Source: Spongiibacter sp. IMCC21906 (GTDB lineage: Bacteria; Pseudomonadota; Gammaproteobacteria; Pseudomonadales; Spongiibacteraceae). From it: a stretch of DNA of 64,000 nt. Below are positions 1-64,000 of this stretch, piece by piece. Below the pieces are notes generated by a model. The model searched no databases, was not told the DNA's origin, and saw only the letters and a program-made list of their open reading frames with translations. The translations under genes were made by a program, and so were the position numbers. How positions within the stretch are numbered: the stretch's first letter is position 1; each line of letters starts with the position of its first letter. The stretch spans positions 1,317,001 to 1,381,000 of the forward strand of contig NZ_CP011477.1 of assembly GCF_001010805.1 (NCBI RefSeq). Direction: 5' to 3'.

Positions 1-566
1 TGTAATTGCTCAACTTGAGTATTCAGCTGATTCAGGTCACCACTATTATCAATAATATCCGAGGCTGCGGCCAGTCGTATCTGGCGATTGATTTGGCTGG
101 CGAGGATTTTCTCCACTAGCGCCCTGTCGTTGCCATCTCTGGACATGGTGCGCGTGATTTGCTGCTCTTCCGGGACATCGACTACGACAATACGCTGGCA
201 AAATTGTTGCTGTCCACCATCAATCAATAAGGGCGAAACATAGATTACATAGGCGGAGTTGGCTGCCTTCAGCTGCCGGGCTGTTTCGGCATGAATCAGT
301 GGGTGCAATAGCGCCTCCAGCCATTTTTTTTCGTCAGCATTGTTAAAGATGCGTTCGCGTAAGGCGGCTCTGTCCAGTTGTCCATCGGCTAGCAGAATGG
401 CGTCACCAAAGTGTGCGGCGATTTTTGCAAGGGCAGGGCTGCCCGGTTCGACAACTTCGCGGGCGACTACATCAGCGTCAACGATGGTGATTCCCAGTTG
501 TTTAAAAGCATTCGTTGCTGCGGTTTTGCCACTGCCAATGCCGCCGGTTAAGCCAACTACAAACAT
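1..566 (-). CDS. coaE: Dephospho-CoA kinase (3' part outside window)
   Basis: Last step of coenzyme A synthesis: ATP-dependent phosphorylation of the 3'-OH of dephospho-CoA in the cytoplasm. The protein begins MFVVGLTGGIGSGKTAA, which carries the P-loop GGIGSGKT typical of CoaE, and continues with an IVDADVVAREVV segment matching the conserved DAD region after the P-loop. The gene starts at the ATG complementary to 564-566 and no stop is reached before base 1, so about 188 codons of an expected roughly 200 are present. It lies 47 bp downstream of the prepilin peptidase gene on the same strand. This pilB-pilC-pilD-coaE order is that of Pseudomonas and relatives. Nothing odd is visible. Confidence 0.95.
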   Translation of the reverse strand, partial: MFVVGLTGGIGSGKTAATNAFKQLGITIVDADVVAREVVEPGSPALAKIAAHFGDAILLADGQLDRAALRERIFNNADEKKWLEALLHPLIHAETARQLKAANSAYVIYVSPLLIDGGQQQFCQRIVVVDVPEEQQITRTMSRDGNDRALVEKILASQINRQIRLAAASDIIDNSGDLNQLNTQVEQL

Positions 567-613
567 GGTTCTGCGTTACCTCTTTAATTTCTCAGTCCTT
601 ATTTCTCAACGCC

Positions 614-1483
614 TTAGCCCAAACCGGCAAACTGCAGATATTGATCCAGTATTTCCTGGCCCCAGAACATCGCCACCCAGCCGGCAATCGCTAAGTAGGG
701 ACCAAAAGGAATCGGTTGGCTTTTAGACTTGCCCGCCAAGCTTAGGCTTATCACGCCTAACACTGCACCGACGACCGACGACAGAATAATGACCAGTGGC
801 AGCATTTGCCAGCCCAGCCAAGCACCAAGGGCCGCTAACAGCTTGAAGTCGCCATAACCCATACCCTCCTTTCCAGTGAGGAGTTTAAACAGCCAGAATA
901 CGGACCACAGAGAGAGGTAGCCTGCTATAGCGCCCCAAACGACATCGCTCAACGGTAATAGGCCGGTGATGCTATGGAAAAGCAGCCCCAGCCATAATAA
1001 CGGCAGCGTAAGCTGGTCGGGCAATAGCTGATGATCGATGTCAATCATCGTTAAAATCAGCAAGATCCAACTAAAAATAACGACGGCAAAACCCTGTGGG
1101 CTCAGTCCAAAATGCAGCAGTGAAAATACCGCTAATGCCGAGGTCGCTATTTCAATGGCGGGATAACGTAAACCAATACTTGTTTTACAACTGGCGCAGC
1201 GACCCCGCAGCAGTAAAAAACTGACAACGGGAATGTTTTGCCAAGCTTTAACGGCAGCATTGCACTTGGGGCAGTGAGAGTGGGGTAGAGACAAACCGAA
1301 GGGCGTTTCTGCTTGCTCAGGGAGTTCTAGCAATAAGCGGCATTCTTGGTGCCAATTCCGCTCCATTATTTTGGGTAGGCGGTAGATAACCACATTAAAA
1401 AAACTGCCAAATAACAGCCCAAAACCGCCAATAATTGTGATTAGCAAAAGTGGATGGCTATCCGCCAGTTGCAGGATACTCAT
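614..1483 (-). CDS. pilD: Type IV prepilin peptidase / N-methyltransferase PilD
   Basis: Inner-membrane aspartyl protease that cleaves the class III leader of prepilins after glycine and methylates the new N-terminal phenylalanine; it usually also serves type II secretion pseudopilins. At 289 aa it has the family's normal length. Four cysteines in two CxxC pairs (C71, C74, C96, C99) form the cytoplasmic zinc-binding loop after the first membrane segment. The catalytic aspartates sit in IDID (about 148) and GMGYGDFK (D212). About eight hydrophobic segments are visible. It is the third gene of a pilB-pilC-pilD run on the minus strand, 54 bp after pilC, and its substrate PilA is encoded divergently at 5189. 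Confidence 0.96.
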   Translation of the reverse strand: MSILQLADSHPLLLITIIGGFGLLFGSFFNVVIYRLPKIMERNWHQECRLLLELPEQAETPFGLSLPHSHCPKCNAAVKAWQNIPVVSFLLLRGRCASCKTSIGLRYPAIEIATSALAVFSLLHFGLSPQGFAVVIFSWILLILTMIDIDHQLLPDQLTLPLLWLGLLFHSITGLLPLSDVVWGAIAGYLSLWSVFWLFKLLTGKEGMGYGDFKLLAALGAWLGWQMLPLVIILSSVVGAVLGVISLSLAGKSKSQPIPFGPYLAIAGWVAMFWGQEILDQYLQFAGLG

Positions 1484-1537
1484 TTATTTCTCTCAACAGT
1501 CAGGGTTAAAAAGCGTCACATTTCGCAACGCCGAGGG

Positions 1538-2752
1538 TTAAATTGCGGACCCCAACATAAATATGGGCAGGTACATAGCAATCATCAAGCCGCCGACTAA
1601 TACCCCAAGCACCGACATAATCAGCGGCTCTAACAGGGATGTTAGTGTATCAACGGCGTTGTCTACGGCTTCTTCATAATGGGTGGCGACCTTGTCCAGC
1701 ATTTCATCCAGAGAGCCGGATTCTTCACCAATGGACACCATCTGCAACAACATCGATGGGAACAGATTGGTGAAGCGAATCGATGACGTTAGGGTTTGCC
1801 CTGTGGTTACGTCGTCTCTAATTTGCAGTATTGCCTTGTTGTATACGGCGTTGCCCGCGGCCCCCGCTACAGAGGTGAGGGCATCTACCAGCGGCACACC
1901 AGCGGCAAAGGTGGTTGCCAGGGTTCGTGAAAAGCGCGCTATTACGGCGTTGTAAACAATATCGCCAATGATGGGGATCTTCAGGGTTATTTTATCGACC
2001 CAGTCAGAAAAGGGCTTGGAACGGCGCCGTGCCTGCTTAAAGGCGAAGCCAGCAACAATCATTATCCCCAATACAATCAGCCAGTTGGCTTGTGCCCATT
2101 CCGACAGCCCCACGACAAACTTGGTAAAGGCCGGTAGGTCTGAGCCAAAACTCTCAAAGGTTTGAGCAAAAGTGGGCACCACTTTAATCAGCAAAATCGA
2201 GGTAACAATAATGGCTACGACAATAACGGCAATAGGGTAGGTGAGTGCTTTCTTGATTTTCTTTTTAAGGGCTTCGGTTTTTTCTTTATAGGTGGCCACG
2301 CGATCTAACATGATCTCCAAGGTGCCCGATTGCTCACCAGAGTCGACCAAACTGCAAAATAAATCATCGAAATATTTGGGGTGTTTGGCACAGGCTGCGG
2401 CAAAGCCGCCACCGGAGGCGACATCATTTTTTATTTCAATGACCAAGTCTTGCAGGGTAGGGTTGCTGGCACCTTCGGCAACAATATCGAAACTTTGAAC
2501 CAGCGGCACACCTGCTTTCAGCATGGTGGCCATCTGGCGAGTAAAAATGGCGATATCTTCTGGTTTGATCGCCTTTTTACTGCTGAACAGCGGCTTGGGT
2601 TTGCGTTTAACCTGCTTGGCCGCAATACCCTGCTTGCGTAGCTGTGCTTTAGCTAGGGCGATTGACGAGGCACTGAGTTCTCCCCGCGTGCTTCGGCCTT
2701 GCTTGTCTACACCCTGCCAAACAAAAACCTGGGTCTTTGATGCTGTCGCCAT
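1538..2752 (-). CDS. pilC: Type IV pilus inner-membrane platform protein PilC
   Basis: Polytopic platform protein of the type IV pilus machine that couples PilB rotation to pilin insertion. The 404-aa protein has the duplicated T2SF/GspF architecture: two cytoplasmic helical-bundle halves (about residues 70-195 and 275-400), each starting with the FTRQMATMLKAGVPL / FSRTLATTFAAGVPL type motif, and three membrane segments near 170-195, 220-240 and 375-400. The ATG at 2752 lies 3 bp after the pilB stop, so translation is probably coupled. A short N-terminal lysine-rich region precedes the first repeat, as in other PilC proteins. Confidence 0.96.
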   Translation of the reverse strand: MATASKTQVFVWQGVDKQGRSTRGELSASSIALAKAQLRKQGIAAKQVKRKPKPLFSSKKAIKPEDIAIFTRQMATMLKAGVPLVQSFDIVAEGASNPTLQDLVIEIKNDVASGGGFAAACAKHPKYFDDLFCSLVDSGEQSGTLEIMLDRVATYKEKTEALKKKIKKALTYPIAVIVVAIIVTSILLIKVVPTFAQTFESFGSDLPAFTKFVVGLSEWAQANWLIVLGIMIVAGFAFKQARRRSKPFSDWVDKITLKIPIIGDIVYNAVIARFSRTLATTFAAGVPLVDALTSVAGAAGNAVYNKAILQIRDDVTTGQTLTSSIRFTNLFPSMLLQMVSIGEESGSLDEMLDKVATHYEEAVDNAVDTLTSLLEPLIMSVLGVLVGGLMIAMYLPIFMLGSAI

Positions 2753-2755
2753 GCC

Positions 2756-4474
2756 TTAGTCCTTTGTTACCCGGTTGACTTCTTCGAGGCTGGTAACCCC
2801 TTGAGCACATTTTTTAAGCGCAGATTTACGTAAATTGGCAAAGCCCTGTTCGGCCGCTTTAGCGGCAATTTCCAGAGAGTTACCATTCTCCATAATAATA
2901 TGCGAAATCTCAGGGGTAATACGCACAACCTCGTAAATGCCCACCCGGCCTTTGTAGCCGTTATTACACTTATCACAACCCACTGGGGCAAGAATGCTGG
3001 CAGACTCAATTTGTTCTAGGGTAAAGCCTTCTTCCAGCAAGGTTTGTTCTGGGATGTCGGCAGGGGCCGCGCAGTCTTTACACAGGCGTCTTGCCAGGCG
3101 TTGAGCAATAATCAGGCTCACCGACGTTGCCACGTTAAAAGAAGGCACGCCCATATTCAGCAAACGGGTCAGGGTTTCGGCAGCGCTATTGGTGTGCAGG
3201 GTCGATAGCACTAAATGACCGGTTTGCGCCGCTTTAATGGCAATCTCTGCCGTCTCTAAATCGCGTATTTCCCCCACCATGATAATATCGGGGTCTTGAC
3301 GCAGGAATGAGCGCAGCGCTTCTGCAAAGCCTAGACCGACTTTTGCGTTGACGTGAACCTGGTTAATCCCTTCCAGGTTGATCTCCACGGGGTCTTCGGC
3401 GGTGGAGATGTTGCGCTCCTCAGTATTTAGAATATTCAGCCCGGTGTATAGCGAGACGGTTTTACCCGAGCCGGTAGGGCCAGTGACCAATATCATCCCT
3501 TGGGGTTGATTCAGGCACTTCATATACAGGGCTTTTTGTTCTTCCTCATAGCCCAGTGCGTCAATACCCATTTGCGCCGAGCTGGGGTCCAAAATCCGTA
3601 GCACCACTTTTTCGCCCCACAACGTAGGCAGGGTGTTGACCCGAAAATCGATGGAGCGGGTTTTGGATAGCTTCATCTTAATGCGGCCATCTTGGGGAAC
3701 GCGGCGCTCGGAGATATCCATTTGCGACATGACTTTTAAACGCGCTGCCAAACGATAGCCTAATGCTGCGGGCGGGCGGGCCACTTCATGAAGAATGCCG
3801 TCAGTTCGAAACCGTACCCGATAGATTTTTTCATAGGGTTCAAAGTGCACATCCGATGAGCCGCCGCGTATGGCATCCACCAACACTTTATTAATAAATT
3901 TAACGACCGGCGCCTCGTCGGCACCCTTAAGATCCACTTCGGCATTGTTATCTTCGTCGACCGCTTCTATATCGAGGTTTTCAAGGCCGATATCGTCCAT
4001 GTCGCCAAAGCTGTCAGACAAAGACTCTTCTTGGGAGGCAAGGTACTTATCTATCGCTGCGTGCAGAGCCGATTCTTCAACCACCACCGGCTCGGTATTC
4101 AGACCGGTGTGAAACTTGATTTGGTCAAGGGCACCAAGATTGGTGGGGTCAGACATGCCCAGAAACAAGCGCTTGCCCCGTTTCCATAACGGTAAGGCGT
4201 GCTGGCTGCGTACCAGCTTGCTATCTACCAACTTTTGCGGTGCCAGTTCTGGGAGGTAAGCCCTGAGGTCTAAAAACGGCACCCCAAACTCATCCGCCGC
4301 GGCCTCGGCAATCTGCAGCCCGTCTGCCAGGTTTTTGCTGACAAGATAAGACACCAGCGTTTTCTTTTCTTTTTGGGCAGCCTCCATGGCTTTACGAACA
4401 TCCTGTTCTTCAAGAACGCCATCGTAGACCAGGCGTCTGGCAAGACCGTTTAGCGGTGGGAGTGCTGTATTCAT
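2756..4474 (-). CDS. pilB: Type IV pilus assembly ATPase PilB
   Basis: Hexameric cytoplasmic ATPase driving pilus extension. It carries an N-terminal MshEN/T2SSE-N domain (first about 150 residues), then the T2SSE ATPase with Walker A GPTGSGKT, the Asp/His boxes, Walker B region IIMVGEIRDLETAEIA, and a C-terminal zinc site with two CxxC pairs (CKDC and CDKC). I choose ATG 4474 (MNTALPPLNGLARRLVYDG, 572 aa), because the reading frame upstream only adds ten residues from a TTG at 4504 and the family starts here. It is first gene of the pilBCD run and is divergent from pilA across a 714-bp non-coding gap. A stretch of acidic residues (about 155-185) forms a linker. Confidence 0.96.
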   Translation of the reverse strand: MNTALPPLNGLARRLVYDGVLEEQDVRKAMEAAQKEKKTLVSYLVSKNLADGLQIAEAAADEFGVPFLDLRAYLPELAPQKLVDSKLVRSQHALPLWKRGKRLFLGMSDPTNLGALDQIKFHTGLNTEPVVVEESALHAAIDKYLASQEESLSDSFGDMDDIGLENLDIEAVDEDNNAEVDLKGADEAPVVKFINKVLVDAIRGGSSDVHFEPYEKIYRVRFRTDGILHEVARPPAALGYRLAARLKVMSQMDISERRVPQDGRIKMKLSKTRSIDFRVNTLPTLWGEKVVLRILDPSSAQMGIDALGYEEEQKALYMKCLNQPQGMILVTGPTGSGKTVSLYTGLNILNTEERNISTAEDPVEINLEGINQVHVNAKVGLGFAEALRSFLRQDPDIIMVGEIRDLETAEIAIKAAQTGHLVLSTLHTNSAAETLTRLLNMGVPSFNVATSVSLIIAQRLARRLCKDCAAPADIPEQTLLEEGFTLEQIESASILAPVGCDKCNNGYKGRVGIYEVVRITPEISHIIMENGNSLEIAAKAAEQGFANLRKSALKKCAQGVTSLEEVNRVTKD

Positions 4475-4504
4475 AAGCTTAGATGTGCCGACATTGTGTA
4501 TCAA

Positions 4505-5106
4505 AGATAAATTCTTGCCGGTAACTCTAGCATGAGGCTGGCTTTACATATATCGCAAAATAAAAGGCACGATTTTTTAGTTGAGGGGTAGGAGTTTGGT
4601 GCGGAGCACTTTGTGACAAAAAGTGTCAGGAATTGCCAAAATCAACAAGGATAGCCGTGATGGACATAACCTTTCCGTTAAATTGTTTTCAAGGTTCCGG
4701 GTGGAAGTTGTTACCTCTGCGCGCCAGGGCAGAAAGCTTAGACTAATTAAGAGTGACGGGCTCTTAGTCTTGGGGCTAACTAGTTAGTCATGATGCGACC
4801 TATCGTCAGCACACTGGATGATTGAAAGTTGCCCTGCTTGATATCGTCATACCGGCCCCGGCTCGTAGGCCGAGGCAGTAACCAGGGCGTGAGTCGCGGT
4901 TGGCAGCAATCTCTTTAGCGAAAGCACACTTGCCGTGCGACATTTCAATATTACAACGGCAGTTAACTTAATTTGGGTGTGTCTGTGTGAATAGCGATCT
5001 AGTTTAAGTTCGGCACTATATTGTGTGATTTATCTTAAGCGCGTTCATCGTGTTGACGATAAGCGTATATCCCTGAATGGCTATTTATTCATCAAGGTTG
5101 CTGTTC
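4505..5106. other. Non-coding gap between pilB and pilA with inverted repeats
   Basis: No supported gene is seen in this gap between the divergent pilB and pilA. It holds several symmetric elements: TGACA-N5-TGTCA at 4614-4628; a bulged stem with arms AGAC(TAAT)TAAGAG / CTCTTAGTCT at 4740-4770 with a 7-nt loop; and the perfect 12-bp palindrome CTAACTAGTTAG at 4776-4787. None is followed by a T-run, so they read as operators or RNA structures rather than terminators. Sites for the PilR activator would be expected somewhere here, because the pilA promoter downstream looks sigma-54 dependent. Confidence 0.5.
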
Positions 5107-5122
5107 TGGCATGAAAGATGCT
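5107..5122 (+). promoter_or_regulatory. Candidate sigma-54 (-24/-12) promoter of pilA
   Basis: TGGCATGAAAGATGCT matches the sigma-54 consensus TGGCAC-N5-TTGCW, with the invariant GG and GC separated by the required 10 bases. A start site about 12 bases past the GC would leave a leader of about 55 nt before the pilA ATG at 5189. Pilin genes of Pseudomonas and relatives are activated by PilS/PilR through sigma-54, so location and sequence agree. No pilS or pilR is in the window. Confidence 0.75.
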
Positions 5123-5188
5123 GAACTTACTATCAGATTGTTAACCTCAATCTCAATAAGCTAATTCTTTTAAGATTTGGAGAAGGTT

Positions 5189-5662
5189 ATGAAAAAGACC
5201 CAACAAGGTTTTACATTGATCGAACTGATGATCGTGGTTGCGATTATCGGTATTTTGGCTGCTGTGGCACTGCCTGCTTACCAGGACTACACTGTTCGAG
5301 CAAAAATGTCTGAAGTAATGGGAGCCCTTGCAGCTGCAAAAACTTCGATGTCTGAATGTTTAGCAACAGAAGGTGTAACTACTGCTTGCGATACTGCAGG
5401 GGAAGTTGGAATTGATACGGCGGATATTATTGCGTCCTCTGACTACATTACAGGTTTTGCTGTCGATACAACAACTTTAGGTTTGCAAGCAACTTTAAGC
5501 TGGGCTAACTTGGGTGTGGGGACTGCTCCGACAGGCGCGACACGTGTGACTATGGTCCCAACCTTGCAGTCTGGTGGTAGTGTTAGTTGGGCATGTGGTA
5601 CTAATGCTGATACAGCATTCCAGTATTTGCCTTCAGAGTGCCGAAATACTGGCAGTTTCTAA
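5189..5662 (+). CDS. pilA: Type IVa major pilin PilA
   Basis: Structural subunit of the type IV pilus. The prepilin begins [19 protein letters not shown], a short class III leader with the glycine-phenylalanine cleavage site for PilD and the conserved glutamate at mature position 5. The mature protein is about 150 aa. A C-terminal disulfide loop is likely between the cysteines of [19 protein letters not shown]; a second cysteine pair lies near the middle. The chain ends RNTGSF, so a serine is next to the C-terminus. ATG 5189 is chosen over an in-frame TTG at 5177 because GGAGAAGG at 5179-5186 is a good ribosome site for it. It sits behind a sigma-54 promoter, and the next gene is an O-antigen-ligase-like membrane protein. 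Confidence 0.96.
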
Positions 5663-5665
5663 ACA

Positions 5666-7135
5666 TTGCTGGGGTTAGAACCCAAAAGAATAAAAGCTCG
5701 CATTCACACCGCGGGCTTTTCTTTTTCTGCATTATTAGTATTAATATTATCGTCAGTCTTGTTGATTGTTGTTACGCAGCGAGCATGGACGCCAGTTTAT
5801 CTTGGTCCAACAGGACATAATGCTCAACGATTCACAGAGCTGCTAATTTATACGCTCTTTGCATTACTTTTTTTTGGCAAGAAATTGCGATTTAAGGTTG
5901 AGAGGCTGCTTTCTAATAATAAAATTGAAACCCTGCTAGTGGCAGGAATTTTTTTTTCAATGCTATTTTCTACAATTTCCTCAGAATATACATATAAAAG
6001 CTTCCAGGAGGTAGGGAGAGTTGCAGGGATGGTATTGATGATCCTGGCTATTTCAACTTTCCCATCTTCTGAGTTGAAGTCATGGATTTGGTTGCCATTT
6101 ATTACGCTTTCCGTATTATTGTCGCTCCACTTTTTGATGATTTATTTGGTTGCTTTTGAGTATCCAGAGGTTTTGTTTGGGAAGCCCATGATCGACGGTT
6201 TTTCTCATGTAAGATCTTTTAATCATCTTCAAGTTTTTCTCATACCAATACTGTTTTTTACCTGTGTTAAATTCAAATCTAAAAGCTTTTTTTTGTTTTT
6301 AATTATTTTCTTTCTACTTGTTTCTCAATGGGTTTTGCTTTTTTACACGAAGGGTCGTGGCGTTTTTCTTGCCTTGATTTTGGGTTATGTGGTGAGTAGT
6401 CTTTTTTGCGAAAAAGAACAAAAAAAAACATCTAACATTGTTTTTTTGATTTCGGTTGGCGTTGGTTTTCTTCTATATTGGATACCGTTTTCTTGGGTTC
6501 CGGAAAATATTTTACATGTGGATGTAAAAGACTATATTGACCGTTTTGATTATGGCTCTCCCCGGAGAATTTACTTATGGAAAGTTGGTTTTGAAGCTTT
6601 TTCTCAGAATCCATTGCTAGGTTTGGGGGGGCAAGCATTTGTCGTTGCAGATGGAGAAGCAACTGAGGGGTCTGCGCATAATTTTTATATTAATTTTTTG
6701 GCAGAGTATGGTGGAGTAGCAGCCGCCTTACTTCTTTTTTTGTGTGTAAGAGCGCTGAAGTCGATCGGCCTTAATTGGCGAAAAGATAGCAGATTATTAA
6801 ACTATATATGGTGTTTTCCTCTATTTTCGGCAGTGATTTATAGTTTTGTGACAGGGATTATGCTCTCCCCTATGTCCAGCATCCTCATGGCTCTATTTTT
6901 GGGGGTTGCTATTGGTTCAATGTGTGATCAGAAATCTACGTTTATGAACGTTGCTGCTGAGGAGCGATCAATATCTGGACTGATTTTAGTTGTTTTTTTG
7001 GCAGGTATGTTTTTGATTGGTATTATATTTACTTTAGCTGATGTTGTTTATTCTTTAAAAGACCTGTCTTCATGTATTGGTGAAACGATTTGTTATCCAA
7101 GATTTTGGTTGAATGGCAATATTTCATCATTTTAA
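5666..7135 (+). CDS. O-antigen ligase (Wzy/WaaL/PglL)-like membrane protein, probable pilin glycosyltransferase TfpO
   Basis: A 489-aa polytopic inner-membrane protein with about 11-12 hydrophobic segments and a large periplasmic region ending in EGSAHNFYINFLAEYG, the His-Asn motif of the Wzy_C/O-antigen ligase family. Placement immediately after the major pilin is that of tfpO/pilO in Pseudomonas and Acinetobacter, whose product transfers a glycan from lipid carrier to a serine at the pilin C-terminus. I infer the same role; a general O-antigen ligase or PglL remains possible. The start is unclear: the frame opens at TTG 5666, three bases after the pilA stop, and the first in-frame ATG is only near residue 98; TTGs at 5759 and 5762 are alternatives downstream of the terminator. 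Base composition is markedly AT-rich with long T-runs, unlike its neighbours, which suggests transfer. Confidence 0.8.
   Translation: MLGLEPKRIKARIHTAGFSFSALLVLILSSVLLIVVTQRAWTPVYLGPTGHNAQRFTELLIYTLFALLFFGKKLRFKVERLLSNNKIETLLVAGIFFSMLFSTISSEYTYKSFQEVGRVAGMVLMILAISTFPSSELKSWIWLPFITLSVLLSLHFLMIYLVAFEYPEVLFGKPMIDGFSHVRSFNHLQVFLIPILFFTCVKFKSKSFFLFLIIFFLLVSQWVLLFYTKGRGVFLALILGYVVSSLFCEKEQKKTSNIVFLISVGVGFLLYWIPFSWVPENILHVDVKDYIDRFDYGSPRRIYLWKVGFEAFSQNPLLGLGGQAFVVADGEATEGSAHNFYINFLAEYGGVAAALLLFLCVRALKSIGLNWRKDSRLLNYIWCFPLFSAVIYSFVTGIMLSPMSSILMALFLGVAIGSMCDQKSTFMNVAAEERSISGLILVVFLAGMFLIGIIFTLADVVYSLKDLSSCIGETICYPRFWLNGNISSF
5692..5726 (+). terminator. Rho-independent terminator or attenuator after pilA
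   Basis: AAAAGCTCG (5692-5700) pairs with CGGGCTTTT (5712-5720) through nine pairs including one G-U, followed by TTTTCTTTTT. It lies 30 bp after the pilA stop and inside the extreme 5' part of the longest frame of the following gene. It would allow abundant pilin mRNA with a low level of read-through into the glycosyltransferase gene. Confidence 0.7.
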
Positions 7136-7202
7136 TTAAGAAATTTAAATTGATTTAATTTTGAATAATAATATTTCTAGTCATTATATCGTTATCAATA
7201 AA

Positions 7203-8466
<1,264 letters not shown>

Positions 8467-10800
8467 ATGACTGACGAATCGAAAGCGAACACTGTGAACT
8501 TGCAAGGCTTGGCTAAAAGCGCTGCTGCCGAGCGTCCTCTGCTGCCAGTGGCTTTAGAGGCGATTAAAAGTCAAAGTCGCTCGTTTTTGTTGACGCAATT
8601 TAATCAAGTGCTGGATTTGCTGGATGACCGGCTTTTTGAGCTGGCCGACAAAGCCAATAATGCAAAAGAGCAGCAGCTCTACTTTGAGGCGATGCACGAA
8701 ATCCGTGTGGGTCGGCAGGCGATCGTAGCGCGGTTTGACGAATTTTTTACAGCGGGGTTTAACTGTGCCTCTACAGGCGTGCCCTTGTCGGCGGTTGAGA
8801 GAGGACAAGCCAAACTGAAAGTGTTGGAGTCTGATGCCCTGGAAGAGCTGGTCGCTATTGAGGGGATGTCGAAGAAGACCGAAGCCAAGTATTTGAAAGA
8901 AGTTTGGTTGCTGTGCACGGCATGGCAGCATTGCTTGAATGGTCCGGTGATGGCGGCCAGAGATTTAGCGGTGGGACCGGCCGCCATCTGTCGCGCATTG
9001 GCGGCGGCGATTGAAGGTCTGTCTCTGGATATTAAGCCAAAGTTAGTACTGCTAAAGTTGTTTGAACAAAAAGTGCTAAAGAACTATGACGAACTCGTTG
9101 CAGGTTTATTGCCTGTTTTACAAGCGCATGGCTTGCCATGTGACCTTGATAATGCGGAAAAGAAACAGGCTGAGCAAACCGCTGACACAGTAAATACCTC
9201 TGGCACTACCGGCTCCACCGAGAAGCCTGTTTCTGGTAATGCCAGCGAATTGGCTAACCGACTGTTTGAATCGCTGGAGCAATTGCTGGGCAGTGCGGCG
9301 TCCAACTCCTCAGCGGGTAGCGATGAACTGGTATTGTCTAAGCCCTCGCTAATGGTTGCCTTGCAGGATATGCAAAACGAGCAGTACGCTCAGTTAAATG
9401 TTCGTGCGGTGGTGGCAGAGCGTGGTGGCCAACAAGCCGAATCTAAATTGATTCATCAGCTGATTGCTCGCTTGGAAAAAGTGAACCGTGTAGCGCCTGC
9501 CGATGCCTCTGGTCTTACCGTTCAGCGGGATCGCGACACTATTCAGTCTGTGGGCACGTTGTTTCAGTACATTTTAGATGGTGAGGGCTTGTCGAATGAA
9601 TTGAAGTCTGTGATTGGCCGTTTGCAGATTCCCATTTTAAAAATGGCGATGTTGGACAAGAATTTCTTTAGCCATGATGATCATCCTGCCCGAAAATTAC
9701 TCAGCAGCTTGATTAGCGCGAGCATCGGTTGGACGCCAAATGGCGAGGTCGAAAAAGACCCGCTGTTCAATAAGGTTGAAGAGATTGTCATGCGGGTGCT
9801 CAGAGACTTTGGCGTAGACACGCAAATCTTTGTTGACGCCTGCGCTGAGTTTCAACATTTTAGTGAGCGGGATCGCCGCCGAACCGCGTTGTTAACCAAA
9901 CGTGCAGTGGATGCGGCAGATGGTCGGGCGATGGCAGAACAGGCTCGAGACTATATCCACGAGTATCTTCAGTTGAAATTGTCTGCGGGTGAGTTTCCAC
10001 CCGTGGTAACAAATATTCTTCGCACGGCTTGGAGCAAGGTGCTGTTTATCAGCTATGTTCAGGATGGCAAAGCAAGTCAGCAGTTTGCAGATGACTTGAA
10101 AACGGCTGAACGCTTGCTGTGGAGTGTGGGTATTGTCGCAGACAGTGAGCACCGCAGTGAGCTGATTAATGCATTGCCGGGGCTGGTGGAATCATTGCGG
10201 GATGGCTTCAATAGAGCGTCGCTAAGTGCGTTTGAAACCAGTCAGTGGTTTGAGCAGCTTGAGCGTTTGCACTTGGCGAGGTTATCACGGCCGGTAGTCA
10301 ATAATCAGGATGAGCCTGTTCAGGCTACTGCAGATTTAAATGATCTGGAAAGCTTGGATAAAGGCCTGGCAAAAGGCTTGGGTGAAGGTGTGGGTGAGCC
10401 GAGCCCTCGGCCCATGGCAAAACAATCCTACTTTGATGCTGAGGCGGGCGCCGACGAGGTATTTCGTCCGGCTACCGAGCCAGAGAAACCGCTGGCTGAT
10501 GTCGCGTCGATTGAACAAGCCCGTGGAAAAATAGCGGCATTGCGGGTGGGTAACTGGGTAGATTACCGTCAAAATGACGGCAAGATGCTCCGCTGTCGCC
10601 TGGCGGCGGTTATTAATGGCCTTGGCAAGTATATTTTTGTTAATCGCTCTGGCATCAAGGTGGCAGAGTTAGACCGCGATGGCTTGGTTGAGGCGATTGC
10701 TGAGCAGCGTATCTTTTTGATTGAAGACGGACGGCTGTTTGATCGTGCCTTAGAGTCGGTCATTAGCAACCTCCGGAATATGAAAGACAAGCCGTTGTAG
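8467..10800 (+). CDS. DUF1631 family protein (sometimes misnamed thymidine phosphorylase)
   Basis: A large 777-aa cytoplasmic protein of unknown function, predicted to be mostly alpha-helical for the first about 650 residues with low-complexity acidic and serine-rich linkers near 225-280. No thymidine phosphorylase motif is visible; that name in databases for this family is not supported. The last about 90 residues (from RVGNWVDYRQ to the end) are beta-rich, with alternating hydrophobic strands (RCRLAAVI, KYIFVNRSGIKV) that resemble a PilZ-like beta barrel; this is inference only, and the classical RxxxR plus DxSxxG ligand motifs are not evident. It occupies the same position, between nadC and ampD, as in Pseudomonas. 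The ATG at 8467 has no strong ribosome site. Confidence 0.85.
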   Translation: MTDESKANTVNLQGLAKSAAAERPLLPVALEAIKSQSRSFLLTQFNQVLDLLDDRLFELADKANNAKEQQLYFEAMHEIRVGRQAIVARFDEFFTAGFNCASTGVPLSAVERGQAKLKVLESDALEELVAIEGMSKKTEAKYLKEVWLLCTAWQHCLNGPVMAARDLAVGPAAICRALAAAIEGLSLDIKPKLVLLKLFEQKVLKNYDELVAGLLPVLQAHGLPCDLDNAEKKQAEQTADTVNTSGTTGSTEKPVSGNASELANRLFESLEQLLGSAASNSSAGSDELVLSKPSLMVALQDMQNEQYAQLNVRAVVAERGGQQAESKLIHQLIARLEKVNRVAPADASGLTVQRDRDTIQSVGTLFQYILDGEGLSNELKSVIGRLQIPILKMAMLDKNFFSHDDHPARKLLSSLISASIGWTPNGEVEKDPLFNKVEEIVMRVLRDFGVDTQIFVDACAEFQHFSERDRRRTALLTKRAVDAADGRAMAEQARDYIHEYLQLKLSAGEFPPVVTNILRTAWSKVLFISYVQDGKASQQFADDLKTAERLLWSVGIVADSEHRSELINALPGLVESLRDGFNRASLSAFETSQWFEQLERLHLARLSRPVVNNQDEPVQATADLNDLESLDKGLAKGLGEGVGEPSPRPMAKQSYFDAEAGADEVFRPATEPEKPLADVASIEQARGKIAALRVGNWVDYRQNDGKMLRCRLAAVINGLGKYIFVNRSGIKVAELDRDGLVEAIAEQRIFLIEDGRLFDRALESVISNLRNMKDKPL

Positions 10801-11005
10801 TAATTCTTACAGCAAGTTATTAACGCAAGCCGCAAGACTCCTCCTCAGCTTTGTCGCTCACTATTACGGCGCAGGATTACGGCGCAGGGTGATATGTCGA
10901 TGCGCTGTTCCATACCCACCCAAGCTTTCGGTCATCAGGGCTAAAACTTTAGCGTTTTTAGCTGCCACTGCTACACTGTGGCCAGTCTGTTGATAAAGGC
11001 TCCGC

Positions 11006-11554
11006 ATGTATTCGATTGATGACCAGGGCTGGTTATGGCCCGCTGAACATTGCCATTCTCCCAATTGCTCGGATCGTCCCGAGGGGGTTGAGGTGGATTT
11101 GTTGGTGATTCACAACATCAGTTTACCCGCCGGTGAATTTGGCGGCGGGAATGTTCAGCGTCTGTTTTGTAATACTTTGGATTGCGCCTCCCACCCTGGT
11201 TTCTCTGATCTTGATGGTCTCTGCGTATCATCCCATTTGTTTATTGATCGCCGGGGTGGCGTGACTCAGTTTGTCTCCTTTGATAAGCGCGCCTGGCATG
11301 CGGGGCTGTCGCAGTTTGAGGGACGGGATAATTGCAATGATTTTAGCGTGGGTATTGAGCTGGAGGGCAGCGATAATATTCCCTATACGCAGCAGCAATA
11401 TGAGCAGCTACTGTTAGTGACAAAAACGCTACAGTGCTATTATCCGGGCATTTCCGCTTCGCGAATTACTGGCCACAGCGATATCGCTCCGGGCAGAAAA
11501 ACAGACCCCGGTCCTGCATTTGACTGGGCGTATTATAAAAATGCACTCACGTAG
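11006..11554 (+). CDS. ampD: 1,6-anhydro-N-acetylmuramyl-L-alanine amidase AmpD
   Basis: Cytoplasmic zinc amidase of peptidoglycan recycling that removes the peptide from anhydro-muropeptides and so keeps AmpR-controlled beta-lactamase silent. The 182-aa protein is an Amidase_2 domain: VIHNIS supplies the first zinc histidine (about residue 37), KRAWHAG the substrate-site region, and GHSDIAPGRKTDPGPAF the second His and the Asp/Lys residues typical of AmpD. It is followed 22 bp later by ampE. A hairpin GCTAAAA-N9-TTTTAGC (10940-10962) lies in the 5' region. The transporter for its substrate, AmpG, is encoded at 30434. Confidence 0.95.
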   Translation: MYSIDDQGWLWPAEHCHSPNCSDRPEGVEVDLLVIHNISLPAGEFGGGNVQRLFCNTLDCASHPGFSDLDGLCVSSHLFIDRRGGVTQFVSFDKRAWHAGLSQFEGRDNCNDFSVGIELEGSDNIPYTQQQYEQLLLVTKTLQCYYPGISASRITGHSDIAPGRKTDPGPAFDWAYYKNALT

Positions 11555-11576
11555 TGTACGGCAACTGGGGTAGATC

Positions 11577-12431
11577 ATGGAGTTTCTGGCGATTCTGGTC
11601 GCATGGGCGGCAGTACAATTTTGGGGCAGTGGCGGCAAAATTCAGCAAGACGATTGGCTGAGCCGGTTGTATCAGTTTTTTAGCTGGGTACCTACACCGG
11701 TACTGCGGTTAAGCATAACTGTCTTGCTGCCTGTGCTAGGTGTTGTGTTGGCGCTGGGCCTGTTTCACGGCATCGCTTGGGGCTTGCTGTCTTTTGCCCT
11801 CAGTGTCGCAGTGTTGTTGTATAGCTTGGGCCGGGGCGATTTTCAGATATTGCTGCGGCTGTATTTGAACAGCTGGCAGCGGGGTGATTTGGAAGGCTCG
11901 TATCGTCACGCCCAAGCGTTTAGCTGCGAGCTGGGTGAGATGAATGCCGATAACGCCTTGGAGCTGCATAACAATGTTCGGCGTGCGGTATTTTATCAGG
12001 GCTTTGAACGCTGGTTTGCCGTGGTATTTTGGTTTGTGCTGGCGGGGCCTGCCGTCGCCCTGGCGTATCGGCTATTGTTTGTTCTGCTCAGAGAGCCTGC
12101 GGTGAGTCAGGCAGAGCGAGACGCTATTGCTCGCACCCTCTATATTTTGGAATGGCTTCCGGTGCGGTTGCTGGCATTGGCCTTTTCGTTGGTGGGCAAT
12201 TTTGATAAGGGCTTTGGCGCACTTAAGGCAGAAGTTTTTGAAAGCCAGACCAGCGCTGATTTCCTCGATATTGTCGGTAGCCAAGCCTTACCTGCGAGCT
12301 TGCCGGAAGGTCAACTCGATGGTGAGCAGTTTGTCGATGCGGCTGCTATCCAGTTAGAAAGCGCGCAGCATATTTTGTCCCGCAGCTTGCTTTGCTGGGT
12401 GTTTTTTATCGCCATTATTCAGCTGGTTTAA
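11577..12431 (+). CDS. ampE: AmpE-like regulatory signalling modulator
   Basis: Inner-membrane protein of the CobD/CbiB-like AmpE family, co-transcribed with ampD; its biochemical role is not settled, though it has been proposed as a sensor in beta-lactamase induction. The 284-aa sequence shows membrane segments near 1-20, 40-80, 140-165 and 260-284, with a cytoplasmic middle part containing RGDLEGSYRHAQAF. ATG 11577 follows ampD by 22 bp. It ends 2 bp before the GTG of the sugar kinase gene, suggesting the three genes are one transcript. Because the family is distantly related to CbiB, it should not be taken as the missing cobalamin gene. Confidence 0.9.
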   Translation: MEFLAILVAWAAVQFWGSGGKIQQDDWLSRLYQFFSWVPTPVLRLSITVLLPVLGVVLALGLFHGIAWGLLSFALSVAVLLYSLGRGDFQILLRLYLNSWQRGDLEGSYRHAQAFSCELGEMNADNALELHNNVRRAVFYQGFERWFAVVFWFVLAGPAVALAYRLLFVLLREPAVSQAERDAIARTLYILEWLPVRLLALAFSLVGNFDKGFGALKAEVFESQTSADFLDIVGSQALPASLPEGQLDGEQFVDAAAIQLESAQHILSRSLLCWVFFIAIIQLV

Positions 12432-12433
12432 CC

Positions 12434-13312
12434 GTGAGAATAGGCATTGACCTTGGCGGTACCAAAATAGAAGGGGTGGTGTTGGCCACAGACGGTCAGT
12501 TGTTATTTAGAGAGCGAGTGCCCACGCCGTCCCATAATTACCACGCTATTATTGGGGCGATTGCCAGCTTGGTCGCTCAATTAGAAGCCAAGTGGGGTCA
12601 GCTTTGCAGTGTCGGTGTGGGGACGCCGGGAGTCGAAGACAGTGCCAGCGGCTTAATGAAAAACTGCAATACCACCTGTCTGAATGGCAAACCCTTGCGA
12701 CAGGATTTGAGCCAGCGTTTGGATCGTGAGGTGAGATTGGCCAACGATGCCAACTGCTTTGCTTTATCTGAAGCGGTAGATGGCGCTGCTGCGCCGTATC
12801 AAACGGTGTTTGCCGTTATTTTGGGCACCGGTGTTGGCGGCGGTATTGTGATTAACAAATCCCTTGTTGTTGGTGCAAATGGTATTGCGGGGGAGTGGGG
12901 GCATAATCCCGTAGTCGATGGTGAGCAGCAGCGTCCTTGTTATTGTCAGCGTTACGATTGTATAGAAACCCATTTGAGTGGTCCGGGCTTGCAGGAAAGT
13001 TATCGCCGCAGAAGTGGTGAGACCATCACTCCGGCAGTGCTGCTCACTCGCATGAACGAGGGCGACGCACTGGCCGCCGAAGTACTGGACGCTTACTGCC
13101 AGCAATTGGCCCGAGCATTGGCCGGGGTGATTAACTTGCTAGACCCAGACGCTATTGTCTTGGGTGGCGGTTTGTCCAATATGGATGTGCTGTATCAGCG
13201 CGTCCCCACATATTGGCAGCGGTGGATCTTTTCAGATAGTTGCCATACCCGTTTATTGAAAGCGCAATATGGCGATTCCAGTGGTGTTCGCGGCGCGGCC
13301 TGGCTTTGGTAG
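12434..13312 (+). CDS. mak: ROK-family fructokinase Mak
   Basis: ATP-dependent sugar kinase of the ROK family. The sequence tracks E. coli Mak closely: RIGIDLGGTKIEG (phosphate 1 motif), LANDANCFALSEAVDGAA with the catalytic Asp, GTGVGGGIV, the CYCQRYDCIET zinc-binding ROK cysteines and a GDSSGVRGAAWLW terminus. Fructose or another hexose is therefore the likely substrate; N-acetylglucosamine kinase (NagK) is the alternative, which would fit the amidase upstream. I start at GTG 12434, directly after the ampE stop, because the longer frame overlaps ampE and adds 14 residues foreign to the family. Length is 292 aa. Confidence 0.88.
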   Translation: MRIGIDLGGTKIEGVVLATDGQLLFRERVPTPSHNYHAIIGAIASLVAQLEAKWGQLCSVGVGTPGVEDSASGLMKNCNTTCLNGKPLRQDLSQRLDREVRLANDANCFALSEAVDGAAAPYQTVFAVILGTGVGGGIVINKSLVVGANGIAGEWGHNPVVDGEQQRPCYCQRYDCIETHLSGPGLQESYRRRSGETITPAVLLTRMNEGDALAAEVLDAYCQQLARALAGVINLLDPDAIVLGGGLSNMDVLYQRVPTYWQRWIFSDSCHTRLLKAQYGDSSGVRGAAWLW

Positions 13313-13334
13313 TTGAAGCTTATTGGCATTTAGC

Positions 13335-13889
13335 CTAGCGTTTGTCAGCCTGTAGCCAAAGCACTTCTTGACCGCCATCTTTTATGGCTAACAACCGCGC
13401 CATAACAAACAGAAAATCAGACAGTCTGTTCAGGTACTGGCGAGCATTTTCGTTAATCTCAGTTTCCCGGCTCAATCTCACCAGGTCACGCTCGGCGCGT
13501 CGGCACACCACTCGGGCTAAATGACATTGGGCTGCAGGTTTATTACCGCCGGGCAGAATAAAGTTTTTCAGGGGTGGCAAATCGGCGTTGAGCTCATCCA
13601 GGCTGGCTTCAAGTTCGCTAATGCGCTCGGCGGTAATCATGGTATAGCCGGGTACGGCGAGTTCACCGCCCAGATCGAACAGGTCGTGTTGTACCCGAGA
13701 CAACAGGCTTTGATAGTCGTCGTCATCTGCCAGCTCTGCACGGAGCACACCAATATGCGAGTTGACCTCATCCACGGTGCCGATGGTTTCCATGCGGATA
13801 TGGTCTTTATCAATGCGGGAGCCATCACCAAGCCCGGTGGTGCCATCATCGCCCGTGCGGGTGTATATCTTTGAAAGTCTGTGTCCCAT
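13335..13889 (-). CDS. Cob(I)yrinic acid a,c-diamide / cob(I)alamin adenosyltransferase, PduO (MMAB) type
   Basis: Transfers the 5'-deoxyadenosyl group of ATP to cob(I)alamin or cobinamide. The 184-aa all-helical protein has the two family signatures: KIYTRTGDDGTTGLGDG near the N-terminus (ATP loop) and CRRAERDLVRL near residue 130. ATG 13889 is chosen over a TTG at 13907 because AAGGAC lies eight bases upstream. A strong stem, GGCGGGAA paired with TTCCCGCC (13920-13942), sits in its 5' region. It is divergent from cobU. A second, unrelated adenosyltransferase (CobO type) is encoded at 25892, so the two enzymes are redundant within one locus or serve different substrates or conditions. Confidence 0.93.
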   Translation of the reverse strand: MGHRLSKIYTRTGDDGTTGLGDGSRIDKDHIRMETIGTVDEVNSHIGVLRAELADDDDYQSLLSRVQHDLFDLGGELAVPGYTMITAERISELEASLDELNADLPPLKNFILPGGNKPAAQCHLARVVCRRAERDLVRLSRETEINENARQYLNRLSDFLFVMARLLAIKDGGQEVLWLQADKR

Positions 13890-13918
13890 CGTGCTTGTCC
13901 TTATCAATCCTGTTCAAA

Positions 13919-13942
13919 CGGCGGGAAAATGGTATTCCCGCC
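13919..13942. promoter_or_regulatory. Eight-base-pair stem-loop between the PduO-type gene and cobU
   Basis: GGCGGGAA and TTCCCGCC are perfect complements around a 7-nt loop. On the minus strand it would fall in the leader of the adenosyltransferase mRNA, ending about 30 nt before the ATG; on the plus strand it is about 160 bp upstream of cobU with no T-run. I searched this 211-bp gap by eye for a cobalamin box on both strands and found none. Confidence 0.4.
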
Positions 13943-14100
13943 CCGGCCTCTAGTAGAATGGGCCGATATCGCCAATAGCGTTGCTGTGGCGTTGTTTGAA
14001 AAATGTGTCAATCCGGTGGCGGTGAAAACGAAATAACGATACAAAACCGGAATAACTATACGTGAGAATGACGGGTGCTTGCAGTGAATGAGGTGGTTTT

Positions 14101-14619
14101 TTGCTTGAGCTTTATTTAGGTGGTGCTCGTTCTGGTAAAAGTGCTGCGGCAGAACGCCGAGCCATGAGTTTAAGTGATCGCCGTGTTTATATCGCCACAG
14201 CGACCCCCGGCGACCCGGAAATGCAGCTGCGTATTGCCCATCACCAGGCAAGCCGGGCGAAGGATGGTTGGCAGACGGTGGAGGCCCCCGAGCAGTTGTC
14301 GGCGGCGATTGCGCAACAGGCCGCCAATGGACAATGTCTGTTGGTGGACTGCTTAACCTTGTGGCTCAGTAACTGGCTTTGTAAAGACGATAGCCAGCAA
14401 TGGGATGAGGTTTGCAGTGAGTTTTTGCTGACCCTGCAAAATGCCCCCGGTGACATTGTCTTGGTAAGTAATGAAGTAGGCAGCGGCATTGTTCCTATGG
14501 GGGAGTTGAGTCGCCGTTTTGTTGATGAGGCGGGTAGGTTGCACCAGCGTATAGCCGCTATTGCTGACCGTGTTGTTTTGGTAACGGCCGGTCTGGAACA
14601 AGTCTTAAAAGGAAATTGA
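14101..14619 (+). CDS. cobU: Adenosylcobinamide kinase / adenosylcobinamide-phosphate guanylyltransferase
   Basis: Bifunctional cytoplasmic enzyme of the nucleotide-loop pathway: phosphorylates adenosylcobinamide and then transfers GMP to give AdoCbi-GDP. The 172-aa protein starts LELYLGGARSGKSAAAE, whose GGARSGKS is the CobU P-loop, followed by YIATATPGDPEMQLRIAHH with the guanylylated histidine and VLVSNEVGSGIVP. No ATG is available; TTG 14101 has AGGTGG four bases upstream and an in-frame stop lies just before it (14089), so the start is well constrained. cobT follows with a 1-bp gap. Family length is about 175-180 aa. Confidence 0.95.
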   Translation: MLELYLGGARSGKSAAAERRAMSLSDRRVYIATATPGDPEMQLRIAHHQASRAKDGWQTVEAPEQLSAAIAQQAANGQCLLVDCLTLWLSNWLCKDDSQQWDEVCSEFLLTLQNAPGDIVLVSNEVGSGIVPMGELSRRFVDEAGRLHQRIAAIADRVVLVTAGLEQVLKGN

Positions 14620-14620
14620 T

Positions 14621-15667
14621 GTGACAGCTTGGTATGAAGAAAGCGCACCAGAAGCCGATGAAGAGTTTCGCCAACAGGCCATTGCCTATCAGAATAATCT
14701 GACTAAACCTAAAGGTGCATTAGGGCGATTAGAAGATGTGGCAATTCAGTTGTCTGCGGTACAAAAAACCCTTAAGCCCCATGCAGATCGCGCTTTGATT
14801 GTGGTATTTGCAGGCGATCACGGTGTTACCACCGAAGATATCTCCGCCTATCCGCAAGCCGTGACGGCAGAAATGGTACGCAACTTTGCCAACGGTGGCG
14901 CAGCTATCTGTGTGTTGGCCAAGTCCTTAAATATCCCTTTTAAAATCGTTAATGTCGGCACTGTTTACGCGCTGGAAGATCTCCCCAATGTGGAAGATCA
15001 TCGGGTGGGCGCGGGCACTCAAAATATGTGTGTGACTGAGGCCATGACCTTGGAACAGTGTGAAGAGGCCTTTATTGTTGGTCGGGATACGATTGATAAC
15101 GCCGGTGATATCGATGTGTTTATTGGCGGTGAAATGGGCATAGGCAATAGCACTGCGGCGGCGGCCTTGGCCGTGGCGCATACCCGCCTGTCGGCGACGG
15201 CCATGGTTGGGCGCGGCACCGGCATCAGTGATCAAGTGTTGGCGAAAAAGGCCGCTGTTGTTACCCGGGCTATGTCCAAACATTTACCCCATATGAAAAA
15301 CGGTGTGGAAGTGCTGCGCCGGATTGGCGGCTACGAAATTAATGCTTTGGCGGGGGCGTATATCCGCGCTGCACAAAAGGGCATTGCGGTGCTGGTTGAC
15401 GGTTATATTTGTACCGCAGCGGCTATTTCTGCCGTTAAAATTAATCCCAGCATTCGCCCTTGGTTGTTCTTCTCTCACTGTTCGGCGGAACCCGGTCACA
15501 AGCGCTTGTTAAATAAAATGGAAGCTGAACCTCTACTCGAACTGGACTTGCGTTTGGGCGAGGGCAGTGGCGCAGCCTTGGCTTTTCCGATTATGCAGGC
15601 GGCTTGTCGATTGCAAAATGAAATGGCCAGTTTTGAAGAAGCGGGTGTCAGCCGCGGCAACGATTAA
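14621..15667 (+). CDS. cobT: Nicotinate-nucleotide--dimethylbenzimidazole phosphoribosyltransferase
   Basis: Activates the lower ligand: nicotinate mononucleotide plus 5,6-dimethylbenzimidazole gives alpha-ribazole phosphate and nicotinate. The 348-aa protein has the normal family length and conserved blocks TKPKGALGRLE, VFAGDHGV, GEMGIGNSTAAAALA and the C-terminal LRLGEGSGAALAFP with the catalytic glutamate. The GTG at 14621 has AAAAGGAAA upstream and follows cobU by one base. It overlaps cobC by one base (TAATG). Its substrate DMB would be made by BluB at 22625, and nadC at 7203 supplies nicotinate mononucleotide to the cell. Confidence 0.96.
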   Translation: MTAWYEESAPEADEEFRQQAIAYQNNLTKPKGALGRLEDVAIQLSAVQKTLKPHADRALIVVFAGDHGVTTEDISAYPQAVTAEMVRNFANGGAAICVLAKSLNIPFKIVNVGTVYALEDLPNVEDHRVGAGTQNMCVTEAMTLEQCEEAFIVGRDTIDNAGDIDVFIGGEMGIGNSTAAAALAVAHTRLSATAMVGRGTGISDQVLAKKAAVVTRAMSKHLPHMKNGVEVLRRIGGYEINALAGAYIRAAQKGIAVLVDGYICTAAAISAVKINPSIRPWLFFSHCSAEPGHKRLLNKMEAEPLLELDLRLGEGSGAALAFPIMQAACRLQNEMASFEEAGVSRGND

Positions 15668-16278
15668 TGGCAAAAATTGATGTCAGTCGAATCGATCTGC
15701 TTCGCCATGGTGCCTGTCAGGGTGGGGAGATTTTTCGGGGCAGCACCGATGTACTGTTGAGCGAGCTTGGCTGGCAGCAAATGCAGGACAAGCTTGCCAG
15801 CCTCTCTTCGCCAGGCTGGGATCATATAGTCAGTTCGCCACTGCAGCGTTGCTGGCGTTTTGCCACGGCCGTATCGGAAGAGAGAGGTTTGCCTCTTGAA
15901 CACTACCGTGACTTCAGAGAAATGCACTTTGGCGACTGGGAAGGTCTCAAGCACGACGAGGCACGACAGCAGTATCCCGAAGAGTGGCGACAATTTTGGT
16001 CATCCCCCGATATGGCAAGCCCGCCTAATGGTGAAGCCATGCCGGATTTTTGTCAGCGGGTAACCACAGCCCAAGATGCTTTAGTTGAGCAATATCAAGG
16101 TAAACGTGTGTTGCTGGTGGCCCACGGTGCGGTTATCCGGGTCATGATCTGTCACTGGTTGGGCATGCCTATGGGCGCGATGACCCGTTTGTCGGTTCCC
16201 TATGCAGGTCTTAGTCGCTTTGAGATATACCATCAGCAAGGGCGTCCGCCTTGGGTGCAGTTGGTGAGCCACGGCTGA
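15667..16278 (+). CDS. cobC: Alpha-ribazole phosphatase (histidine phosphatase family)
   Basis: Removes the 5'-phosphate of alpha-ribazole phosphate or of adenosylcobalamin phosphate. The 203-aa protein is a histidine phosphatase: DLLRHGACQGGE holds the phospho-accepting His (RHG motif), SSPLQRCWRFA the first arginine, FREMHFGDWEG the acid, and LLVAHGAVIRVM the second His. Assignment to CobC rather than another phosphoglycerate-mutase-like enzyme rests on position: it overlaps the stop of cobT by one base. In Pseudomonas cobS usually follows; here the next gene is an unrelated lipoprotein on the other strand, so cobS is absent from this site. Confidence 0.9.
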   Translation: MAKIDVSRIDLLRHGACQGGEIFRGSTDVLLSELGWQQMQDKLASLSSPGWDHIVSSPLQRCWRFATAVSEERGLPLEHYRDFREMHFGDWEGLKHDEARQQYPEEWRQFWSSPDMASPPNGEAMPDFCQRVTTAQDALVEQYQGKRVLLVAHGAVIRVMICHWLGMPMGAMTRLSVPYAGLSRFEIYHQQGRPPWVQLVSHG

Positions 16279-16366
16279 GGTTTTTGCTCGCAAGCCGATG
16301 TTTCATCCTGCTGAGGCAGTCGTCACTTCTTCCACTTAAAAAGCCCCCTTTGCTCGAAACGCGCTA

Positions 16367-16837
16367 TCACTCAGGTTTTTTTATATCCGGTGCTGCCAGC
16401 GCTTTACTGCCAATGATGGCCCATTTGCCTTTGCGGCGAATAAAGTCGTATTGGGCATGGTGTATTTGTTTTTCTCCCGCCGCAAACTTGCCAAAACTGC
16501 TTTTAAATTGCAGGTATTTAACATTGAAGGGTTCGAGTTTGTGCAGCCCGACCACGGTGTCAAAGTCTTCGGGAAATAACAGCTCAACATCGACCTTTGC
16601 GATGCCTCTGTCACCCTCGTGTTCGCTGCTTTTAATAGCGATGTTTGTCACCTCAAAAATGGCGGGTCTGGCCATTTGGGAGAGGTTGTCCTTCAGCAGG
16701 TTTTCGATCAAATAATCGGTAAAGGGAATATCTTTTTGGCTGCAGGCCGAAAGTGCTGTCAGCAGTGCAATCAAGAACGTACTTTGAAGCAGGGCTTGTG
16801 AATATCTCAATGTTTTAAACCTTAATACAACTGTCAT
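16367..16837 (-). CDS. Small lipoprotein of unknown function
   Basis: I do not recognise a named family. The 156-aa protein has a basic N-terminus, a hydrophobic stretch and a lipobox ending LTALSAC, so it is likely lipidated at about C32 and anchored in the envelope. The mature part alternates charged and hydrophobic residues (FEVTNIAIKSSEHEGDRG, VDVELLFPEDFDTVVG, RRKGKWAIIGS) in a pattern suggesting a small beta-sandwich or NTF2-like domain with a final strand KWAIIGSKAL; this is a guess from pattern. ATG 16837 has no clear ribosome site; a TTG at residue 10 with AAGG upstream is an alternative. It converges with cobC and is divergent from the PhoD gene. Confidence 0.7.
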   Translation of the reverse strand: MTVVLRFKTLRYSQALLQSTFLIALLTALSACSQKDIPFTDYLIENLLKDNLSQMARPAIFEVTNIAIKSSEHEGDRGIAKVDVELLFPEDFDTVVGLHKLEPFNVKYLQFKSSFGKFAAGEKQIHHAQYDFIRRKGKWAIIGSKALAAPDIKKPE

Positions 16838-16891
16838 TTATGGGATTTAAGCTACAGGGCTATAACCTATAGCAACCTGAATGAGTCTTTC

Positions 16892-18547
16892 GTGCAGCGA
16901 CGCCAATTTTTACATGTGCTTTCTACATCAGCTTTGGCTGTGCCAATACTGACAGCCTGCGGGGGAGGCGGCAACTCTTCTTCTGAAAGCGGCGAACCCA
17001 GTGTGAGCCGAGCAGATTTGCAGCAAACCAGTTCTGGATTGAGTTTTCAGCACGGTGTGGCCAGCGGTGATCCCCTCGATGATCGAGTTATTCTGTGGAC
17101 CAGAGTCTCGCCGACAAGCCCTCAAGAGAGTGAGCTGAGCGTGATCTGCGAAGTTGCAGAAGACCGCGAGTTTCAGAACGTGGTGATGTCGGAGATGCTA
17201 AGCACCAGCGCTGCCCGAGACTACACGGTTAAGCTCGATGCCACGGGCCTGCGGCCTGACCGCCATTATTGGTACCGATTTATGTCATCGGAGGCGACGT
17301 CAGCGGTGGGCCACACGAGAACCTTACCTATGCCGGGGCAATATGCTGAGCGCCTGCGGTTTGCGGTATGTTCTTGCAGCAGCTATCCCCACGGTTATTT
17401 TTCGGTGTATCGGATGATTGCCAACCGGCCTGATTTGGATTTTGTACTGCACCTCGGCGACTATATCTACGAGTATGGTGATGGGGAGTACGGCAACAAC
17501 CCCGGGCGTCCACTTGAGCCCAGTCACGAAATTATTGCACTGGACGATTACCGTCGTCGCTACGGCTTGTATCGCCAGGATACAGAGCTGCAAGCGGCTC
17601 ATGCCGCCCATGCCTTTGTGACGGTGTGGGACGATCACGAGTCGGCCAACGATGCTTATCGAGATGGTGCAGAGAATCATAACGCCGGAGAAGGGGCGTG
17701 GTCTGACCGCAAGGCCGCGGCGATCCAAGCCTATTTTGAGTGGATGCCGATTCGCCCGCCCACAGAGGACGAACAGCAAATTTATCGGGGCTTTTCCTAC
17801 GGGGACTTGGCTGATTTTATGATGCTGGATACCCGTCTTGAAGGCCGTGAACAGCAGCTCTCTAATCCTCTGGATCCCAGTCGTAGCCAGCCTCGAAACT
17901 TGCTGGGGCAATCGCAAAAACAATGGTTTAAACATCAGTTGGCTACGTCGCAAGGGCGTTGGAAGTTTGTGGGCCAGCAGGTGATGTTTGCCCAGCTGCA
18001 ATTGTTGGAGTTACAGCGTCTGTTGCCTGCGGTGCCGACCAATGACTTTAGCCCGCTTGTTGCCATTAATATGGATCAGTGGGACGGCTACCCTGCGGAG
18101 CGAGAAGAAATTCTCGATTTTGTCGAAGCCGAAGAAATCGAAAATCTGGTGGTATTAACGGGCGATATTCATAGCAGCTGGGCTAATGAGTTGTATCAAA
18201 ACCCTGCGGTATTAACGGCGGGGGTGTTGAATCGGCCGCTGGGCGTTGAATTTGTTGCCCCCAGTATTACCTCGCCGGGCTTTCCTGATGGTGCGGCGGA
18301 ATTAGTGTCAGCGGTGCTGCCAGTGGTGAATCCGCATATTAAATACACGGATTTAAAAAATCACGGTTTTATTTTGATTGATGTTACTCGTCAACGCAGT
18401 CAAGCGGAGTATTACTACGCGGCCGATATCGACACGCCAGCGGGTATTGGCGTGGAGTCGCAAAAGATCAAAACACTGGCTGTTGCGCATGGAAGTCATC
18501 GCCTACAAGAAGATACTCCGGTATCTCGTCCTAAACCTTTGTTGTGA
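16892..18547 (+). CDS. PhoD-type alkaline phosphatase, Tat/lipoprotein signal
   Basis: Exported metal-dependent phosphodiesterase/phosphomonoesterase (PhoD family, calcium and iron in characterised members). The 551-aa protein starts QRRQFLHVLSTSALAVPILTAC, combining a twin-arginine RRQFL motif and a lipobox LTAC, so it is probably folded before export and lipid-anchored. A PhoD_N immunoglobulin-like domain (about 50-150) precedes the catalytic domain with HLGDYIYEYG, VWDDHESANDAY and LTGDIHSSW metal-binding motifs. The start is GTG 16892; an ATG at 16881 is out of frame. It is followed immediately by a second lipoprotein phosphoesterase. Scavenging of organic phosphate is the natural role. 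Confidence 0.92.
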   Translation: MQRRQFLHVLSTSALAVPILTACGGGGNSSSESGEPSVSRADLQQTSSGLSFQHGVASGDPLDDRVILWTRVSPTSPQESELSVICEVAEDREFQNVVMSEMLSTSAARDYTVKLDATGLRPDRHYWYRFMSSEATSAVGHTRTLPMPGQYAERLRFAVCSCSSYPHGYFSVYRMIANRPDLDFVLHLGDYIYEYGDGEYGNNPGRPLEPSHEIIALDDYRRRYGLYRQDTELQAAHAAHAFVTVWDDHESANDAYRDGAENHNAGEGAWSDRKAAAIQAYFEWMPIRPPTEDEQQIYRGFSYGDLADFMMLDTRLEGREQQLSNPLDPSRSQPRNLLGQSQKQWFKHQLATSQGRWKFVGQQVMFAQLQLLELQRLLPAVPTNDFSPLVAINMDQWDGYPAEREEILDFVEAEEIENLVVLTGDIHSSWANELYQNPAVLTAGVLNRPLGVEFVAPSITSPGFPDGAAELVSAVLPVVNPHIKYTDLKNHGFILIDVTRQRSQAEYYYAADIDTPAGIGVESQKIKTLAVAHGSHRLQEDTPVSRPKPLL

Positions 18548-18558
18548 GCTGCACTGTT

Positions 18559-20841
18559 ATGTCGTATTTATCAGTCGTTTTTAAGGCGTTTATCCTCTCT
18601 AGTATTGTTATTTTGGCTGCCTGCGGTGGCGGCAGTTCTGATGGCAGCACAACGCCCCCCGACAATGCTGATCAACCGGCTAACGGCGGTGATGATTCAG
18701 AGGGTGAGAGTGGCGCAGATGACAATAACGGGGCCGGGGGCGATGCGGGCTCTGGCGGTGACAGCGATACTGACGATGATACAAATGATGATGCCGGCGC
18801 CGGTGGTGGCACGGAAACCGGCGGTGATGAAGACACAGACGGTGACACGAATACCGATGACGGTACTGACTCGGGTGAAGACAGCGATACAGGCGGTGAC
18901 TCAGATGAGGGTTCTGACACTGACGAAGAAACAGATAACGATACCGGCACGGATACAGACGAGCCCCAGCGACTGGGAATTATTTTAATTGGTGACAGTG
19001 GCAGCGGCAGTGACGGTGCCTATGCGGTGGGCCAGGCGGTGGCGCGGGTTTGTGCGGTAAAACAGTGCGATTTGGTACTTGGCTTGGGGGACAATATTTA
19101 TGAGTCCGGTGTTAGCTCGGCCTTTGATCCGCAATTTGAAGAAAAATTTGAACAGCCTTTTGCGCCGGTAGATTTACCGTTTTACATGGTGTTGGGTAAT
19201 CACGATAACAGCGAATTTTTTGGTGGTGATGGTGCCGGTAATTCCAATGGTGATTTCCAGGTAGACTACCATTATCGTCGCGCCAGCCAGCCAGAGGAAA
19301 TGCGTCAAACCGAACGCTGGCAAATGCCTGCGCGTTACTACCGCTTTAGTAAAGGCGAAATTGATGGTCAGCCCTTTGTTGAATTTTTTGGTATAGATTC
19401 CAATCAAGTGGCGGGTGGCTTTCCCGATAGTGACGAAAACTATTCTTACAATAATTACGGCCTTGCCCAGGCTCAGTGGCTAAACGAGGCCATGGCGGCC
19501 AGCAATGCCAAATGGAAAATCGCCTTTGCCCATCATCCCTATATTTCAAATGGCAGCCACGGCAATGCGGGTAACTACGACGGTGTGCCCGCTTTTATCG
19601 CGCCAGTATTGGCCGGTGAACGTTATCAAGCCTTTTTGCAAGAAACCATTTGCGATAAAGCAGACTTTCTCTTTGCCGGTCACGACCACGATCTGCAGTG
19701 GTTAATGCCTGTAGACAGCTGCGGTAAAACCGAATTTATTGTTTCTGGCGCGGCCAGCAAAACCCGCAGTATTGAGCGTCGGGATGAGAACCCCGTGTTC
19801 TATGAAAAAGGCGATAGTTACGGTTTTGTCTGGGTTGAAATAACCGATGATGACATGCGCGGCGAAGTTTATGAGGTCGATCCCACTAGCGCCAACCTCG
19901 GTTTGGGCAGTTTGGATGACCCTCAGCCAAGCTACAGCCGGGTGATGTCACAACGCGACTCAGTAGGTTTACCTGATAACGATGGTTTTACATCACCGTT
20001 GCAACCCGAGCCGGGTTTTGATGTTGATGGGGAATCAGGCAACCTGGATCCGGTTCAACAGCAGTTTGTGGCGGCGTTTACGGGTTTGGCCAATGGGATT
20101 CCGGAGGAAAATCTGGCCGCTTTGCTAAACGCATTGAGCACCAGTGCGGTAGGTTTGTTGGAAGTGGCAGACGCCTTGGTAACCGGGGTCAGCGGTGCCG
20201 CCAGTGAGCAAAATCCCGAGCTGGCCTTGGCCGGTGCCGCCAGAGCCTCACAAGCTTTGCTTTATTCTTTGCAAAGTCTGCGGGACGGAGTGCCCGCTAA
20301 TGGCGAACCCGCTTTACCGGCCCCGTTTGATCAGCTCGGTTCGGTACTGGATTTGTTCGAGCAAGATGCGGAGGCTGCAAATGGTGACCTGCGCTTGATC
20401 AGCGATGCCTTGAATGGTCTGGTGCTGAATCTGCACAACATCGTTGATGCAGCAGAAGAAGAGGGCGGTTCGGTTCCGGTGTTAGGCGGCACGCTGGGGC
20501 TGTTGTCAGAGTTGATCTTTGATGTCAGTCGCCTGCTCACCGCGGTGGGGAATGTTGACAGCAGTGAGGTGGGCCAAGTCGTTGTTTCTACCACTGACGA
20601 CTTGCTAAGTAATTTATTGCTTAATGTGGTGCCGATTGAGCAGGCGGCACCTGCAGAGCTGGTTGATGCCATTGGCCTTGGACCACAGTTGCTTAGCAGT
20701 GCTTTATTGGCGGTGGTAAGAGAGGTCACTTACACCTTGGATAATACCTTGTTGGTCTTACTGTCGCCGCTGCTGGGCAATGTTGAATTGTTGCTGTTAG
20801 AGCCATTGCTAGGTGGTTTGGGCGGACTGTCCGGTGCTTGA
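18559..20841 (+). CDS. Large lipoprotein with acidic linker and purple-acid-phosphatase-like metallophosphoesterase domain
   Basis: A 760-aa envelope protein in three parts. First, a lipoprotein signal ending LAACGGGS. Second, an extremely acidic Asp/Gly/Thr-rich low-complexity linker (about residues 25-135), likely flexible and calcium binding. Third, a metallophosphoesterase domain (about 138-450) with ILIGDSGSG, LGLGDNIYESG, VLGNHDN, FAHHPYIS and FAGHDHDLQW, the five motif blocks of purple acid phosphatases. The last about 270 residues are helical and hydrophobic-periodic with no recognised domain. I use ATG 18559; a GTG at 18544 overlapping the phoD stop would add five residues. It probably shares a transcript with phoD, and it converges with cobQ. 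Confidence 0.85.
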   Translation: MSYLSVVFKAFILSSIVILAACGGGSSDGSTTPPDNADQPANGGDDSEGESGADDNNGAGGDAGSGGDSDTDDDTNDDAGAGGGTETGGDEDTDGDTNTDDGTDSGEDSDTGGDSDEGSDTDEETDNDTGTDTDEPQRLGIILIGDSGSGSDGAYAVGQAVARVCAVKQCDLVLGLGDNIYESGVSSAFDPQFEEKFEQPFAPVDLPFYMVLGNHDNSEFFGGDGAGNSNGDFQVDYHYRRASQPEEMRQTERWQMPARYYRFSKGEIDGQPFVEFFGIDSNQVAGGFPDSDENYSYNNYGLAQAQWLNEAMAASNAKWKIAFAHHPYISNGSHGNAGNYDGVPAFIAPVLAGERYQAFLQETICDKADFLFAGHDHDLQWLMPVDSCGKTEFIVSGAASKTRSIERRDENPVFYEKGDSYGFVWVEITDDDMRGEVYEVDPTSANLGLGSLDDPQPSYSRVMSQRDSVGLPDNDGFTSPLQPEPGFDVDGESGNLDPVQQQFVAAFTGLANGIPEENLAALLNALSTSAVGLLEVADALVTGVSGAASEQNPELALAGAARASQALLYSLQSLRDGVPANGEPALPAPFDQLGSVLDLFEQDAEAANGDLRLISDALNGLVLNLHNIVDAAEEEGGSVPVLGGTLGLLSELIFDVSRLLTAVGNVDSSEVGQVVVSTTDDLLSNLLLNVVPIEQAAPAELVDAIGLGPQLLSSALLAVVREVTYTLDNTLLVLLSPLLGNVELLLLEPLLGGLGGLSGA

Positions 20842-20870
20842 TCTTATTGGGGCAGTGGAATAGTGGATCG

Positions 20871-22316
20871 CTAATGATGAAAAGCCCCTAAGACGCTCAG
20901 GTTTAAGTGCGCATCAAGGCTATCTGCCAAGCGGTCCAGATTCGTTTCTATCACCTTATCATAATCCAGCGCGGTAACCGCGCTGACCCCCGCCCATTGC
21001 AGCAGCTGTTCCCTAGCCTCACTGTGATCAAAAATACCGTGTAAGTAGCTGCCGATAATTTGTTGGTCGTCAGACATAGCGCCATCGTAATGGCTGCCTA
21101 AATTGATTAACGGTTTTTCCAGCGCGGGCCCCTGACTTTGGCCTGCGTGAATTTCATAAGCTGTCACGGCACGACCACTGTCGATAAAGGTGCCGTTAAC
21201 TTGGCGCAAGATTTTGTCAGCGGCCAGCACGGTATCAAAATCTAAATAGCCCAGCGCCTTACTGGAGCCTGCCTCGCCCTCTATACCTTCGGGGTCGTGC
21301 ACGGCTGTGCCCAGCATTTGAAAACCGCCACAGATCCCCATAAGCTTGCCGCCATAGCGGAGGTGTTTGGCAATATCCTGGTCCCAGCCATTGTCCCTGA
21401 TAAAATCCAAATCCCGACGGGTGCTTTTGCTGCCGGGTAAAATAATCAGTTCGCAGGGGGGCAGGCGCTCGCCTTTACCGACAAAGTGCAGGTTTACTTG
21501 AGGGTGTAAACGCAAGACATCAAAGTCGGTGTGATTGCTGATGCGAGACAGCACGGGCACCACAATATTTAAGGCGCCATCTTCACTTTTCTGTTGGGTG
21601 CTAATGGCGTCTTCAGCTTCTAAGTGCAGGTCGTGGATATAGGGGATGACGCCCAATACGGGTTTGCCTGTGCGAGCTTCGAGCCAATCCAGACCGGGTT
21701 GCAGTAAGCTGATATCACCCCGGAAACGATTGATAATAAATCCGGCTACTCGGGCTTGCTCTGTGGCAGAGAGTAATTCCAGCGTGCCAACCAAGTGCGC
21801 AAATACGCCGCCGCGATCAATGTCTGCCACAATAATGACAGGGCAATCCACCGCTTCCGCAAAGCCCATATTGGCAATATCGTGTTCGCGTAGATTAATT
21901 TCAGCAGGGCTGCCTGCGCCTTCAACAATGATCCAATCGTATTTTTCCTGCAATCGTTGGTGAGATTCCAACACGGCAGTCATGGCGCGTTTTTTGTAAT
22001 GGTGATAATCCGCAGCCTCCATATTGGAAAGCGCCTTGCCATGAATAATCACTTGAGCGCCAGTGTCGCTATTGGGTTTGAGTAAAACCGGATTAAAATC
22101 GGTGTGGGGCGCGAGACCGCAAGCTCGGGCCTGTACCGCTTGGGCACGGCCAATTTCGCCACCATCGCTTGTGACCGCACTATTCAGCGCCATATTTTGG
22201 GGCTTAAAAGGAGCAACACCAAGGCCTCGACGTTTTAGAAGTCGACACAAACCTGCCACCATCACGCTCTTGCCTGCGTCGGAGGTACAGCCCTGGATCA
22301 TCAGTGTTTTTGTCAT
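20871..22316 (-). CDS. cobQ: Cobyric acid synthase CobQ
   Basis: Glutamine- and ATP-dependent amidation of four carboxylates of adenosylcobyrinic acid a,c-diamide. The 481-aa protein has an N-terminal dethiobiotin-synthetase-like ATPase ([21 protein letters not shown]-loop variant SDAGKS; then [20 protein letters not shown]) and a C-terminal class I glutaminase domain ([14 protein letters not shown] with the nucleophilic cysteine; GSYLHGIFD with the His). Presence of CobQ means the cell can process intermediates before cobinamide, not only salvage cobinamide. It is separated from bluB by the 48-bp repeat array and therefore may have its own promoter. Confidence 0.96.
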
Positions 22317-22383
22317 ATCGCTACCTGAAAATGGCTATTCGCGTTGGGATTGTCGGGTTCTAGTTACGTTAAATCGTTGTGCT

Positions 22384-22554
22384 TGTAGGAGCGGGCTCTG
22401 ACCGCGATCAGCCATGTTAAAGTGCTGTGTTTGTAGGAGCGGGCGCTGACCGCGATCAACCATGCTAAAGTGTTGTGCTTGTAGGAGCGGACTCTGACCG
22501 CGATCAACCATGCTAAAGTGTTGTGTTTGTAAGAGCGGGCGCTGACCGCGATCA
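22384..22554. repeat. Four tandem 48-bp repeats with REP-like palindromic core
   Basis: Four units start at 22384, 22432, 22480 and 22528, an exact 48-bp period. Each has a 27-bp core beginning TGTAGGAGCGG and ending CCGCGATCA; within it GCGG and CCGC are inverted around GCTCTGA or GCGCTGA. The 21-bp connectors (CCATG-TAAAGTG-TGTG type) are also conserved between units. The core resembles the REP sequences of Pseudomonas (TGTAGGAGCGGGCTTG type). The fourth unit has AAGAGC instead of AGGAGC, and the others differ by one or two bases. No transposase (RAYT) gene lies within the window. Since 48 is a multiple of three the array stays open in several frames, which produces spurious reading frames. 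Confidence 0.92.
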
Positions 22555-22624
22555 ACCATGGTGGCCGGGTGTCGTCGTGTAGCCGGTGCGCACTGTGCTT
22601 TACCTGGGTGAACGGGTAATACCG

Positions 22625-23266
22625 CTACGACTGCCAACCGTTTTCCATAATCAACTCATCCAGCGGGCAGCGCTGGGCCCACTGTTCTTGCTCCAGCATG
22701 GGTTTGTCATAAAAGGCGTCCACCGGGCCAAGGCAGAGCAGGGCAATGGGGTGACTGCCTACAGGCATATTTAACACGGTTTTTAATGCGTCGGGTTCAA
22801 ATAGCGACACCCAGCCAAGCCCTAAATTTTCACTGCGGGCAGCCAGCCACAGGTTCTGAATGGCGCAGGCTGCAGAGGCCAAATCCATTTCCGGCAGGGT
22901 CCGGCGTCCAAACACATGGTGTTCTCGTTTATCCATTAATGCGACGACGAGCAGTTCTGCGCAGTCTGTAATGCCTTCCACCTTGAGACGCAGAAACTCG
23001 CTTTCTCGCTCTCCTAAAGCGGCGGCAGTGCGGTCGCGTTCTTGCTGTACTAGCTGATAAATATCCTCTCGCAGTTCAGGTTTACTAATACGGATAAAGC
23101 GCCAGGGTTGCATCAAGCCAACACTGGGAGCCTGGTGTGCGGCCAGCAATAAGCGTCGCAATTGTTCAGGGGGGACGTCGCCGCCACTGAAGTGACGCAT
23201 ATCCCGGCGCTGGGCGATGACCCGGTAAATGGCGTCGATATCACGTTGGCTGAAATCGCTAGTCAT
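22625..23266 (-). CDS. bluB: 5,6-dimethylbenzimidazole synthase BluB
   Basis: Oxygen-dependent flavin-destructase that converts reduced FMN into 5,6-dimethylbenzimidazole, the lower ligand of cobalamin. The 213-aa protein is a nitroreductase-fold member with the BluB signatures RRDMRHFSGGDVPPEQL, AAHQAPSVGLMQPWRFI and LGWVSLFEPDALKTVL. ATG 23266 (MTSDFSQRDID) is chosen; the longer frame adds 14 residues that overlap btuD. The gene overlaps the end of btuD by 8 bp, so it is translated with the transport genes. DMB made here feeds CobT (14621). Confidence 0.95.
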   Translation of the reverse strand: MTSDFSQRDIDAIYRVIAQRRDMRHFSGGDVPPEQLRRLLLAAHQAPSVGLMQPWRFIRISKPELREDIYQLVQQERDRTAAALGERESEFLRLKVEGITDCAELLVVALMDKREHHVFGRRTLPEMDLASAACAIQNLWLAARSENLGLGWVSLFEPDALKTVLNMPVGSHPIALLCLGPVDAFYDKPMLEQEQWAQRCPLDELIMENGWQS

Positions 23267-24035
23267 GTTGTTCTCTAGGCAGAAAAAAACGTTGGCCGTT
23301 TGCTTCAATGGCCATCAATGGCTGGTCGTAGAGCTTTTCTAGTGCGCCGGGTACCAGCATGGTATCGGCGTCGCCCCAGCAGGCTTCGCCATTGGGATAC
23401 AGTAATAGCAGTTTATCGCAGCAACGGGCGGCGATGTTTAAATCGTGCAGGCACAGCAACACGCCGCAGCCCGAGTGAGCCTGCTCGCGAATTAGCTGCA
23501 TAATATGCACTTGATGCTTTAGATCAAGGTGATTACTGGGTTCGTCGGCCAATAAAATTTGTGGGGTTTGAATCAGCGCAGTGGCAATGGTCAAGCGTTG
23601 GCGTTCGCCCCCCGAAAGGGTATTCACCAAGCGGTGACTCATGTGCTCTAGCTCCATGGCGGCGAGGGCTTTTTTGGCGATAGCCACATCGTCGGCGGTA
23701 TCCAACTCCCAGTGGGATAAAAAGGGATGACGGCCGATCATTGCTGTTTCCAGTACGGTGCCGGGAAAGCCGTCCTGTCGTTCTTGAAAAATCACTGCTA
23801 GCTTTTGCGCCAAGGCTTTACGGCGCCAGTGACTTAGAGCTTTGCCCTCTAATAAGACTCGACCATGTCGTGGTGCTCGCAGTCCGGCAAGGGTATGCAG
23901 TAACGTGGTTTTGCCTGCCCCATTGGGGCCGAGTACTCCCCACACTTCGCCGGGGCGGATGGTGATATTCAAGGGGGTGCCATCGGCTTTGCCGGGAATA
24001 TCTACCACGAGTTGCTCGGTTGATAACACGCTCAT
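23259..24035 (-). CDS. btuD: Cobalamin ABC transporter ATP-binding protein BtuD
   Basis: ATPase of the inner-membrane vitamin B12 importer. The 258-aa protein has Walker A GPNGAGKTTLL, Q-loop VIFQERQDG, signature NTLSGGERQRLTIA, Walker B ILLADEPSNHLDLKH and the switch histidine in LLCLHDLNIA. Siderophore importers (FecE/FepC) are similar, but the context (riboswitch, btuB, cobO, btuF, bluB) makes cobalamin the substrate. It overlaps btuC by 4 bp at its start and bluB by 8 bp at its end. Confidence 0.93.
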   Translation of the reverse strand: MSVLSTEQLVVDIPGKADGTPLNITIRPGEVWGVLGPNGAGKTTLLHTLAGLRAPRHGRVLLEGKALSHWRRKALAQKLAVIFQERQDGFPGTVLETAMIGRHPFLSHWELDTADDVAIAKKALAAMELEHMSHRLVNTLSGGERQRLTIATALIQTPQILLADEPSNHLDLKHQVHIMQLIREQAHSGCGVLLCLHDLNIAARCCDKLLLLYPNGEACWGDADTMLVPGALEKLYDQPLMAIEANGQRFFLPREQHD

Positions 24036-25033
24036 CCCCGGCTCCGGTATAGCAAGATCAAAAAGCTAGGCACGCCGATCATAGCGGTAATGACACCAGC
24101 GGGTAGCTGTTGAGGGGCAATAATGGTTCGGGCGAGGGTGTCTGCCAAGGTGAGCAGGGTGCCACCGGCAAGGGCTGAGGCGGGCAGAATAATGCGCTGG
24201 TCATTGCCCAATACCAGGCGCAGCATGTGAGGAATGATTAGCCCGACAAAGCCAATGCTACCGGCCGTGGTAACCGCAAAGGCGGTGAGTAAACTGGCGC
24301 CGATATATACCGTCCATTCCAGTTGCCGAACCGGCACACCCAACGCGGCGGCTTGCAGCGAGCCCCGAGCCAGCACGTTGAGGCTGCGACCCAGGGGCAG
24401 TAAAAAAAGGCTGACGACAATTAAGGTGATCAATGCTGGCCAAGGTGAACGGGCATAGGCCAAGTCGCCCATTAACCAATACAACATGCCGGGGAGTTGC
24501 TCGGTGGGGCCAACTGCCAGCATAAAGGTAATCACCGCGCCCCAGCCAGAGGCGACGACCACACCCGTGAGCAGTAACCGGGTGGGCGTCCAGCTGCCGG
24601 TGCCGTGGGCAAGCCCAAACACCAGCGTTGCCGATAGCACCGCCCCGGCAAAGGCGGAGCCGGAAACAGCCGTCGCTCCCAAGCCCATCAGCATGGCCAT
24701 TAACGCGCCCACCGCCGCGCCGCCAGATAAGCCCAGCACATAGGGGTCGGCCAAGGGATTGCGCAGCAAGACTTGCATCAACGCCCCGGCCACGGCTAAC
24801 AGCCCACCTGTGGCGAAAGCTGCCGCAGCTCTGGGTAGCCGCAGCTCCATAATTAAAGTTTGTTGTAGGGGGGAGCCACCACCCTGCAGTACCTGCCACA
24901 AGTCGGCACTGGAGACGGATACGCTGCCGAGAGAAACCGCAATGGCAAGCGCGAGCAGAGCGCTTAGCACCAGCGTAGCCAGCGCCATTATTTTAAAATG
25001 AGAACTGGTGAAGGCAGGCTTAGCGCCGCTCAC
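24032..25033 (-). CDS. btuC: Cobalamin ABC transporter permease BtuC
   Basis: Polytopic permease of the FecCD/BtuC family with about ten membrane segments; forms the B12 channel with BtuD. Family blocks seen are LRLPRAAAAFATGGLLAVAG, NPLADPYVLGLSGGAA and GSIGFVGLIIPHMLR. I start at GTG 25033 (VSGAKPAFTSSHFKIM, 333 aa), which has GGAG seven bases upstream; the longest frame opens at another GTG (25069) deeper inside btuF, and an ATG at 24988 is the other alternative. It overlaps btuF by 14 bp and btuD by 4 bp, so the three transport genes are translationally linked. Confidence 0.93.
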   Translation of the reverse strand: MSGAKPAFTSSHFKIMALATLVLSALLALAIAVSLGSVSVSSADLWQVLQGGGSPLQQTLIMELRLPRAAAAFATGGLLAVAGALMQVLLRNPLADPYVLGLSGGAAVGALMAMLMGLGATAVSGSAFAGAVLSATLVFGLAHGTGSWTPTRLLLTGVVVASGWGAVITFMLAVGPTEQLPGMLYWLMGDLAYARSPWPALITLIVVSLFLLPLGRSLNVLARGSLQAAALGVPVRQLEWTVYIGASLLTAFAVTTAGSIGFVGLIIPHMLRLVLGNDQRIILPASALAGGTLLTLADTLARTIIAPQQLPAGVITAMIGVPSFLILLYRSRG

Positions 25034-25898
25034 GGGCAGTCTCCAAATGCTGGCAGAGCAGCTTGGCACCGTCTAGCAAGCGAGGGGTAGGGCGCTGCAG
25101 TGTCGACGGGGGGACAAAAAACAGGTTGTTGCGACGCACGGCAGTGAGTCCGTCAAAGCGTCGCCAGTCGTCTAGCCAGCCGGGGTTTTCTTCGCCCATG
25201 CCACCCGCGACAATCGCTTCTGGATTTCTGGCGAGTACGGCTTCTTGATCGATGCGGGTAGTGAGTCCGCTTAATTCGCCAAAAATATTGTCGCCGCCGC
25301 AGAGCCGCGTGGCTTCGCTAATCATATGTTGATTGTTGACAGTCATTAAGGGATTGACCCAAATTTGCTGAAAGACCCGGACTTTGTCGGCATTGCGATA
25401 ACGCTGGCGAAGCTTGGCGATGCCGTCGCTAAAGTCTGTGGCGGCCTGCTCGCTCTGTTGGTCGGTGCCTGCCAGTTTACCCAGTCGACGTATTGTTGAA
25501 CTCACATCATCAAAATGACGTAGCTCGCTGTAGTAAATGGGAATGCCCAGTTTTTCCAGTTGGGCGAGTTGTTCACTGGGGTTGCCACTGACCCAGCCGA
25601 TAAGCAGGTCGGGTTGCATGGCGAGGATGGCTTCCAGGTCGAAGCGGTCGTAGCTGCCCACTCGGGGCAGTGTTTTGGCGGCTTCGGGGTAGTCACTGAA
25701 GCTCACGGCGGCAATAAGCTGATCTCCTGCACCGGCGCTGTAGAGCAGTTCGGTGGCGCCGGGTGACAGGGCGATAATGCGTTGGGCGGGTTGTGCTAAG
25801 CAAAGCTGGCGCTGTTTGTCATCTTCTACGCAGACCTCGGCCCGGCTTATGCAGGCAATAAAGATGAGCGCTAAGCTCAGACAAGTTCGCATTACCAT
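25020..25898 (-). CDS. btuF: Periplasmic cobalamin-binding protein BtuF
   Basis: Periplasmic binding protein that hands cobalamin to BtuCD. The 292-aa protein starts with a Sec signal (MVMRTCLSLALIFIACISRAEV), followed by a two-lobe class III binding fold: RIIALSPGATELLYSAGAGDQLIAA and PRVGSYDRFDLEAILAMQPDLLIGW in the N lobe, FQQIWVNPLMTVNNQHMISEATRLCGG in part of the C lobe. The lipobox-like cysteine IAC could allow lipidation but is followed by I, so a cleaved signal is likelier. Its start overlaps the cobO stop by 7 bp; ATG 25898 or 25892 are equally possible. Confidence 0.93.
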   Translation of the reverse strand: MVMRTCLSLALIFIACISRAEVCVEDDKQRQLCLAQPAQRIIALSPGATELLYSAGAGDQLIAAVSFSDYPEAAKTLPRVGSYDRFDLEAILAMQPDLLIGWVSGNPSEQLAQLEKLGIPIYYSELRHFDDVSSTIRRLGKLAGTDQQSEQAATDFSDGIAKLRQRYRNADKVRVFQQIWVNPLMTVNNQHMISEATRLCGGDNIFGELSGLTTRIDQEAVLARNPEAIVAGGMGEENPGWLDDWRRFDGLTAVRRNNLFFVPPSTLQRPTPRLLDGAKLLCQHLETARERR

Positions 25899-26497
25899 TC
25901 CACGCCTTTGCGGGCTTTGATGCCGCTGCGGAATGCGTGCTTTTTGTCGTCGATCATCGACACGGTGTCGGCCAATTCTTTGAGGGGGACGGGTGCGCCG
26001 CGACCGGTGATAATCACACTTTGTTCACGGGGACGATTGCGCAGTGCTTCGTATACTTCTTCGGCATCGATATAGCCGTATTTTAAAATATAGGTCAGTT
26101 CGTCCAGCAGAACGAGATGGATGGATTCATCTTGTAGTAAGACTTTGGTTTGCTGCCAGGCTTGCTGAGCCGCTTCGCGGTCTTGTTCTTTGTTTTGGGT
26201 TTCCCAGGTAAAGCCAGAACCCATGACGATAAAAGGAACTTCTGGGCAGCGCTGCTGAATAAAATTGCGTTCGCCGCAGTCCCAAGTGCCTTTGATAAAT
26301 TGCACAATCGCGGCTTTATAGCCGTGACCGATGGCGCGAATAATAGTGCCAAAGCCGGAGCTGGATTTACCTTTGCCGGGGCCGCTTAATACGATTAACA
26401 CACCGCGTTCTTCAGTGGCCTTGGCGACTTTTTCGTCGATCATGGCTTTTTTAATCTGCATTCGCTTTTGGTGCTTTTCTTCGTCATTAAGCGTCAT
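25892..26497 (-). CDS. cobO: Cob(I)alamin adenosyltransferase, CobO/BtuR type
   Basis: P-loop adenosyltransferase acting on cob(I)yrinic acid a,c-diamide or cobinamide. The 201-aa protein has the signature LIVLSGPGKGKSSSGFGTIIRAIGHG split here as GPGKGKS (reverse-order P-loop) and RAIGHG, then FIKGTWDCGERN, LLDELTYILKYGYI and VIITGRGAP. ATG 26497 is preferred over a TTG at 26521 because AGGAG lies seven bases upstream. It is the second gene after the cobalamin riboswitch, 71 bp past btuB, and overlaps btuF. It is not homologous to the PduO-type enzyme at 13335 although both catalyse the same reaction. Confidence 0.96.
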   Translation of the reverse strand: MTLNDEEKHQKRMQIKKAMIDEKVAKATEERGVLIVLSGPGKGKSSSGFGTIIRAIGHGYKAAIVQFIKGTWDCGERNFIQQRCPEVPFIVMGSGFTWETQNKEQDREAAQQAWQQTKVLLQDESIHLVLLDELTYILKYGYIDAEEVYEALRNRPREQSVIITGRGAPVPLKELADTVSMIDDKKHAFRSGIKARKGVEW

Positions 26498-26568
26498 GGA
26501 GGCTCCTGATTGCTGAGTCAAACTGCGCCGTTTTACAGCGCAGAGTGTTTGAGCGGTGAATGATACCT

Positions 26569-28440
26569 TTATTTTGGTGTGTAAGTGATGGTGAACATCG
26601 CCTCGCGGCCAATTGACAGGTAGTCACCAAAGCTAAAACTGCGTGCACTGACGTATTCTTTGTCGAAGATGTTTTTCAGCGCCAATTGCAGTTTTATTTC
26701 TTCGTTTACACGGTAAAACACGGTGCCGTCGACTAAGCCGTAACCGCTGAGTTCGTCGGTGTTGGCGGTGTCTTCATAGCGGCTGCTGACTAAACGCAGG
26801 CTGCCGCTTACGCCCCAGTGCTGCCATTCGCGGCTGACGTCAAGGTTGGCTTGCTTGTCGGCACGGCGACGTAGATCTAAGCCGGTTTTGGCGTCGGTGG
26901 CGTCGAGCAAGCTGGCGTTAGCGTCGATGCGCCAGTCCATAATTTCTGTCGCGACACTTATTTCCCAGCCTTTTATTTCTGCACCTTCGATTTGATCGGG
27001 GCCAAAGGTGGCGGGATTGTATTGAATGAGCTTGTCTACGTCGTTTTCAAAACGAGCCACGCTCCAGTTACCCCAGCTGTGGTTGCCGCGCAATTCTAAC
27101 TCGGTGTTCTCAGAGGTTTCTGGTTCGAGTGTAGGCACGCCGTAAAAGGGGTAGTACAAATCGTTGAAGGTCGGTGCGTTAAAGCCTTCGCCGTAGGAGG
27201 CGACGACTTTCAGTGACTCGGTAATATCAAATCCGATCGAGGCGTTGCCGGTATCGTTAGTACCAAACTGTTCGTTGTCGTCATTGCGGCCGCCGATGGT
27301 TAGATCAACCGGACCGAAATCTGCCTGCCACTGCGCAAAGTAGGCTTTGTTGCCACGGCTTTGCTCGCCATAACTGAGGTTGCTTTCAACCTGGTCGAGG
27401 AAGCGTTCAAAGCCGACGGTAACGACGTGATGTTCGCCAATCGACCAATCATTTTGGATACTGTAAACACGCCGGGTGGTGTCAAAGGTATCGCCACTAA
27501 CACCCACGGCGGCCGGATCGACATAGTGATAGTCGATGGTGGATTCGTCTTTGGATTCGCCAACAGAAAGGGTGAGTAACCAGTTTTCGAGGGGCTGAAA
27601 CTCACCGCGAATATTGGCAATGCTGACTTCGCCATCGGTGTAGGGTGAACAGGTATACGTCACGCCGCCGGCGCGGCAGTTATTGTCGTAGTCGCTTTCG
27701 GTTTGGCTATTTTGATAGAAGGCAAATAGCTCTGCCTTGTCATTAATTTTGTGACTGAAGCTCGCGTTGACGGCGGTTTGTTCAAAGGCGTCGTCGTCGC
27801 CGGCGACTCCAGCTTTGCTAGCGGTGTTATCTACGCCGTCGGTTTCTTCGCGCAGCACGCTAATATTGACTTGGGTTTGCTCGTTGCCCCCGCTGATGGC
27901 CGCCAATGCCTTTGTTGTGCCTTGGGTGCCAGCAGTGAGTTGCAGCATAGGCTGCAGGCCGTCGGTGTCGTGGTATTTGCGGGTGATGATATTGATAACA
28001 CCGCCGATGGCCTCTGAGCCGTAAAGGCTGGAGCGCGAGCCGCGCACAATTTCAACGCGCTCGATCAATTCCGGCGGCAGATTGGTGAGTGCCGGTGCGC
28101 CATTGGTGGCCGAGCCGATACGCACGCCATCGATCATCACTAGAGTGTGGTTGCTTTGGTTGCCTCGCAAAAAGAGGCTGGTGCTGGCACCGCGGCCACC
28201 GTTGCGCACAAAGCTGACGCCAACGGCGCGGGACAGTAATTCTTGCAGGTCATTGGGTTGAATGCGTTCGATATCAGCGCGCTCGAAGACCGTAACCGGG
28301 GCCAGAATATCTGCCACCGATTGCTCGGTGCGGGTCGCGGTAACGACGGTGGTTTCTATATGGGACTCATTAGCTGTAATAAGCGGTGACGTGGCAAAAG
28401 TAAAAATACCGCCAACAGCAGCAAGAAGGGTTTTGTTCAT
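26569..28440 (-). CDS. btuB: TonB-dependent vitamin B12 receptor BtuB
   Basis: Outer-membrane 22-strand barrel importing cobalamin with energy from TonB. The 623-aa protein has a Sec signal (MNKTLLAAVGGIFTFATS), a TonB box ETTVVTATRTE very like the DTLVVTA of E. coli BtuB, a plug domain (GVSFVRNGGRGASTSLFLRG, VMIDGVRIGSATNG, VEIVRGSRSSLYGSEAIGGVINI) and a barrel ending in an aromatic-poor strand TITYTPK. I start at ATG 28440 (GAGG nine bases upstream); the frame continues another 66 codons upstream only because it reads through the riboswitch. It heads the B12 transport operon and is directly controlled by the upstream cobalamin riboswitch. Confidence 0.96.
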   Translation of the reverse strand: MNKTLLAAVGGIFTFATSPLITANESHIETTVVTATRTEQSVADILAPVTVFERADIERIQPNDLQELLSRAVGVSFVRNGGRGASTSLFLRGNQSNHTLVMIDGVRIGSATNGAPALTNLPPELIERVEIVRGSRSSLYGSEAIGGVINIITRKYHDTDGLQPMLQLTAGTQGTTKALAAISGGNEQTQVNISVLREETDGVDNTASKAGVAGDDDAFEQTAVNASFSHKINDKAELFAFYQNSQTESDYDNNCRAGGVTYTCSPYTDGEVSIANIRGEFQPLENWLLTLSVGESKDESTIDYHYVDPAAVGVSGDTFDTTRRVYSIQNDWSIGEHHVVTVGFERFLDQVESNLSYGEQSRGNKAYFAQWQADFGPVDLTIGGRNDDNEQFGTNDTGNASIGFDITESLKVVASYGEGFNAPTFNDLYYPFYGVPTLEPETSENTELELRGNHSWGNWSVARFENDVDKLIQYNPATFGPDQIEGAEIKGWEISVATEIMDWRIDANASLLDATDAKTGLDLRRRADKQANLDVSREWQHWGVSGSLRLVSSRYEDTANTDELSGYGLVDGTVFYRVNEEIKLQLALKNIFDKEYVSARSFSFGDYLSIGREAMFTITYTPK

Positions 28441-28507
28441 GGTGTAAACCTCAAAGCTATAAAAGGAAGCAATGAGGGAGGGGTAGGGGTTATATACAAG
28501 TATACGA

Positions 28508-28665
28508 CCGCTGATGGAGCCCTCCGCTTCATCGGGTGAATCAGTAGAGGCCGGTTCCGGGCTTGCACAAAATGTAAATGTGCTTACCGTTGCGGGGGCA
28601 GCGTTGGCATTGCGTTCACTTAAAAAGCGGTCGCGCACCAGACTTCCCGTTTAACTCTTTGTCAC
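28508..28665 (-). promoter_or_regulatory. Cobalamin (AdoCbl-class) riboswitch upstream of btuB
   Basis: Reading the minus strand: ACGGGAAGTCTGGTGCG (28636-28652), the hallmark GCTGCCCCCGCAACGGTAAG (about 28583-28602), and the B12 box AGCCCGGAACCGGCCT (28548-28563). GTGA/TCAC arms near 28662-28665 and 28536-28539 close the P1 helix. A hairpin with arms GATGAAGC / GCTCCATC and loop GGAGGG (28512-28532) follows; its G-rich loop can pair with the CCCCC loop as the L5-L13 kissing contact. No T-run follows, so control is likely at translation of btuB, with the ribosome site near 28450. Confidence 0.95.
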
Positions 28666-28760
28666 TAAATACGCGACGCAGGGCACCTGTTACTTGGCGC
28701 GCACTCTAAGGCTGCGCTGGGTTTTTGTCAAACTGGGCGGCTGCGGCAAGCTGGTGGCGT

Positions 28761-29711
28761 TTAGTGCTGATTAGCGGCTGAAAGGCGTTTAATCTCGTCT
28801 AGTAATTGCCGATTCATCGGCACTGGAATGCGATGTTGCTCGGCGAGCTGGCAAAGATAGCCGCTGATAAACGCAATTTCGGTAGGGCGTCCCGCTTCAA
28901 TATCTTGCAGCATGGAGGAACGGTTAAGGGCGGTGTTGGCGGCAACGTGACGGACGGTGGCTAACAAATCGGGGTATTCGGGGCTGGCGTCAAACTGGGC
29001 TATCTCCGCGACAACGGCTTCCAGTTCGGCCAAGGCCACCGGGTTGTCTAAGAGCTCGCCGTTGCGGCAGCGGTATTTGACGGTGAGGGGGTTAATCGCA
29101 CAATTGACTGCCAGTTTTTGCCATAGCACGTCGTCGATATTGTCGCTTACGGTCATGCCTAAAGGGCCAAGGCTTAGAGACCTTGCAATGTTAGCCAATT
29201 CATCGTGATCGAGTGGCGTTTGCTGGGTTTCTGCCAGCAAGGTTTTGGATTGCCCGAGCTGGGTGTTTCCTCGTCCGGCATGCACCAGTGAAAACAGCGA
29301 CTGCCGATAAGCCCCCTCTGTTGTGGAGGCTTGTAGTAGCGTTGCCTGGGGGTAGCGCTGGCTGAGCATTTCGGCAATGCCCAGACCATTTTGCAGTAAC
29401 ACAATCACGGCTTTTTCTGCCAGCTGGTGTTCAATCGCAGTTATGGCCGCCAGTGTTTGTTGTGCCTTGGTGGTGATTAATATGTGCTCAATAGGTTTTG
29501 TTATTAAGCTAGGACTAGTCACCGGGACGGGGAGCTGCAGGGCAAGGGCACCCAGCTTGGCCATAATGCCACCCGCCTGGCGGTAGGCCTGCAGGCGGCT
29601 GTCACTGCGGAGGATAAGGGTGGCGGGAACAGCATTTTGATAGGCATAGCAGGCCCAAAGGCTGCCGATGGCCCCTGCGCCTAAAATATGCCAATGGATT
29701 TTTTCCTGCAT
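28761..29711 (-). CDS. panE: 2-dehydropantoate 2-reductase
   Basis: NADPH-dependent ketopantoate reductase of pantothenate synthesis. The 316-aa protein opens IHWHILGAGAIGSLWACY with the GxGxxG dinucleotide motif, has ILITTKAQQT with the catalytic lysine region, LLQNGLG, the WQKLAVNCAINPLTV block with the catalytic Lys and Asn, and SSMLQDIEAGRPTEIAFISG near the C-terminus. I start at ATG 29711 (MQEKIHWH); the frame upstream (to 29822) is not family-like and would collide with yajQ's promoter. It is divergent from yajQ, and it points toward the btuB riboswitch 95 bp away. Confidence 0.94.
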   Translation of the reverse strand: MQEKIHWHILGAGAIGSLWACYAYQNAVPATLILRSDSRLQAYRQAGGIMAKLGALALQLPVPVTSPSLITKPIEHILITTKAQQTLAAITAIEHQLAEKAVIVLLQNGLGIAEMLSQRYPQATLLQASTTEGAYRQSLFSLVHAGRGNTQLGQSKTLLAETQQTPLDHDELANIARSLSLGPLGMTVSDNIDDVLWQKLAVNCAINPLTVKYRCRNGELLDNPVALAELEAVVAEIAQFDASPEYPDLLATVRHVAANTALNRSSMLQDIEAGRPTEIAFISGYLCQLAEQHRIPVPMNRQLLDEIKRLSAANQH

Positions 29712-29874
29712 GTAGTTCGTCTTGATAAGCGATGAATGACGGCACTGTAGGCCAGTAAGGTGCTGCTTGCCAATATTGACAAGGGAATCTTTGTGTCTGT
29801 TGTCAGGTCTATCTCGAAACATCTGGCCGGGCAGTGCTAAACTGGCCCCGACAATCTTGACGAGTTATTTAGCC

Positions 29875-30357
29875 ATGCCCTCTTTTGATATTGTTTCTGA
29901 AGTCGATTTGCACACGTTTACCAATGCCCTTGATCAGGCCAGCCGAATTATTGACACCCGCTTTGATTTTAAAGGTGTGGATGCCAGTTTTGAGCGAGAC
30001 GGCCTTAACGCGACAATTTTTGCTGAAGCTGAATTTCAAATCACGCAAATGGAAGACATGCTGCGCAGCAGCCTGATAAAAAACAACATCGACCCTAAAG
30101 CGATGACCGTGGGTGACCCGGAAACGGCTGGTAAGCAGGTGAAAGCAGGGGTGACCATCAAGAACGGTTTGGAATCTGATTTGTGTCGCAAAATTGTCAA
30201 AATTATTAAAGACAGCAAGCTGAAAGTGCAGAGCCAGATTCAAGGCGAGCAGGTGCGAGTGACGGGCAAAAAACGGGATGATTTGCAGCAGGTCATGGCA
30301 TTGCTAAAAGAGCAGTCCTTGGATCAGCCGCTGCAATTCACAAACTTTAGAGATTGA
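29875..30357 (+). CDS. yajQ: YajQ family nucleotide-binding protein
   Basis: Small cytoplasmic protein of two ferredoxin-like folds; members bind nucleotides, and the Xanthomonas homologue is reported to bind cyclic di-GMP. The 160-aa protein starts MPSFDIVSEVDLHTFTNALDQ and ends DQPLQFTNFRD, both diagnostic. Start ATG 29875 is the family start; the frame upstream is spurious. Conserved central block GVTIKNGLESDLCRKIVKIIKDSKLKVQSQ. Length is normal. A gap of 76 bp separates it from ampG. Confidence 0.95.
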   Translation: MPSFDIVSEVDLHTFTNALDQASRIIDTRFDFKGVDASFERDGLNATIFAEAEFQITQMEDMLRSSLIKNNIDPKAMTVGDPETAGKQVKAGVTIKNGLESDLCRKIVKIIKDSKLKVQSQIQGEQVRVTGKKRDDLQQVMALLKEQSLDQPLQFTNFRD

Positions 30358-30433
30358 CTATCGCCAGCGGGAACAACTCAATGCCCCTTGCGATAACCCC
30401 GACCAACGTTTGTCGCTTAACGGTGATGAAACC

Positions 30434-31954
30434 GTGAGCCATCACCGCGATGGTGTCAAGGAAACGGTCGAACTGGTCTGGTGGCGGCAGAAGCCCGTTT
30501 GGATCATGGTGCTTCTTGGTTTTTCTGCGGGTGTGCCATTGCTGCTGATTTTTTCCAGCTTATCACTCTGGTTGCGAGAAGCCGGTGTCAGCAAGGCGGA
30601 TGTGACCTATTTCAGCTGGGCGGCGCTGGGATTTTCCTTCAAATTTGTCTGGGCCCCTTTAGTCGATAAACTGCCCTTGCCTTTACTTAGCGCGTTGATG
30701 GGCCGACGGCGAAGCTGGTTGCTACTGGCTCAGTTAGGTGTGATTGCCGCTATTTGTTTGATGGCCCTTACCGACCCGCGTCAGCACTTGCAAATGATGG
30801 CCATTGCGGCGGTATTGCTGGGCTTTTCTGCCGCGACCCAGGACGTGGTGATTGATGCCTTTCGGATTGAGTCAGCCGATGCTCGCTTGCAGGCGCTGCT
30901 GTCGTCTACCTATATTGCGGGGTATCGGATCGGCATGATTGCCGCCGGGGCGGGAGCGTTGTATTTAGCTCAGTTTTTTGGCAGCACCAGTGATGTTTAT
31001 CACTACGATGCCTGGCGCAATACCTATCTGTGTATGGCGGCGGTAATGGGCGTGGGGGTACTGACAACCCTGCTGATTGCGGAGCCGGAGTCTGGGCGCA
31101 GTCCTTACCACTATCCCACCGCTGACTACCTGCGCTTTTTCTTTGGTTTTGCCTTCTCGCTATGTGCGTTTGTCACGGTGTTGTTTTTGCTGCCGTCGTC
31201 GCCGCAATGGTTTGCAGGGTCAATGCAGTATTTGCTTGGTTTTGTTTACGGGGCTGTGTGTTTTGTCTTGGCCGCAGGGGCGGCGTTGTTAGTTTTTCGC
31301 TTGCTGGCGGGGCTGGGTTTTGTGAATGTCCGCTTAGTTTCTGAGAGCTATACCCAACCGATTAATGATTTTATTAAACGCTACGGCAGCTTGGCCATAT
31401 GGGTGTTGTTGTTGATCGGTTTCTATCGGGTGTCCGATATTATTTTGGGCGTTATCGCCAATGTGTTTTATCAGGACATGGGCTATAGCAAAGACCAGAT
31501 CGCCAGCGTCACCAAAATTTTTGGCGTGATAATGACCATTGTCGGCAGTTTTTTTGGTGGTTTTTTAACGCTAAAACTGGGTGTGATGCGGGTGCTGATG
31601 CTGGGTGCCGTTCTGGTCTCGCTGACCAATTTGATGTTTATGTGGTTAGCGGGGGTGGAGGCCGATATTGTTGCCCTGACAGTGGTGATTGCTGCCGATA
31701 ACTTAAGTGGCGGCTTGGCCGTGGCAGCCTTTGTGGCTTGGTTGTCCAGTCTGACCAACATCTCTTTTACCGCCACCCAATACGCCGTGTTCAGCTCCAT
31801 TATGACCTTGTTTCCAAAGCTGCTGGGGGGATATTCCGGCACGGTGGTGGAGACTGTGGGGTATGGTAATTTCTTTCTGATTGCTAGCCTGCTGGGCATG
31901 CCGGTAGTAATCCTGATTGCCTTTCTGTCGAGGAAATTGCGTTTGGCAGACTAA
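30434..31954 (+). CDS. ampG: Muropeptide permease AmpG (MFS)
   Basis: Inner-membrane importer of GlcNAc-anhydromuropeptides for peptidoglycan recycling, using the proton gradient. The 506-aa protein has about 12-14 membrane segments. AmpG landmarks are GFSAGVPLLLIFSSLSLWLREAGV, FSWAALGFSFKFVWAPLVDKLPLP, GRRRSWLLL and ATQDVVIDAFRIE. The start is uncertain: the frame opens at TTG 30410, but GTG 30434 has a better GGTGAT ribosome site and is used here. It supplies the substrate of AmpD (11006). The gene converges with the flavin oxidoreductase of the Nit1C cluster with 25 bp between stops. Confidence 0.92.
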   Translation: MSHHRDGVKETVELVWWRQKPVWIMVLLGFSAGVPLLLIFSSLSLWLREAGVSKADVTYFSWAALGFSFKFVWAPLVDKLPLPLLSALMGRRRSWLLLAQLGVIAAICLMALTDPRQHLQMMAIAAVLLGFSAATQDVVIDAFRIESADARLQALLSSTYIAGYRIGMIAAGAGALYLAQFFGSTSDVYHYDAWRNTYLCMAAVMGVGVLTTLLIAEPESGRSPYHYPTADYLRFFFGFAFSLCAFVTVLFLLPSSPQWFAGSMQYLLGFVYGAVCFVLAAGAALLVFRLLAGLGFVNVRLVSESYTQPINDFIKRYGSLAIWVLLLIGFYRVSDIILGVIANVFYQDMGYSKDQIASVTKIFGVIMTIVGSFFGGFLTLKLGVMRVLMLGAVLVSLTNLMFMWLAGVEADIVALTVVIAADNLSGGLAVAAFVAWLSSLTNISFTATQYAVFSSIMTLFPKLLGGYSGTVVETVGYGNFFLIASLLGMPVVILIAFLSRKLRLAD

Positions 31955-31979
31955 CGATACACAGCTAGGACTGCGGCGA

Positions 31980-33230
31980 TTACGCAGATTTGCGCCGCAG
32001 GTGTCGGTTAGTTATTACCCCTGCCAGAAAAGCGGCGTCCCGACCGACATGGAAGAAGCGGCCCGAGCCCCAGGTGTTCATCCAGTTCAGACCGAGAAAG
32101 TAGAGACCCTCAATAGGGCTGACACCTCGCTGCTGTAAAGGGGCGCCTTTCTCATCTAGAGCATCCATCCTCAGGCAGTTGTAATCACTTTTGAAGCCAG
32201 TGGCCCAGACCACGGCGCTGATGTTTGAATTATTCATATTGAGTTGTTCCATCATGGGCGGTTGATAATCGCTGTGAATGTTGTCGTCAGGGGGGGCGGC
32301 AATACCGTTTTCTTGGATATAACTTTCAATGCCGTTGGTAATGCGCTTGGCCACGCTGTCGGCGTAGTCCAGGTTATCTAATAAGTCCCTGTCAAATCTC
32401 AAGGTGCCAGCTTCGGATGAACGGATGCGGCCATACAGTTTCATCCCTTGCTGAGCAAAAATTCGCAGGTTGATATCTCTGCCGCCATCGCGACCGGTCA
32501 CGTAGTGATTGGTGGCATGGGGGGCATTTTTCCCTTCAGGGTGCTCGTCGATGGTAGTCTCGTAGTAGCTCATTTCTTCAAGCCAGTTGACTACGTCTTT
32601 GCCTCGATAGCGACGGTTAACTCTGGGCGCATTGCCGACGCAGAGATGAACCTGGCGGCCAGCCAGATGGAGGTCTTCGGCGATCTGGCAGCCGGACTGA
32701 CCTGTTCCCACGACCATTACTTCGCCGTCGGGCAGCTGTTGGGGGTTGCGATAATCTCGGGAATGGATATGTGCCACCTTGTCCGGCATGCCTTTGGCGG
32801 CGGGCAAAATGTTAGGATGGTGATAGCCGCCGGTAGCAACCACCAAATGCTCGGCCGAGTAGTGTTGGCCACCGCACGCTACTTTGAAGCGTCCATTTTC
32901 CTTGGTCGCGCTGGTCACCGGACTATTGAAGCGCACCGGTGCTTGGCTGAAACGGTAATAACTTTCGACATAGTCGATAATTTGATCTTTGACCATAAAA
33001 CCGTCGGGATCGTTACCGGCGTAGTGCATGCCCGGCAATTGGCATTGCCAATTCGGTGTGACTAGGCAGAAGCTGTCCCAGCGCTCGTTGCGCCAGTTGC
33101 TGGCCACCCGGTCGTTGCGTTCCAGTAGGATATGGTCGATGCCTTGTTGGCTCAGGCAGTAGCTCATTGATAGGCCGGCCTGGCCAGCGCCGATGATAAT
33201 GCAGCTGTAATGTTCGGTTAGGGTGTTCAT
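31980..33230 (-). CDS. Nit1C flavin-dependent oxidoreductase (MSMEG_0569 family, NitH)
   Basis: FAD- and NADPH-dependent monooxygenase-like enzyme, last gene of the Nit1C cluster. The 416-aa protein has the FAD motif CIIIGAGQAGLSMSYCLSQQG, a second Rossmann motif VMVVGTGQSGCQIAEDL for NADPH, and VVWATGFKSDYNCL near the C-terminus, the layout of flavin monooxygenases. It is 68 bp downstream of the small NitG gene, the only larger gap apart from those around nitC. The substrate is not known; within the cluster it may oxidise the product of the radical SAM or nitrilase step. Family assignment rests on gene context and overall sequence look. Confidence 0.9.
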   Translation of the reverse strand: MNTLTEHYSCIIIGAGQAGLSMSYCLSQQGIDHILLERNDRVASNWRNERWDSFCLVTPNWQCQLPGMHYAGNDPDGFMVKDQIIDYVESYYRFSQAPVRFNSPVTSATKENGRFKVACGGQHYSAEHLVVATGGYHHPNILPAAKGMPDKVAHIHSRDYRNPQQLPDGEVMVVGTGQSGCQIAEDLHLAGRQVHLCVGNAPRVNRRYRGKDVVNWLEEMSYYETTIDEHPEGKNAPHATNHYVTGRDGGRDINLRIFAQQGMKLYGRIRSSEAGTLRFDRDLLDNLDYADSVAKRITNGIESYIQENGIAAPPDDNIHSDYQPPMMEQLNMNNSNISAVVWATGFKSDYNCLRMDALDEKGAPLQQRGVSPIEGLYFLGLNWMNTWGSGRFFHVGRDAAFLAGVITNRHLRRKSA

Positions 33231-33298
33231 GATTAATCCTGTTTATGTCCGTACTTGTGTTGGAGAAGGTGCTGGGATCTGGCTGTTTGTGAAAGGGT

Positions 33299-33589
33299 TT
33301 ATTGGCGAAATTCCAGTACTTGAATTTCGCCGCTGATTTTTTGCGTGTGGAGTTGTTTGAGCTTCGTTTCTAGAGTCGCTAGCTCGGCGCTGGCAGCGGA
33401 ACAGGCGTAGCCGAAGCGCTCCTGGACCCGGTCCGATGCCCGGGTCAGTGCCTGACGAATACGCTCACCGAAGTCCCGCTGGCTGTAGCTGGTGCCCGCC
33501 TCAAGGTGCTGGTAAATCACGGTGGAGGGCGAGTAGTACTGGGCCTGCTCGCCATCGGGCCAGATCAGGGTGAAATTTACTGCGGGCAT
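33299..33589 (-). CDS. Nit1C small protein (MSMEG_0570 family, nitrogen starvation response; NitG)
   Basis: A 96-aa protein of unknown function always found in this cluster. Features: VNFTLIWPDGEQAQYYSPST, then YSQRDFGERIRQALTRASDRVQERFGYACSAA, then a helical end with a final strand GEIQVLEFRQ. It has no known catalytic motif; a carrier or subunit role for one of the enzymes is possible. ATG 33589 has GGAGG six bases upstream, so the much longer frame open upstream (to 33967) is rejected. It overlaps the end of the AIR-synthase gene by 13 bp, indicating coupled translation. Confidence 0.9.
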   Translation of the reverse strand: MPAVNFTLIWPDGEQAQYYSPSTVIYQHLEAGTSYSQRDFGERIRQALTRASDRVQERFGYACSAASAELATLETKLKQLHTQKISGEIQVLEFRQ

Positions 33590-34620
33590 GTGCTGCCTCC
33601 CATGGCGGTGAGAGTGTTTTGTTTGAGGTCCCAGAAGGTTTCCCGGCTGCCGTAATAGTCCAGCTCGATGCAACCGCTGCCAGTAATCGTGCCAACCGGG
33701 ATACAGCTCAGGTGGCTGTGTTGAAAGTAGCCGATCAGTCCTTGGACCTGGTCGGGCTCCACCGCCAGCAAAAAGCCAAAGGCCTGAAATGCCCGCAGCC
33801 AGCGAAGCAGGTCGCCGGGTGGCCGGGGAATGGCGCTGATATCCAGCGTGGCGCCGCAGCCGGTCAGTTCCAGCATCATCAGCAGGGTGCCCAGCACGCC
33901 GCCACCACTGATATCTTTGGCGGCCACAGCCAGGTCCCGTTCGGCCAGCTCGGCGGGGCACTGCCATTGCTGGCGAATCTGTTTTGGGCTTTTACCGCCC
34001 ACACAACCCCAGTAGGGCTGCTTGCCGTGCCAGCTGCCGGTGAAGTCACTGAGAATGAATAGGCGTTGCCCCGGCCGCAGGTGGTGGCAGGAGAGCAGCT
34101 TGTGGGCGTGGCCAATAATGGCCACTGCCAGGTTGGCCCGGTAGTCGCTGCGGATGCTGCTGTGCCCCCCGGCAAACTGCAGGCCAAACACGTCACAGGC
34201 GCGTTTGATATGAAACAGCAGCTCCTTGCTGGCCTCGTCGTCGTGATGCCAAAAGGCATTGGCGATGGCGGTTGGGCGGCCGCCCATGGCGGCGATGTCG
34301 CTGACGTTGGCCATGACCGAGGACCAGCCAGCCGCCTTGGGGTCCTTGGCGACAAAGTCAGGCAGCATGCCTTCCATGGCCAATAGTTGATAGCCATCAG
34401 TGCAGGCAAAGGCGGCGCAGTCATCGCCCGGGGCGGCGTAGCGCTGTTGCAAGCTAAGGGACTCAGCGCTGCTCTGGGCGCTGAGCGCGGCGGCATGGCG
34501 GATAGCTGATTTACTGGCGATTTCCGGCAGCTCGCGCAACTGCTGACAAAGTTCGGCCAACTGCAATTGGCGCTCTTCTGGGCTCAGGGTAAAGCTTGGC
34601 CGCTTGTGCAGGGGGCGCAT
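33577..34620 (-). CDS. Nit1C AIR synthase-like protein (sll0787 family, NitF)
   Basis: PurM/ThiL/SelD-like ATP-dependent enzyme. The 347-aa protein has the AIRS N domain (DDCAAFACTDGYQLLAMEGMLP; VMANVSDIAAMGGRPTAIANAF is the conserved Asp-Ile-Ala-Ala-Met-Gly block) and an AIRS C domain (AAKDISGGGVLGTLLMMLE). These motifs bind ATP and Mg and activate an amide or carboxylate as an acyl phosphate in related enzymes, so ATP-driven cyclisation or amidation in the Nit1C pathway is a reasonable inference. ATG 34620 overlaps the GNAT stop as TGATG and has GGGAG eight bases upstream; ATG 34626 is an alternative two codons earlier. Confidence 0.9.
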   Translation of the reverse strand: MRPLHKRPSFTLSPEERQLQLAELCQQLRELPEIASKSAIRHAAALSAQSSAESLSLQQRYAAPGDDCAAFACTDGYQLLAMEGMLPDFVAKDPKAAGWSSVMANVSDIAAMGGRPTAIANAFWHHDDEASKELLFHIKRACDVFGLQFAGGHSSIRSDYRANLAVAIIGHAHKLLSCHHLRPGQRLFILSDFTGSWHGKQPYWGCVGGKSPKQIRQQWQCPAELAERDLAVAAKDISGGGVLGTLLMMLELTGCGATLDISAIPRPPGDLLRWLRAFQAFGFLLAVEPDQVQGLIGYFQHSHLSCIPVGTITGSGCIELDYYGSRETFWDLKQNTLTAMGGSTCPQ

Positions 34621-35330
34621 CAGCATGTCTCCCGGGTCTGTGCTGGCTCGTCAAGCAGCAGGGTTGGTGGCGGCAGCTGGGGCAGAGGATAGTGATTCAG
34701 ATCGGCGACCATGCGCAAATGGGGGCGACCGCCAATGTCCAGCTCTTCGATGGTGTGCCAGTGCAGGCTGCTGAAATAGCGGCCATTCTGTTTTTGCACA
34801 AAGGCGTGGAAGTGCTGGCAGCCCAGGTGTTTTGCCCGGCTGACGGCGGTGTTGATCAGAGCCTTGCCGATGCCGGCCCGTCCCCGGTAGGGCCTGACTA
34901 CGCACAGCCGTCCACCAAACCAAAGACCTGGCCAACGGGGGTCATCCACTGGAAAAATTCTCACCGCGCCGACCACGTCGTCGCTGATGCCGCACAGATT
35001 GGCGAGCGCGATAATGGCAGTGGCGCGGAAGTCTTCGCCATCCTGCTCTTGTATTGGCAGTTGCTGCTCTCCGGAGAAGACCTTTTTGCGCAGAGCAAAA
35101 TAGCGGGCCCGCTCCCAGGAGGCCGTCGCTGGTCGGACACTGATTTGGGTAGTGTGAAACTCGCCGAAACTGTCGCTAGCATGGCCGCTCGCGCCCAGTT
35201 CAACCCGGCTATAGGCCTGGCTAAGAGACTCGCTGCCGCCTTGAATCTGACGACTCACGCTGGCGGTAATGGCGTAGAAATGCCGACTTGGCGTCGCTCG
35301 GTGGTGACGGCTTTGGGTGATCTCAGGCAT
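34620..35330 (-). CDS. Nit1C GNAT N-acetyltransferase (MSMEG_0567/sll0786 family, NitE)
   Basis: A 236-aa GNAT-fold acyltransferase. Acetyl-CoA binding is suggested by LCVVRPYRGRAGIGKALINTAV, which carries the R-x-x-G-x-G/A pyrophosphate loop, after the VVGAVRIFPVDD strand. An N-terminal segment of about 60 residues precedes the GNAT core. The acyl acceptor is unknown; an amine made by the upstream enzymes is the natural guess. The start overlaps the radical SAM stop by 8 bp and the stop overlaps the start of the AIR synthase gene. Confidence 0.9.
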   Translation of the reverse strand: MPEITQSRHHRATPSRHFYAITASVSRQIQGGSESLSQAYSRVELGASGHASDSFGEFHTTQISVRPATASWERARYFALRKKVFSGEQQLPIQEQDGEDFRATAIIALANLCGISDDVVGAVRIFPVDDPRWPGLWFGGRLCVVRPYRGRAGIGKALINTAVSRAKHLGCQHFHAFVQKQNGRYFSSLHWHTIEELDIGGRPHLRMVADLNHYPLPQLPPPTLLLDEPAQTRETC

Positions 35331-36447
35331 TGACCACCTCTAATTGTCGGTTTGGAAGGGCAGTCTCATAACTTTTCAGGCTGGAGCAGGCGCCGCATTT
35401 GGCGCAGCCAGCCTTGAGGGCTTCCGATTGCATATTGCTGTTGGCCAGCGCTGGACCGAGAACGCAGAAGATACGATCGAGCATTGCAGGGTCCGGCCGT
35501 GGGTGATCTGCCAGGGGGGTGCCGGCCACCGGTACGAAGGGCACTACGAAGGGATAGACGCCCATGTCTATGAGGTTTAGGCTCATGGTGATGATTTCAT
35601 CTTCGGTGTCGCCCAGCCCGGCCAGAATGTAGGTGCTGACATTACCAGCTCCGAACAGGGACACCGCTTTGGCAAAAGCCGACATATAGCGGTTCAAGGG
35701 CACGCTCGCCTTGCCCGGCATAATGGCATTGCGTACCCGCTCGCTGACTGCTTCAAGATGCATTCCCAGTGCGTCGGCGCCGGCGTCTTTGAGCCGTTCC
35801 AGCCAAATGTCCTCACTGGGCGGTTCGCATTGGGCCTGAATGGGGATGTTCACTCTGGCTTTGACGGCCTTGATCGATTCCACTAACACTGCCGCGCCCC
35901 GGTCGAGGGTTTTGGGGGTGCCTGTGGTCATGATCATCTGACTGACGCCATCCAGGGCGACGGCGGCAGCTGCGACCTCGGCCAATTGCTCCGGGCGTTT
36001 GTGGGCGATAGTTTTGCCCAACTTGAGGGATTCCTCAATGGCGCAGAATTGGCAGGAGGTGCTGCGGTTGCGGTAGCGGACGCATTCCTGCAAAACCGTT
36101 GTTGCCAGTACATCCTTGCTGTGGAGGGTGGCAATTTGGCTGTAGGGTATGCCCTCGGCTGTACATAAATTATAAAACTGGGGTTGCATGGGGACGCTGG
36201 TTTTGGCAATCAGCTGGCCGCCCTCGAATACCTCAACCTGCTGGCTGCTCGAGTCAAGTTTAGCGGAGAAGTGGGCCCCGCTGGCTGGCCGGTTGAAGAC
36301 CGGAATCATAGCGGTCTGGCCGTGGAAATCCAGGGCCTTGTGGTCGGTGGGACCCGCACCGCCCCGGCGTACCAGACCGAGGTCCTCGTGTTGCCAGTGG
36401 ATACCATGGCTTTGCAGGCGGGTAAGCTGTTGTGGATCTATCGTCAT
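35323..36447 (-). CDS. Nit1C radical SAM protein (MSMEG_0568 family, NitD)
   Basis: A 374-aa radical S-adenosylmethionine enzyme. The cluster cysteines are C122, C132 and C135, giving CX9CX2C (CVRYRNRSTSCQFC) rather than the usual CX3CX2C. A TIM-barrel core follows (TTGTPKTLDRG, PIQAQCEPP, ALGMHLEAVSERVRNAIMPGK, STYILAGLGDTEDE), resembling biotin-synthase-like enzymes. Near the C-terminus CAKCGAC offers three more cysteines, possibly a second metal site. ATG 36447 has AGGAG eight bases upstream; the frame extends upstream to 36669 across the nitrilase end but that part is not family-like. The substrate is unknown. Confidence 0.93.
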   Translation of the reverse strand: MTIDPQQLTRLQSHGIHWQHEDLGLVRRGGAGPTDHKALDFHGQTAMIPVFNRPASGAHFSAKLDSSSQQVEVFEGGQLIAKTSVPMQPQFYNLCTAEGIPYSQIATLHSKDVLATTVLQECVRYRNRSTSCQFCAIEESLKLGKTIAHKRPEQLAEVAAAAVALDGVSQMIMTTGTPKTLDRGAAVLVESIKAVKARVNIPIQAQCEPPSEDIWLERLKDAGADALGMHLEAVSERVRNAIMPGKASVPLNRYMSAFAKAVSLFGAGNVSTYILAGLGDTEDEIITMSLNLIDMGVYPFVVPFVPVAGTPLADHPRPDPAMLDRIFCVLGPALANSNMQSEALKAGCAKCGACSSLKSYETALPNRQLEVVNA

Positions 36448-36520
36448 CACTGCTCTCCTGAATATCATTCCCGTTGCGGTTTCATCGTGGAGGGGGTGCC
36501 CGTTGAGTTCGCCGCTGTCC

Positions 36521-37564
36521 TCAATGGCCCGGTCCAGCGCTTGCCGCGGGCAGGTCAAGATCGCCCCGGGATTCATTCTCAGCGCTGTTGGGCTGAAAGT
36601 CGGTGTTGCTGGGTTGAAGGTCGGCTGTTGCCGATATCGCTTGGCTGTGGGGCCGGGGGCTGCGATCAATCAACAGGCTGAGCAGCTCCGGGCGGCTGTA
36701 GTGGCCCACCGAATCCATCATCCGTTTACGTTTTGCGATCAGCGCCATATCTAGCTCGGCAATACAAGCGCCCTCTCCGGATTCGCTGGTTAAGGGCTCG
36801 CCCAGCAGGCGCCCTTCCGGTGAAACAATGGCGCTAAAGCAGCCACCACTGATGGCGGCGAGGGGACCACCGGTGTCGTCCACCACCTGTTGTTGTTGCT
36901 CTGGGCTCAGCCAGCTGGTGGCGTTGACAACGAAACAGCCCGACTCCAATGCGTGGTGGCGGATGGTGACTTGAATTTGTTCGGCGAAAATTTCACCCAC
37001 CAAAGAGCCGGGAAAGGTGGCAACGTGAATTTCTTCCCGGTCGACCATCAAAGCGTAGCGGGCCAGTGGGTTGTAGTGCTCCCAGCAAGCCAGCGAACCG
37101 ATGCGGCCTACGGCGGAATCCACTGCGCTCAGGCCGCTGCCATCCCCTTGTCCCCAGACCATTCGTTCGTGGTAGGTGGGGGTAATTTTGCGGCGGTGCT
37201 GGATCAAACGGCCATCGGCATCAAACAACAGTTGGGCGTTGTACAGGGTTTTGCCGTCCAGTTCGTTAACCCCTACCGACACCACCATGCCGGCTTTGGC
37301 GGCGGCGGCGGCAATGTGCTGGGTGTGCCGGGATGGCACCGTCACGGCTTCGGTCATCAGTTGCAGGTGCTGCTTAGCCATGGCGTAGGGTGCCTGCACA
37401 AAGGAGAAGTAAGGGTAGTAAGGCACCACCGTTTCGGGAAACACGGCAAACTGCACCCCCTGCTGGGCCAGCTTTTCGATCCAGTCGCAAATTTTGCTAA
37501 CCGTGCCTTCACAAGAGTAGAGCGAGGGGCTGCACTGCACGGCGGCGGCAAGTATCTTGGCCAT
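36521..37564 (-). CDS. Nit1C nitrilase (Nit6803 family, NitC)
   Basis: Carbon-nitrogen hydrolase converting a nitrile to an acid and ammonia; relatives such as Synechocystis Nit6803 act on a broad range of nitriles. The 347-aa protein has the Glu-Lys-Cys triad: E44 in [14 protein letters not shown]126 in [19 protein letters not shown] and C160 in [15 protein letters not shown] 37564 ([10 protein letters not shown]) has GAGG five bases upstream. The last about 45 residues form a Ser/Pro/Asn-rich tail with a repeated DLQPSN/DFQPNS element, longer than I expect for the family. It lies 132 bp after the sll0783-type gene and 73 bp before the radical SAM gene. Confidence 0.95.
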
Positions 37565-37696
37565 AGTGTCCTCAGTTGTGGTGTGGGTGCTTGCTGCCAC
37601 GTTGGCGGCAAGCGGAATATCTGCCAGGAATGGGGCGCAGCGCGCACCCACCCTGATTACGGCGTTTGTTGCTAATGGTGCATGTGTAGCGCGGCC

Positions 37697-38179
37697 TTAG
37701 GTGGTCCATGTGTGGACCATAAAGGCGTTATCCCTAGCCATTAGAAGTTGCAGGTCCATCACATCCAGTGGGTTTATGGGGCGAATTCCCTCAATCAGGG
37801 CTTTTTCGGTCTGACCGTAGAGTGCTTGCAGGGCAAAGCGGCAGGCATAGACTTCACCACCTTCCTCCATAAAGGCCTTGAGCTGGTTGTTGCAGGCTAG
37901 GTGGCCGGGGAATGCTTCGGCGCCGAGGGTGGGGAAGCCGCGCTGGACGCCTAGTTGTACGCCGGGTCCGTAGAGCAGCACTTTGGTTTCAAAGCCCTTT
38001 CTTAGCAGGCGCTTGGCTTGCAGCAGGTTGACCAGACCAATCGAGCCCTCAAAGGCAACGGTATGGAAGGTGATCAGGGCTTTGGCTCCGGGTGCGGCTT
38101 GGACGTCCTCAAACACTTTCTCTTCGTAATCGACCAGAAAGTCACCATCTTTGTAATGGGCTGTCTCCACAGTAGGCAT
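37697..38179 (-). CDS. Nit1C first gene, Sll0783/MSMEG_0572 family nitrogen starvation response protein (NitB)
   Basis: A 160-aa protein of unknown biochemistry; the Synechocystis homologue sll0783 is strongly induced on nitrogen starvation and affects polyhydroxybutyrate accumulation. The sequence looks like a DsrE-like alpha/beta fold: [40 protein letters not shown] resembles the strand-helix-strand of DsrE/TusD proteins, with a cysteine later (EVYACRFAL) at a place where such proteins carry a reactive Cys. That fold is inference. ATG 38179 has AGGA eight bases upstream. It is first in the operon, preceded by the candidate sigma-54 promoter. Confidence 0.92.
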
Positions 38180-38247
38180 AGATTTTTCCTCAGTAGCTGT
38201 GAGCGGGTTAAGGGCAGTTCGACAAGCAGTCTGCCTGACCTTGTTAG

Positions 38248-38263
38248 AGCGAAAGCTGTACCA
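38248..38263 (-). promoter_or_regulatory. Candidate sigma-54 promoter of the Nit1C operon
   Basis: On the minus strand TGGTACAGCTTTCGCT fits the -24/-12 consensus TGGCAC-N5-TTGCW with GG and GC exactly 10 bases apart. The expected start site near 38236 gives a leader of about 57 nt to the first gene. A sigma-54 activator is encoded divergently at 38471, which supports the call. The 38281-38380 region upstream is AT-rich, as expected for a bendable segment, though no clean IHF site is seen. Confidence 0.72.
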
Positions 38264-38385
38264 GTCTGAACTGGGTAGTGAAAAAATCTTTGCTGAGGAT
38301 TATAAAATCAAATAAAAACAGTGCTTTATGGGATTTATTAGTTTTGTTTTGGGCTGAATGCTGAGAATCTCGCATTAAAAAGTTA

Positions 38386-38399
38386 TTCGCAAATGCGTA
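38386..38399. promoter_or_regulatory. Candidate upstream activator site 1 (TTCGCA-AA-TGCGTA)
   Basis: A 14-bp near-palindrome, closely matching site 2. Its centre is about 40 bp from that of site 2, close to four DNA turns. It lies about 130 bp upstream of the candidate -24 element of the Nit1C operon, a typical enhancer distance for sigma-54 activators. The binding protein is presumably the divergent NitA. Confidence 0.65.
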
Positions 38400-38404
38400 G
38401 TTCT

Positions 38405-38416
38405 ACGAATATTCGT
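38405..38416. promoter_or_regulatory. Perfect 12-bp palindrome ACGAATATTCGT between the two activator sites
   Basis: ACGAATATTCGT is self-complementary and shares the outer ACG/CGT triplets with the flanking sites but not their TGCG core. It might be a third, degenerate site or the operator of another regulator. Confidence 0.4.
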
Positions 38417-38425
38417 TTTCTATGT

Positions 38426-38439
38426 TACGCAAGTGCGTA
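38426..38439. promoter_or_regulatory. Candidate upstream activator site 2 (TACGCA-AG-TGCGTA)
   Basis: Perfect 6+6 inverted repeat with a 2-bp spacer. It lies 31 bp before the nitA start codon, so a bound activator could also shut down its own gene. It shares CGCAAxTGCGTAG with site 1. Confidence 0.68.
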
Positions 38440-38470
38440 GTAATATGGGGTTCTGCAAGGGGAGTCTCAT

Positions 38471-40384
38471 ATGCGCTTTGATCTGTTGGACACTAACGAT
38501 GAGTGGGGAAAGCTGGCTTACTGGATGCGTCACGCTGCTTTTGAGCAATGCACTGAACCACTGATGTTACTTGACCCCCATAATAACCAGTACATCGACT
38601 GTAATATTGCGGCCTGTGATTTATTGGGCTACAGCCGCGCCGAAATTCTCCGCATGCCTATTTCCCGCATTCACGGCCGAGAGCTGGGCCAATTAATCGT
38701 TTTTACTGAACAGGTGATGGCCCAAGGACGGGCTTGGAGCTCGCGAATTTCATGTCGGCTCAAAAACAGTGAACATGTGCCCGTTGAGCTGGCGGGTGCC
38801 CGGGCGGTGATTAAGCGCAGAGAGTATTTGGTTGTTGCCATTCGAGATGTGCGCTCAGATGAGCAGAGCCGGGAGCTGGCTCAGGCCGACCGCATCGTTC
38901 GCGGTGGCCTGCTTGAGTGGAAGCATTTACAGAATATCTTCCAACAAGGCGAGCGGGAAAATCTGCTGATGTTGACCTCGGTGGGAGATGGCATTTACTG
39001 CGTTGATACTCAGGGTTTGTGCACTTTTATGAATCCGGCGGCGATGAGGCTATTTGGTCGTAGCGATCGAGATGTACTGGGTCACAATGTTCACTATGTC
39101 CACCACCACACTCATGAAGATGGTCGCCATTACCCTGTAGAGGAGTGCCCGATTTACGCGGCTATTCGCGATGGAGTGGTGCACGAAGGGGGGCAAGAGA
39201 TCTTCTGGAAGCAAGACGGCACGCCTTTCCCGGTAGAGTTTACCAGCACGCCAATAATTAAAGATCGCGCCATTATTGGCGCGGTAGTGGTGTTTCGTGA
39301 TATCAGCACTAGGATCGAAACCGAGCGTAAATTACGTGATGCTTTGGAGGAATTAGGTGATTTAAAATCTCGTCTGGAAGATGAAAACGCTTACTTGCAG
39401 CAGGAGATTCTGATCGAGCAGCGATACCATGGCATCCTTGGCGACAGTGAATCGGTGCGGCGACTCTTACAGCAAATAGAGATGGTGGCCGAGACTGAGG
39501 CGAACGTCTTGATTACCGGGGAGTCTGGTACCGGCAAGGAGCTGATAGCCAGAGCCATTCACGAAGCTAGCCCTCGAAAGGATAACGCTCTGATCAGGGT
39601 AAATTGCGCCGCCATTCCCCATGAGCTGTTTGAAAGCGAATTCTTTGGTCATATCCGGGGCGCATTTACTGGCGCAGTCAGAGATCGTATTGGTCGCTTT
39701 GAATTGGCAAATGGCGGCACCTTGTTTTTGGACGAGGTAGGGGAAATTCCGTTGGAGTTGCAAAGTAAATTGCTGCGGGTTTTGCAGGAAGGACAGCTGG
39801 AACGGGTGGGAGAAGAGCGTACCCGGGATGTCAATGTGCGCATCATTGCAGCAACCAACAAGGATTTAAAAGGGGAAGTGGCCCGGCAGTATTTTCGCGA
39901 GGATCTGTATTTTCGCCTCAACGTATTTCCTATTCATTCACCACCGCTGAGGGATCGGGGTGAAGATATTGGCCTTTTGGCCAGCCACTTTTTTGACCAG
40001 GCCTGTCAAAAATTCAATCAGGGCGGTGGTCGCCTGACCCAAGGAGATCTACGTCGCTTGCAGGCTTATAACTGGCCCGGCAATATCAGAGAATTACAGA
40101 ATGTAATGGAGCGGGCGGCTATTACAGCCCGTAATGGCCGTGCTGCAATAGATTTGCCAGTGTCGGTGGAGCAGGCGGTAGCACCGTCGGGGGAGATGGA
40201 GGACGACTCGAAAAGCATTCTGTCTGACGATGAAATGCAGGCCTTTTTGCGACGTAATATGTTGGCAGCATTAGAGCGCTGTAATTGGAAGTTATTTGGC
40301 AGTGATGGTGCTGCGGCGCTGTTGGGTATGAAACCTACCACGCTAGCTTCGAGGATTAAGCGGATGGGTTTGCAGCGGGGGTAG
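38471..40384 (+). CDS. Sigma-54-dependent PAS-domain transcriptional activator of the Nit1C cluster (NitA)
   Basis: A 637-aa enhancer-binding protein. Two PAS domains (about residues 20-130 and 155-280) are followed by a short coiled coil (about 285-320), an AAA+ domain with Walker A GESGTGKE (about 350), the sigma-54 contact loop GAFTGA (about 396) and Walker [12 protein letters not shown], and a Fis-type helix-turn-helix at the C-terminus ([20 protein letters not shown]). There is no receiver domain, so the signal is sensed directly, perhaps by a PAS ligand. ATG 38471 has GGGGAG upstream. It is divergent from the seven-gene nitrilase operon and is the obvious activator of it. Confidence 0.95.
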
Positions 40385-40419
40385 GGTTTTTGGGGAGCGC
40401 TGGTAAGAGGGGTTGCGGG

Positions 40420-40719
40420 TCAGCACCAACGGCATTCTCGCCAGAGAATTTTGCCTTGGTGGTCGGCGCTGCCCTCTTCTATTAAATGATTCAGTTGGCG
40501 AGAATGGCTTTCGCTTCCTGGTGGAAAGCTGATTTTCCCCTGTGCGTTGATCACTCTAAACCACGGTAGTTTGCTATCTGCTGGCAGCTGGCTAAGGAGT
40601 TTGCCTACCCAGCGGGCCTTGCCGGGCAGGCCTGCCAGTTTGGCTACCTCGCCATAACTGCATAAGCGCCCCTTGGGAATGCTATGCAAAACCTGATAGA
40701 TTTTTTGGCTATCGTTCAT
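40420..40719 (-). CDS. Alkyltransferase-like protein (ATL), MGMT DNA-binding domain without the active cysteine
   Basis: A 99-aa protein consisting of the C-terminal DNA-binding domain of O6-alkylguanine-DNA alkyltransferases. The sequence IPKGRLCSYGEVAKLAGLPGKARWVGKLLSQLP is the winged-helix part. The active-site motif PCHRV is replaced by PWFRVIN, with tryptophan for cysteine, which defines ATL proteins; these bind alkylated guanine and hand it to nucleotide excision repair. ATG 40719 is used; the frame extends five residues to a TTG. It converges with nitA. Confidence 0.92.
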   Translation of the reverse strand: MNDSQKIYQVLHSIPKGRLCSYGEVAKLAGLPGKARWVGKLLSQLPADSKLPWFRVINAQGKISFPPGSESHSRQLNHLIEEGSADHQGKILWRECRWC

Positions 40720-40759
40720 GGCTATTTCATGCAAAACGACGGTGCTTGTCGAATGGTAA

Positions 40760-41413
40760 TTAGGGCTCGGGATTCAGTTTACGAATACGTTCCCAGTAAT
40801 CCTCATAAAAGAAGTCGACTTCACCGCTTTCCAAGGAGTATTCCGCGCCGACGACCATTAACTTGCCTTCGCTGATCAAGCTTTCCAGTATCGGGGAGCC
40901 GCTGCTGAGGTGTTCAACCGAGCTGCGAACATTGGCGCGCACCGATTGGTGAATCAGCGCATCTCGATCATGACGCAGTTCGGTGGCGAGCATGCTTTCG
41001 ACGGCGGGGCGTACGCGCTTGACGATGGCGTGAAGGTTAATTGACGGGACTTTGCTGCTTCCTGTTAAGGCGTCTACGGTGGCTTTAACGGCGCCGCAGT
41101 TGGAGTGTCCCAGCACAACTACCAGCGGGGTGCCAAAGTTTAACGCGGCAAATTCCACGCTGCCGATACCTGAAGGTGCAACAATATTGCCCGCCACCCG
41201 GATAACAAACAGGTCGCCCAGTCCTTGATCGAAGACGATTTCGGCGGGCACCCGTGCGTCGGAGCAGCCGAGTACAATGGCCATGGGGTTTTGAATTTCA
41301 ACCAGTTCAGGCTGTTTGGCCATAACACAGTTTTCAGCGTCGCTATTCAGTCTCTCGACAAAGCGTTGGTTGCCATCTTTTAGTCTTTGCAAAGCTTCTT
41401 GAGCAGTAATCAT
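40760..41413 (-). CDS. Beta-class carbonic anhydrase
   Basis: Zinc enzyme for CO2/bicarbonate interconversion. The 217-aa protein starts MITAQEALQRLKDGNQRFVE and has zinc ligands in VLGCSDARVPAE (Cys, with the Asp-Arg dyad) and VLGHSNCGAVKA (His and Cys). Length and motifs are normal. It is preceded by a phospholipase A gene 28 bp upstream and followed by the ATL gene, all on the minus strand. Nothing in the sequence ties it to the nitrilase cluster, although carbonic anhydrases do accompany cyanate degradation genes elsewhere. Confidence 0.95.
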   Translation of the reverse strand: MITAQEALQRLKDGNQRFVERLNSDAENCVMAKQPELVEIQNPMAIVLGCSDARVPAEIVFDQGLGDLFVIRVAGNIVAPSGIGSVEFAALNFGTPLVVVLGHSNCGAVKATVDALTGSSKVPSINLHAIVKRVRPAVESMLATELRHDRDALIHQSVRANVRSSVEHLSSGSPILESLISEGKLMVVGAEYSLESGEVDFFYEDYWERIRKLNPEP

Positions 41414-41441
41414 AGTGAGGTCCTGTTGTTAATCTGATTTT

Positions 41442-42431
41442 TTATAGCCAGTCGCTGATCAGTACACCAATACCGATACTTTCTACGGAATGGTTGTATT
41501 CCACCAGGCTTTCGCCATAGCCATTAAAATATTTTATATAGCCTTTTACCCGAGAACTGATCGGAAAGCTCCAGCCAATTTCAACTGCGCCTTTGTTGTC
41601 GCTGCGCAGGTTATTACGCAGCATCAGACTGAGGGTTTTATTGTGCCATTGGTAGAGCCCCAGCCACTCAAAGTGACCAAGGTATTTTTCAATATCGGGG
41701 TTGTCGTCGTCATCGCCATGTTCTTTAAATCGGTACCAAGGTTTGAAGGACATGGCAAAGCGGTCACGCTCAAACACCATGTTAAACATTAGCCGGTTCC
41801 AACTTCGTGACAGCGGCTCGCCCCGGCCATTTGACTGGTGGTTGAGGATGACTTGGTTGGCAACATTGCGAATGCCCATCCACTCCCAGTCATTCTCAAA
41901 GCTGAGGATAAACTCGGGTTCGTGGTTGGTTTCCCGAAACGGCGCTGAGGCATCGCTGTTATAGGCCTGCCAAAAGGAGCGATTGGTGTAGGCGACGCTG
42001 AGATGGCCGTTGTTGTTGATAATGTCTTCCCAGACCAGCACTTTGATACTGAGCTGAAACTCCAGCTCGACATTGTCAATTTTGTCCGGGGCACTGGGCA
42101 GGCTGTCACGAAAATCTGAAATATTATCTCGATAGGAGGCGGGCAACACATAGTTGCTGCGGTGTGGGGTTAGTACAAAGGGGTTCTGGTTGGAATACCG
42201 CTCCAACGCAACCCGCTGTTCCACTACACCTATTTCAGACCGTTCAATCGCGGCATCTGGGTCGGCGGCCTGTAGCCGCTGTTCGCAGATGATGCGTAGC
42301 TCGCCAACGGTAGTCGCATCGGAGGCCGACATGGCTGCCAGTTGCAGACATTTTGCCATGTCGCGTGAATCTTGAGCATGGCTACACAGGCTGATGCAGT
42401 ACAGCAGAAAAATGCTGATTATTTTTCGCAT
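41442..42431 (-). CDS. pldA: Outer-membrane phospholipase A (OMPLA)
   Basis: Calcium-dependent outer-membrane phospholipase A1/A2 of 12 beta strands. The 329-aa protein has a Sec signal (MRKIISIFLLYCISLCSHAQ), then a non-barrel N-terminal region of about 95 residues longer than in E. coli PldA, and the barrel. The catalytic motif is NHQSNGRGEPLSRSWNR, with His and Ser of the H-x-S-N-G signature and the Arg/Ser/Asn calcium region. The last strand ends in an aromatic-rich VLISDWL, less typical than a terminal Phe. It lies 28 bp upstream of the carbonic anhydrase gene. Confidence 0.93.
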   Translation of the reverse strand: MRKIISIFLLYCISLCSHAQDSRDMAKCLQLAAMSASDATTVGELRIICEQRLQAADPDAAIERSEIGVVEQRVALERYSNQNPFVLTPHRSNYVLPASYRDNISDFRDSLPSAPDKIDNVELEFQLSIKVLVWEDIINNNGHLSVAYTNRSFWQAYNSDASAPFRETNHEPEFILSFENDWEWMGIRNVANQVILNHQSNGRGEPLSRSWNRLMFNMVFERDRFAMSFKPWYRFKEHGDDDDNPDIEKYLGHFEWLGLYQWHNKTLSLMLRNNLRSDNKGAVEIGWSFPISSRVKGYIKYFNGYGESLVEYNHSVESIGIGVLISDWL

Positions 42432-42552
42432 TCACAAACCTTATGGTCAGATGGGCGGCGGCTATTGTATATCAGTAGATAGCATGGAGCCTTAACTTGA
42501 TTTATCTGTCAAAGCCCCAAGATACTTTGAAAGAGATTATTGCGAGAAGCTC

Positions 42553-43023
42553 ATGCGATTGCTATTCCTGTTGTTTATTGTCATGCCGATTTTGGAAATG
42601 TGGGTGCTCATTAAGGTGGGCTCCATTATTGGTGCGGTGCCGACGATTGCCATGGTGATGTTAACAGCGGTGATTGGTGCCTCATTGCTGAAGCGCCAAG
42701 GCCTGCATACCCTGACCCGTGCTCAAAACCGACTTAATAGTGGCGAGGTCCCTGCTACCGAGATTCTGGAAGGCTTGATGCTGGCTGTGGGCGGTGCACT
42801 GCTGCTCACGCCGGGCTTTTTTACCGATGCTATCGGCTTTGCCTGTTTGATACCGGGGCTGCGGCGCAGCTTGATTGCCAATATGTTGCGCCGGGGTGTA
42901 GTGCAGATGCACGGCGGCGGTTTTATGGGCGGTGGTCCTGCGGGCGGTGCAAATAATCAAGCTGATCGTAATGCGCAACAAGGTCACGTCACCATCGAAG
43001 GTGAGTATAAAAAAGAAGAATAA
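42553..43023 (+). CDS. fxsA: FxsA family membrane protein
   Basis: Small inner-membrane protein whose E. coli homologue, next to the groE operon, suppresses F exclusion of phage T7 when overproduced. The 156-aa protein has hydrophobic segments near 1-20, 25-50 and 70-95 and the family blocks MPILEMWVLIKVGSIIGA, GLHTLTRAQNRLNSGEVPA and LLLTPGFFTDAIGFACLIPGLR. The C-terminal about 40 residues are glycine- and asparagine-rich and end KKEE. The sigma-32 promoter of groES begins 15 bp after its stop. Confidence 0.94.
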   Translation: MRLLFLLFIVMPILEMWVLIKVGSIIGAVPTIAMVMLTAVIGASLLKRQGLHTLTRAQNRLNSGEVPATEILEGLMLAVGGALLLTPGFFTDAIGFACLIPGLRRSLIANMLRRGVVQMHGGGFMGGGPAGGANNQADRNAQQGHVTIEGEYKKEE

Positions 43024-43037
43024 TTTTTAGTGGGGGG

Positions 43038-43066
43038 CTTGAAATGTCCCCGCGCAGCCCCATTTA
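43038..43066 (+). promoter_or_regulatory. Sigma-32 heat-shock promoter of groESL
   Basis: CTTGAAA (43038-43044), a 13-bp spacer and CCCCATTTA (43058-43066) reproduce the E. coli RpoH consensus CTTGAAA-N13-CCCCATNT with essentially no mismatch. About 165 nt of leader separates it from groES. No CIRCE inverted repeat is seen, so control is by RpoH rather than HrcA. Confidence 0.93.
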
Positions 43067-43244
43067 CCAATCAGCCCACGGAGGCTTGGCTCTTAAAGAG
43101 TTGAGTGTCACCCGCTGGGAAACTCAAGGAATCCTGACTTCGAGAGAGGGTAGGGATGCCTCCCGGCAAATTGCAGTTTCCGGGTGGTACCGGTTAAACC
43201 GGTCACAAGAAATCTAAGTCATTGATTTAATGGAGATTTAGCAA

Positions 43245-43535
43245 ATGAAAATTCGTCCGTTGTACGACCGCGTTGTGGTTCGTCGTAAAGAAGAGGAGCA
43301 AACAAGCGCCGGTGGTATCGTGTTGCCCGGTTCTGCTAAAGAGAAGCCAAACCAGGGTGAAGTTATCGCTGTTGGTGAAGGCAAATTGCTGGAAAGCGGT
43401 GAATTGCGCCCGGTTGGTGTAAAGGCGGGTGACGTTGTGATGTTCGGCCAATACTCCGGCAACACCGTGAAGGTGGATGGCGAAGAGCTGATCGTCCTCA
43501 ACGAAGCTGAAATTTTCGGTGTGGTTGAAGCTTAA
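43245..43535 (+). CDS. groS: Co-chaperonin GroES
   Basis: Heptameric lid of the GroEL chaperonin. The 96-aa protein starts [19 protein letters not shown], has the mobile loop [19 protein letters not shown] that docks on GroEL, and [20 protein letters not shown] at the C-terminus. It is preceded by TGGAGA ribosome site and lies 58 bp before groEL in one heat-shock operon. Confidence 0.98.
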
Positions 43536-43575
43536 GGCTTTTTCCACGGATTCATTGAAATCAACGAATTAGTGA

Positions 43576-45249
<1,674 letters not shown>

Positions 45250-45278
45250 TCCCCCGCTTAACCCAAGCTAAGCCTAAG

Positions 45279-45302
45279 GCCCCGCAATTGCGGGGCTTTT
45301 TT
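45279..45302 (+). terminator. Terminator after groEL
   Basis: GCCCCGCAATTGCGGGGC forms a self-complementary stem followed by TTTTTT, a standard rho-independent terminator 30 bp past the groEL stop. Confidence 0.93.
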
Positions 45303-45449
45303 ATGCCCGTTACTTTTGCTGTGCTGGTCTTTATAACGCATATGCTATGTATTGTGTTTCAGTTAGATTAATGTTTTAGTAGTCAACATTGCATCTGTCG
45401 CCGTGTAGGGACAGAGCTGACAAATATAATAAAAACATCAGGTGAGCAT

Positions 45450-48400
45450 ATGGTTTCTAAGCGCGTTCTACTGGGCTTTCTGTGTGTAACGTTGACTGCT
45501 TGTGGCGGCGGATCCGGGGGTGGCAGTAGCAATAGCGACCCGCAAATGACTGGCCAGTTAGTCGACTCCTTGGTTCAGGGTGTTTCTTACGGCGCTAGTG
45601 TCGAGGAAGCGGCTGCAGATAATGCCCCCGTTACTAACAATCAGGGCGAATTTGTCTATCGTCGAGGCAATACCCTTCATTTTTATATAGGTTCAGTGGC
45701 GTTAGGCAGTGCCACAGGTGAGCGTTTTATTACCCTGCGGGATTTGGCGGCAAGCGATACCGCCGCTATTAATATGGCGCGGTTTTTGTTGACGCTGGAC
45801 GCCGATGGTAATCCCGATAACGGTATTGAAATTGTGGCTGCAGTGGCTTTGCAGGCTACTGAACAAGGGTTAATGGCGAATGATTTTGCGCTGAGTGCTG
45901 CTGAGTTTACTGACAGTGGTTTAGCCGATTTTGCCCGTAGCGCTAATGGTGCAGCTCGGACGCTGCTGCCCGCAGCGCAGGCAGAAACCCATTTGCTGGA
46001 ATCCGAAGCCGATATTGCCGATGGACAATTCGACAACGACAAAGGGGGCGATACGGATAGCGACGGGGTGAGTGATGTGGCTGACCAGTGTCCAGCAAGC
46101 TCACCCGGCGCGAATGTTGACGCCGAGGGTTGCGAAATTGAACCCCCTGTAGAAGTGGCAGACGGCGATGCCGACGGGGTGGCTGATGAGCAGGATAATT
46201 GCGTCAACGATGCCAATGCCGATCAACTGGATTTTGATAGCGATGGTGCAGGGGATGTTTGTGATAACGATGACGATAATGACGAGGTTGCTGATAGCGA
46301 GGACGACTTTCCGCTAAATTCAGAAGAAACGACCGACAGTGATAGCGACGGCATTGGTGATAATGCCGACAATGATGATGACAACGACGGTGTGTTGGAC
46401 GGCGATGACGAGCAGCCCACCAGCTTTAATGACATAGATGCCGACGGTGTTGGCGATGGTGTCGACAACTGCCCGGCAACGGCCAACAGTGATCAAGGCG
46501 ACAGCGATGAAGACGGTGTTGGTGATGCTTGTGAGCCACCCGATGCTGATGCAGATGGTATTGCAGACGCCAATGACAATTGCCCCGCAGTGGCAAATAA
46601 CGCGCAGACAGATACCGACCAAGATGGCCTGGGTGATAGCTGTGATAACAGTGATGACCGGGATAGTGACGACGATGGCGTGGGCAATGAATCAGACCTT
46701 TGCGCCAACACTGCCAGTACCGCCACCGTCGATGACCGCGGCTGCGGTCCAGATCAAACCAATGCGGCCTGTGGGGATAATTTAGCGACGGTAGCGGCCG
46801 GGCGGCATCACCAGGTCTTGCTGCAATCCAATAGTGGCGAGCGCATTAGTTTTGAAGTGTTTGAGCCTGCCGAAATTAATTGCGGCGGTCGAGGTCAGGG
46901 CGCACACCCTTTGGTGCTGCATAGCCACGGCTTTGGCGGCGCCAGAGAAAGCGACCCCGCAGCACCGAGTTTTGAGGGCAGTGGTATTGCTGAGTTGTTG
47001 GCCCAAGGCTTTGTGGTGATCAGTATTGATCAGCGGGGCTTTGGTGACAGTAGCGGTTCGGTCAGAGTCATGGACCCTGATTTTGAAGGCTTGGACCAAG
47101 TGCAAATTTTGGATTGGGCTGAGCAAAACCTTGACTATCTTGCCTGGCGCAATGAAAGCAGTGGCGAGTTTATGCCCCAGCCTGCCATGGCGAGCAGTGT
47201 TGCAATGGGCGCCAATCTGCTGGTTGGCGCTATTGGCAGCAGTTATGGTGGTGGTTATCAAATGATGACCCATGCCATTGACGAAAAACAGCGCCTGGAT
47301 GCGATGGTGCCAGACATCACTTGGCATTACCTGCCTTATAGCTTGAACCAGGGTGATGTACTCAAGTCAGTCTGGGCGCTGTTGTTGGTTGGCGGCGGTG
47401 AGGCGGGGAGTTATTTGCCCGGCTTTGAGAACCAGGATTCGCCCCTGGCGAGGGGGATCGACCCCTATATTGTTGAAACCCTTACCCGCAGCTTGGCGAC
47501 CAATGAAGTTCCCCGGGACGCCGAGGCTTGGTTGGGTTACCACAGTCCGCGTTACTGGTGTGGTTTGAACGATCAGGCGAGCATGCCTTACACCCTTTCC
47601 GAAAGTGAGTTGAATAATAATCTATTGGGCAGCATCGAAAATGCAGAAAGTAATACCTTCAATGGCCAGCTTGGTGTGGATGTGCTGTTTACCCAGGGTA
47701 TTCGCGATACCTTATTCAACTTTAACGAAGCGTGGTGGAATTATCAGTGCATGCGAGATCGCGCAGGCGAAGGCAATACAGTCAGGCTGATGACCCATGA
47801 AAATGGCCATATTATTTCTGGCTTTATTGGTGAAACACCCGATCCGCTGTATTTTCAGGCACCGGCAGGCAACTTCGCCTGTGGTGACATTGACCAACGT
47901 CAGGCCCAGTTGGCTTTTTTAAACAGCTCGCTTCGTGACGAGCCGCTGCCAGATTATTTAGCGGACGACAGTCTCTGTTTGTCACTGGCAGATGGCGATG
48001 CCGTGCGAATTCCTGCCGATCAGTTCAAAGCCCGGCGCGGGGCATTCAGCCACTTGGCTGCGGTCGAGTTTTATAGCAGTGCTGAATTGCAGTTAAGCAA
48101 TGTGGCTAACGGCGTTGAGGCCCAGGCCTTGCATCTGTTGGGACAGGCACCGCAAATTGCACCGGTGCTTACGGTTAATGATGACAGCGGTTTGATCTTG
48201 GCTGGTATTCCCCAGGTGGATATTACGGTCAGTACTTTGGCGGGGCTCAATGAGCAGGTTTGCGCATTGGGCAGTATTCCCATCATCCGCTTGGGTTGCG
48301 ACAGTATTTTGTTTGTTGGTGTCGGCATTCGTAAAGGGAGTGGCGAGTGGCAGTTGCTGGATGATCAGCTCGCCCCGGTAAGAGGCTTGGGTCAACACTT

Positions 48401-48605
48401 AAGCGTAGATTTGGTGGGGGTTGCTGAACGTTTGCAGCCCGGCGATGAAATTGGTTTGTGGGTCAGCGGTTATCATCCTCAGTACATCAGTTCCTTTTCT
48501 CGGGACGCGACCATCCCTGCCGTGAATGTCTCTGCGCAACTGCGATTGCCGCTGTACGGGGTAACGGCCGAGGGTGAGCTGGATCTGCAAGTTCAAGGCC
48601 AGTAA
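45450..48605 (+). CDS. Large lipoprotein with thrombospondin type 3 repeats and a secreted alpha/beta-hydrolase domain
   Basis: A 1051-aa surface or periplasmic lipoprotein. Signal with lipobox LTACGGG; an N-terminal about 180-residue domain with FVYRRGNTLHFYIGSVALG; then calcium-binding thrombospondin type 3 repeats (about 195-430) built on DxDxDG motifs such as DSDGVSDVADQCP and DADGVADEQDNC; then a CocE/S15-like alpha/beta-hydrolase (about 460-800) with VLHSHGFGG (oxyanion), ISIDQRGFGDSSG, the nucleophile elbow GSSYGGGYQ and a candidate His in LMTHENGHIISG; and a C-terminal about 250-residue beta-rich domain like those of CocE-type enzymes. Substrate unknown: peptide, ester or polyester are possible. 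ATG 45450 has AGGTGAG upstream. The acidic repeats suit a calcium-rich marine setting. Confidence 0.85.
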   Translation: MVSKRVLLGFLCVTLTACGGGSGGGSSNSDPQMTGQLVDSLVQGVSYGASVEEAAADNAPVTNNQGEFVYRRGNTLHFYIGSVALGSATGERFITLRDLAASDTAAINMARFLLTLDADGNPDNGIEIVAAVALQATEQGLMANDFALSAAEFTDSGLADFARSANGAARTLLPAAQAETHLLESEADIADGQFDNDKGGDTDSDGVSDVADQCPASSPGANVDAEGCEIEPPVEVADGDADGVADEQDNCVNDANADQLDFDSDGAGDVCDNDDDNDEVADSEDDFPLNSEETTDSDSDGIGDNADNDDDNDGVLDGDDEQPTSFNDIDADGVGDGVDNCPATANSDQGDSDEDGVGDACEPPDADADGIADANDNCPAVANNAQTDTDQDGLGDSCDNSDDRDSDDDGVGNESDLCANTASTATVDDRGCGPDQTNAACGDNLATVAAGRHHQVLLQSNSGERISFEVFEPAEINCGGRGQGAHPLVLHSHGFGGARESDPAAPSFEGSGIAELLAQGFVVISIDQRGFGDSSGSVRVMDPDFEGLDQVQILDWAEQNLDYLAWRNESSGEFMPQPAMASSVAMGANLLVGAIGSSYGGGYQMMTHAIDEKQRLDAMVPDITWHYLPYSLNQGDVLKSVWALLLVGGGEAGSYLPGFENQDSPLARGIDPYIVETLTRSLATNEVPRDAEAWLGYHSPRYWCGLNDQASMPYTLSESELNNNLLGSIENAESNTFNGQLGVDVLFTQGIRDTLFNFNEAWWNYQCMRDRAGEGNTVRLMTHENGHIISGFIGETPDPLYFQAPAGNFACGDIDQRQAQLAFLNSSLRDEPLPDYLADDSLCLSLADGDAVRIPADQFKARRGAFSHLAAVEFYSSAELQLSNVANGVEAQALHLLGQAPQIAPVLTVNDDSGLILAGIPQVDITVSTLAGLNEQVCALGSIPIIRLGCDSILFVGVGIRKGSGEWQLLDDQLAPVRGLGQHLSVDLVGVAERLQPGDEIGLWVSGYHPQYISSFSRDATIPAVNVSAQLRLPLYGVTAEGELDLQVQGQ

Positions 48606-48638
48606 TCAAGTCGCTATTTATCGCGTTTGCAATGCTAA

Positions 48639-48665
48639 CGGGGCAGCCAGCTGCCCCGAAAGTTT
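48639..48665 (+). terminator. GC-rich stem-loop after the large hydrolase gene
   Basis: CGGGGCAG and CTGCCCCG pair perfectly around a CCAG loop; the following AAAGTTTG is not a clean T-run, so termination may be weak. Confidence 0.5.
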
Positions 48666-48715
48666 GCTAAGATCGCCGTCATGCCTATTCAAAACGATGA
48701 CAGGGAGGGCGAAGC

Positions 48716-49396
48716 ATGGAGCTGAAATCCGTAGTCCCCTGGGGGCGCGCTTTTGCTGAATATCAGGCAATGTTCGCGCTTAAAGAAAGCGATTTAGAAC
48801 GCCGCATTCTTGGTTGTGGTGACGGTTCAGCCAGCTTTAATGCCGAACTGCATTTGCGGGGTGGCCAAGTGGTTTCTGTCGACCCGATCTATGTTTTTTC
48901 AGCGGACCAACTTCGTCAACGTCTTCGCCAAGTCTATCCCAATATCATTGCTCAAATGGCCAGAGAGCGGGGGCGGTATGTGTGGAGTAATTTTCGCGAC
49001 CCGGATCACCTTGGTTCGGTCAGAATGTCGGCGATGAATCAATTTCTTGGCGACTTCAGTCTCGGCCTTGAACAAGGGCGTTATGTGCCTGCCAGTCTCC
49101 CTGAACTGCCTTTTAAAGATGGTCAATTTGATTTGGCGCTGTGTTCACACCTGTTATTTGCCTACAGTGAACAGATCACCGCAGCGCAACATATTGCCGC
49201 TATATTAGAGATGTTGCGGGTGGCTAAGGAAGTGAGGATTTACCCCTTGCTGGATATTGAAGGCTATCCTTCCACGCATTTGAGTGACGTGGTCAGCGAG
49301 CTTGCCGAGGCTGGCATACAGGTCGATAGACAAACCGTCGGTTACGAACTTCAGCGCGGTGCGACGGAAATGCTCAGTCTTTCTCGCCGGGTTTAA
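48716..49396 (+). CDS. Class I SAM-dependent methyltransferase-like protein
   Basis: A 226-aa protein with a Rossmann methyltransferase pattern: motif I is RILGCGDGSASFNAEL (GxGDG type), followed by the acidic end of strand 2 in VVSVDPIYVFSADQL and motif IV-like QFDLALCSHLLFAYS. Substrate not recognised. The GxGxG loop is G-C-G-D-G, slightly unusual but workable. ATG 48716 follows GGAGGGCGAAGC. It stands alone between the hydrolase gene and a mutarotase gene. Confidence 0.75.
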   Translation: MELKSVVPWGRAFAEYQAMFALKESDLERRILGCGDGSASFNAELHLRGGQVVSVDPIYVFSADQLRQRLRQVYPNIIAQMARERGRYVWSNFRDPDHLGSVRMSAMNQFLGDFSLGLEQGRYVPASLPELPFKDGQFDLALCSHLLFAYSEQITAAQHIAAILEMLRVAKEVRIYPLLDIEGYPSTHLSDVVSELAEAGIQVDRQTVGYELQRGATEMLSLSRRV

Positions 49397-49405
49397 TGCC
49401 TTTAG

Positions 49406-49429
49406 TGGTTTCTTAAATGGTTTCTTAAA
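49406..49429 (+). repeat. Tandem duplication of TGGTTTCTTAAA
   Basis: Two perfect 12-bp copies (49406-49417 and 49418-49429) lie just after the methyltransferase stop and before the mutarotase ribosome site. Probably a slippage duplication. Confidence 0.6.
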
Positions 49430-49470
49430 TCGTATTTTATTTTACCCAATCTTTAGCAGGGAGAGGCATT

Positions 49471-50412
49471 GTGCTGGGTGGACAGAATCTAAACATTAAC
49501 AGCGAGAATATCCGCCTCACCGATAGCAACATACTTTACGGTAGTGCCGAAGCGCTTCCTTGTCTCGTGGTGGATACGCCGCGCTGCTCTGCAGTGGTGG
49601 CTTTGCAAGGCGCCCAGTTGCTTTCATTTAAACCCACTGGCGACAGAGACTGGCTATGGCTTAGCCCTTTGGCGACATTTCGGCCCAGTGTTGCCATTCG
49701 CGGTGGTATTCCTATTTGTGCGCCGTGGTTTGGGGTTAATCGTCGCCAAACTGAGTTACCCAAACATGGTTTTATGCGAAACCGCGAATGGCAATTAAGC
49801 GCAGCCGATGACTTGGCTGATGACCTGGTGCGTTTGCGTTTTAAATTTAAATCTGAAGCCGAGGACACGGCTGGTTTTCCGTGGCCAATTTATGCCGAGC
49901 TGGAGATGTATTTGGCAGAGGAAGTATCGCTATCCCTCCGCATTGGCAATATGGGGGATTTGCCCATGCCTTTGAGCTTTGCTTTTCATTCGTACTTTGC
50001 CGTTAATGACCTTTCCCGAGTTGAGATTCCAGAGTTGGCGGGACAGCAGTATTTAGATAATACCGATGCGTTAAGCTCTAAATTACAGCCTGCTGCGGTG
50101 CGTTTTTCTGCTGAGGTCGATCAGGTTTATAACGGTATTGCGGCAAGCCAATCACTATGTGCCGGGGATGATGTCATTTATGTCACGGCGTGGCATTGTG
50201 ATACTGCAATTGTTTGGAACCCCGGAGAAGCTTTAGCCGCATCGATGAGTGACGTCGGAAGTCACTTTAACGAGTATGTTTGTTTAGAGCGAGGCATGGC
50301 TTTTCAAGATGAACAAGAACTCGCGGCAGGTCAGGAGTTTCAGGGGCACATGAGCATTGCGCGAACCCTTGAGCGGGGCATGATGATATTGCGGGGGATT
50401 AGTGCCGCTTGA
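49471..50412 (+). CDS. D-hexose-6-phosphate mutarotase (aldose 1-epimerase-like, YeaD family)
   Basis: Equilibrates alpha and beta anomers of glucose-6-phosphate. The 313-aa beta-sandwich protein has the family blocks VALQGAQLLSF, AIRGGIPICAPWFG, KHGFMRNREW (with a catalytic His), SFAFHSYFAV (second His) and ETTD-like CLERGMAF. Start GTG 49471 has GGGAG eight bases upstream. No other sugar metabolism genes are adjacent. Confidence 0.9.
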   Translation: MLGGQNLNINSENIRLTDSNILYGSAEALPCLVVDTPRCSAVVALQGAQLLSFKPTGDRDWLWLSPLATFRPSVAIRGGIPICAPWFGVNRRQTELPKHGFMRNREWQLSAADDLADDLVRLRFKFKSEAEDTAGFPWPIYAELEMYLAEEVSLSLRIGNMGDLPMPLSFAFHSYFAVNDLSRVEIPELAGQQYLDNTDALSSKLQPAAVRFSAEVDQVYNGIAASQSLCAGDDVIYVTAWHCDTAIVWNPGEALAASMSDVGSHFNEYVCLERGMAFQDEQELAAGQEFQGHMSIARTLERGMMILRGISAA

Positions 50413-50472
50413 ATGTTCAGGATGAGTTAAGGCGCGGTGGGTACACTACGACTGTTTTCAATCATTAAATAA

Positions 50473-50502
50473 TAACAATCTATGAATAAACATGGATTGT
50501 TA
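50473..50502 (+). promoter_or_regulatory. Twelve-base-pair hairpin in the leader of the CC0125-like lipoprotein gene
   Basis: TAACAATCTATG (50473-50484) pairs with CATGGATTGTTA (50491-50502), twelve pairs with one G-U, around the loop AATAAA. It ends 22 nt before the lipoprotein ATG and just upstream of its GAGAGG ribosome site. It may be an RNA control element or an operator. Confidence 0.5.
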
Positions 50503-50524
50503 GTAAAACAGTTGAGAGGTATTT

Positions 50525-51067
50525 ATGCGTTTGACAGTGTTATTGATTGCCGTTTTATCCATGGGCTTAGTTGCCTGCAGTAGCTCAACAAGCTATCAAG
50601 CGGCTGAGAAACGAGGCGATTACGGTTATACAGAAACTGCGCTTGGCAAAGATCGCTATCGCATTACCTTTAATGGCAACTCGGCCACAGATAAAGAAAC
50701 GGTGAACGATTATGCCTTATTGCGGGCTGCTGAATTAACTCTGCAAGAAGGGTATAGCTGGTTCCATTTGGTGAACCGCGATAATGACAGCAAAAGCCGC
50801 ACTAGCACGTCTGTTTCTGGTGGCACTGGATTCGGCGGTGGTACGTCGGTCTATCAGCGCTGTGGTTTGTTGAGCTGTGACACCGTGGTTTATGATTCAC
50901 CAAACCGTTTCAGTGGCGGTGTTGCTTCATCAAACACCCGCACCTCATATTCTTCTTCTTTAGAGATTAAGATGGGTAAGGGTAAAATGCCTAACGATGC
51001 AGAAGCTTACAATGCTCAGGAGTTGGCATCGACAATGCGTCGCTGGATGAGCACGGGCAGCAAATAG
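50525..51067 (+). CDS. Small lipoprotein (CC0125/CC1285-like)
   Basis: A 180-aa protein with a lipoprotein signal (LSMGLVACSSS). Mature region DYGYTETALGKDRYRITFNGN, then LLRAAELTLQEGYSWFHLV, resembles the CC0125/CC1285 family of conserved lipoproteins, in which the adjacent strand and helix form a small alpha/beta domain. The region from about 95 to 145 is serine- and glycine-rich with a likely disulfide (RCGLLSCDTV). Function unknown. It has its own terminator. Confidence 0.8.
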   Translation: MRLTVLLIAVLSMGLVACSSSTSYQAAEKRGDYGYTETALGKDRYRITFNGNSATDKETVNDYALLRAAELTLQEGYSWFHLVNRDNDSKSRTSTSVSGGTGFGGGTSVYQRCGLLSCDTVVYDSPNRFSGGVASSNTRTSYSSSLEIKMGKGKMPNDAEAYNAQELASTMRRWMSTGSK

Positions 51068-51090
51068 CTTGACGCCAAAGCGTGATGTTA

Positions 51091-51115
51091 AAGCCGGGCG
51101 TTGCCCGGCTTTTTT
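51091..51115 (+). terminator. Terminator after the small lipoprotein gene
   Basis: AAGCCGGGC-GTT-GCCCGGCTT with a following TTTT run, a classical rho-independent terminator 24 bp past the stop. Confidence 0.92.
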
Positions 51116-51158
51116 GTGTCAGCTTTTTATGCTGTTGATTTATAAATGAGGTGAAGTA

Positions 51159-51521
51159 ATGAGCGAGACTGTTGCCGTATTGGGAGCCAGCCCCAAACCT
51201 GATCGTTATTCCTGCAAAGCCGTAATGCTTCTGGATCAGTACGGTCATAAGGTCATTCCGGTGAATCCCTATCACCAAAATGTGGCCGGTATTGATTGCG
51301 TAAAAACCCTGCAGGGCTTGGACGGGATTGATACGGTGACCTTGTATCTCAATCCCGATTTATTGGAATCGCAACTGGATGAGTTGATTAGCTTAAAACC
51401 TCGGCGGGTGATATTTAATCCCGGCACCGAAAGTGCCGAGCATCAACGTCGGTTGGAAGCTGCTGGCATTACGACAGAAGAAGCCTGCACCTTAGTGTTG
51501 CTGCGAACTCATCAATTTTGA
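51159..51521 (+). CDS. CoA-binding protein (YccU-like CoA_binding_2)
   Basis: A 120-aa single Rossmann domain. AVLGASPKPDRYSCKAVMLL has the GASxxPxRYS motif of the family, followed by HKVIPVNPYH and VIFNPGTES. It is a cytosolic protein of unclear function; related domains bind CoA. ATG 51159 has GAGGTGAAG upstream. It converges with the carboxylesterase gene. Confidence 0.88.
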   Translation: MSETVAVLGASPKPDRYSCKAVMLLDQYGHKVIPVNPYHQNVAGIDCVKTLQGLDGIDTVTLYLNPDLLESQLDELISLKPRRVIFNPGTESAEHQRRLEAAGITTEEACTLVLLRTHQF

Positions 51522-51556
51522 GGGCTTGCTCCAGACTGCGGCAGGCGGCAGGAAGC

Positions 51557-53152
51557 TTAATCGATAACCGCTTTTTTCTTGATCCTTCCCTCCCAGCGGG
51601 GCCAGAAAAGCGCCGTGGGATAGGTATTCGGGTCCCCCGTTTCCATAAAGCCTTTTAAGGCTGCGGTCATCTGTTTGTGAATTCGAACCCGGTCTTCCCG
51701 GTTGCTGGGTTGCCATACAAAGTTACCAAAGTCTTCGCTATTTTCCTCAAAATTGCCAAACAAGAAAAACAGGTCCAAGCCGTGAAACGTGCCAAAGGCT
51801 CTTCTCCAAGGGTTGGGAAAATTGTCCCACTCAAAGGTATAGCGATACAACGGCGCGCCCGTGTCGATAAAATTTTTACTGGCCTGTCGCAGTTTGTGCT
51901 GTGCGTAGACATCGCCTAACAAGCTGAACAATTGATATTGCAGCAGGTTTTCAGGGACCAAATCTCGAATATTGATGTCTGGCGCTGTTAGGGCAAGTTG
52001 ACTCAGGGTTTGTAATGCTTGTTCGCTGAGTTCGGATAAAGAGAAAAACAGCAGCAGCCCCGCCTCGTCTTCTGTCGAGCCCAGCAGTAAGGGGACGGCA
52101 TTGATCAGTTCCTCGGCGGGTGTATCTCCCTCCGCAGGCAGTACATAGCCATCGGCACGGTCAAACGTGTAGCCAATATTGTCATCCTTGTTGTCGGGAT
52201 CGCCCACTGTCGCATCGAGAATTTCTTGGGTGGATTTGTCGTGGAGATAGGCGTAAAGCGTTTGCTTGTCCATGGCTCTTAGACGGGCATCGAATGCCTC
52301 ATCGGACAGTGTTGCCCCTTCCTGATTCATCAGGTTGTGAATAAATTGCCGGCTGCGGTCTTCCAGTGCGGGCCGGTCTGTTCCCAGCGGCACCGCCGAC
52401 AGAATGGCGGCGCGGGAAAACAGGCCGCTGGCCAGAGGCGAACGCAGCAGCGCCCAGACGCTGATGCCACCTGCGGATTGCCCCATCAACGTAACGTTGT
52501 TGGGGTTACCGTCAAAGGCTGCAATATTGGTTTGTACCCATTCCAGGGCCTTGATAATGTCCAGCAGGGCAAAACTGCCGGAATTGCTGGCCGGGTCGCC
52601 TTCAATATTCAACGCAGTGTTGTGCATACTGCCGAAGATGCCCAAGCGGTAGTTGATGGTGACCACTATCGCACCCGTTTCTTCGGCCAGGGCGGCACCA
52701 TCGTAAAGCCCTAGTGAGGTGGCGCCCATGGTGCCACTGCCGCCGTGGACAAATACCAGCACATCTCGGGGCGCAGGCGATTTGCTGGCGGGTTGCCAGA
52801 CATTGAGATAAAGACAGTCCTCTGCGCCAAAAGGTTGTTCATAGTCTGCCACATTGTCGCTGGCAAACAGGTTGCCGAATTGGGCACAGGGCTGGCCGTA
52901 GGCGTCAGCCTTTTTAACGCCAGCCCAAGAAGCTGGGTCTTGAGGGGCGACCCAGCGAAGTTCGTCCACCGGGGGTGCGGCATAGGGGATGCCTAAATAG
53001 CGAGTGGTGGCCCCTGTTTGCTCGCCTTGGATACGGCCGCTGTCGAGGCTTATCCCCTCGTTGCTATTGCTGTTGTTGCATCCCAAAAAAATGAGAAGAA
53101 GGCTTGCGAAAAAAATCGGAGTGCAAGGTTTGAGCAAGAAGTGCCTGGGCAT
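51557..53152 (-). CDS. Lipoprotein type B carboxylesterase
   Basis: Secreted or envelope-anchored serine esterase/lipase of the COesterase family. The 531-aa protein has a signal ending LLIFLGCNNS (lipobox LGC), then GRIQGEQTGATTRYLGIPYAAPP, EDCLYLNVWQPA, the oxyanion motif FVHGGSG, the nucleophile elbow LMGQSAGGIS, an acidic residue in STEDEAGLLL and the histidine in FHGLDLFFLFGN. I start at ATG 53152, since the additional 33 upstream codons begin from a non-ATG and hide the signal. Substrate unknown; such proteins hydrolyse esters of aromatic or alkyl alcohols. Confidence 0.92.
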   Translation of the reverse strand: MPRHFLLKPCTPIFFASLLLIFLGCNNSNSNEGISLDSGRIQGEQTGATTRYLGIPYAAPPVDELRWVAPQDPASWAGVKKADAYGQPCAQFGNLFASDNVADYEQPFGAEDCLYLNVWQPASKSPAPRDVLVFVHGGSGTMGATSLGLYDGAALAEETGAIVVTINYRLGIFGSMHNTALNIEGDPASNSGSFALLDIIKALEWVQTNIAAFDGNPNNVTLMGQSAGGISVWALLRSPLASGLFSRAAILSAVPLGTDRPALEDRSRQFIHNLMNQEGATLSDEAFDARLRAMDKQTLYAYLHDKSTQEILDATVGDPDNKDDNIGYTFDRADGYVLPAEGDTPAEELINAVPLLLGSTEDEAGLLLFFSLSELSEQALQTLSQLALTAPDINIRDLVPENLLQYQLFSLLGDVYAQHKLRQASKNFIDTGAPLYRYTFEWDNFPNPWRRAFGTFHGLDLFFLFGNFEENSEDFGNFVWQPSNREDRVRIHKQMTAALKGFMETGDPNTYPTALFWPRWEGRIKKKAVID

Positions 53153-53390
53153 GGTATATAAAAATCCAAATGATTTTGGTAACGCTGAAGAGTGGCCTAA
53201 GACATCTTGGCGATGAGAAAGTGTGGGCGAGGGGCTCGGCGGGCAGGTCAAAATGTGTTTTTTGTGATGGGCTGCGCTGTTTCAGAAAAATGGTGTCAGG
53301 AGGGATTTGACAGGATAGTTGCGATGCTCAGTACTTAGATTTTTAGTACTTAAATTTTCAATTCTTGTTTCTGGAATGAAGTCTGGAATA

Positions 53391-53415
53391 AAAAAGGGAG
53401 CCAATGGGCTCCCTT
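53391..53415 (-). terminator. Terminator after the PuuD-like gene
   Basis: On the minus strand AAGGGAGCCC-ATT-GGCTCCCTT is followed by TTTTTATTCC, a rho-independent terminator 24 bp past the stop. Confidence 0.93.
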
Positions 53416-53438
53416 GCAGTAACTATGGTGTGTTGAGA

Positions 53439-54098
53439 TCAGACAAATTGTAGTAGTGCCAGCATGCCCGCTGCCAGAGCGATACTGCAGTGCACAACGC
53501 CGACCACGGTGGTCATGGGGCCGGTTTTGCCAAACAGGGCGTTGAGTTCCAGCAGAATGATGATGGCGATGCAGGCCCATAAACCATTGCTGATGTTCAG
53601 GCCTTCTGCACCGCCGCCGATTACGGCAGAGGCAGCATTTCCTGAGCCGTGGAAGGATCCCATCATGCCAATCAGCATCGGTGCTGAGAACAGGGTGTTG
53701 GTGCGGGAAGCCAGGCCTGCTTTCGGCGCGGCTTTTGAGGCGTCGCCGGCTTTAATGCCGCAGACGATTTTTTGATTTGGCCAAATTATCAGCCATACAT
53801 TTAAAAACATCAGTGTGCCCATTAAGGCGCCGATGATGATATAGGCATTGAGGCCGCGCTGGGCAACAAAGTGCAGCATGGCAAAGCCGGTAAGGAAGGT
53901 GAACATGGCGCCCCAGCGGAACCACCACAGTGCACGTGGCGCCAGTTTACGTACGGCATCGGCTTTGGCATTGGCCTCAGCCTCTTTGAAATATTCGGTT
54001 TGTACAAAATTGAAGTAGTACAGCAGTCCAATCCACGTCACGCCAAACAGCACGTGCAGCCAGCGTAGTAATAAGTCTATTGATATATAGGCGTCCAT
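53439..54098 (-). CDS. PuuD-like membrane protein (urate hydroxylase N-terminal domain only)
   Basis: A 219-aa inner-membrane protein with about six hydrophobic segments. Its sequence (LLLRWLHVLFGVTWIGLLYYFNFVQ, WWFRWGAMFTFLTGFAMLHF, NVWLIIWPNQKIV) matches the N-terminal membrane domain of PuuD-type urate hydroxylases, with His and Trp residues suggestive of heme binding. The characterised enzyme also has a C-terminal cytochrome c domain with a CxxCH motif; no such motif is present here and no purine catabolism genes are nearby, so the urate role is doubtful. It may be a membrane cytochrome-b-like protein. Confidence 0.75.
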   Translation of the reverse strand: MDAYISIDLLLRWLHVLFGVTWIGLLYYFNFVQTEYFKEAEANAKADAVRKLAPRALWWFRWGAMFTFLTGFAMLHFVAQRGLNAYIIIGALMGTLMFLNVWLIIWPNQKIVCGIKAGDASKAAPKAGLASRTNTLFSAPMLIGMMGSFHGSGNAASAVIGGGAEGLNISNGLWACIAIIILLELNALFGKTGPMTTVVGVVHCSIALAAGMLALLQFV

Positions 54099-54351
54099 CT
54101 CGCTCCCCTCATCAGTCGGTATTGTTGTTAGGGCCTGTTAATCCAAGCTGAGCGAAGTATAGCAAAGGCTTATTGGGTCTGTTGGCGTTTTATTGTCTTG
54201 CTGGCGGCAATCGGAACAGAGCTAAAGTGTCAGTGTCAGAGGCTGTGCTATGTGAGCATTTGGCATTTGCACCGTGGTGGCTTTGCCCGTCTTCAGCGCA
54301 GTGTCATAATGCCGATCAAATTCCACTTACTTTTTATTTGGGCCAAATATT

Positions 54352-55128
54352 GTGAGCACGGACAGACAAGAACCAGAAATCTCTTTGGCGGTTGATGATG
54401 ACGATATCGTTGAACGCTCTTCTAACGGTAAACGCGGTAAGTCTGCGCCACCCCCCCCTCCTAAAAATGCCGGTAATGGTGGTGGAGGCGGCGGCTTCAT
54501 GGCGTTTCTCGGCACGGTGGTTATTTTGGCGCTGGCGGGTTTCTCCTATTATTTGTTCGACCAGCTAACCGCAACCAAGGCCATGTTAACCCAAAGCCAA
54601 AACCGCTTGGATGTACTTGAGCAACGCCTTTCGGTGACAGACGAAAGCGTCACCGAGTCCAGTGTGTCGCTGAAGGTGAAGATGAAAGAGTTGGATTCTG
54701 AAGTGCGCAAGCTTTGGGACAATGTGTGGAAGAAGCAGAAAGAAGAGCTGGGTCAACATGACTCTGAAATCACTAAACTACAGAAGTCTTTGGCTAGTGC
54801 TGAGGCCAAGCTTAAAAGCAATCAAGCAGAGCTAAACACCGCATTGAAGAGCTTTTCTGCCGATAAAGACAAGCTGTCTTCGCTGGCGGGTCGCTTAGAT
54901 AAAGCCGCCGCCCAAGCGGAAGTTAACCGCAAGCAACTGCTGGATTACGGTAAGCAGCTCGCCGCGGGTGGTAGTCTTGATGCCCGGGTGAAAGATGTCG
55001 AGCGTCGCTTGCAACAAAACGACGATTGGCTGGAGTCGATAAACGCCTTCCGTCGCCAAGTGAACCGCGATATTGAAGCGTTGCGCACGGCAGTCAGTCA
55101 GAATCACGCTTCGAATCCTCCGCGCTAA
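54352..55128 (+). CDS. Single-pass membrane protein with periplasmic coiled coil
   Basis: A 258-aa protein of unknown function. An N-terminal cytoplasmic region (about 1-48) has an acidic patch, a PPPPPP run and a GGGGGG run; a membrane segment follows (FLGTVVILALAGFSYYLFDQL, about 51-71); the rest is a long coiled coil up to residue 250 with heptads (SQNRLDVLEQRLSV, EVRKLWDNVWKKQKEELGQHDSEITKLQKSLASAEAKL split). Start GTG 54352 has no strong ribosome site. It precedes the fumarase gene by 216 bp. A scaffold or cell-division-like role is possible, but nothing proves it. Confidence 0.7.
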   Translation: MSTDRQEPEISLAVDDDDIVERSSNGKRGKSAPPPPPKNAGNGGGGGGFMAFLGTVVILALAGFSYYLFDQLTATKAMLTQSQNRLDVLEQRLSVTDESVTESSVSLKVKMKELDSEVRKLWDNVWKKQKEELGQHDSEITKLQKSLASAEAKLKSNQAELNTALKSFSADKDKLSSLAGRLDKAAAQAEVNRKQLLDYGKQLAAGGSLDARVKDVERRLQQNDDWLESINAFRRQVNRDIEALRTAVSQNHASNPPR

Positions 55129-55344
55129 TTCCTGCCCGCTGCTACACCTGAGGGGCGCCGCTGTTGTATACTCGCCCCCGGCTAAAGCGCCTGTGGAGGG
55201 TTATAGGCGCCCACAGCAAAAGGCTTGGCTTACCTGAGGGGGTGAGCCGGTCTTATCTGAATTCAAAAAACGACTTTAAAGTGACAGCTTGCCGCTGGGA
55301 GACTGCGGCTGCCATCGCCAACTATATAGGCTTCAGGAGTCCCG

Positions 55345-56862
55345 ATGACTGTAATCCGTCAAGACGACCTTATTCAAAGTGTGGCCGATGCGCTGCAATT
55401 CATCTCTTACTACCATCCAGTCGATTTTATTAACGCGGTTAACGAGGCGTATGAGCGGGAGCAAAACCCCGCGGCCAAAGACGCGATGGCGCAAATTTTA
55501 ATTAACTCGCGGATGTGTGCCGAGGGTAAACGGCCTATTTGCCAAGACACGGGTATCGTGACGGTGTTTTTGCAGGTCGGCATGAATATTCAGTGGGACT
55601 CTGAGCTATCAGTCACCGATATGGTGAACGAAGGCGTACGTCGAGCGTATAACCTGCCTGATAATGTGTTGCGGGCGTCAATTCTGGCCGATCCCGATGG
55701 CGCCAGAGCGAACACCAAGGACAATACTCCGGCGGTGATCCACTATGAAATCGTGCCCGGCGACAAGCTGGAAGTACATGTGGCGGCCAAGGGCGGCGGT
55801 TCAGAAGCCAAGTCTAAATTTGCCATGCTAAACCCCTCCGACTCGGTGGTGGATTGGGTGCTGAAAATGGTCCCGACTATGGGGGCGGGCTGGTGTCCAC
55901 CGGGCATGCTGGGTATCGGCATTGGCGGCACAGCTGAAAAGGCCATGATTTTGGCGAAAGAGGCATTGTTAGATCCCATTGATATCCATGACCTGCAAAA
56001 ACGCGGTGCCAGCAATCGCGCGGAAGAGCTGCGTCTGGAATTGCACGAGAAAGTGAATCAGCTCGGTATTGGCGCTCAGGGCTTGGGCGGTCTGACCACG
56101 GTATTGGACGTAAAGGTAAAAGACTTCCCCAGTCATGCCGCCAACAAAGCGGTCGCCCTGATCCCCAACTGCGCGGCAACCCGTCATGCGCATTTCACCT
56201 TGGACGGTTCTGGCCCTGCGGCCATGAAACCACCTTCATTGGATGAGTGGCCAGAAGTGACGCGTGAAGTTGGCGGTGATGTAAAACGCCTGAATCTGGA
56301 CACGGTAACGGCCGAAGACATCAAAACCCTCAAGCCCGGCGATACCGTATTGTTAAACGGTAAAATGCTCACCGGTCGCGATGCCGCCCACAAGAAAATG
56401 GTGGATATGCTCAGCAAGGGCGAAAAGCTTCCTGTTGACCTCAAAGGCCGCTTTATTTATTACGTGGGTCCGGTTGATCCAGTGCGAGACGAAGTGGTGG
56501 GGCCCGCTGGTCCAACCACCGCGACCCGAATGGATAAATTTACCCGTACCATGCTGGCCGAAACCGGCCTGATGGGCATGATTGGCAAATCTGAGCGCGG
56601 CGATGGTGCCATTGAAGCGATCAAGGAATTTGAAGCGGTTTATTTGATGGCCACCGGCGGCGCGGCGTATTTGGTGGCGCAGGCCATCAAAAAAGCGGAA
56701 GTGGTCGCCTTTCCTGAGCTGGGTATGGAAGCCATCTACGAGTTTACGGTTGAAGATATGCCAGTGACCGTGGCGGTAGATACCCAGGGCGAGTCGGTAC
56801 ATAAAATTGGCCCTCAAATCTGGAAGGCCAAGATTGAGGAAGAGCAGATTACCGTCGTTTAA
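55345..56862 (+). CDS. fumA: Class I fumarate hydratase
   Basis: Iron-sulfur fumarase of the TCA cycle. The 505-aa protein has the domains of class I fumarases fused in one chain: alpha part (PICQDTGIVTVFLQVG, GGGSEAKSKFAMLNPSDS, MGAGWCPPGMLGIGIGGT, LIPNCAATRH) and beta part (GDTVLLNGKMLTGRDAAHKKM, FIYYVGPVDPVRDEVVGPAGPTTATRMD). The cysteines in the first three blocks are the 4Fe-4S ligands. ATG 55345 has AGGAG upstream. Class I fumarases are oxygen-sensitive, so a second class II enzyme may exist elsewhere. Confidence 0.97.
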   Translation: MTVIRQDDLIQSVADALQFISYYHPVDFINAVNEAYEREQNPAAKDAMAQILINSRMCAEGKRPICQDTGIVTVFLQVGMNIQWDSELSVTDMVNEGVRRAYNLPDNVLRASILADPDGARANTKDNTPAVIHYEIVPGDKLEVHVAAKGGGSEAKSKFAMLNPSDSVVDWVLKMVPTMGAGWCPPGMLGIGIGGTAEKAMILAKEALLDPIDIHDLQKRGASNRAEELRLELHEKVNQLGIGAQGLGGLTTVLDVKVKDFPSHAANKAVALIPNCAATRHAHFTLDGSGPAAMKPPSLDEWPEVTREVGGDVKRLNLDTVTAEDIKTLKPGDTVLLNGKMLTGRDAAHKKMVDMLSKGEKLPVDLKGRFIYYVGPVDPVRDEVVGPAGPTTATRMDKFTRTMLAETGLMGMIGKSERGDGAIEAIKEFEAVYLMATGGAAYLVAQAIKKAEVVAFPELGMEAIYEFTVEDMPVTVAVDTQGESVHKIGPQIWKAKIEEEQITVV

Positions 56863-56884
56863 CACGCCGGGATAAAATGCCTTG

Positions 56885-56914
56885 TGCGGGCAGCCTTTGC
56901 GGCCCGCATTTATT
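56885..56914 (+). terminator. Probable terminator after fumA
   Basis: TGCGGGC and GCCCGCA pair around a 10-nt loop, followed by TTTATTCC. The U-run is interrupted, so strength is uncertain. Confidence 0.55.
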
Positions 56915-56969
56915 CCTTCACGACTCCGCGCCGCTTATTAGTGCTTTGGCATAGACAGAAGGACTCTCC

Positions 56970-58403
56970 ATGACGCCGAGCTTTTACTGGCACGACTACG
57001 AAACTTGGGGCGCCAATCCCGCGGTAGACCGGCCTGTGCAGTTTGCGGGTGTGCGAACGGATATGGATTTAAATATCATTGGCGACCCGCTAATGATTTT
57101 CTCCCGCCCCAGTCCCGATTTTTTACCGCATCCAGAAGCCTGTTTAATTACCGGTATTACGCCCCAGCAAGCGCTGGAAGAGGGCGTGTGCGAGGTCGAA
57201 TTTATTGCCGCTGTGCACCGGGAGCTGGCGCGCCCCGGTACTTGTGGCGTGGGTTATAACAGCATTCGTTTTGACGATGAAGTGACCCGCTATACGCTCT
57301 ATCGCAATTTTTATGACCCTTACGCCAGAGAATGGCAAAACGGCAACTCCCGCTGGGATTTAATTGATGTGGCCCGGCTCTGCGGTGCATTGCGGCCAGA
57401 GGGCATTAACTGGCCCAAGCGCGACGATGGCACCCCGAGCTATAAGCTGGAAACCTTATGCGCGGCCAATGGTTTAATGCATGAGTCGGCCCACGATGCC
57501 TTGTCGGATGTGTATGCGACCATCGAACTGGCCAAGCTGCTAAAACAGAAACAGCCGAAGCTGTTTGATTACGCCCTGAGCCTCCGGGATAAAAAAGTGG
57601 TTGCCAGCTTGCTGGATGTGCAAACCCAGGTGCCGCTGCTGCATGTGTCTGGCAAGTTTCCCGCCTCGCGGTATTGTTCGGCTTTGGTCATGCCCATTGC
57701 GCCACATCCGACCAATAAAAACAGCGTGATTGTCTACGATTTAAGTGTCGACCCCAGGCCGTTAATGGACCTGTCTCCAACACAGATTATGCAGCGGGTG
57801 TTTAGTAGCGCGGCGGATCTTCCCGAGGGTGAAGCGCGGATTCCTTTAAAGGAAGTGCATATCAACCGCTCGCCCATTGTCGCCACAGCACGCTTGCTGG
57901 ATGAGCAAAACAGTCAGCGGCTGGGTATCGATTTGGACCAATGTCGCCAGCACTGGAAAATGCTGCGTCGCAGTGAAGGTCTTTTGCAAAAAGTACAGAA
58001 AGTCTATGAAAAGCGGGAGTTTCCCGCCTCGGACGATCCTGATACGGCGTTGTACGCGGGCTTTTTCTCGGCCCAAGATCGCAAACAAATGGACTCTCTG
58101 CGCAGAGAGTCCCCTGAGGCCTTGGCAGCAAAAAACATTGATTTTCAAGACCCGCGCTTGCCTGACCTGCTGTGGCGGTATCGGGCCAGAAACTTTCCCG
58201 AGACCTTGAGCGCTGAAGAACTGCATCAATGGCGGGATTTTTGTCGCCAACGACTCCGCAAGCCAGGTTCATTATCGCTGGGCTTTGAAGGGTTTCGTGG
58301 TCGTTTGTTTGAGCTTTCTGAGCAGGAATTATCTGACCGCGATCGACATATTCTGGAAGAGCTGAATGATTACGCCGCCGCATTGGAGCAAGAGGGGCTG
58401 TGA
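56970..58403 (+). CDS. sbcB: Exodeoxyribonuclease I
   Basis: Single-strand 3'-5' exonuclease in mismatch repair and recombination. The 477-aa protein has a DnaQ-like domain with the DEDDh residues: FYWHDYETWGANPA (Asp, Glu), NSIRFDDEVTRY (Asp), and MHESAHDALSDVYATIELA (His, Asp). ExoI SH3-like and helical C-terminal extensions follow. The stop overlaps the GTG of the GIY-YIG gene by four bases (GTGA). Confidence 0.96.
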   Translation: MTPSFYWHDYETWGANPAVDRPVQFAGVRTDMDLNIIGDPLMIFSRPSPDFLPHPEACLITGITPQQALEEGVCEVEFIAAVHRELARPGTCGVGYNSIRFDDEVTRYTLYRNFYDPYAREWQNGNSRWDLIDVARLCGALRPEGINWPKRDDGTPSYKLETLCAANGLMHESAHDALSDVYATIELAKLLKQKQPKLFDYALSLRDKKVVASLLDVQTQVPLLHVSGKFPASRYCSALVMPIAPHPTNKNSVIVYDLSVDPRPLMDLSPTQIMQRVFSSAADLPEGEARIPLKEVHINRSPIVATARLLDEQNSQRLGIDLDQCRQHWKMLRRSEGLLQKVQKVYEKREFPASDDPDTALYAGFFSAQDRKQMDSLRRESPEALAAKNIDFQDPRLPDLLWRYRARNFPETLSAEELHQWRDFCRQRLRKPGSLSLGFEGFRGRLFELSEQELSDRDRHILEELNDYAAALEQEGL

Positions 58404-58690
58404 GTGATTGGTGGGTGTATATGGTGCGCTGCCAAAGCGGCCGACTGTATACCGGCATTACCACGGACACGGCGCGGCGATTTCGGGAGCACTGCGGAGA
58501 GGGCAAGCGCGGCGCCCGGTTTTTTCGCAGCGACCCAGCGGAAGCCTTGGTTTATGTTGAGCCCGCTGAAAACCGCTCCGAGGCCAGCAGCCGTGAGGCG
58601 GCGATTAAAAAACTGCAACGGCCAGAAAAGTTGCGTTTGATTGCCGAGGCGTTATCGACAGAGACACCCCCTTCGCAAACGACGCCCTAA
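58400..58690 (+). CDS. GIY-YIG nuclease family protein
   Basis: A 96-aa stand-alone GIY-YIG domain similar to YhbQ of E. coli. VYMVRCQSGRLYTGIT carries the family signature in V-Y-M...Y-T-G-I form, with R and E in RRFREHCGEGKRGARFFR and RSEASSREAAIKKLQR as the catalytic Arg/Glu. GTG 58400 overlaps the sbcB stop, so the two are co-translated. Function is not established; the family includes DNA repair-linked nucleases. Confidence 0.88.
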   Translation: MSDWWVYMVRCQSGRLYTGITTDTARRFREHCGEGKRGARFFRSDPAEALVYVEPAENRSEASSREAAIKKLQRPEKLRLIAEALSTETPPSQTTP

Positions 58691-58795
58691 GCTGTGTTAA
58701 CAGGCTCTAGCACGCCCTGGCACGCGGCTGAACATCAACGCCCTTTCGCCGAGCATCGAGACAAGCGATAATGCGCGGCGAATTAAGAGGTCAAC

Positions 58796-60634
58796 ATGGC
58801 AGAGCAGCAACGCGAGCGAGAAAAAAGCAGTAATATCCGGGTACTCAGCGCAATGTTGGGGTTTATCAAACCCTATCGCTGGCAGGCTGTTTTAGCCAGT
58901 ATCGCCCTGATTTGTACGGCGGGTATTACCTTGTCGATTGGTCAGGGTTTACGCTTGCTGATTGACCAGGGCTTTGCCGAGGGCGCTGATCCCAAGGCAC
59001 TCAATGATGCCTTGTTATTGTTTATGTTTATGGTGCTGTTATTAGCTGCCGGTACCTTTACTCGCTTTTATTTTGTCTCCTGGATTGGCGAGCGGGTGAG
59101 CGCCGACCTGCGCAAAGCGGTGTTTAATCATATGATCACCCTGCACCCCGGTTTTTTTGAAACCAATGTCAGTGGTGAAATCCAGTCTCGCATTACCACC
59201 GATACCAGTTTGTTACAGACGGTGATTGGTTCGTCGGTGTCCATTGCCCTGCGTAATTTTTTGATGTTTTTGGGCGGCCTGGTCTTGCTGTTTGTCACCA
59301 ACCCCAAACTGACGGGGATGGTGTTGCTGAGTGTGCCGCTGGTGGTGGCGCCCATTTTGATCTTTGGCCGTCGGGTCAGGCGTCTGTCCCGAGACAGTCA
59401 GGATAAAATTGCCAGTGTAGGCAGTTTTGTCGGCGAGGCCATTAAAAATATTAAACTCCTGCAAGCGTTTAATCATCAAGCCGCTGACCGCCAACGCTTT
59501 GACGACTATGTTGAGTCTGCCTTTCAGGTGGCCGAGGGGCGGATTCGCCAGCGGGCGTGGTTGTCGACGGCGGTCATTGTGCTGGTGTTGGGCGCGGTCA
59601 GTGCAATGATGTGGGTAGGTGGTCACGATGTGCTGGCCGGACGCATTAGCGGCGGTGAGTTAGCGGCGTTTATTTTTTATGCGGTAATGGTGGCAGCCTC
59701 TGTTGGGGCTATCTCTGAAGTCTTTGGTGATCTGCAGCGGGCCGCGGGTGCCAGCGAACGCCTGCTGGAATTATTGGCGGCAAAAAGCTTGGTGACGGCG
59801 CCGATTGTACCTGAGGCATTGCCTGCCGATCTTGGCGGCCGTTTGGAATTGCAGCAAATATTTTTTCATTATCCCTCCCGGCCAGACGGCTGGGCGATTA
59901 ATGGCGTGAGCTTAAACATTGCCGCTGGTTCAAGTCTGGCCTTGGTGGGCAGCTCAGGGGCGGGTAAATCTACAATGATTGACTTGCTGCTGCGGTTTTA
60001 CGATGTGCAGCAGGGCGCGATTTTGTTTGAAGGCGTGGATATTCGCAAGCTAGCTCCCGACGATCTTCGCAGCCATATTGCCATGGTGCCCCAGCAGCCA
60101 GTGCTGTTTACCGGCAGTGTTGGCGATAATATTCGCTACGGTAAGCCCTCTGCGTCAGATGAAGAAGTAGAGGCGGCGGCCAAGGCAGCTTATGCCGACG
60201 ATTTTATTCGCACGCTGCCCAAAGGTTACGACAGCTATGTGGGCGAAGGCGGTATTCGCTTGTCAGGTGGTCAGCGCCAGCGTATTGCTATTGCCCGAGC
60301 GGTATTGGCTGATCCGCGGCTGCTATTACTGGATGAAGCCACCAGCGCACTGGATGCAGAAAGCGAATACCAAGTGCAAAAGGCGCTGGAAACCTTGATG
60401 AAGGGTCGCACCACTATTGTGATTGCTCATCGCCTCGCCACCGTGGTGAATGTGGATACCATCGCCGTTTTGGATCATGGCCAAGTTGTGGCGACCGGTA
60501 GTCATGCAGAACTCCTGCAGCGCAGCGAACTCTATGCAAGGTGGGCCAGTTTGCAATTTGATGAAGGGCAGGTCGGCCTTGGCAGCCAAGATTTGTCTGC
60601 GCCTGAAGTTCAGCCAACGGAGAACGCACAGTGA
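58796..60634 (+). CDS. MsbA-like ABC exporter (fused permease-ATPase)
   Basis: Half-transporter of 612 aa that would function as a homodimer. Six membrane segments occupy about 25-320; the ATPase follows with Walker A VGSSGAGKSTM, Q-loop MVPQQPVLFTG, signature IRLSGGQRQRIAIARA, Walker B LLLLDEATSALDAES and switch His in VIAHRLATV. MsbA itself usually lies next to lpxK or kdsB; none is present, so the substrate (lipid, drug or peptide) is open. ATG 58796 has AGG-type ribosome site. Its GTGA overlap with pyrB at the end indicates one transcript. Confidence 0.92.
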   Translation: MAEQQREREKSSNIRVLSAMLGFIKPYRWQAVLASIALICTAGITLSIGQGLRLLIDQGFAEGADPKALNDALLLFMFMVLLLAAGTFTRFYFVSWIGERVSADLRKAVFNHMITLHPGFFETNVSGEIQSRITTDTSLLQTVIGSSVSIALRNFLMFLGGLVLLFVTNPKLTGMVLLSVPLVVAPILIFGRRVRRLSRDSQDKIASVGSFVGEAIKNIKLLQAFNHQAADRQRFDDYVESAFQVAEGRIRQRAWLSTAVIVLVLGAVSAMMWVGGHDVLAGRISGGELAAFIFYAVMVAASVGAISEVFGDLQRAAGASERLLELLAAKSLVTAPIVPEALPADLGGRLELQQIFFHYPSRPDGWAINGVSLNIAAGSSLALVGSSGAGKSTMIDLLLRFYDVQQGAILFEGVDIRKLAPDDLRSHIAMVPQQPVLFTGSVGDNIRYGKPSASDEEVEAAAKAAYADDFIRTLPKGYDSYVGEGGIRLSGGQRQRIAIARAVLADPRLLLLDEATSALDAESEYQVQKALETLMKGRTTIVIAHRLATVVNVDTIAVLDHGQVVATGSHAELLQRSELYARWASLQFDEGQVGLGSQDLSAPEVQPTENAQ

Positions 60635-61644
60635 AGTTTGCCGGCAGTCATATTCTCTCTATTGAACAATTTCAGCGGCAAGACATTGATCAGCTGTTCA
60701 GTGTTGCCGATATGATGATTCCTTACGCCCATCGACAAAGAGTTACCAAAGTTTTGGATGGGGCCATTCTTGGCAATATGTTTTTTGAGCCTTCTACCCG
60801 AACGCGAGTCAGTTTTGGCTGTGCCTTTAATCTGTTGGGCGGTGAAGTCAGAGAGACCACCGGTTTTGAAAGCTCGGCCATTGCCAAGGGCGAATCGCTC
60901 TACGATACCGCCAGAGTGTTGAGTGGTTACAGCGACGTGATTGTGATGCGTCATCCCGCCTCAGGATCTGTGTCTGAGTTTGCCGCGGCAAGCCGGGTAC
61001 CGGTGTTAAACGGTGGTGACGGTGCTAATGAGCATCCCAGTCAGGCTCTGCTGGATTTATATACCATCCGCAAAGAGCTGCAGCATAAAGGCCGTGGCTT
61101 GGACGGGCTGCGCATCGCCATGATCGGCGATTTAAAATATGGCCGCACGGTGCATTCGCTGTGCAAATTGCTAAGTCTTTACGACAAGGTGACGGTGACC
61201 CTGATTTCACCGCCTGAACTGGCCATGCCCGACGATATTGTGGAGCGTCTTCGGGAAGCGGGGCATACGGTATTTCTGTCCAACGTCATGGAAGACAGCT
61301 TGTCGCATATCGATATTTGCTACTCCACCCGCATTCAAGAAGAGCGTTTTACTGACCGGGCTGAGGCGGATATGTACCGGGGTCGCTATCGCTTAAACCA
61401 AGCGATTTACACTCGCTACTGCGAACCGAATACGGTGATTATGCACCCGCTGCCCAGAGACTCGCGGATGGAAGCCAACGAGCTGGACAACGACTTGAAC
61501 GACAATCCTAATTTGGCGATTTTCCGTCAAGCCGACAATGGTGTGTTGGTGCGTATGGCGTTGTTTGCGATGGTGCTGGATGTGGTGGACCAGGTCGATA
61601 GAAATGCCCGCGACGTGAATTGGTATACCGAAAGGCGGTTTTGA
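60631..61644 (+). CDS. pyrB: Aspartate carbamoyltransferase
   Basis: Second step of pyrimidine synthesis: carbamoyl phosphate plus aspartate gives carbamoyl aspartate. The 337-aa protein has the carbamoyl-phosphate site FFEPSTRTRVSFGCAFNLLG, VIVMRHPASGSV, GGDGANEHPSQALLDLYTI and the aspartate loop VIMHPLPRDSRMEANE with the L-P-R motif. GTG 60631 overlaps the exporter stop. No pyrI regulatory chain or inactive pyrC partner is adjacent. It overlaps nudF by one base. Confidence 0.95.
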   Translation: MKFAGSHILSIEQFQRQDIDQLFSVADMMIPYAHRQRVTKVLDGAILGNMFFEPSTRTRVSFGCAFNLLGGEVRETTGFESSAIAKGESLYDTARVLSGYSDVIVMRHPASGSVSEFAAASRVPVLNGGDGANEHPSQALLDLYTIRKELQHKGRGLDGLRIAMIGDLKYGRTVHSLCKLLSLYDKVTVTLISPPELAMPDDIVERLREAGHTVFLSNVMEDSLSHIDICYSTRIQEERFTDRAEADMYRGRYRLNQAIYTRYCEPNTVIMHPLPRDSRMEANELDNDLNDNPNLAIFRQADNGVLVRMALFAMVLDVVDQVDRNARDVNWYTERRF

Positions 61645-62258
61645 TGACGGACTTTGATCGCAACGATGTCGAGATTTTAGAAGACAAGCTGGGTTGGGCG
61701 GGTTTTTTTAAGCTGCGGGCCATTCAGTTAAGACACCGTTTATTTCAGGGTGGTTGGGGTAAGCCCATCAATCGTGAGCTAATGGAGCGGGGGCTTGCCG
61801 TTGGCGTGCTGCCTTATGACCCCGCCACTGACAGTGTATTACTCATTGAGCAGTTTCGAGTGGGTGGGCTTAACCGCGAGGCCGGTCCCTGGATGATGGA
61901 ACTGGTTGCGGGTTTGATTGATAAAGAGGAAAGCCCCCAAGAGGTTGCCCGGCGAGAAGCCGAAGAAGAAGCGGGTATTACTTTGGGCGAGCTGGAGCCA
62001 GTGGCGAATTATTTTTCTTCGCCGGGTGGCAGCGATGAGTATTTTTATCTCTTTTGCGGTTGCTGCGACCTGACCGCAGCGGGTGGCTATTACGGCCTGC
62101 CAGAAGAGGGCGAAGATATTAAGGCGCAGGTGCTCAGTGTCGACGATGCCTTGGCCAACATGGCAAGGGGGCACATTGATAACGCCCATACGATTATTGC
62201 TTTGCAGTGGTTGCAATTAAATCGGTCTAGGCTGCGCCAGCAGTGGCAAGATAAATGA
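61644..62258 (+). CDS. nudF: NUDIX hydrolase, ADP-ribose pyrophosphatase type
   Basis: Hydrolyses ADP-ribose to AMP and ribose 5-phosphate. The 204-aa protein has the Nudix box in two parts: LVAGLIDKEESPQEVARREAEEEAGI with G-x5-E-x7-REUxEExGU geometry split as shown by GLIDKEESPQE and REAEEEAGI. LIEQFRVGGLNREAGPWMMEL matches NudF. ATG 61644 lies in TGATG overlap with pyrB; the frame extends upstream eight residues but only inside pyrB. It overlaps murJ by four bases (ATGA). Confidence 0.92.
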   Translation: MTDFDRNDVEILEDKLGWAGFFKLRAIQLRHRLFQGGWGKPINRELMERGLAVGVLPYDPATDSVLLIEQFRVGGLNREAGPWMMELVAGLIDKEESPQEVARREAEEEAGITLGELEPVANYFSSPGGSDEYFYLFCGCCDLTAAGGYYGLPEEGEDIKAQVLSVDDALANMARGHIDNAHTIIALQWLQLNRSRLRQQWQDK

Positions 62259-63838
62259 GCGAGCCCAGCCCGGTCGCCGCCAAACCTCAAGGCGGCTTGC
62301 TGCGTTCCAGCGCCGTGGTCAGTGTGATGACCATGCTGTCTCGGGTGTTAGGCTTGATTCGGGATGTGGTGATTGCGGCTTTTCTTGGTGCCACCGCCAA
62401 TGCCGACTGTTTTTTTGTCGCCTTCAAAATCCCCAATTTTCTGCGCCGTTTGTTTGCAGAAGGGGCCTTTTCTCAGGCCTTTGTGCCGGTGCTGTCTGAG
62501 TACCGGGAAAATGGCAGTCAAGCCAGTGTTAAATTGCTGGTTGACCGGGTGGCAGGGGCGCTGGGTGGCGTACTGACCATTGTCACTGCGCTGGCGGTGA
62601 TTGGCGCGCCGGTGGTGACGACAATTTTTGCACCGGGTTTTCGAGAAGATCCGCTGAAGTTTCAACTGACCAGCGACATGATCCGCATCACCTTTCCGTA
62701 TTTGCTACTGATTTCCATGACCGGTTTTGCCGGTGCGGTGCTCAATAGTTTTGGCCGCTTTGCGGTGCCCGCTTTTACTCCGGTGTTGTTAAATGTTTGC
62801 CTGATTTCTGCGGCAGTATATTTATCGCCCTATTTTCCCGAGCCTGCGATGGCCTTGGCATGGGGCGTATTAATGGCAGGGGTGGTGCAGCTGGTTTTTC
62901 AAATGCCGTTTTTGCAGCGCATTCACATGCTGCCTCGACCGCGCTGGGGTTGGCAGGACGAGGGTGTTAAACGCATTGTCCATCTGATGATTCCGGCCAT
63001 GTTTGGGGTGTCTGTCAGTCAGATTAATTTATTGCTGGATACCGTGCTGGCGTCTTTTCTCCCCACTGGCAGTATTTCTTGGCTGTATTACTCCGACCGT
63101 TTGGTGGAGTTGCCATTGGGGGTGTTTGCCATTGCCATTGCTACGGTGATTTTGCCCAAGCTGTCGCGCCAGAAAGCTACCGGCGATGAAGATTCTTTTG
63201 CGCGGACGCTGGACTGGGGCTTGCGTGGGGTGTTGCTGATTGCGGTTCCGGCAGCGGTTGCGTTAGTGATTCTGGCTGAATCGATTTTGGCAACGCTGTT
63301 TCAATACGGTGAGTTGGGTAGCCGGGATGTGGCCATGGCGGCCATGAGTTTGCGGGCGTATAGCCTTGGCTTGATCGCGTTTATGTTAATCAAGGTGTTG
63401 GCGCCGGGGTTTTATGCCCGCCAAGACACTAAAACCCCGGTGCGCATCGGTATCATCGCCATGGTGGCTAATATGGTGATGAATATTGCGCTGGTGATTC
63501 CCCTGCATTATTACTGGCAAATTGGTCATGTGGGCTTGGCGCTGGCCACGGCGGCGTCGGCGTGGTTAAACGCTGGGCTGTTATTTAGGGGGCTTGTTAA
63601 AACGGCGGTTTATCGCCCTAAAGCGGGCTGGGGACGATACCTGTTACAGCTGTTGCTGGCGGTATGCGCGATGGCCGCTGTGTTGGTCTGGGGCAATCAG
63701 TGGCTGGCCGAGCTGCTGCAGTGGCCTTGGTGGCAACGTGGCCTGTCCTTGTTGGCGCTATGTGCTTCAGGCGCGGGAGCCTATCTTCTGTTGTTGATTC
63801 TGAGTGGCCTGAAAGTGGCAGAATTCCGTGGTCATTAA
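62255..63838 (+). CDS. murJ: Lipid II flippase MurJ
   Basis: Essential MOP-superfamily flippase moving lipid II across the inner membrane. The 527-aa protein has 14 predicted membrane segments. Hallmarks are the N-terminal SMLSRVLGLIRDVVIAAFLG-type helix (seen as MTMLSRVLGLIRDVVIAAFLG split by residue), ANADCFFVAFKIPNFLRRLFAEGAFSQAFVPVLSEY with the essential arginines, and SWLYYSDRLVELPLGVFAIAIATVILPKLS. ATG 62255 overlaps the nudF stop. ribF follows 81 bp later, a conserved pair. Confidence 0.96.
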   Translation: MSEPSPVAAKPQGGLLRSSAVVSVMTMLSRVLGLIRDVVIAAFLGATANADCFFVAFKIPNFLRRLFAEGAFSQAFVPVLSEYRENGSQASVKLLVDRVAGALGGVLTIVTALAVIGAPVVTTIFAPGFREDPLKFQLTSDMIRITFPYLLLISMTGFAGAVLNSFGRFAVPAFTPVLLNVCLISAAVYLSPYFPEPAMALAWGVLMAGVVQLVFQMPFLQRIHMLPRPRWGWQDEGVKRIVHLMIPAMFGVSVSQINLLLDTVLASFLPTGSISWLYYSDRLVELPLGVFAIAIATVILPKLSRQKATGDEDSFARTLDWGLRGVLLIAVPAAVALVILAESILATLFQYGELGSRDVAMAAMSLRAYSLGLIAFMLIKVLAPGFYARQDTKTPVRIGIIAMVANMVMNIALVIPLHYYWQIGHVGLALATAASAWLNAGLLFRGLVKTAVYRPKAGWGRYLLQLLLAVCAMAAVLVWGNQWLAELLQWPWWQRGLSLLALCASGAGAYLLLLILSGLKVAEFRGH

Positions 63839-63857
63839 CGCCAGTCGTGACAGTCGT

Positions 63858-63886
63858 TTTAGTCGAGGCCGGGAGTGGGCTATAAT
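63858..63886 (+). promoter_or_regulatory. Candidate sigma-70 promoter of ribF
   Basis: TATAAT at 63881-63886 is a perfect -10 element; TTTAGT at 63858-63863, 17 bp upstream, is a poor -35. Start site would be about 28 nt before the ribF ATG. Confidence 0.55.
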
Positions 63887-63919
63887 CACGCGCTTTGCTT
63901 GGCGTATTGAACGGTCCCT

Positions 63920-64000
63920 ATGGAGCTGATCCGCGGATTTCACAACTTTCGACCCCATCATCGTGGCTGTGTGGCTACGATTGGTGCTTTTGATGGTGTT
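63920..64000 (+). CDS. ribF: Riboflavin kinase / FAD synthetase (N-terminus only)
   Basis: Bifunctional enzyme making FMN and FAD from riboflavin. Only 27 codons are in the window: MELIRGFHNFRPHHRGCVAT followed by IGAFDGV, which matches the start of RibF proteins where the last block precedes the nucleotide-binding HxGH motif. Adjacent to murJ as in other gammaproteobacteria. The gene continues beyond base 64000. Confidence 0.93.
   Translation, partial: MELIRGFHNFRPHHRGCVATIGAFDGV

Follow-up and report, generated by a model that had tools for sequence, protein, structure and literature searches.

Three putative NitA operators and a predicted sigma-54 promoter in the probable control region between nitA and the nitBCDEFGH operon of Spongiibacter sp. 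IMCC21906

We found that the 291 bp separating nitA from the divergent nitB gene in Spongiibacter sp. IMCC21906 are with high probability a shared control region, in which RpoN would act at a -24/-12 element while NitA very probably binds three palindromes, activates nitBCDEFGH together with RpoN and regulates its own gene. All positions given here refer to the window, the whole stretch of 64,000 nucleotides that was analysed, and its features are collected in Table 1. Direct reading of the sequence bore out the elements that a first-pass annotation of this DNA had placed in the region. On the minus strand, from 38263 to 38248, TGGTACAGCTTTCGCT carries GG (38262-38261) and GC (38250-38249) spaced by ten bases, and the transcription start of the operon is predicted at about 38237. 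Two palindromes, with centres at 38392.5 and 38432.5, are exactly 40 bp apart. A third palindrome that had been noted between these two, ACGAATATTCGT at 38405-38416, is also present, but it is no unrelated extra, being the inner part of a site equivalent to the outer ones; the array thus consists of three 14-bp TACG-N6-CGTA-like sites, with starts 22 and 18 bp apart. Across loci the starts are 22 or 23, then 18 bp apart, so that although the described pair at 40 bp exists, it is not the unit. The motif CGCAAxTGCGTAG that had been put forward for NitA had to be replaced by the TACG-N6-CGTA-like motif; in Acinetobacter, Xenorhabdus and Photorhabdus many half-sites read TATGAA. In a genome-wide scan O1 was the sole exact match to TACGCANNTGCGTA. 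The array site closest to the nitA ATG lies 31 bp from it.

Table 1. Features of the nitA-nitB control region and of the Nit1C cluster in the window.
Feature	Position	Strand	Description	Basis
nitA	38471..40384	+	PAS-PAS-AAA+(GAFTGA) enhancer-binding protein with a putative C-terminal Fis-type HTH, 637 aa	Pfam Sigma54_activat 1.9e-72, PAS
O1, putative NitA operator	38426..38439	.	TACGCAAGTGCGTA; nearest nitA	Sequence, genome scan
O2, putative NitA operator	38404..38417	.	TACGAATATTCGTT; middle	Starts 18 bp from O3, 22 bp from O1
O3, putative NitA operator	38386..38399	.	TTCGCAAATGCGTA; promoter-proximal	Sequence, array conservation
-24/-12 (sigma-54) core promoter of nitBCDEFGH	38248..38263	-	TGGTACAGCTTTCGCT	Sequence, conservation
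nitB	37697..38179	-	First gene of operon, MSMEG_0572/Sll0783 family	TIGR04044, 277.7 bits (cut-off 109.85)
nitC	36521..37564	-	Nit6803-family nitrilase	TIGR04048, 508.7 bits (cut-off 502.6)
nitD	35323..36669	-	Radical SAM	TIGR04043
nitE	34620..35330	-	GNAT acetyltransferase	TIGR04045
nitF	33577..34626	-	AIR synthase-like	TIGR04049
nitG	33299..33590	-	Start approximate	TIGR04042
nitH	31980..33230	-	Flavin-dependent oxidoreductase	TIGR04046

The window holds a complete Nit1C cluster on the minus strand, from nitB at 38179 down to the end of nitH at 31980, with the seven NCBIfam models all above cut-off and in the order nitB-nitC-nitD-nitE-nitF-nitG-nitH. The listed reading frames of nitG (33299-33967) and nitD (35323-36669) begin ahead of the probable true starts and run into nitF and nitC; the TIGR04042 match covers residues 128-209 of the longer nitG frame, the TIGR04043 match starts at residue 84 of nitD, and the start of nitC was picked by us within a longer frame (36521-37651). 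A single rpoN match was found in the 3.48-Mb genome (TIGR02395, 505 bits). In Pseudomonas pseudoalcaligenes CECT 5344, according to the accessible part of PMC6368324, the NitC nitrilase is essential for cyanide assimilation and the genes of the cluster are reportedly induced by cyanide-containing jewellery waste.

The Walker A and GAFTGA motifs of NitA (G350-E357 and G397-A402) are invariant in nine aligned NitA proteins, as is a tail motif, GAAxLLGxxPTTLxS, that resembles a recognition helix by eye. At E<=0.001 the Pfam hits of the N-terminal part are PAS families, with neither GAF nor HTH_8 among the hits of the protein. The best NCBIfam model was NorR with 369.7 bits, below its cut-off of 476, and assignment of NitA to NorR, NifA, FhlA or PrdR was rejected because each scored below its curated cut-off. 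Residues 208-246, in the second PAS region (window 39092-39208), form a His/Cys stretch in which H208, H211-H213 and C226 are invariant in the nine proteins, possibly a signal or metal site. Relatives of NitA also occur on Acinetobacter plasmids of 80-221 kb (records H1-H15), with 52-55% identity over 98-100% of the protein.

Motif strength was rejected as sole evidence for the control elements. The sigma-54 promoter consensus is GG-N10-GC, within TGGCACG-N4-TTGC, and the window element has 8 of its 11 letters; with up to three mismatches, this loose consensus occurred 524 times in the window, where 564 matches were expected. Palindromes with up to three mismatches numbered 12 in the window, below the shuffle mean of 26, and those with at most one mismatch numbered six in the 3.48-Mb genome, as in the reversed control. 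Because neither motif count exceeded chance in the window, nor that of the palindromes in the genome, strength alone was dropped. With regard to arrangement, two of the six palindromes lie 40 bp apart, which by our arithmetic (15 pairs x 80 / 3.47 Mb) has a chance of about 3.5e-4, and the third lies between them. The three-site pattern (22+18) had a single zero-mismatch match in the genome, the window array, and with up to three mismatches the only further match overlapped it, the reversed control giving 6 and 16. As to a second NitA target in the window's genome (G000), the two-site pattern with one mismatch had one other place there, and one one-mismatch palindrome (at L005) lies, by eye, within a reading frame. 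The score of the window's control region was reached by none of 300 dinucleotide shuffles. In our judgement, as far as sequence comparison carries, it is conservation that is decisive for the array being above chance.

A NitB scan of named genomes, of which the best 80 loci of a longer list were taken, gave 35 loci (L024-L058) with NitB 83-89% identical and a NitA match upstream in all, spanning Marinobacter, Pseudomonas, Stutzerimonas, Acinetobacter, Xenorhabdus, Photorhabdus and MAGs. Together with the window (L020) and a locus from the same genus (L019) they make up the first 37 NitA-type loci; later searches added L110, L111, L115 and L119-L138, bringing the NitA-type set to 60 loci, whose upstream sequences comprise 55 unique ones. 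When scored at fixed spacing, the array reached 29-35 of 36 in 59 of these 60 loci, against 19-24 in 65 Nit1C loci without divergent NitA, a 66th such locus (L084) standing outside this scoring for too little upstream DNA. We drew up the site consensus by eye on the first 37 loci, which makes the site scores of those 37 partly circular but leaves the spacing, and the later loci, free of circularity; many of the loci are close relatives. The twenty later loci L119-L138, scored without prior reading and several of them closely resembling earlier ones, all fit the array, as does L115. In a shuffle test of 39 loci, with L115 outside it, none of 300 shuffles reached the score in 38 loci and one of 300 did so for L025. 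The array is weak in L058 (25/36 at fixed spacing), and in L033 the best register is shifted. When eight NitA-type control regions, picked for NitA similarity of about 75% or more, were aligned, 38 columns were invariant, and 34 of these fall within the three sites and the -24/-12 element or at most three bases from them.

That NitA is the likely binder of the palindromes, as had been proposed, is upheld by this conservation in NitA-type loci and by the absence of the array from other Nit1C loci; a divergent NitA is found at 59 of the 60 NitA-type loci, the exception being L137, and at none of the 66 others. The palindromes may instead be operators of another protein, repressing nitA or both genes, with NitA binding elsewhere, since palindromes beside a promoter are typical of repressors too and no sigma-70 promoter for nitA was recognised in the window. 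We consider this unlikely: a separate repressor would need to accompany NitA unseen, through 59 of 60 NitA-type loci that score at least 29/36 and none of the 65 others, and the loci lacking the array have a non-NitA divergent regulator, where one was seen. Two further observations speak for NitA, namely arrays at both genes where these have become separated, and co-variation of the operators with the NitA tail.

The first comes from L137 (genome G1117, 6.4 Mb), where no NitA match was found within 1.5 kb upstream of nitB and nitB yet retains an array, 113 bp from the -24 element. In this genome nitA (59% identical) is at C35:16443-18329, on the nitB strand and 10.8 kb downstream of that gene, with its own three-site array, spaced 18+18 rather than 22/23+18 and ending 3 bp before the ATG. 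This array scores 31/36, a score reached by none of 1000 shuffles, and the 300 bp searched before the relocated gene held no -24/-12-like element scoring at least 8. A scan of the whole genome for the exact pattern of two adjoining sites gave three matches, of which two lie at nitA and the third at nitB. Allowing one mismatch added 18 places, noise-like, with 86 in the reversed control. Since arrays stand at both separated genes, the sites go with nitA and with nitB independently, and we regard L137 as the best evidence, at the sequence level, for the sites being NitA operators and for NitA acting on nitA. Its gene arrangement resembles that described for P. fluorescens NCIMB 11764 in the accessible part of PMC11049912.

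As to the second, NitA proteins with operators of the form TACGC, TACTC or TACGA have the tail KPTTLxSRxK, and those of Acinetobacter, Xenorhabdus and Photorhabdus, where TATGAA half-sites are common, have NPTTLISxLKK. The change follows clades, and it is therefore consistent with co-evolution without proving it. The annotation had further proposed that NitA represses itself. The site positions and the array of the relocated nitA argue for autoregulation, but repression in particular stays conjectural. In 15 loci (L034, L035, L040, L041, L043, L045, L047, L049-L056) the first site is 0-3 bp from the likely nitA start, but the array lies 109 bp from the listed start in L057 and 74 bp in L058, so the picture of a site on the nitA start is not universal.

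When both spacings were left free (16-28 and 14-24 bp), the best triplets had (23,18) or (22,18) in 35 of the first 37 loci, the exceptions being L033 and L058, and 22/23 + 18 bp in 58 of all 60, an arrangement shown by only 0.7% of the best triplets of shuffles. It would thus be very improbable that the outer palindromes alone function and the middle one is incidental: within the window the outer pair is closest to TACGCANNTGCGTA, but those 58 loci all have the middle site in position in their best triplet, and in most Pseudomonas loci neither of the other two is as perfect a palindrome. Measured to the -24 element, the distances of the third site cluster at 104-105, 113-117 and 135-136 bp, with 79 (L058) and 139 (L024) off phase and the 134 of L033 coming from its shifted register. 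Helical phasing between array and promoter was nevertheless discarded as an argument, the Rayleigh R values of 0.73 and 0.66 carrying no weight because the distances had been hand-picked to thin relatives. A 9/9 match to the IHF consensus occurs in 16 of the first 37 loci, and in 13 of 15 Pseudomonas loci (L034, L035, L040, L041, L043, L045, L047, L049-L056) it lies 40-41 bp before the -24 element. No recognisable IHF site was found in the window, where the best match, 8/9, was reached in 83 of 200 shuffles, and an IHF bend is therefore not claimed.

Comparison of intergenic regions in relatives, the check suggested along with the annotation, supported the predicted sigma-54 promoter. Each of the first 37 NitA-type loci has GG-N10-GC at 62-107 bp before nitB, and it recurs in L110 and L111 and in 21 of 21 among L115 and L119-L138. 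The -24/-12 match could be fortuitous and nitB served by another promoter type, as the match is 8/11 and such matches are common in the window, but we give this scant credence in view of that conservation in the first 37 and all 21 later-scored loci, of the adjoining gene for a sigma-54 activator, and of scores of at least 9/11 reached by 63 of the 66 Nit1C loci that lack a divergent NitA. In these 66 (L007-L018, L059-L109, L112-L114), among which some genomes may count twice (L007 and L059, for example), L104 scores 8 and L063 and L100 have no element; for a 56-locus subset the count at 9/11 or above was 55, against about 2 expected from shuffles.

Nit1C clusters with a MocR-type regulator (Paraburkholderia, Caballeronia, Rhizobium and others) have the same operon as the NitA-type and a -24/-12 core, but a divergent GntR-aminotransferase (MocR) gene, no NitA array, often an NtrC-like site, and TTGC rather than TCGC at -12. 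Of the 66 loci that lack a divergent NitA, 59 have a divergent MocR-like gene, as against none of the 60 NitA-type loci; in L065 and L066 one lies further upstream, and none was found in the available upstream DNA of L064, L074, L078, L084 (140 bp) and L104. The five MocR-like genes sampled (L016, L059, L060, L067, L092) are GntR plus aminotransferase by Pfam. At L064 there is a LysR gene (Pfam), and L074, L078 and L102 show NitA-like matches on the nitB strand. In the two Polyangiaceae loci, L074 and L078, a sigma-54 activator-like gene stands upstream on the nitB strand, GAF-type by Pfam for L074 and seen by tblastn only for L078; this upstream activator is a third regulator type for the nit operon.

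The NtrC site consensus is GCACC-N5-GGTGC. Sites scoring at least 8/10 were found in 36 of the 63 loci that lack a divergent NitA and have the core at 9/11 or above, against about 5 in shuffles, the other 27 having no such site, and sites of at least 9/10 in 14 of 63, against 0.5; L084 scored 7, from a wrongly placed slice. None of 39 NitA-type loci reached 8, over a somewhat different stretch. The better NtrC-like sites lie about 130-175 bp upstream of the -24/-12 core. The -12 box reads TCGC in 56 of the 60 NitA-type loci and TTGC in 59 of the 63 others scored, so that its letter goes with the activator type.

Bacterial enhancer-binding proteins bind inverted repeats about 80-200 bp upstream of a promoter. 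In the mechanism that we infer, RpoN-RNA polymerase would wait 84 bp ahead of nitB, at the -24/-12 element, with NitA dimers on three palindromes centred about 155, 173 and 195 bp before the predicted transcription start. A signal, probably a nitrile, cyanide or nitrogen cue, would switch on the PAS-containing N-terminus of NitA, whereupon the AAA+ domains would assemble an active ring on the three-site scaffold, the GAFTGA loop would contact sigma-54 across a DNA loop and the promoter would open. The same bound NitA, lying upstream of nitA, would regulate its own gene, most likely by repression.

By analogy, such a mechanism would be of a known kind, namely a NorR-like triple enhancer. In the accessible parts of PMC2941729 and PMC1274295, E. 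coli NorR/norVW is described with three tandem inverted-repeat enhancer sites between regulator and operon, before a -24/-12 element, a layout that the putative NitA sites share by sequence. For NorR the three sites are indispensable and serve as scaffold for the oligomer (PMC2941729), and both known norVW and norAB promoter regions have three tandem sites (PMC1274295). For the relative NorR2 of Vibrionales a site near the regulator gene has been described, with negative autoregulation proposed (PMC2941729/PMC1274295). NitA differs in having PAS where NorR has GAF and in scoring below the NorR cut-off, and its operators are TACG-N6-CGTA rather than GT-N7-AC.

The distribution of the Nit1C cluster is patchy, with NitB above the family cut-off in 14 of 194 relatives, in 4 of 369 genomes of the class, in 24 of 390 of the order and, for the family to which G569 belongs, in 21 of 398, all of them sets that overlap. 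In a NitB+NitC tree of 105 sequences the NitA-type clusters formed one clade (39/39, support 1.0), L056 being outside the tree as nitC was not found on its stretch. The genus of the window has both types, NitA-type in L019 and L020 and others in L011, L013, L014 and L017, and whole clusters have therefore probably moved between lineages; the root of the tree, two Polyangiaceae, favours neither regulator state as the older one.

P. pseudoalcaligenes CECT 5344 has the same nitA and nitBCDEFGH with NitA as a divergent putative sigma-54 regulator, and the accessible parts of PMC11049912, PMC6368324 and PMC8567248 describe neither operators nor promoter for that cluster. Podar et al. 2005 state that they were unable to find conserved binding sites in front of the predicted operon (PMC1199592). 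Within the accessible text of these four papers we found no account of NitA operators; as far as we have seen, neither the operator code nor the way in which these clusters differ from other Nit1C clusters has been described before. Nor did the accessible literature on this question describe the combination of NtrC and MocR at one sigma-54 promoter.

We would put at about even the chance that the -24/-12 core of nit1C works as a fixed socket accepting interchangeable enhancer modules, these being the NitA array, NtrC with a PLP-binding MocR, and the Polyangiaceae activator. If so, one lineage would use NitA with a rigid 22/23 + 18 array and most others the global nitrogen activator NtrC, with the PLP-binding MocR acting at the same sigma-54 promoter as NtrC. 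Sorting the clusters by regulator yields a testable operator code with a small predicted regulon (nitA and nitB) and enables comparison of one sigma-54 promoter served by different activators, and it makes controlled induction of the operon for cyanide clean-up a concrete question.
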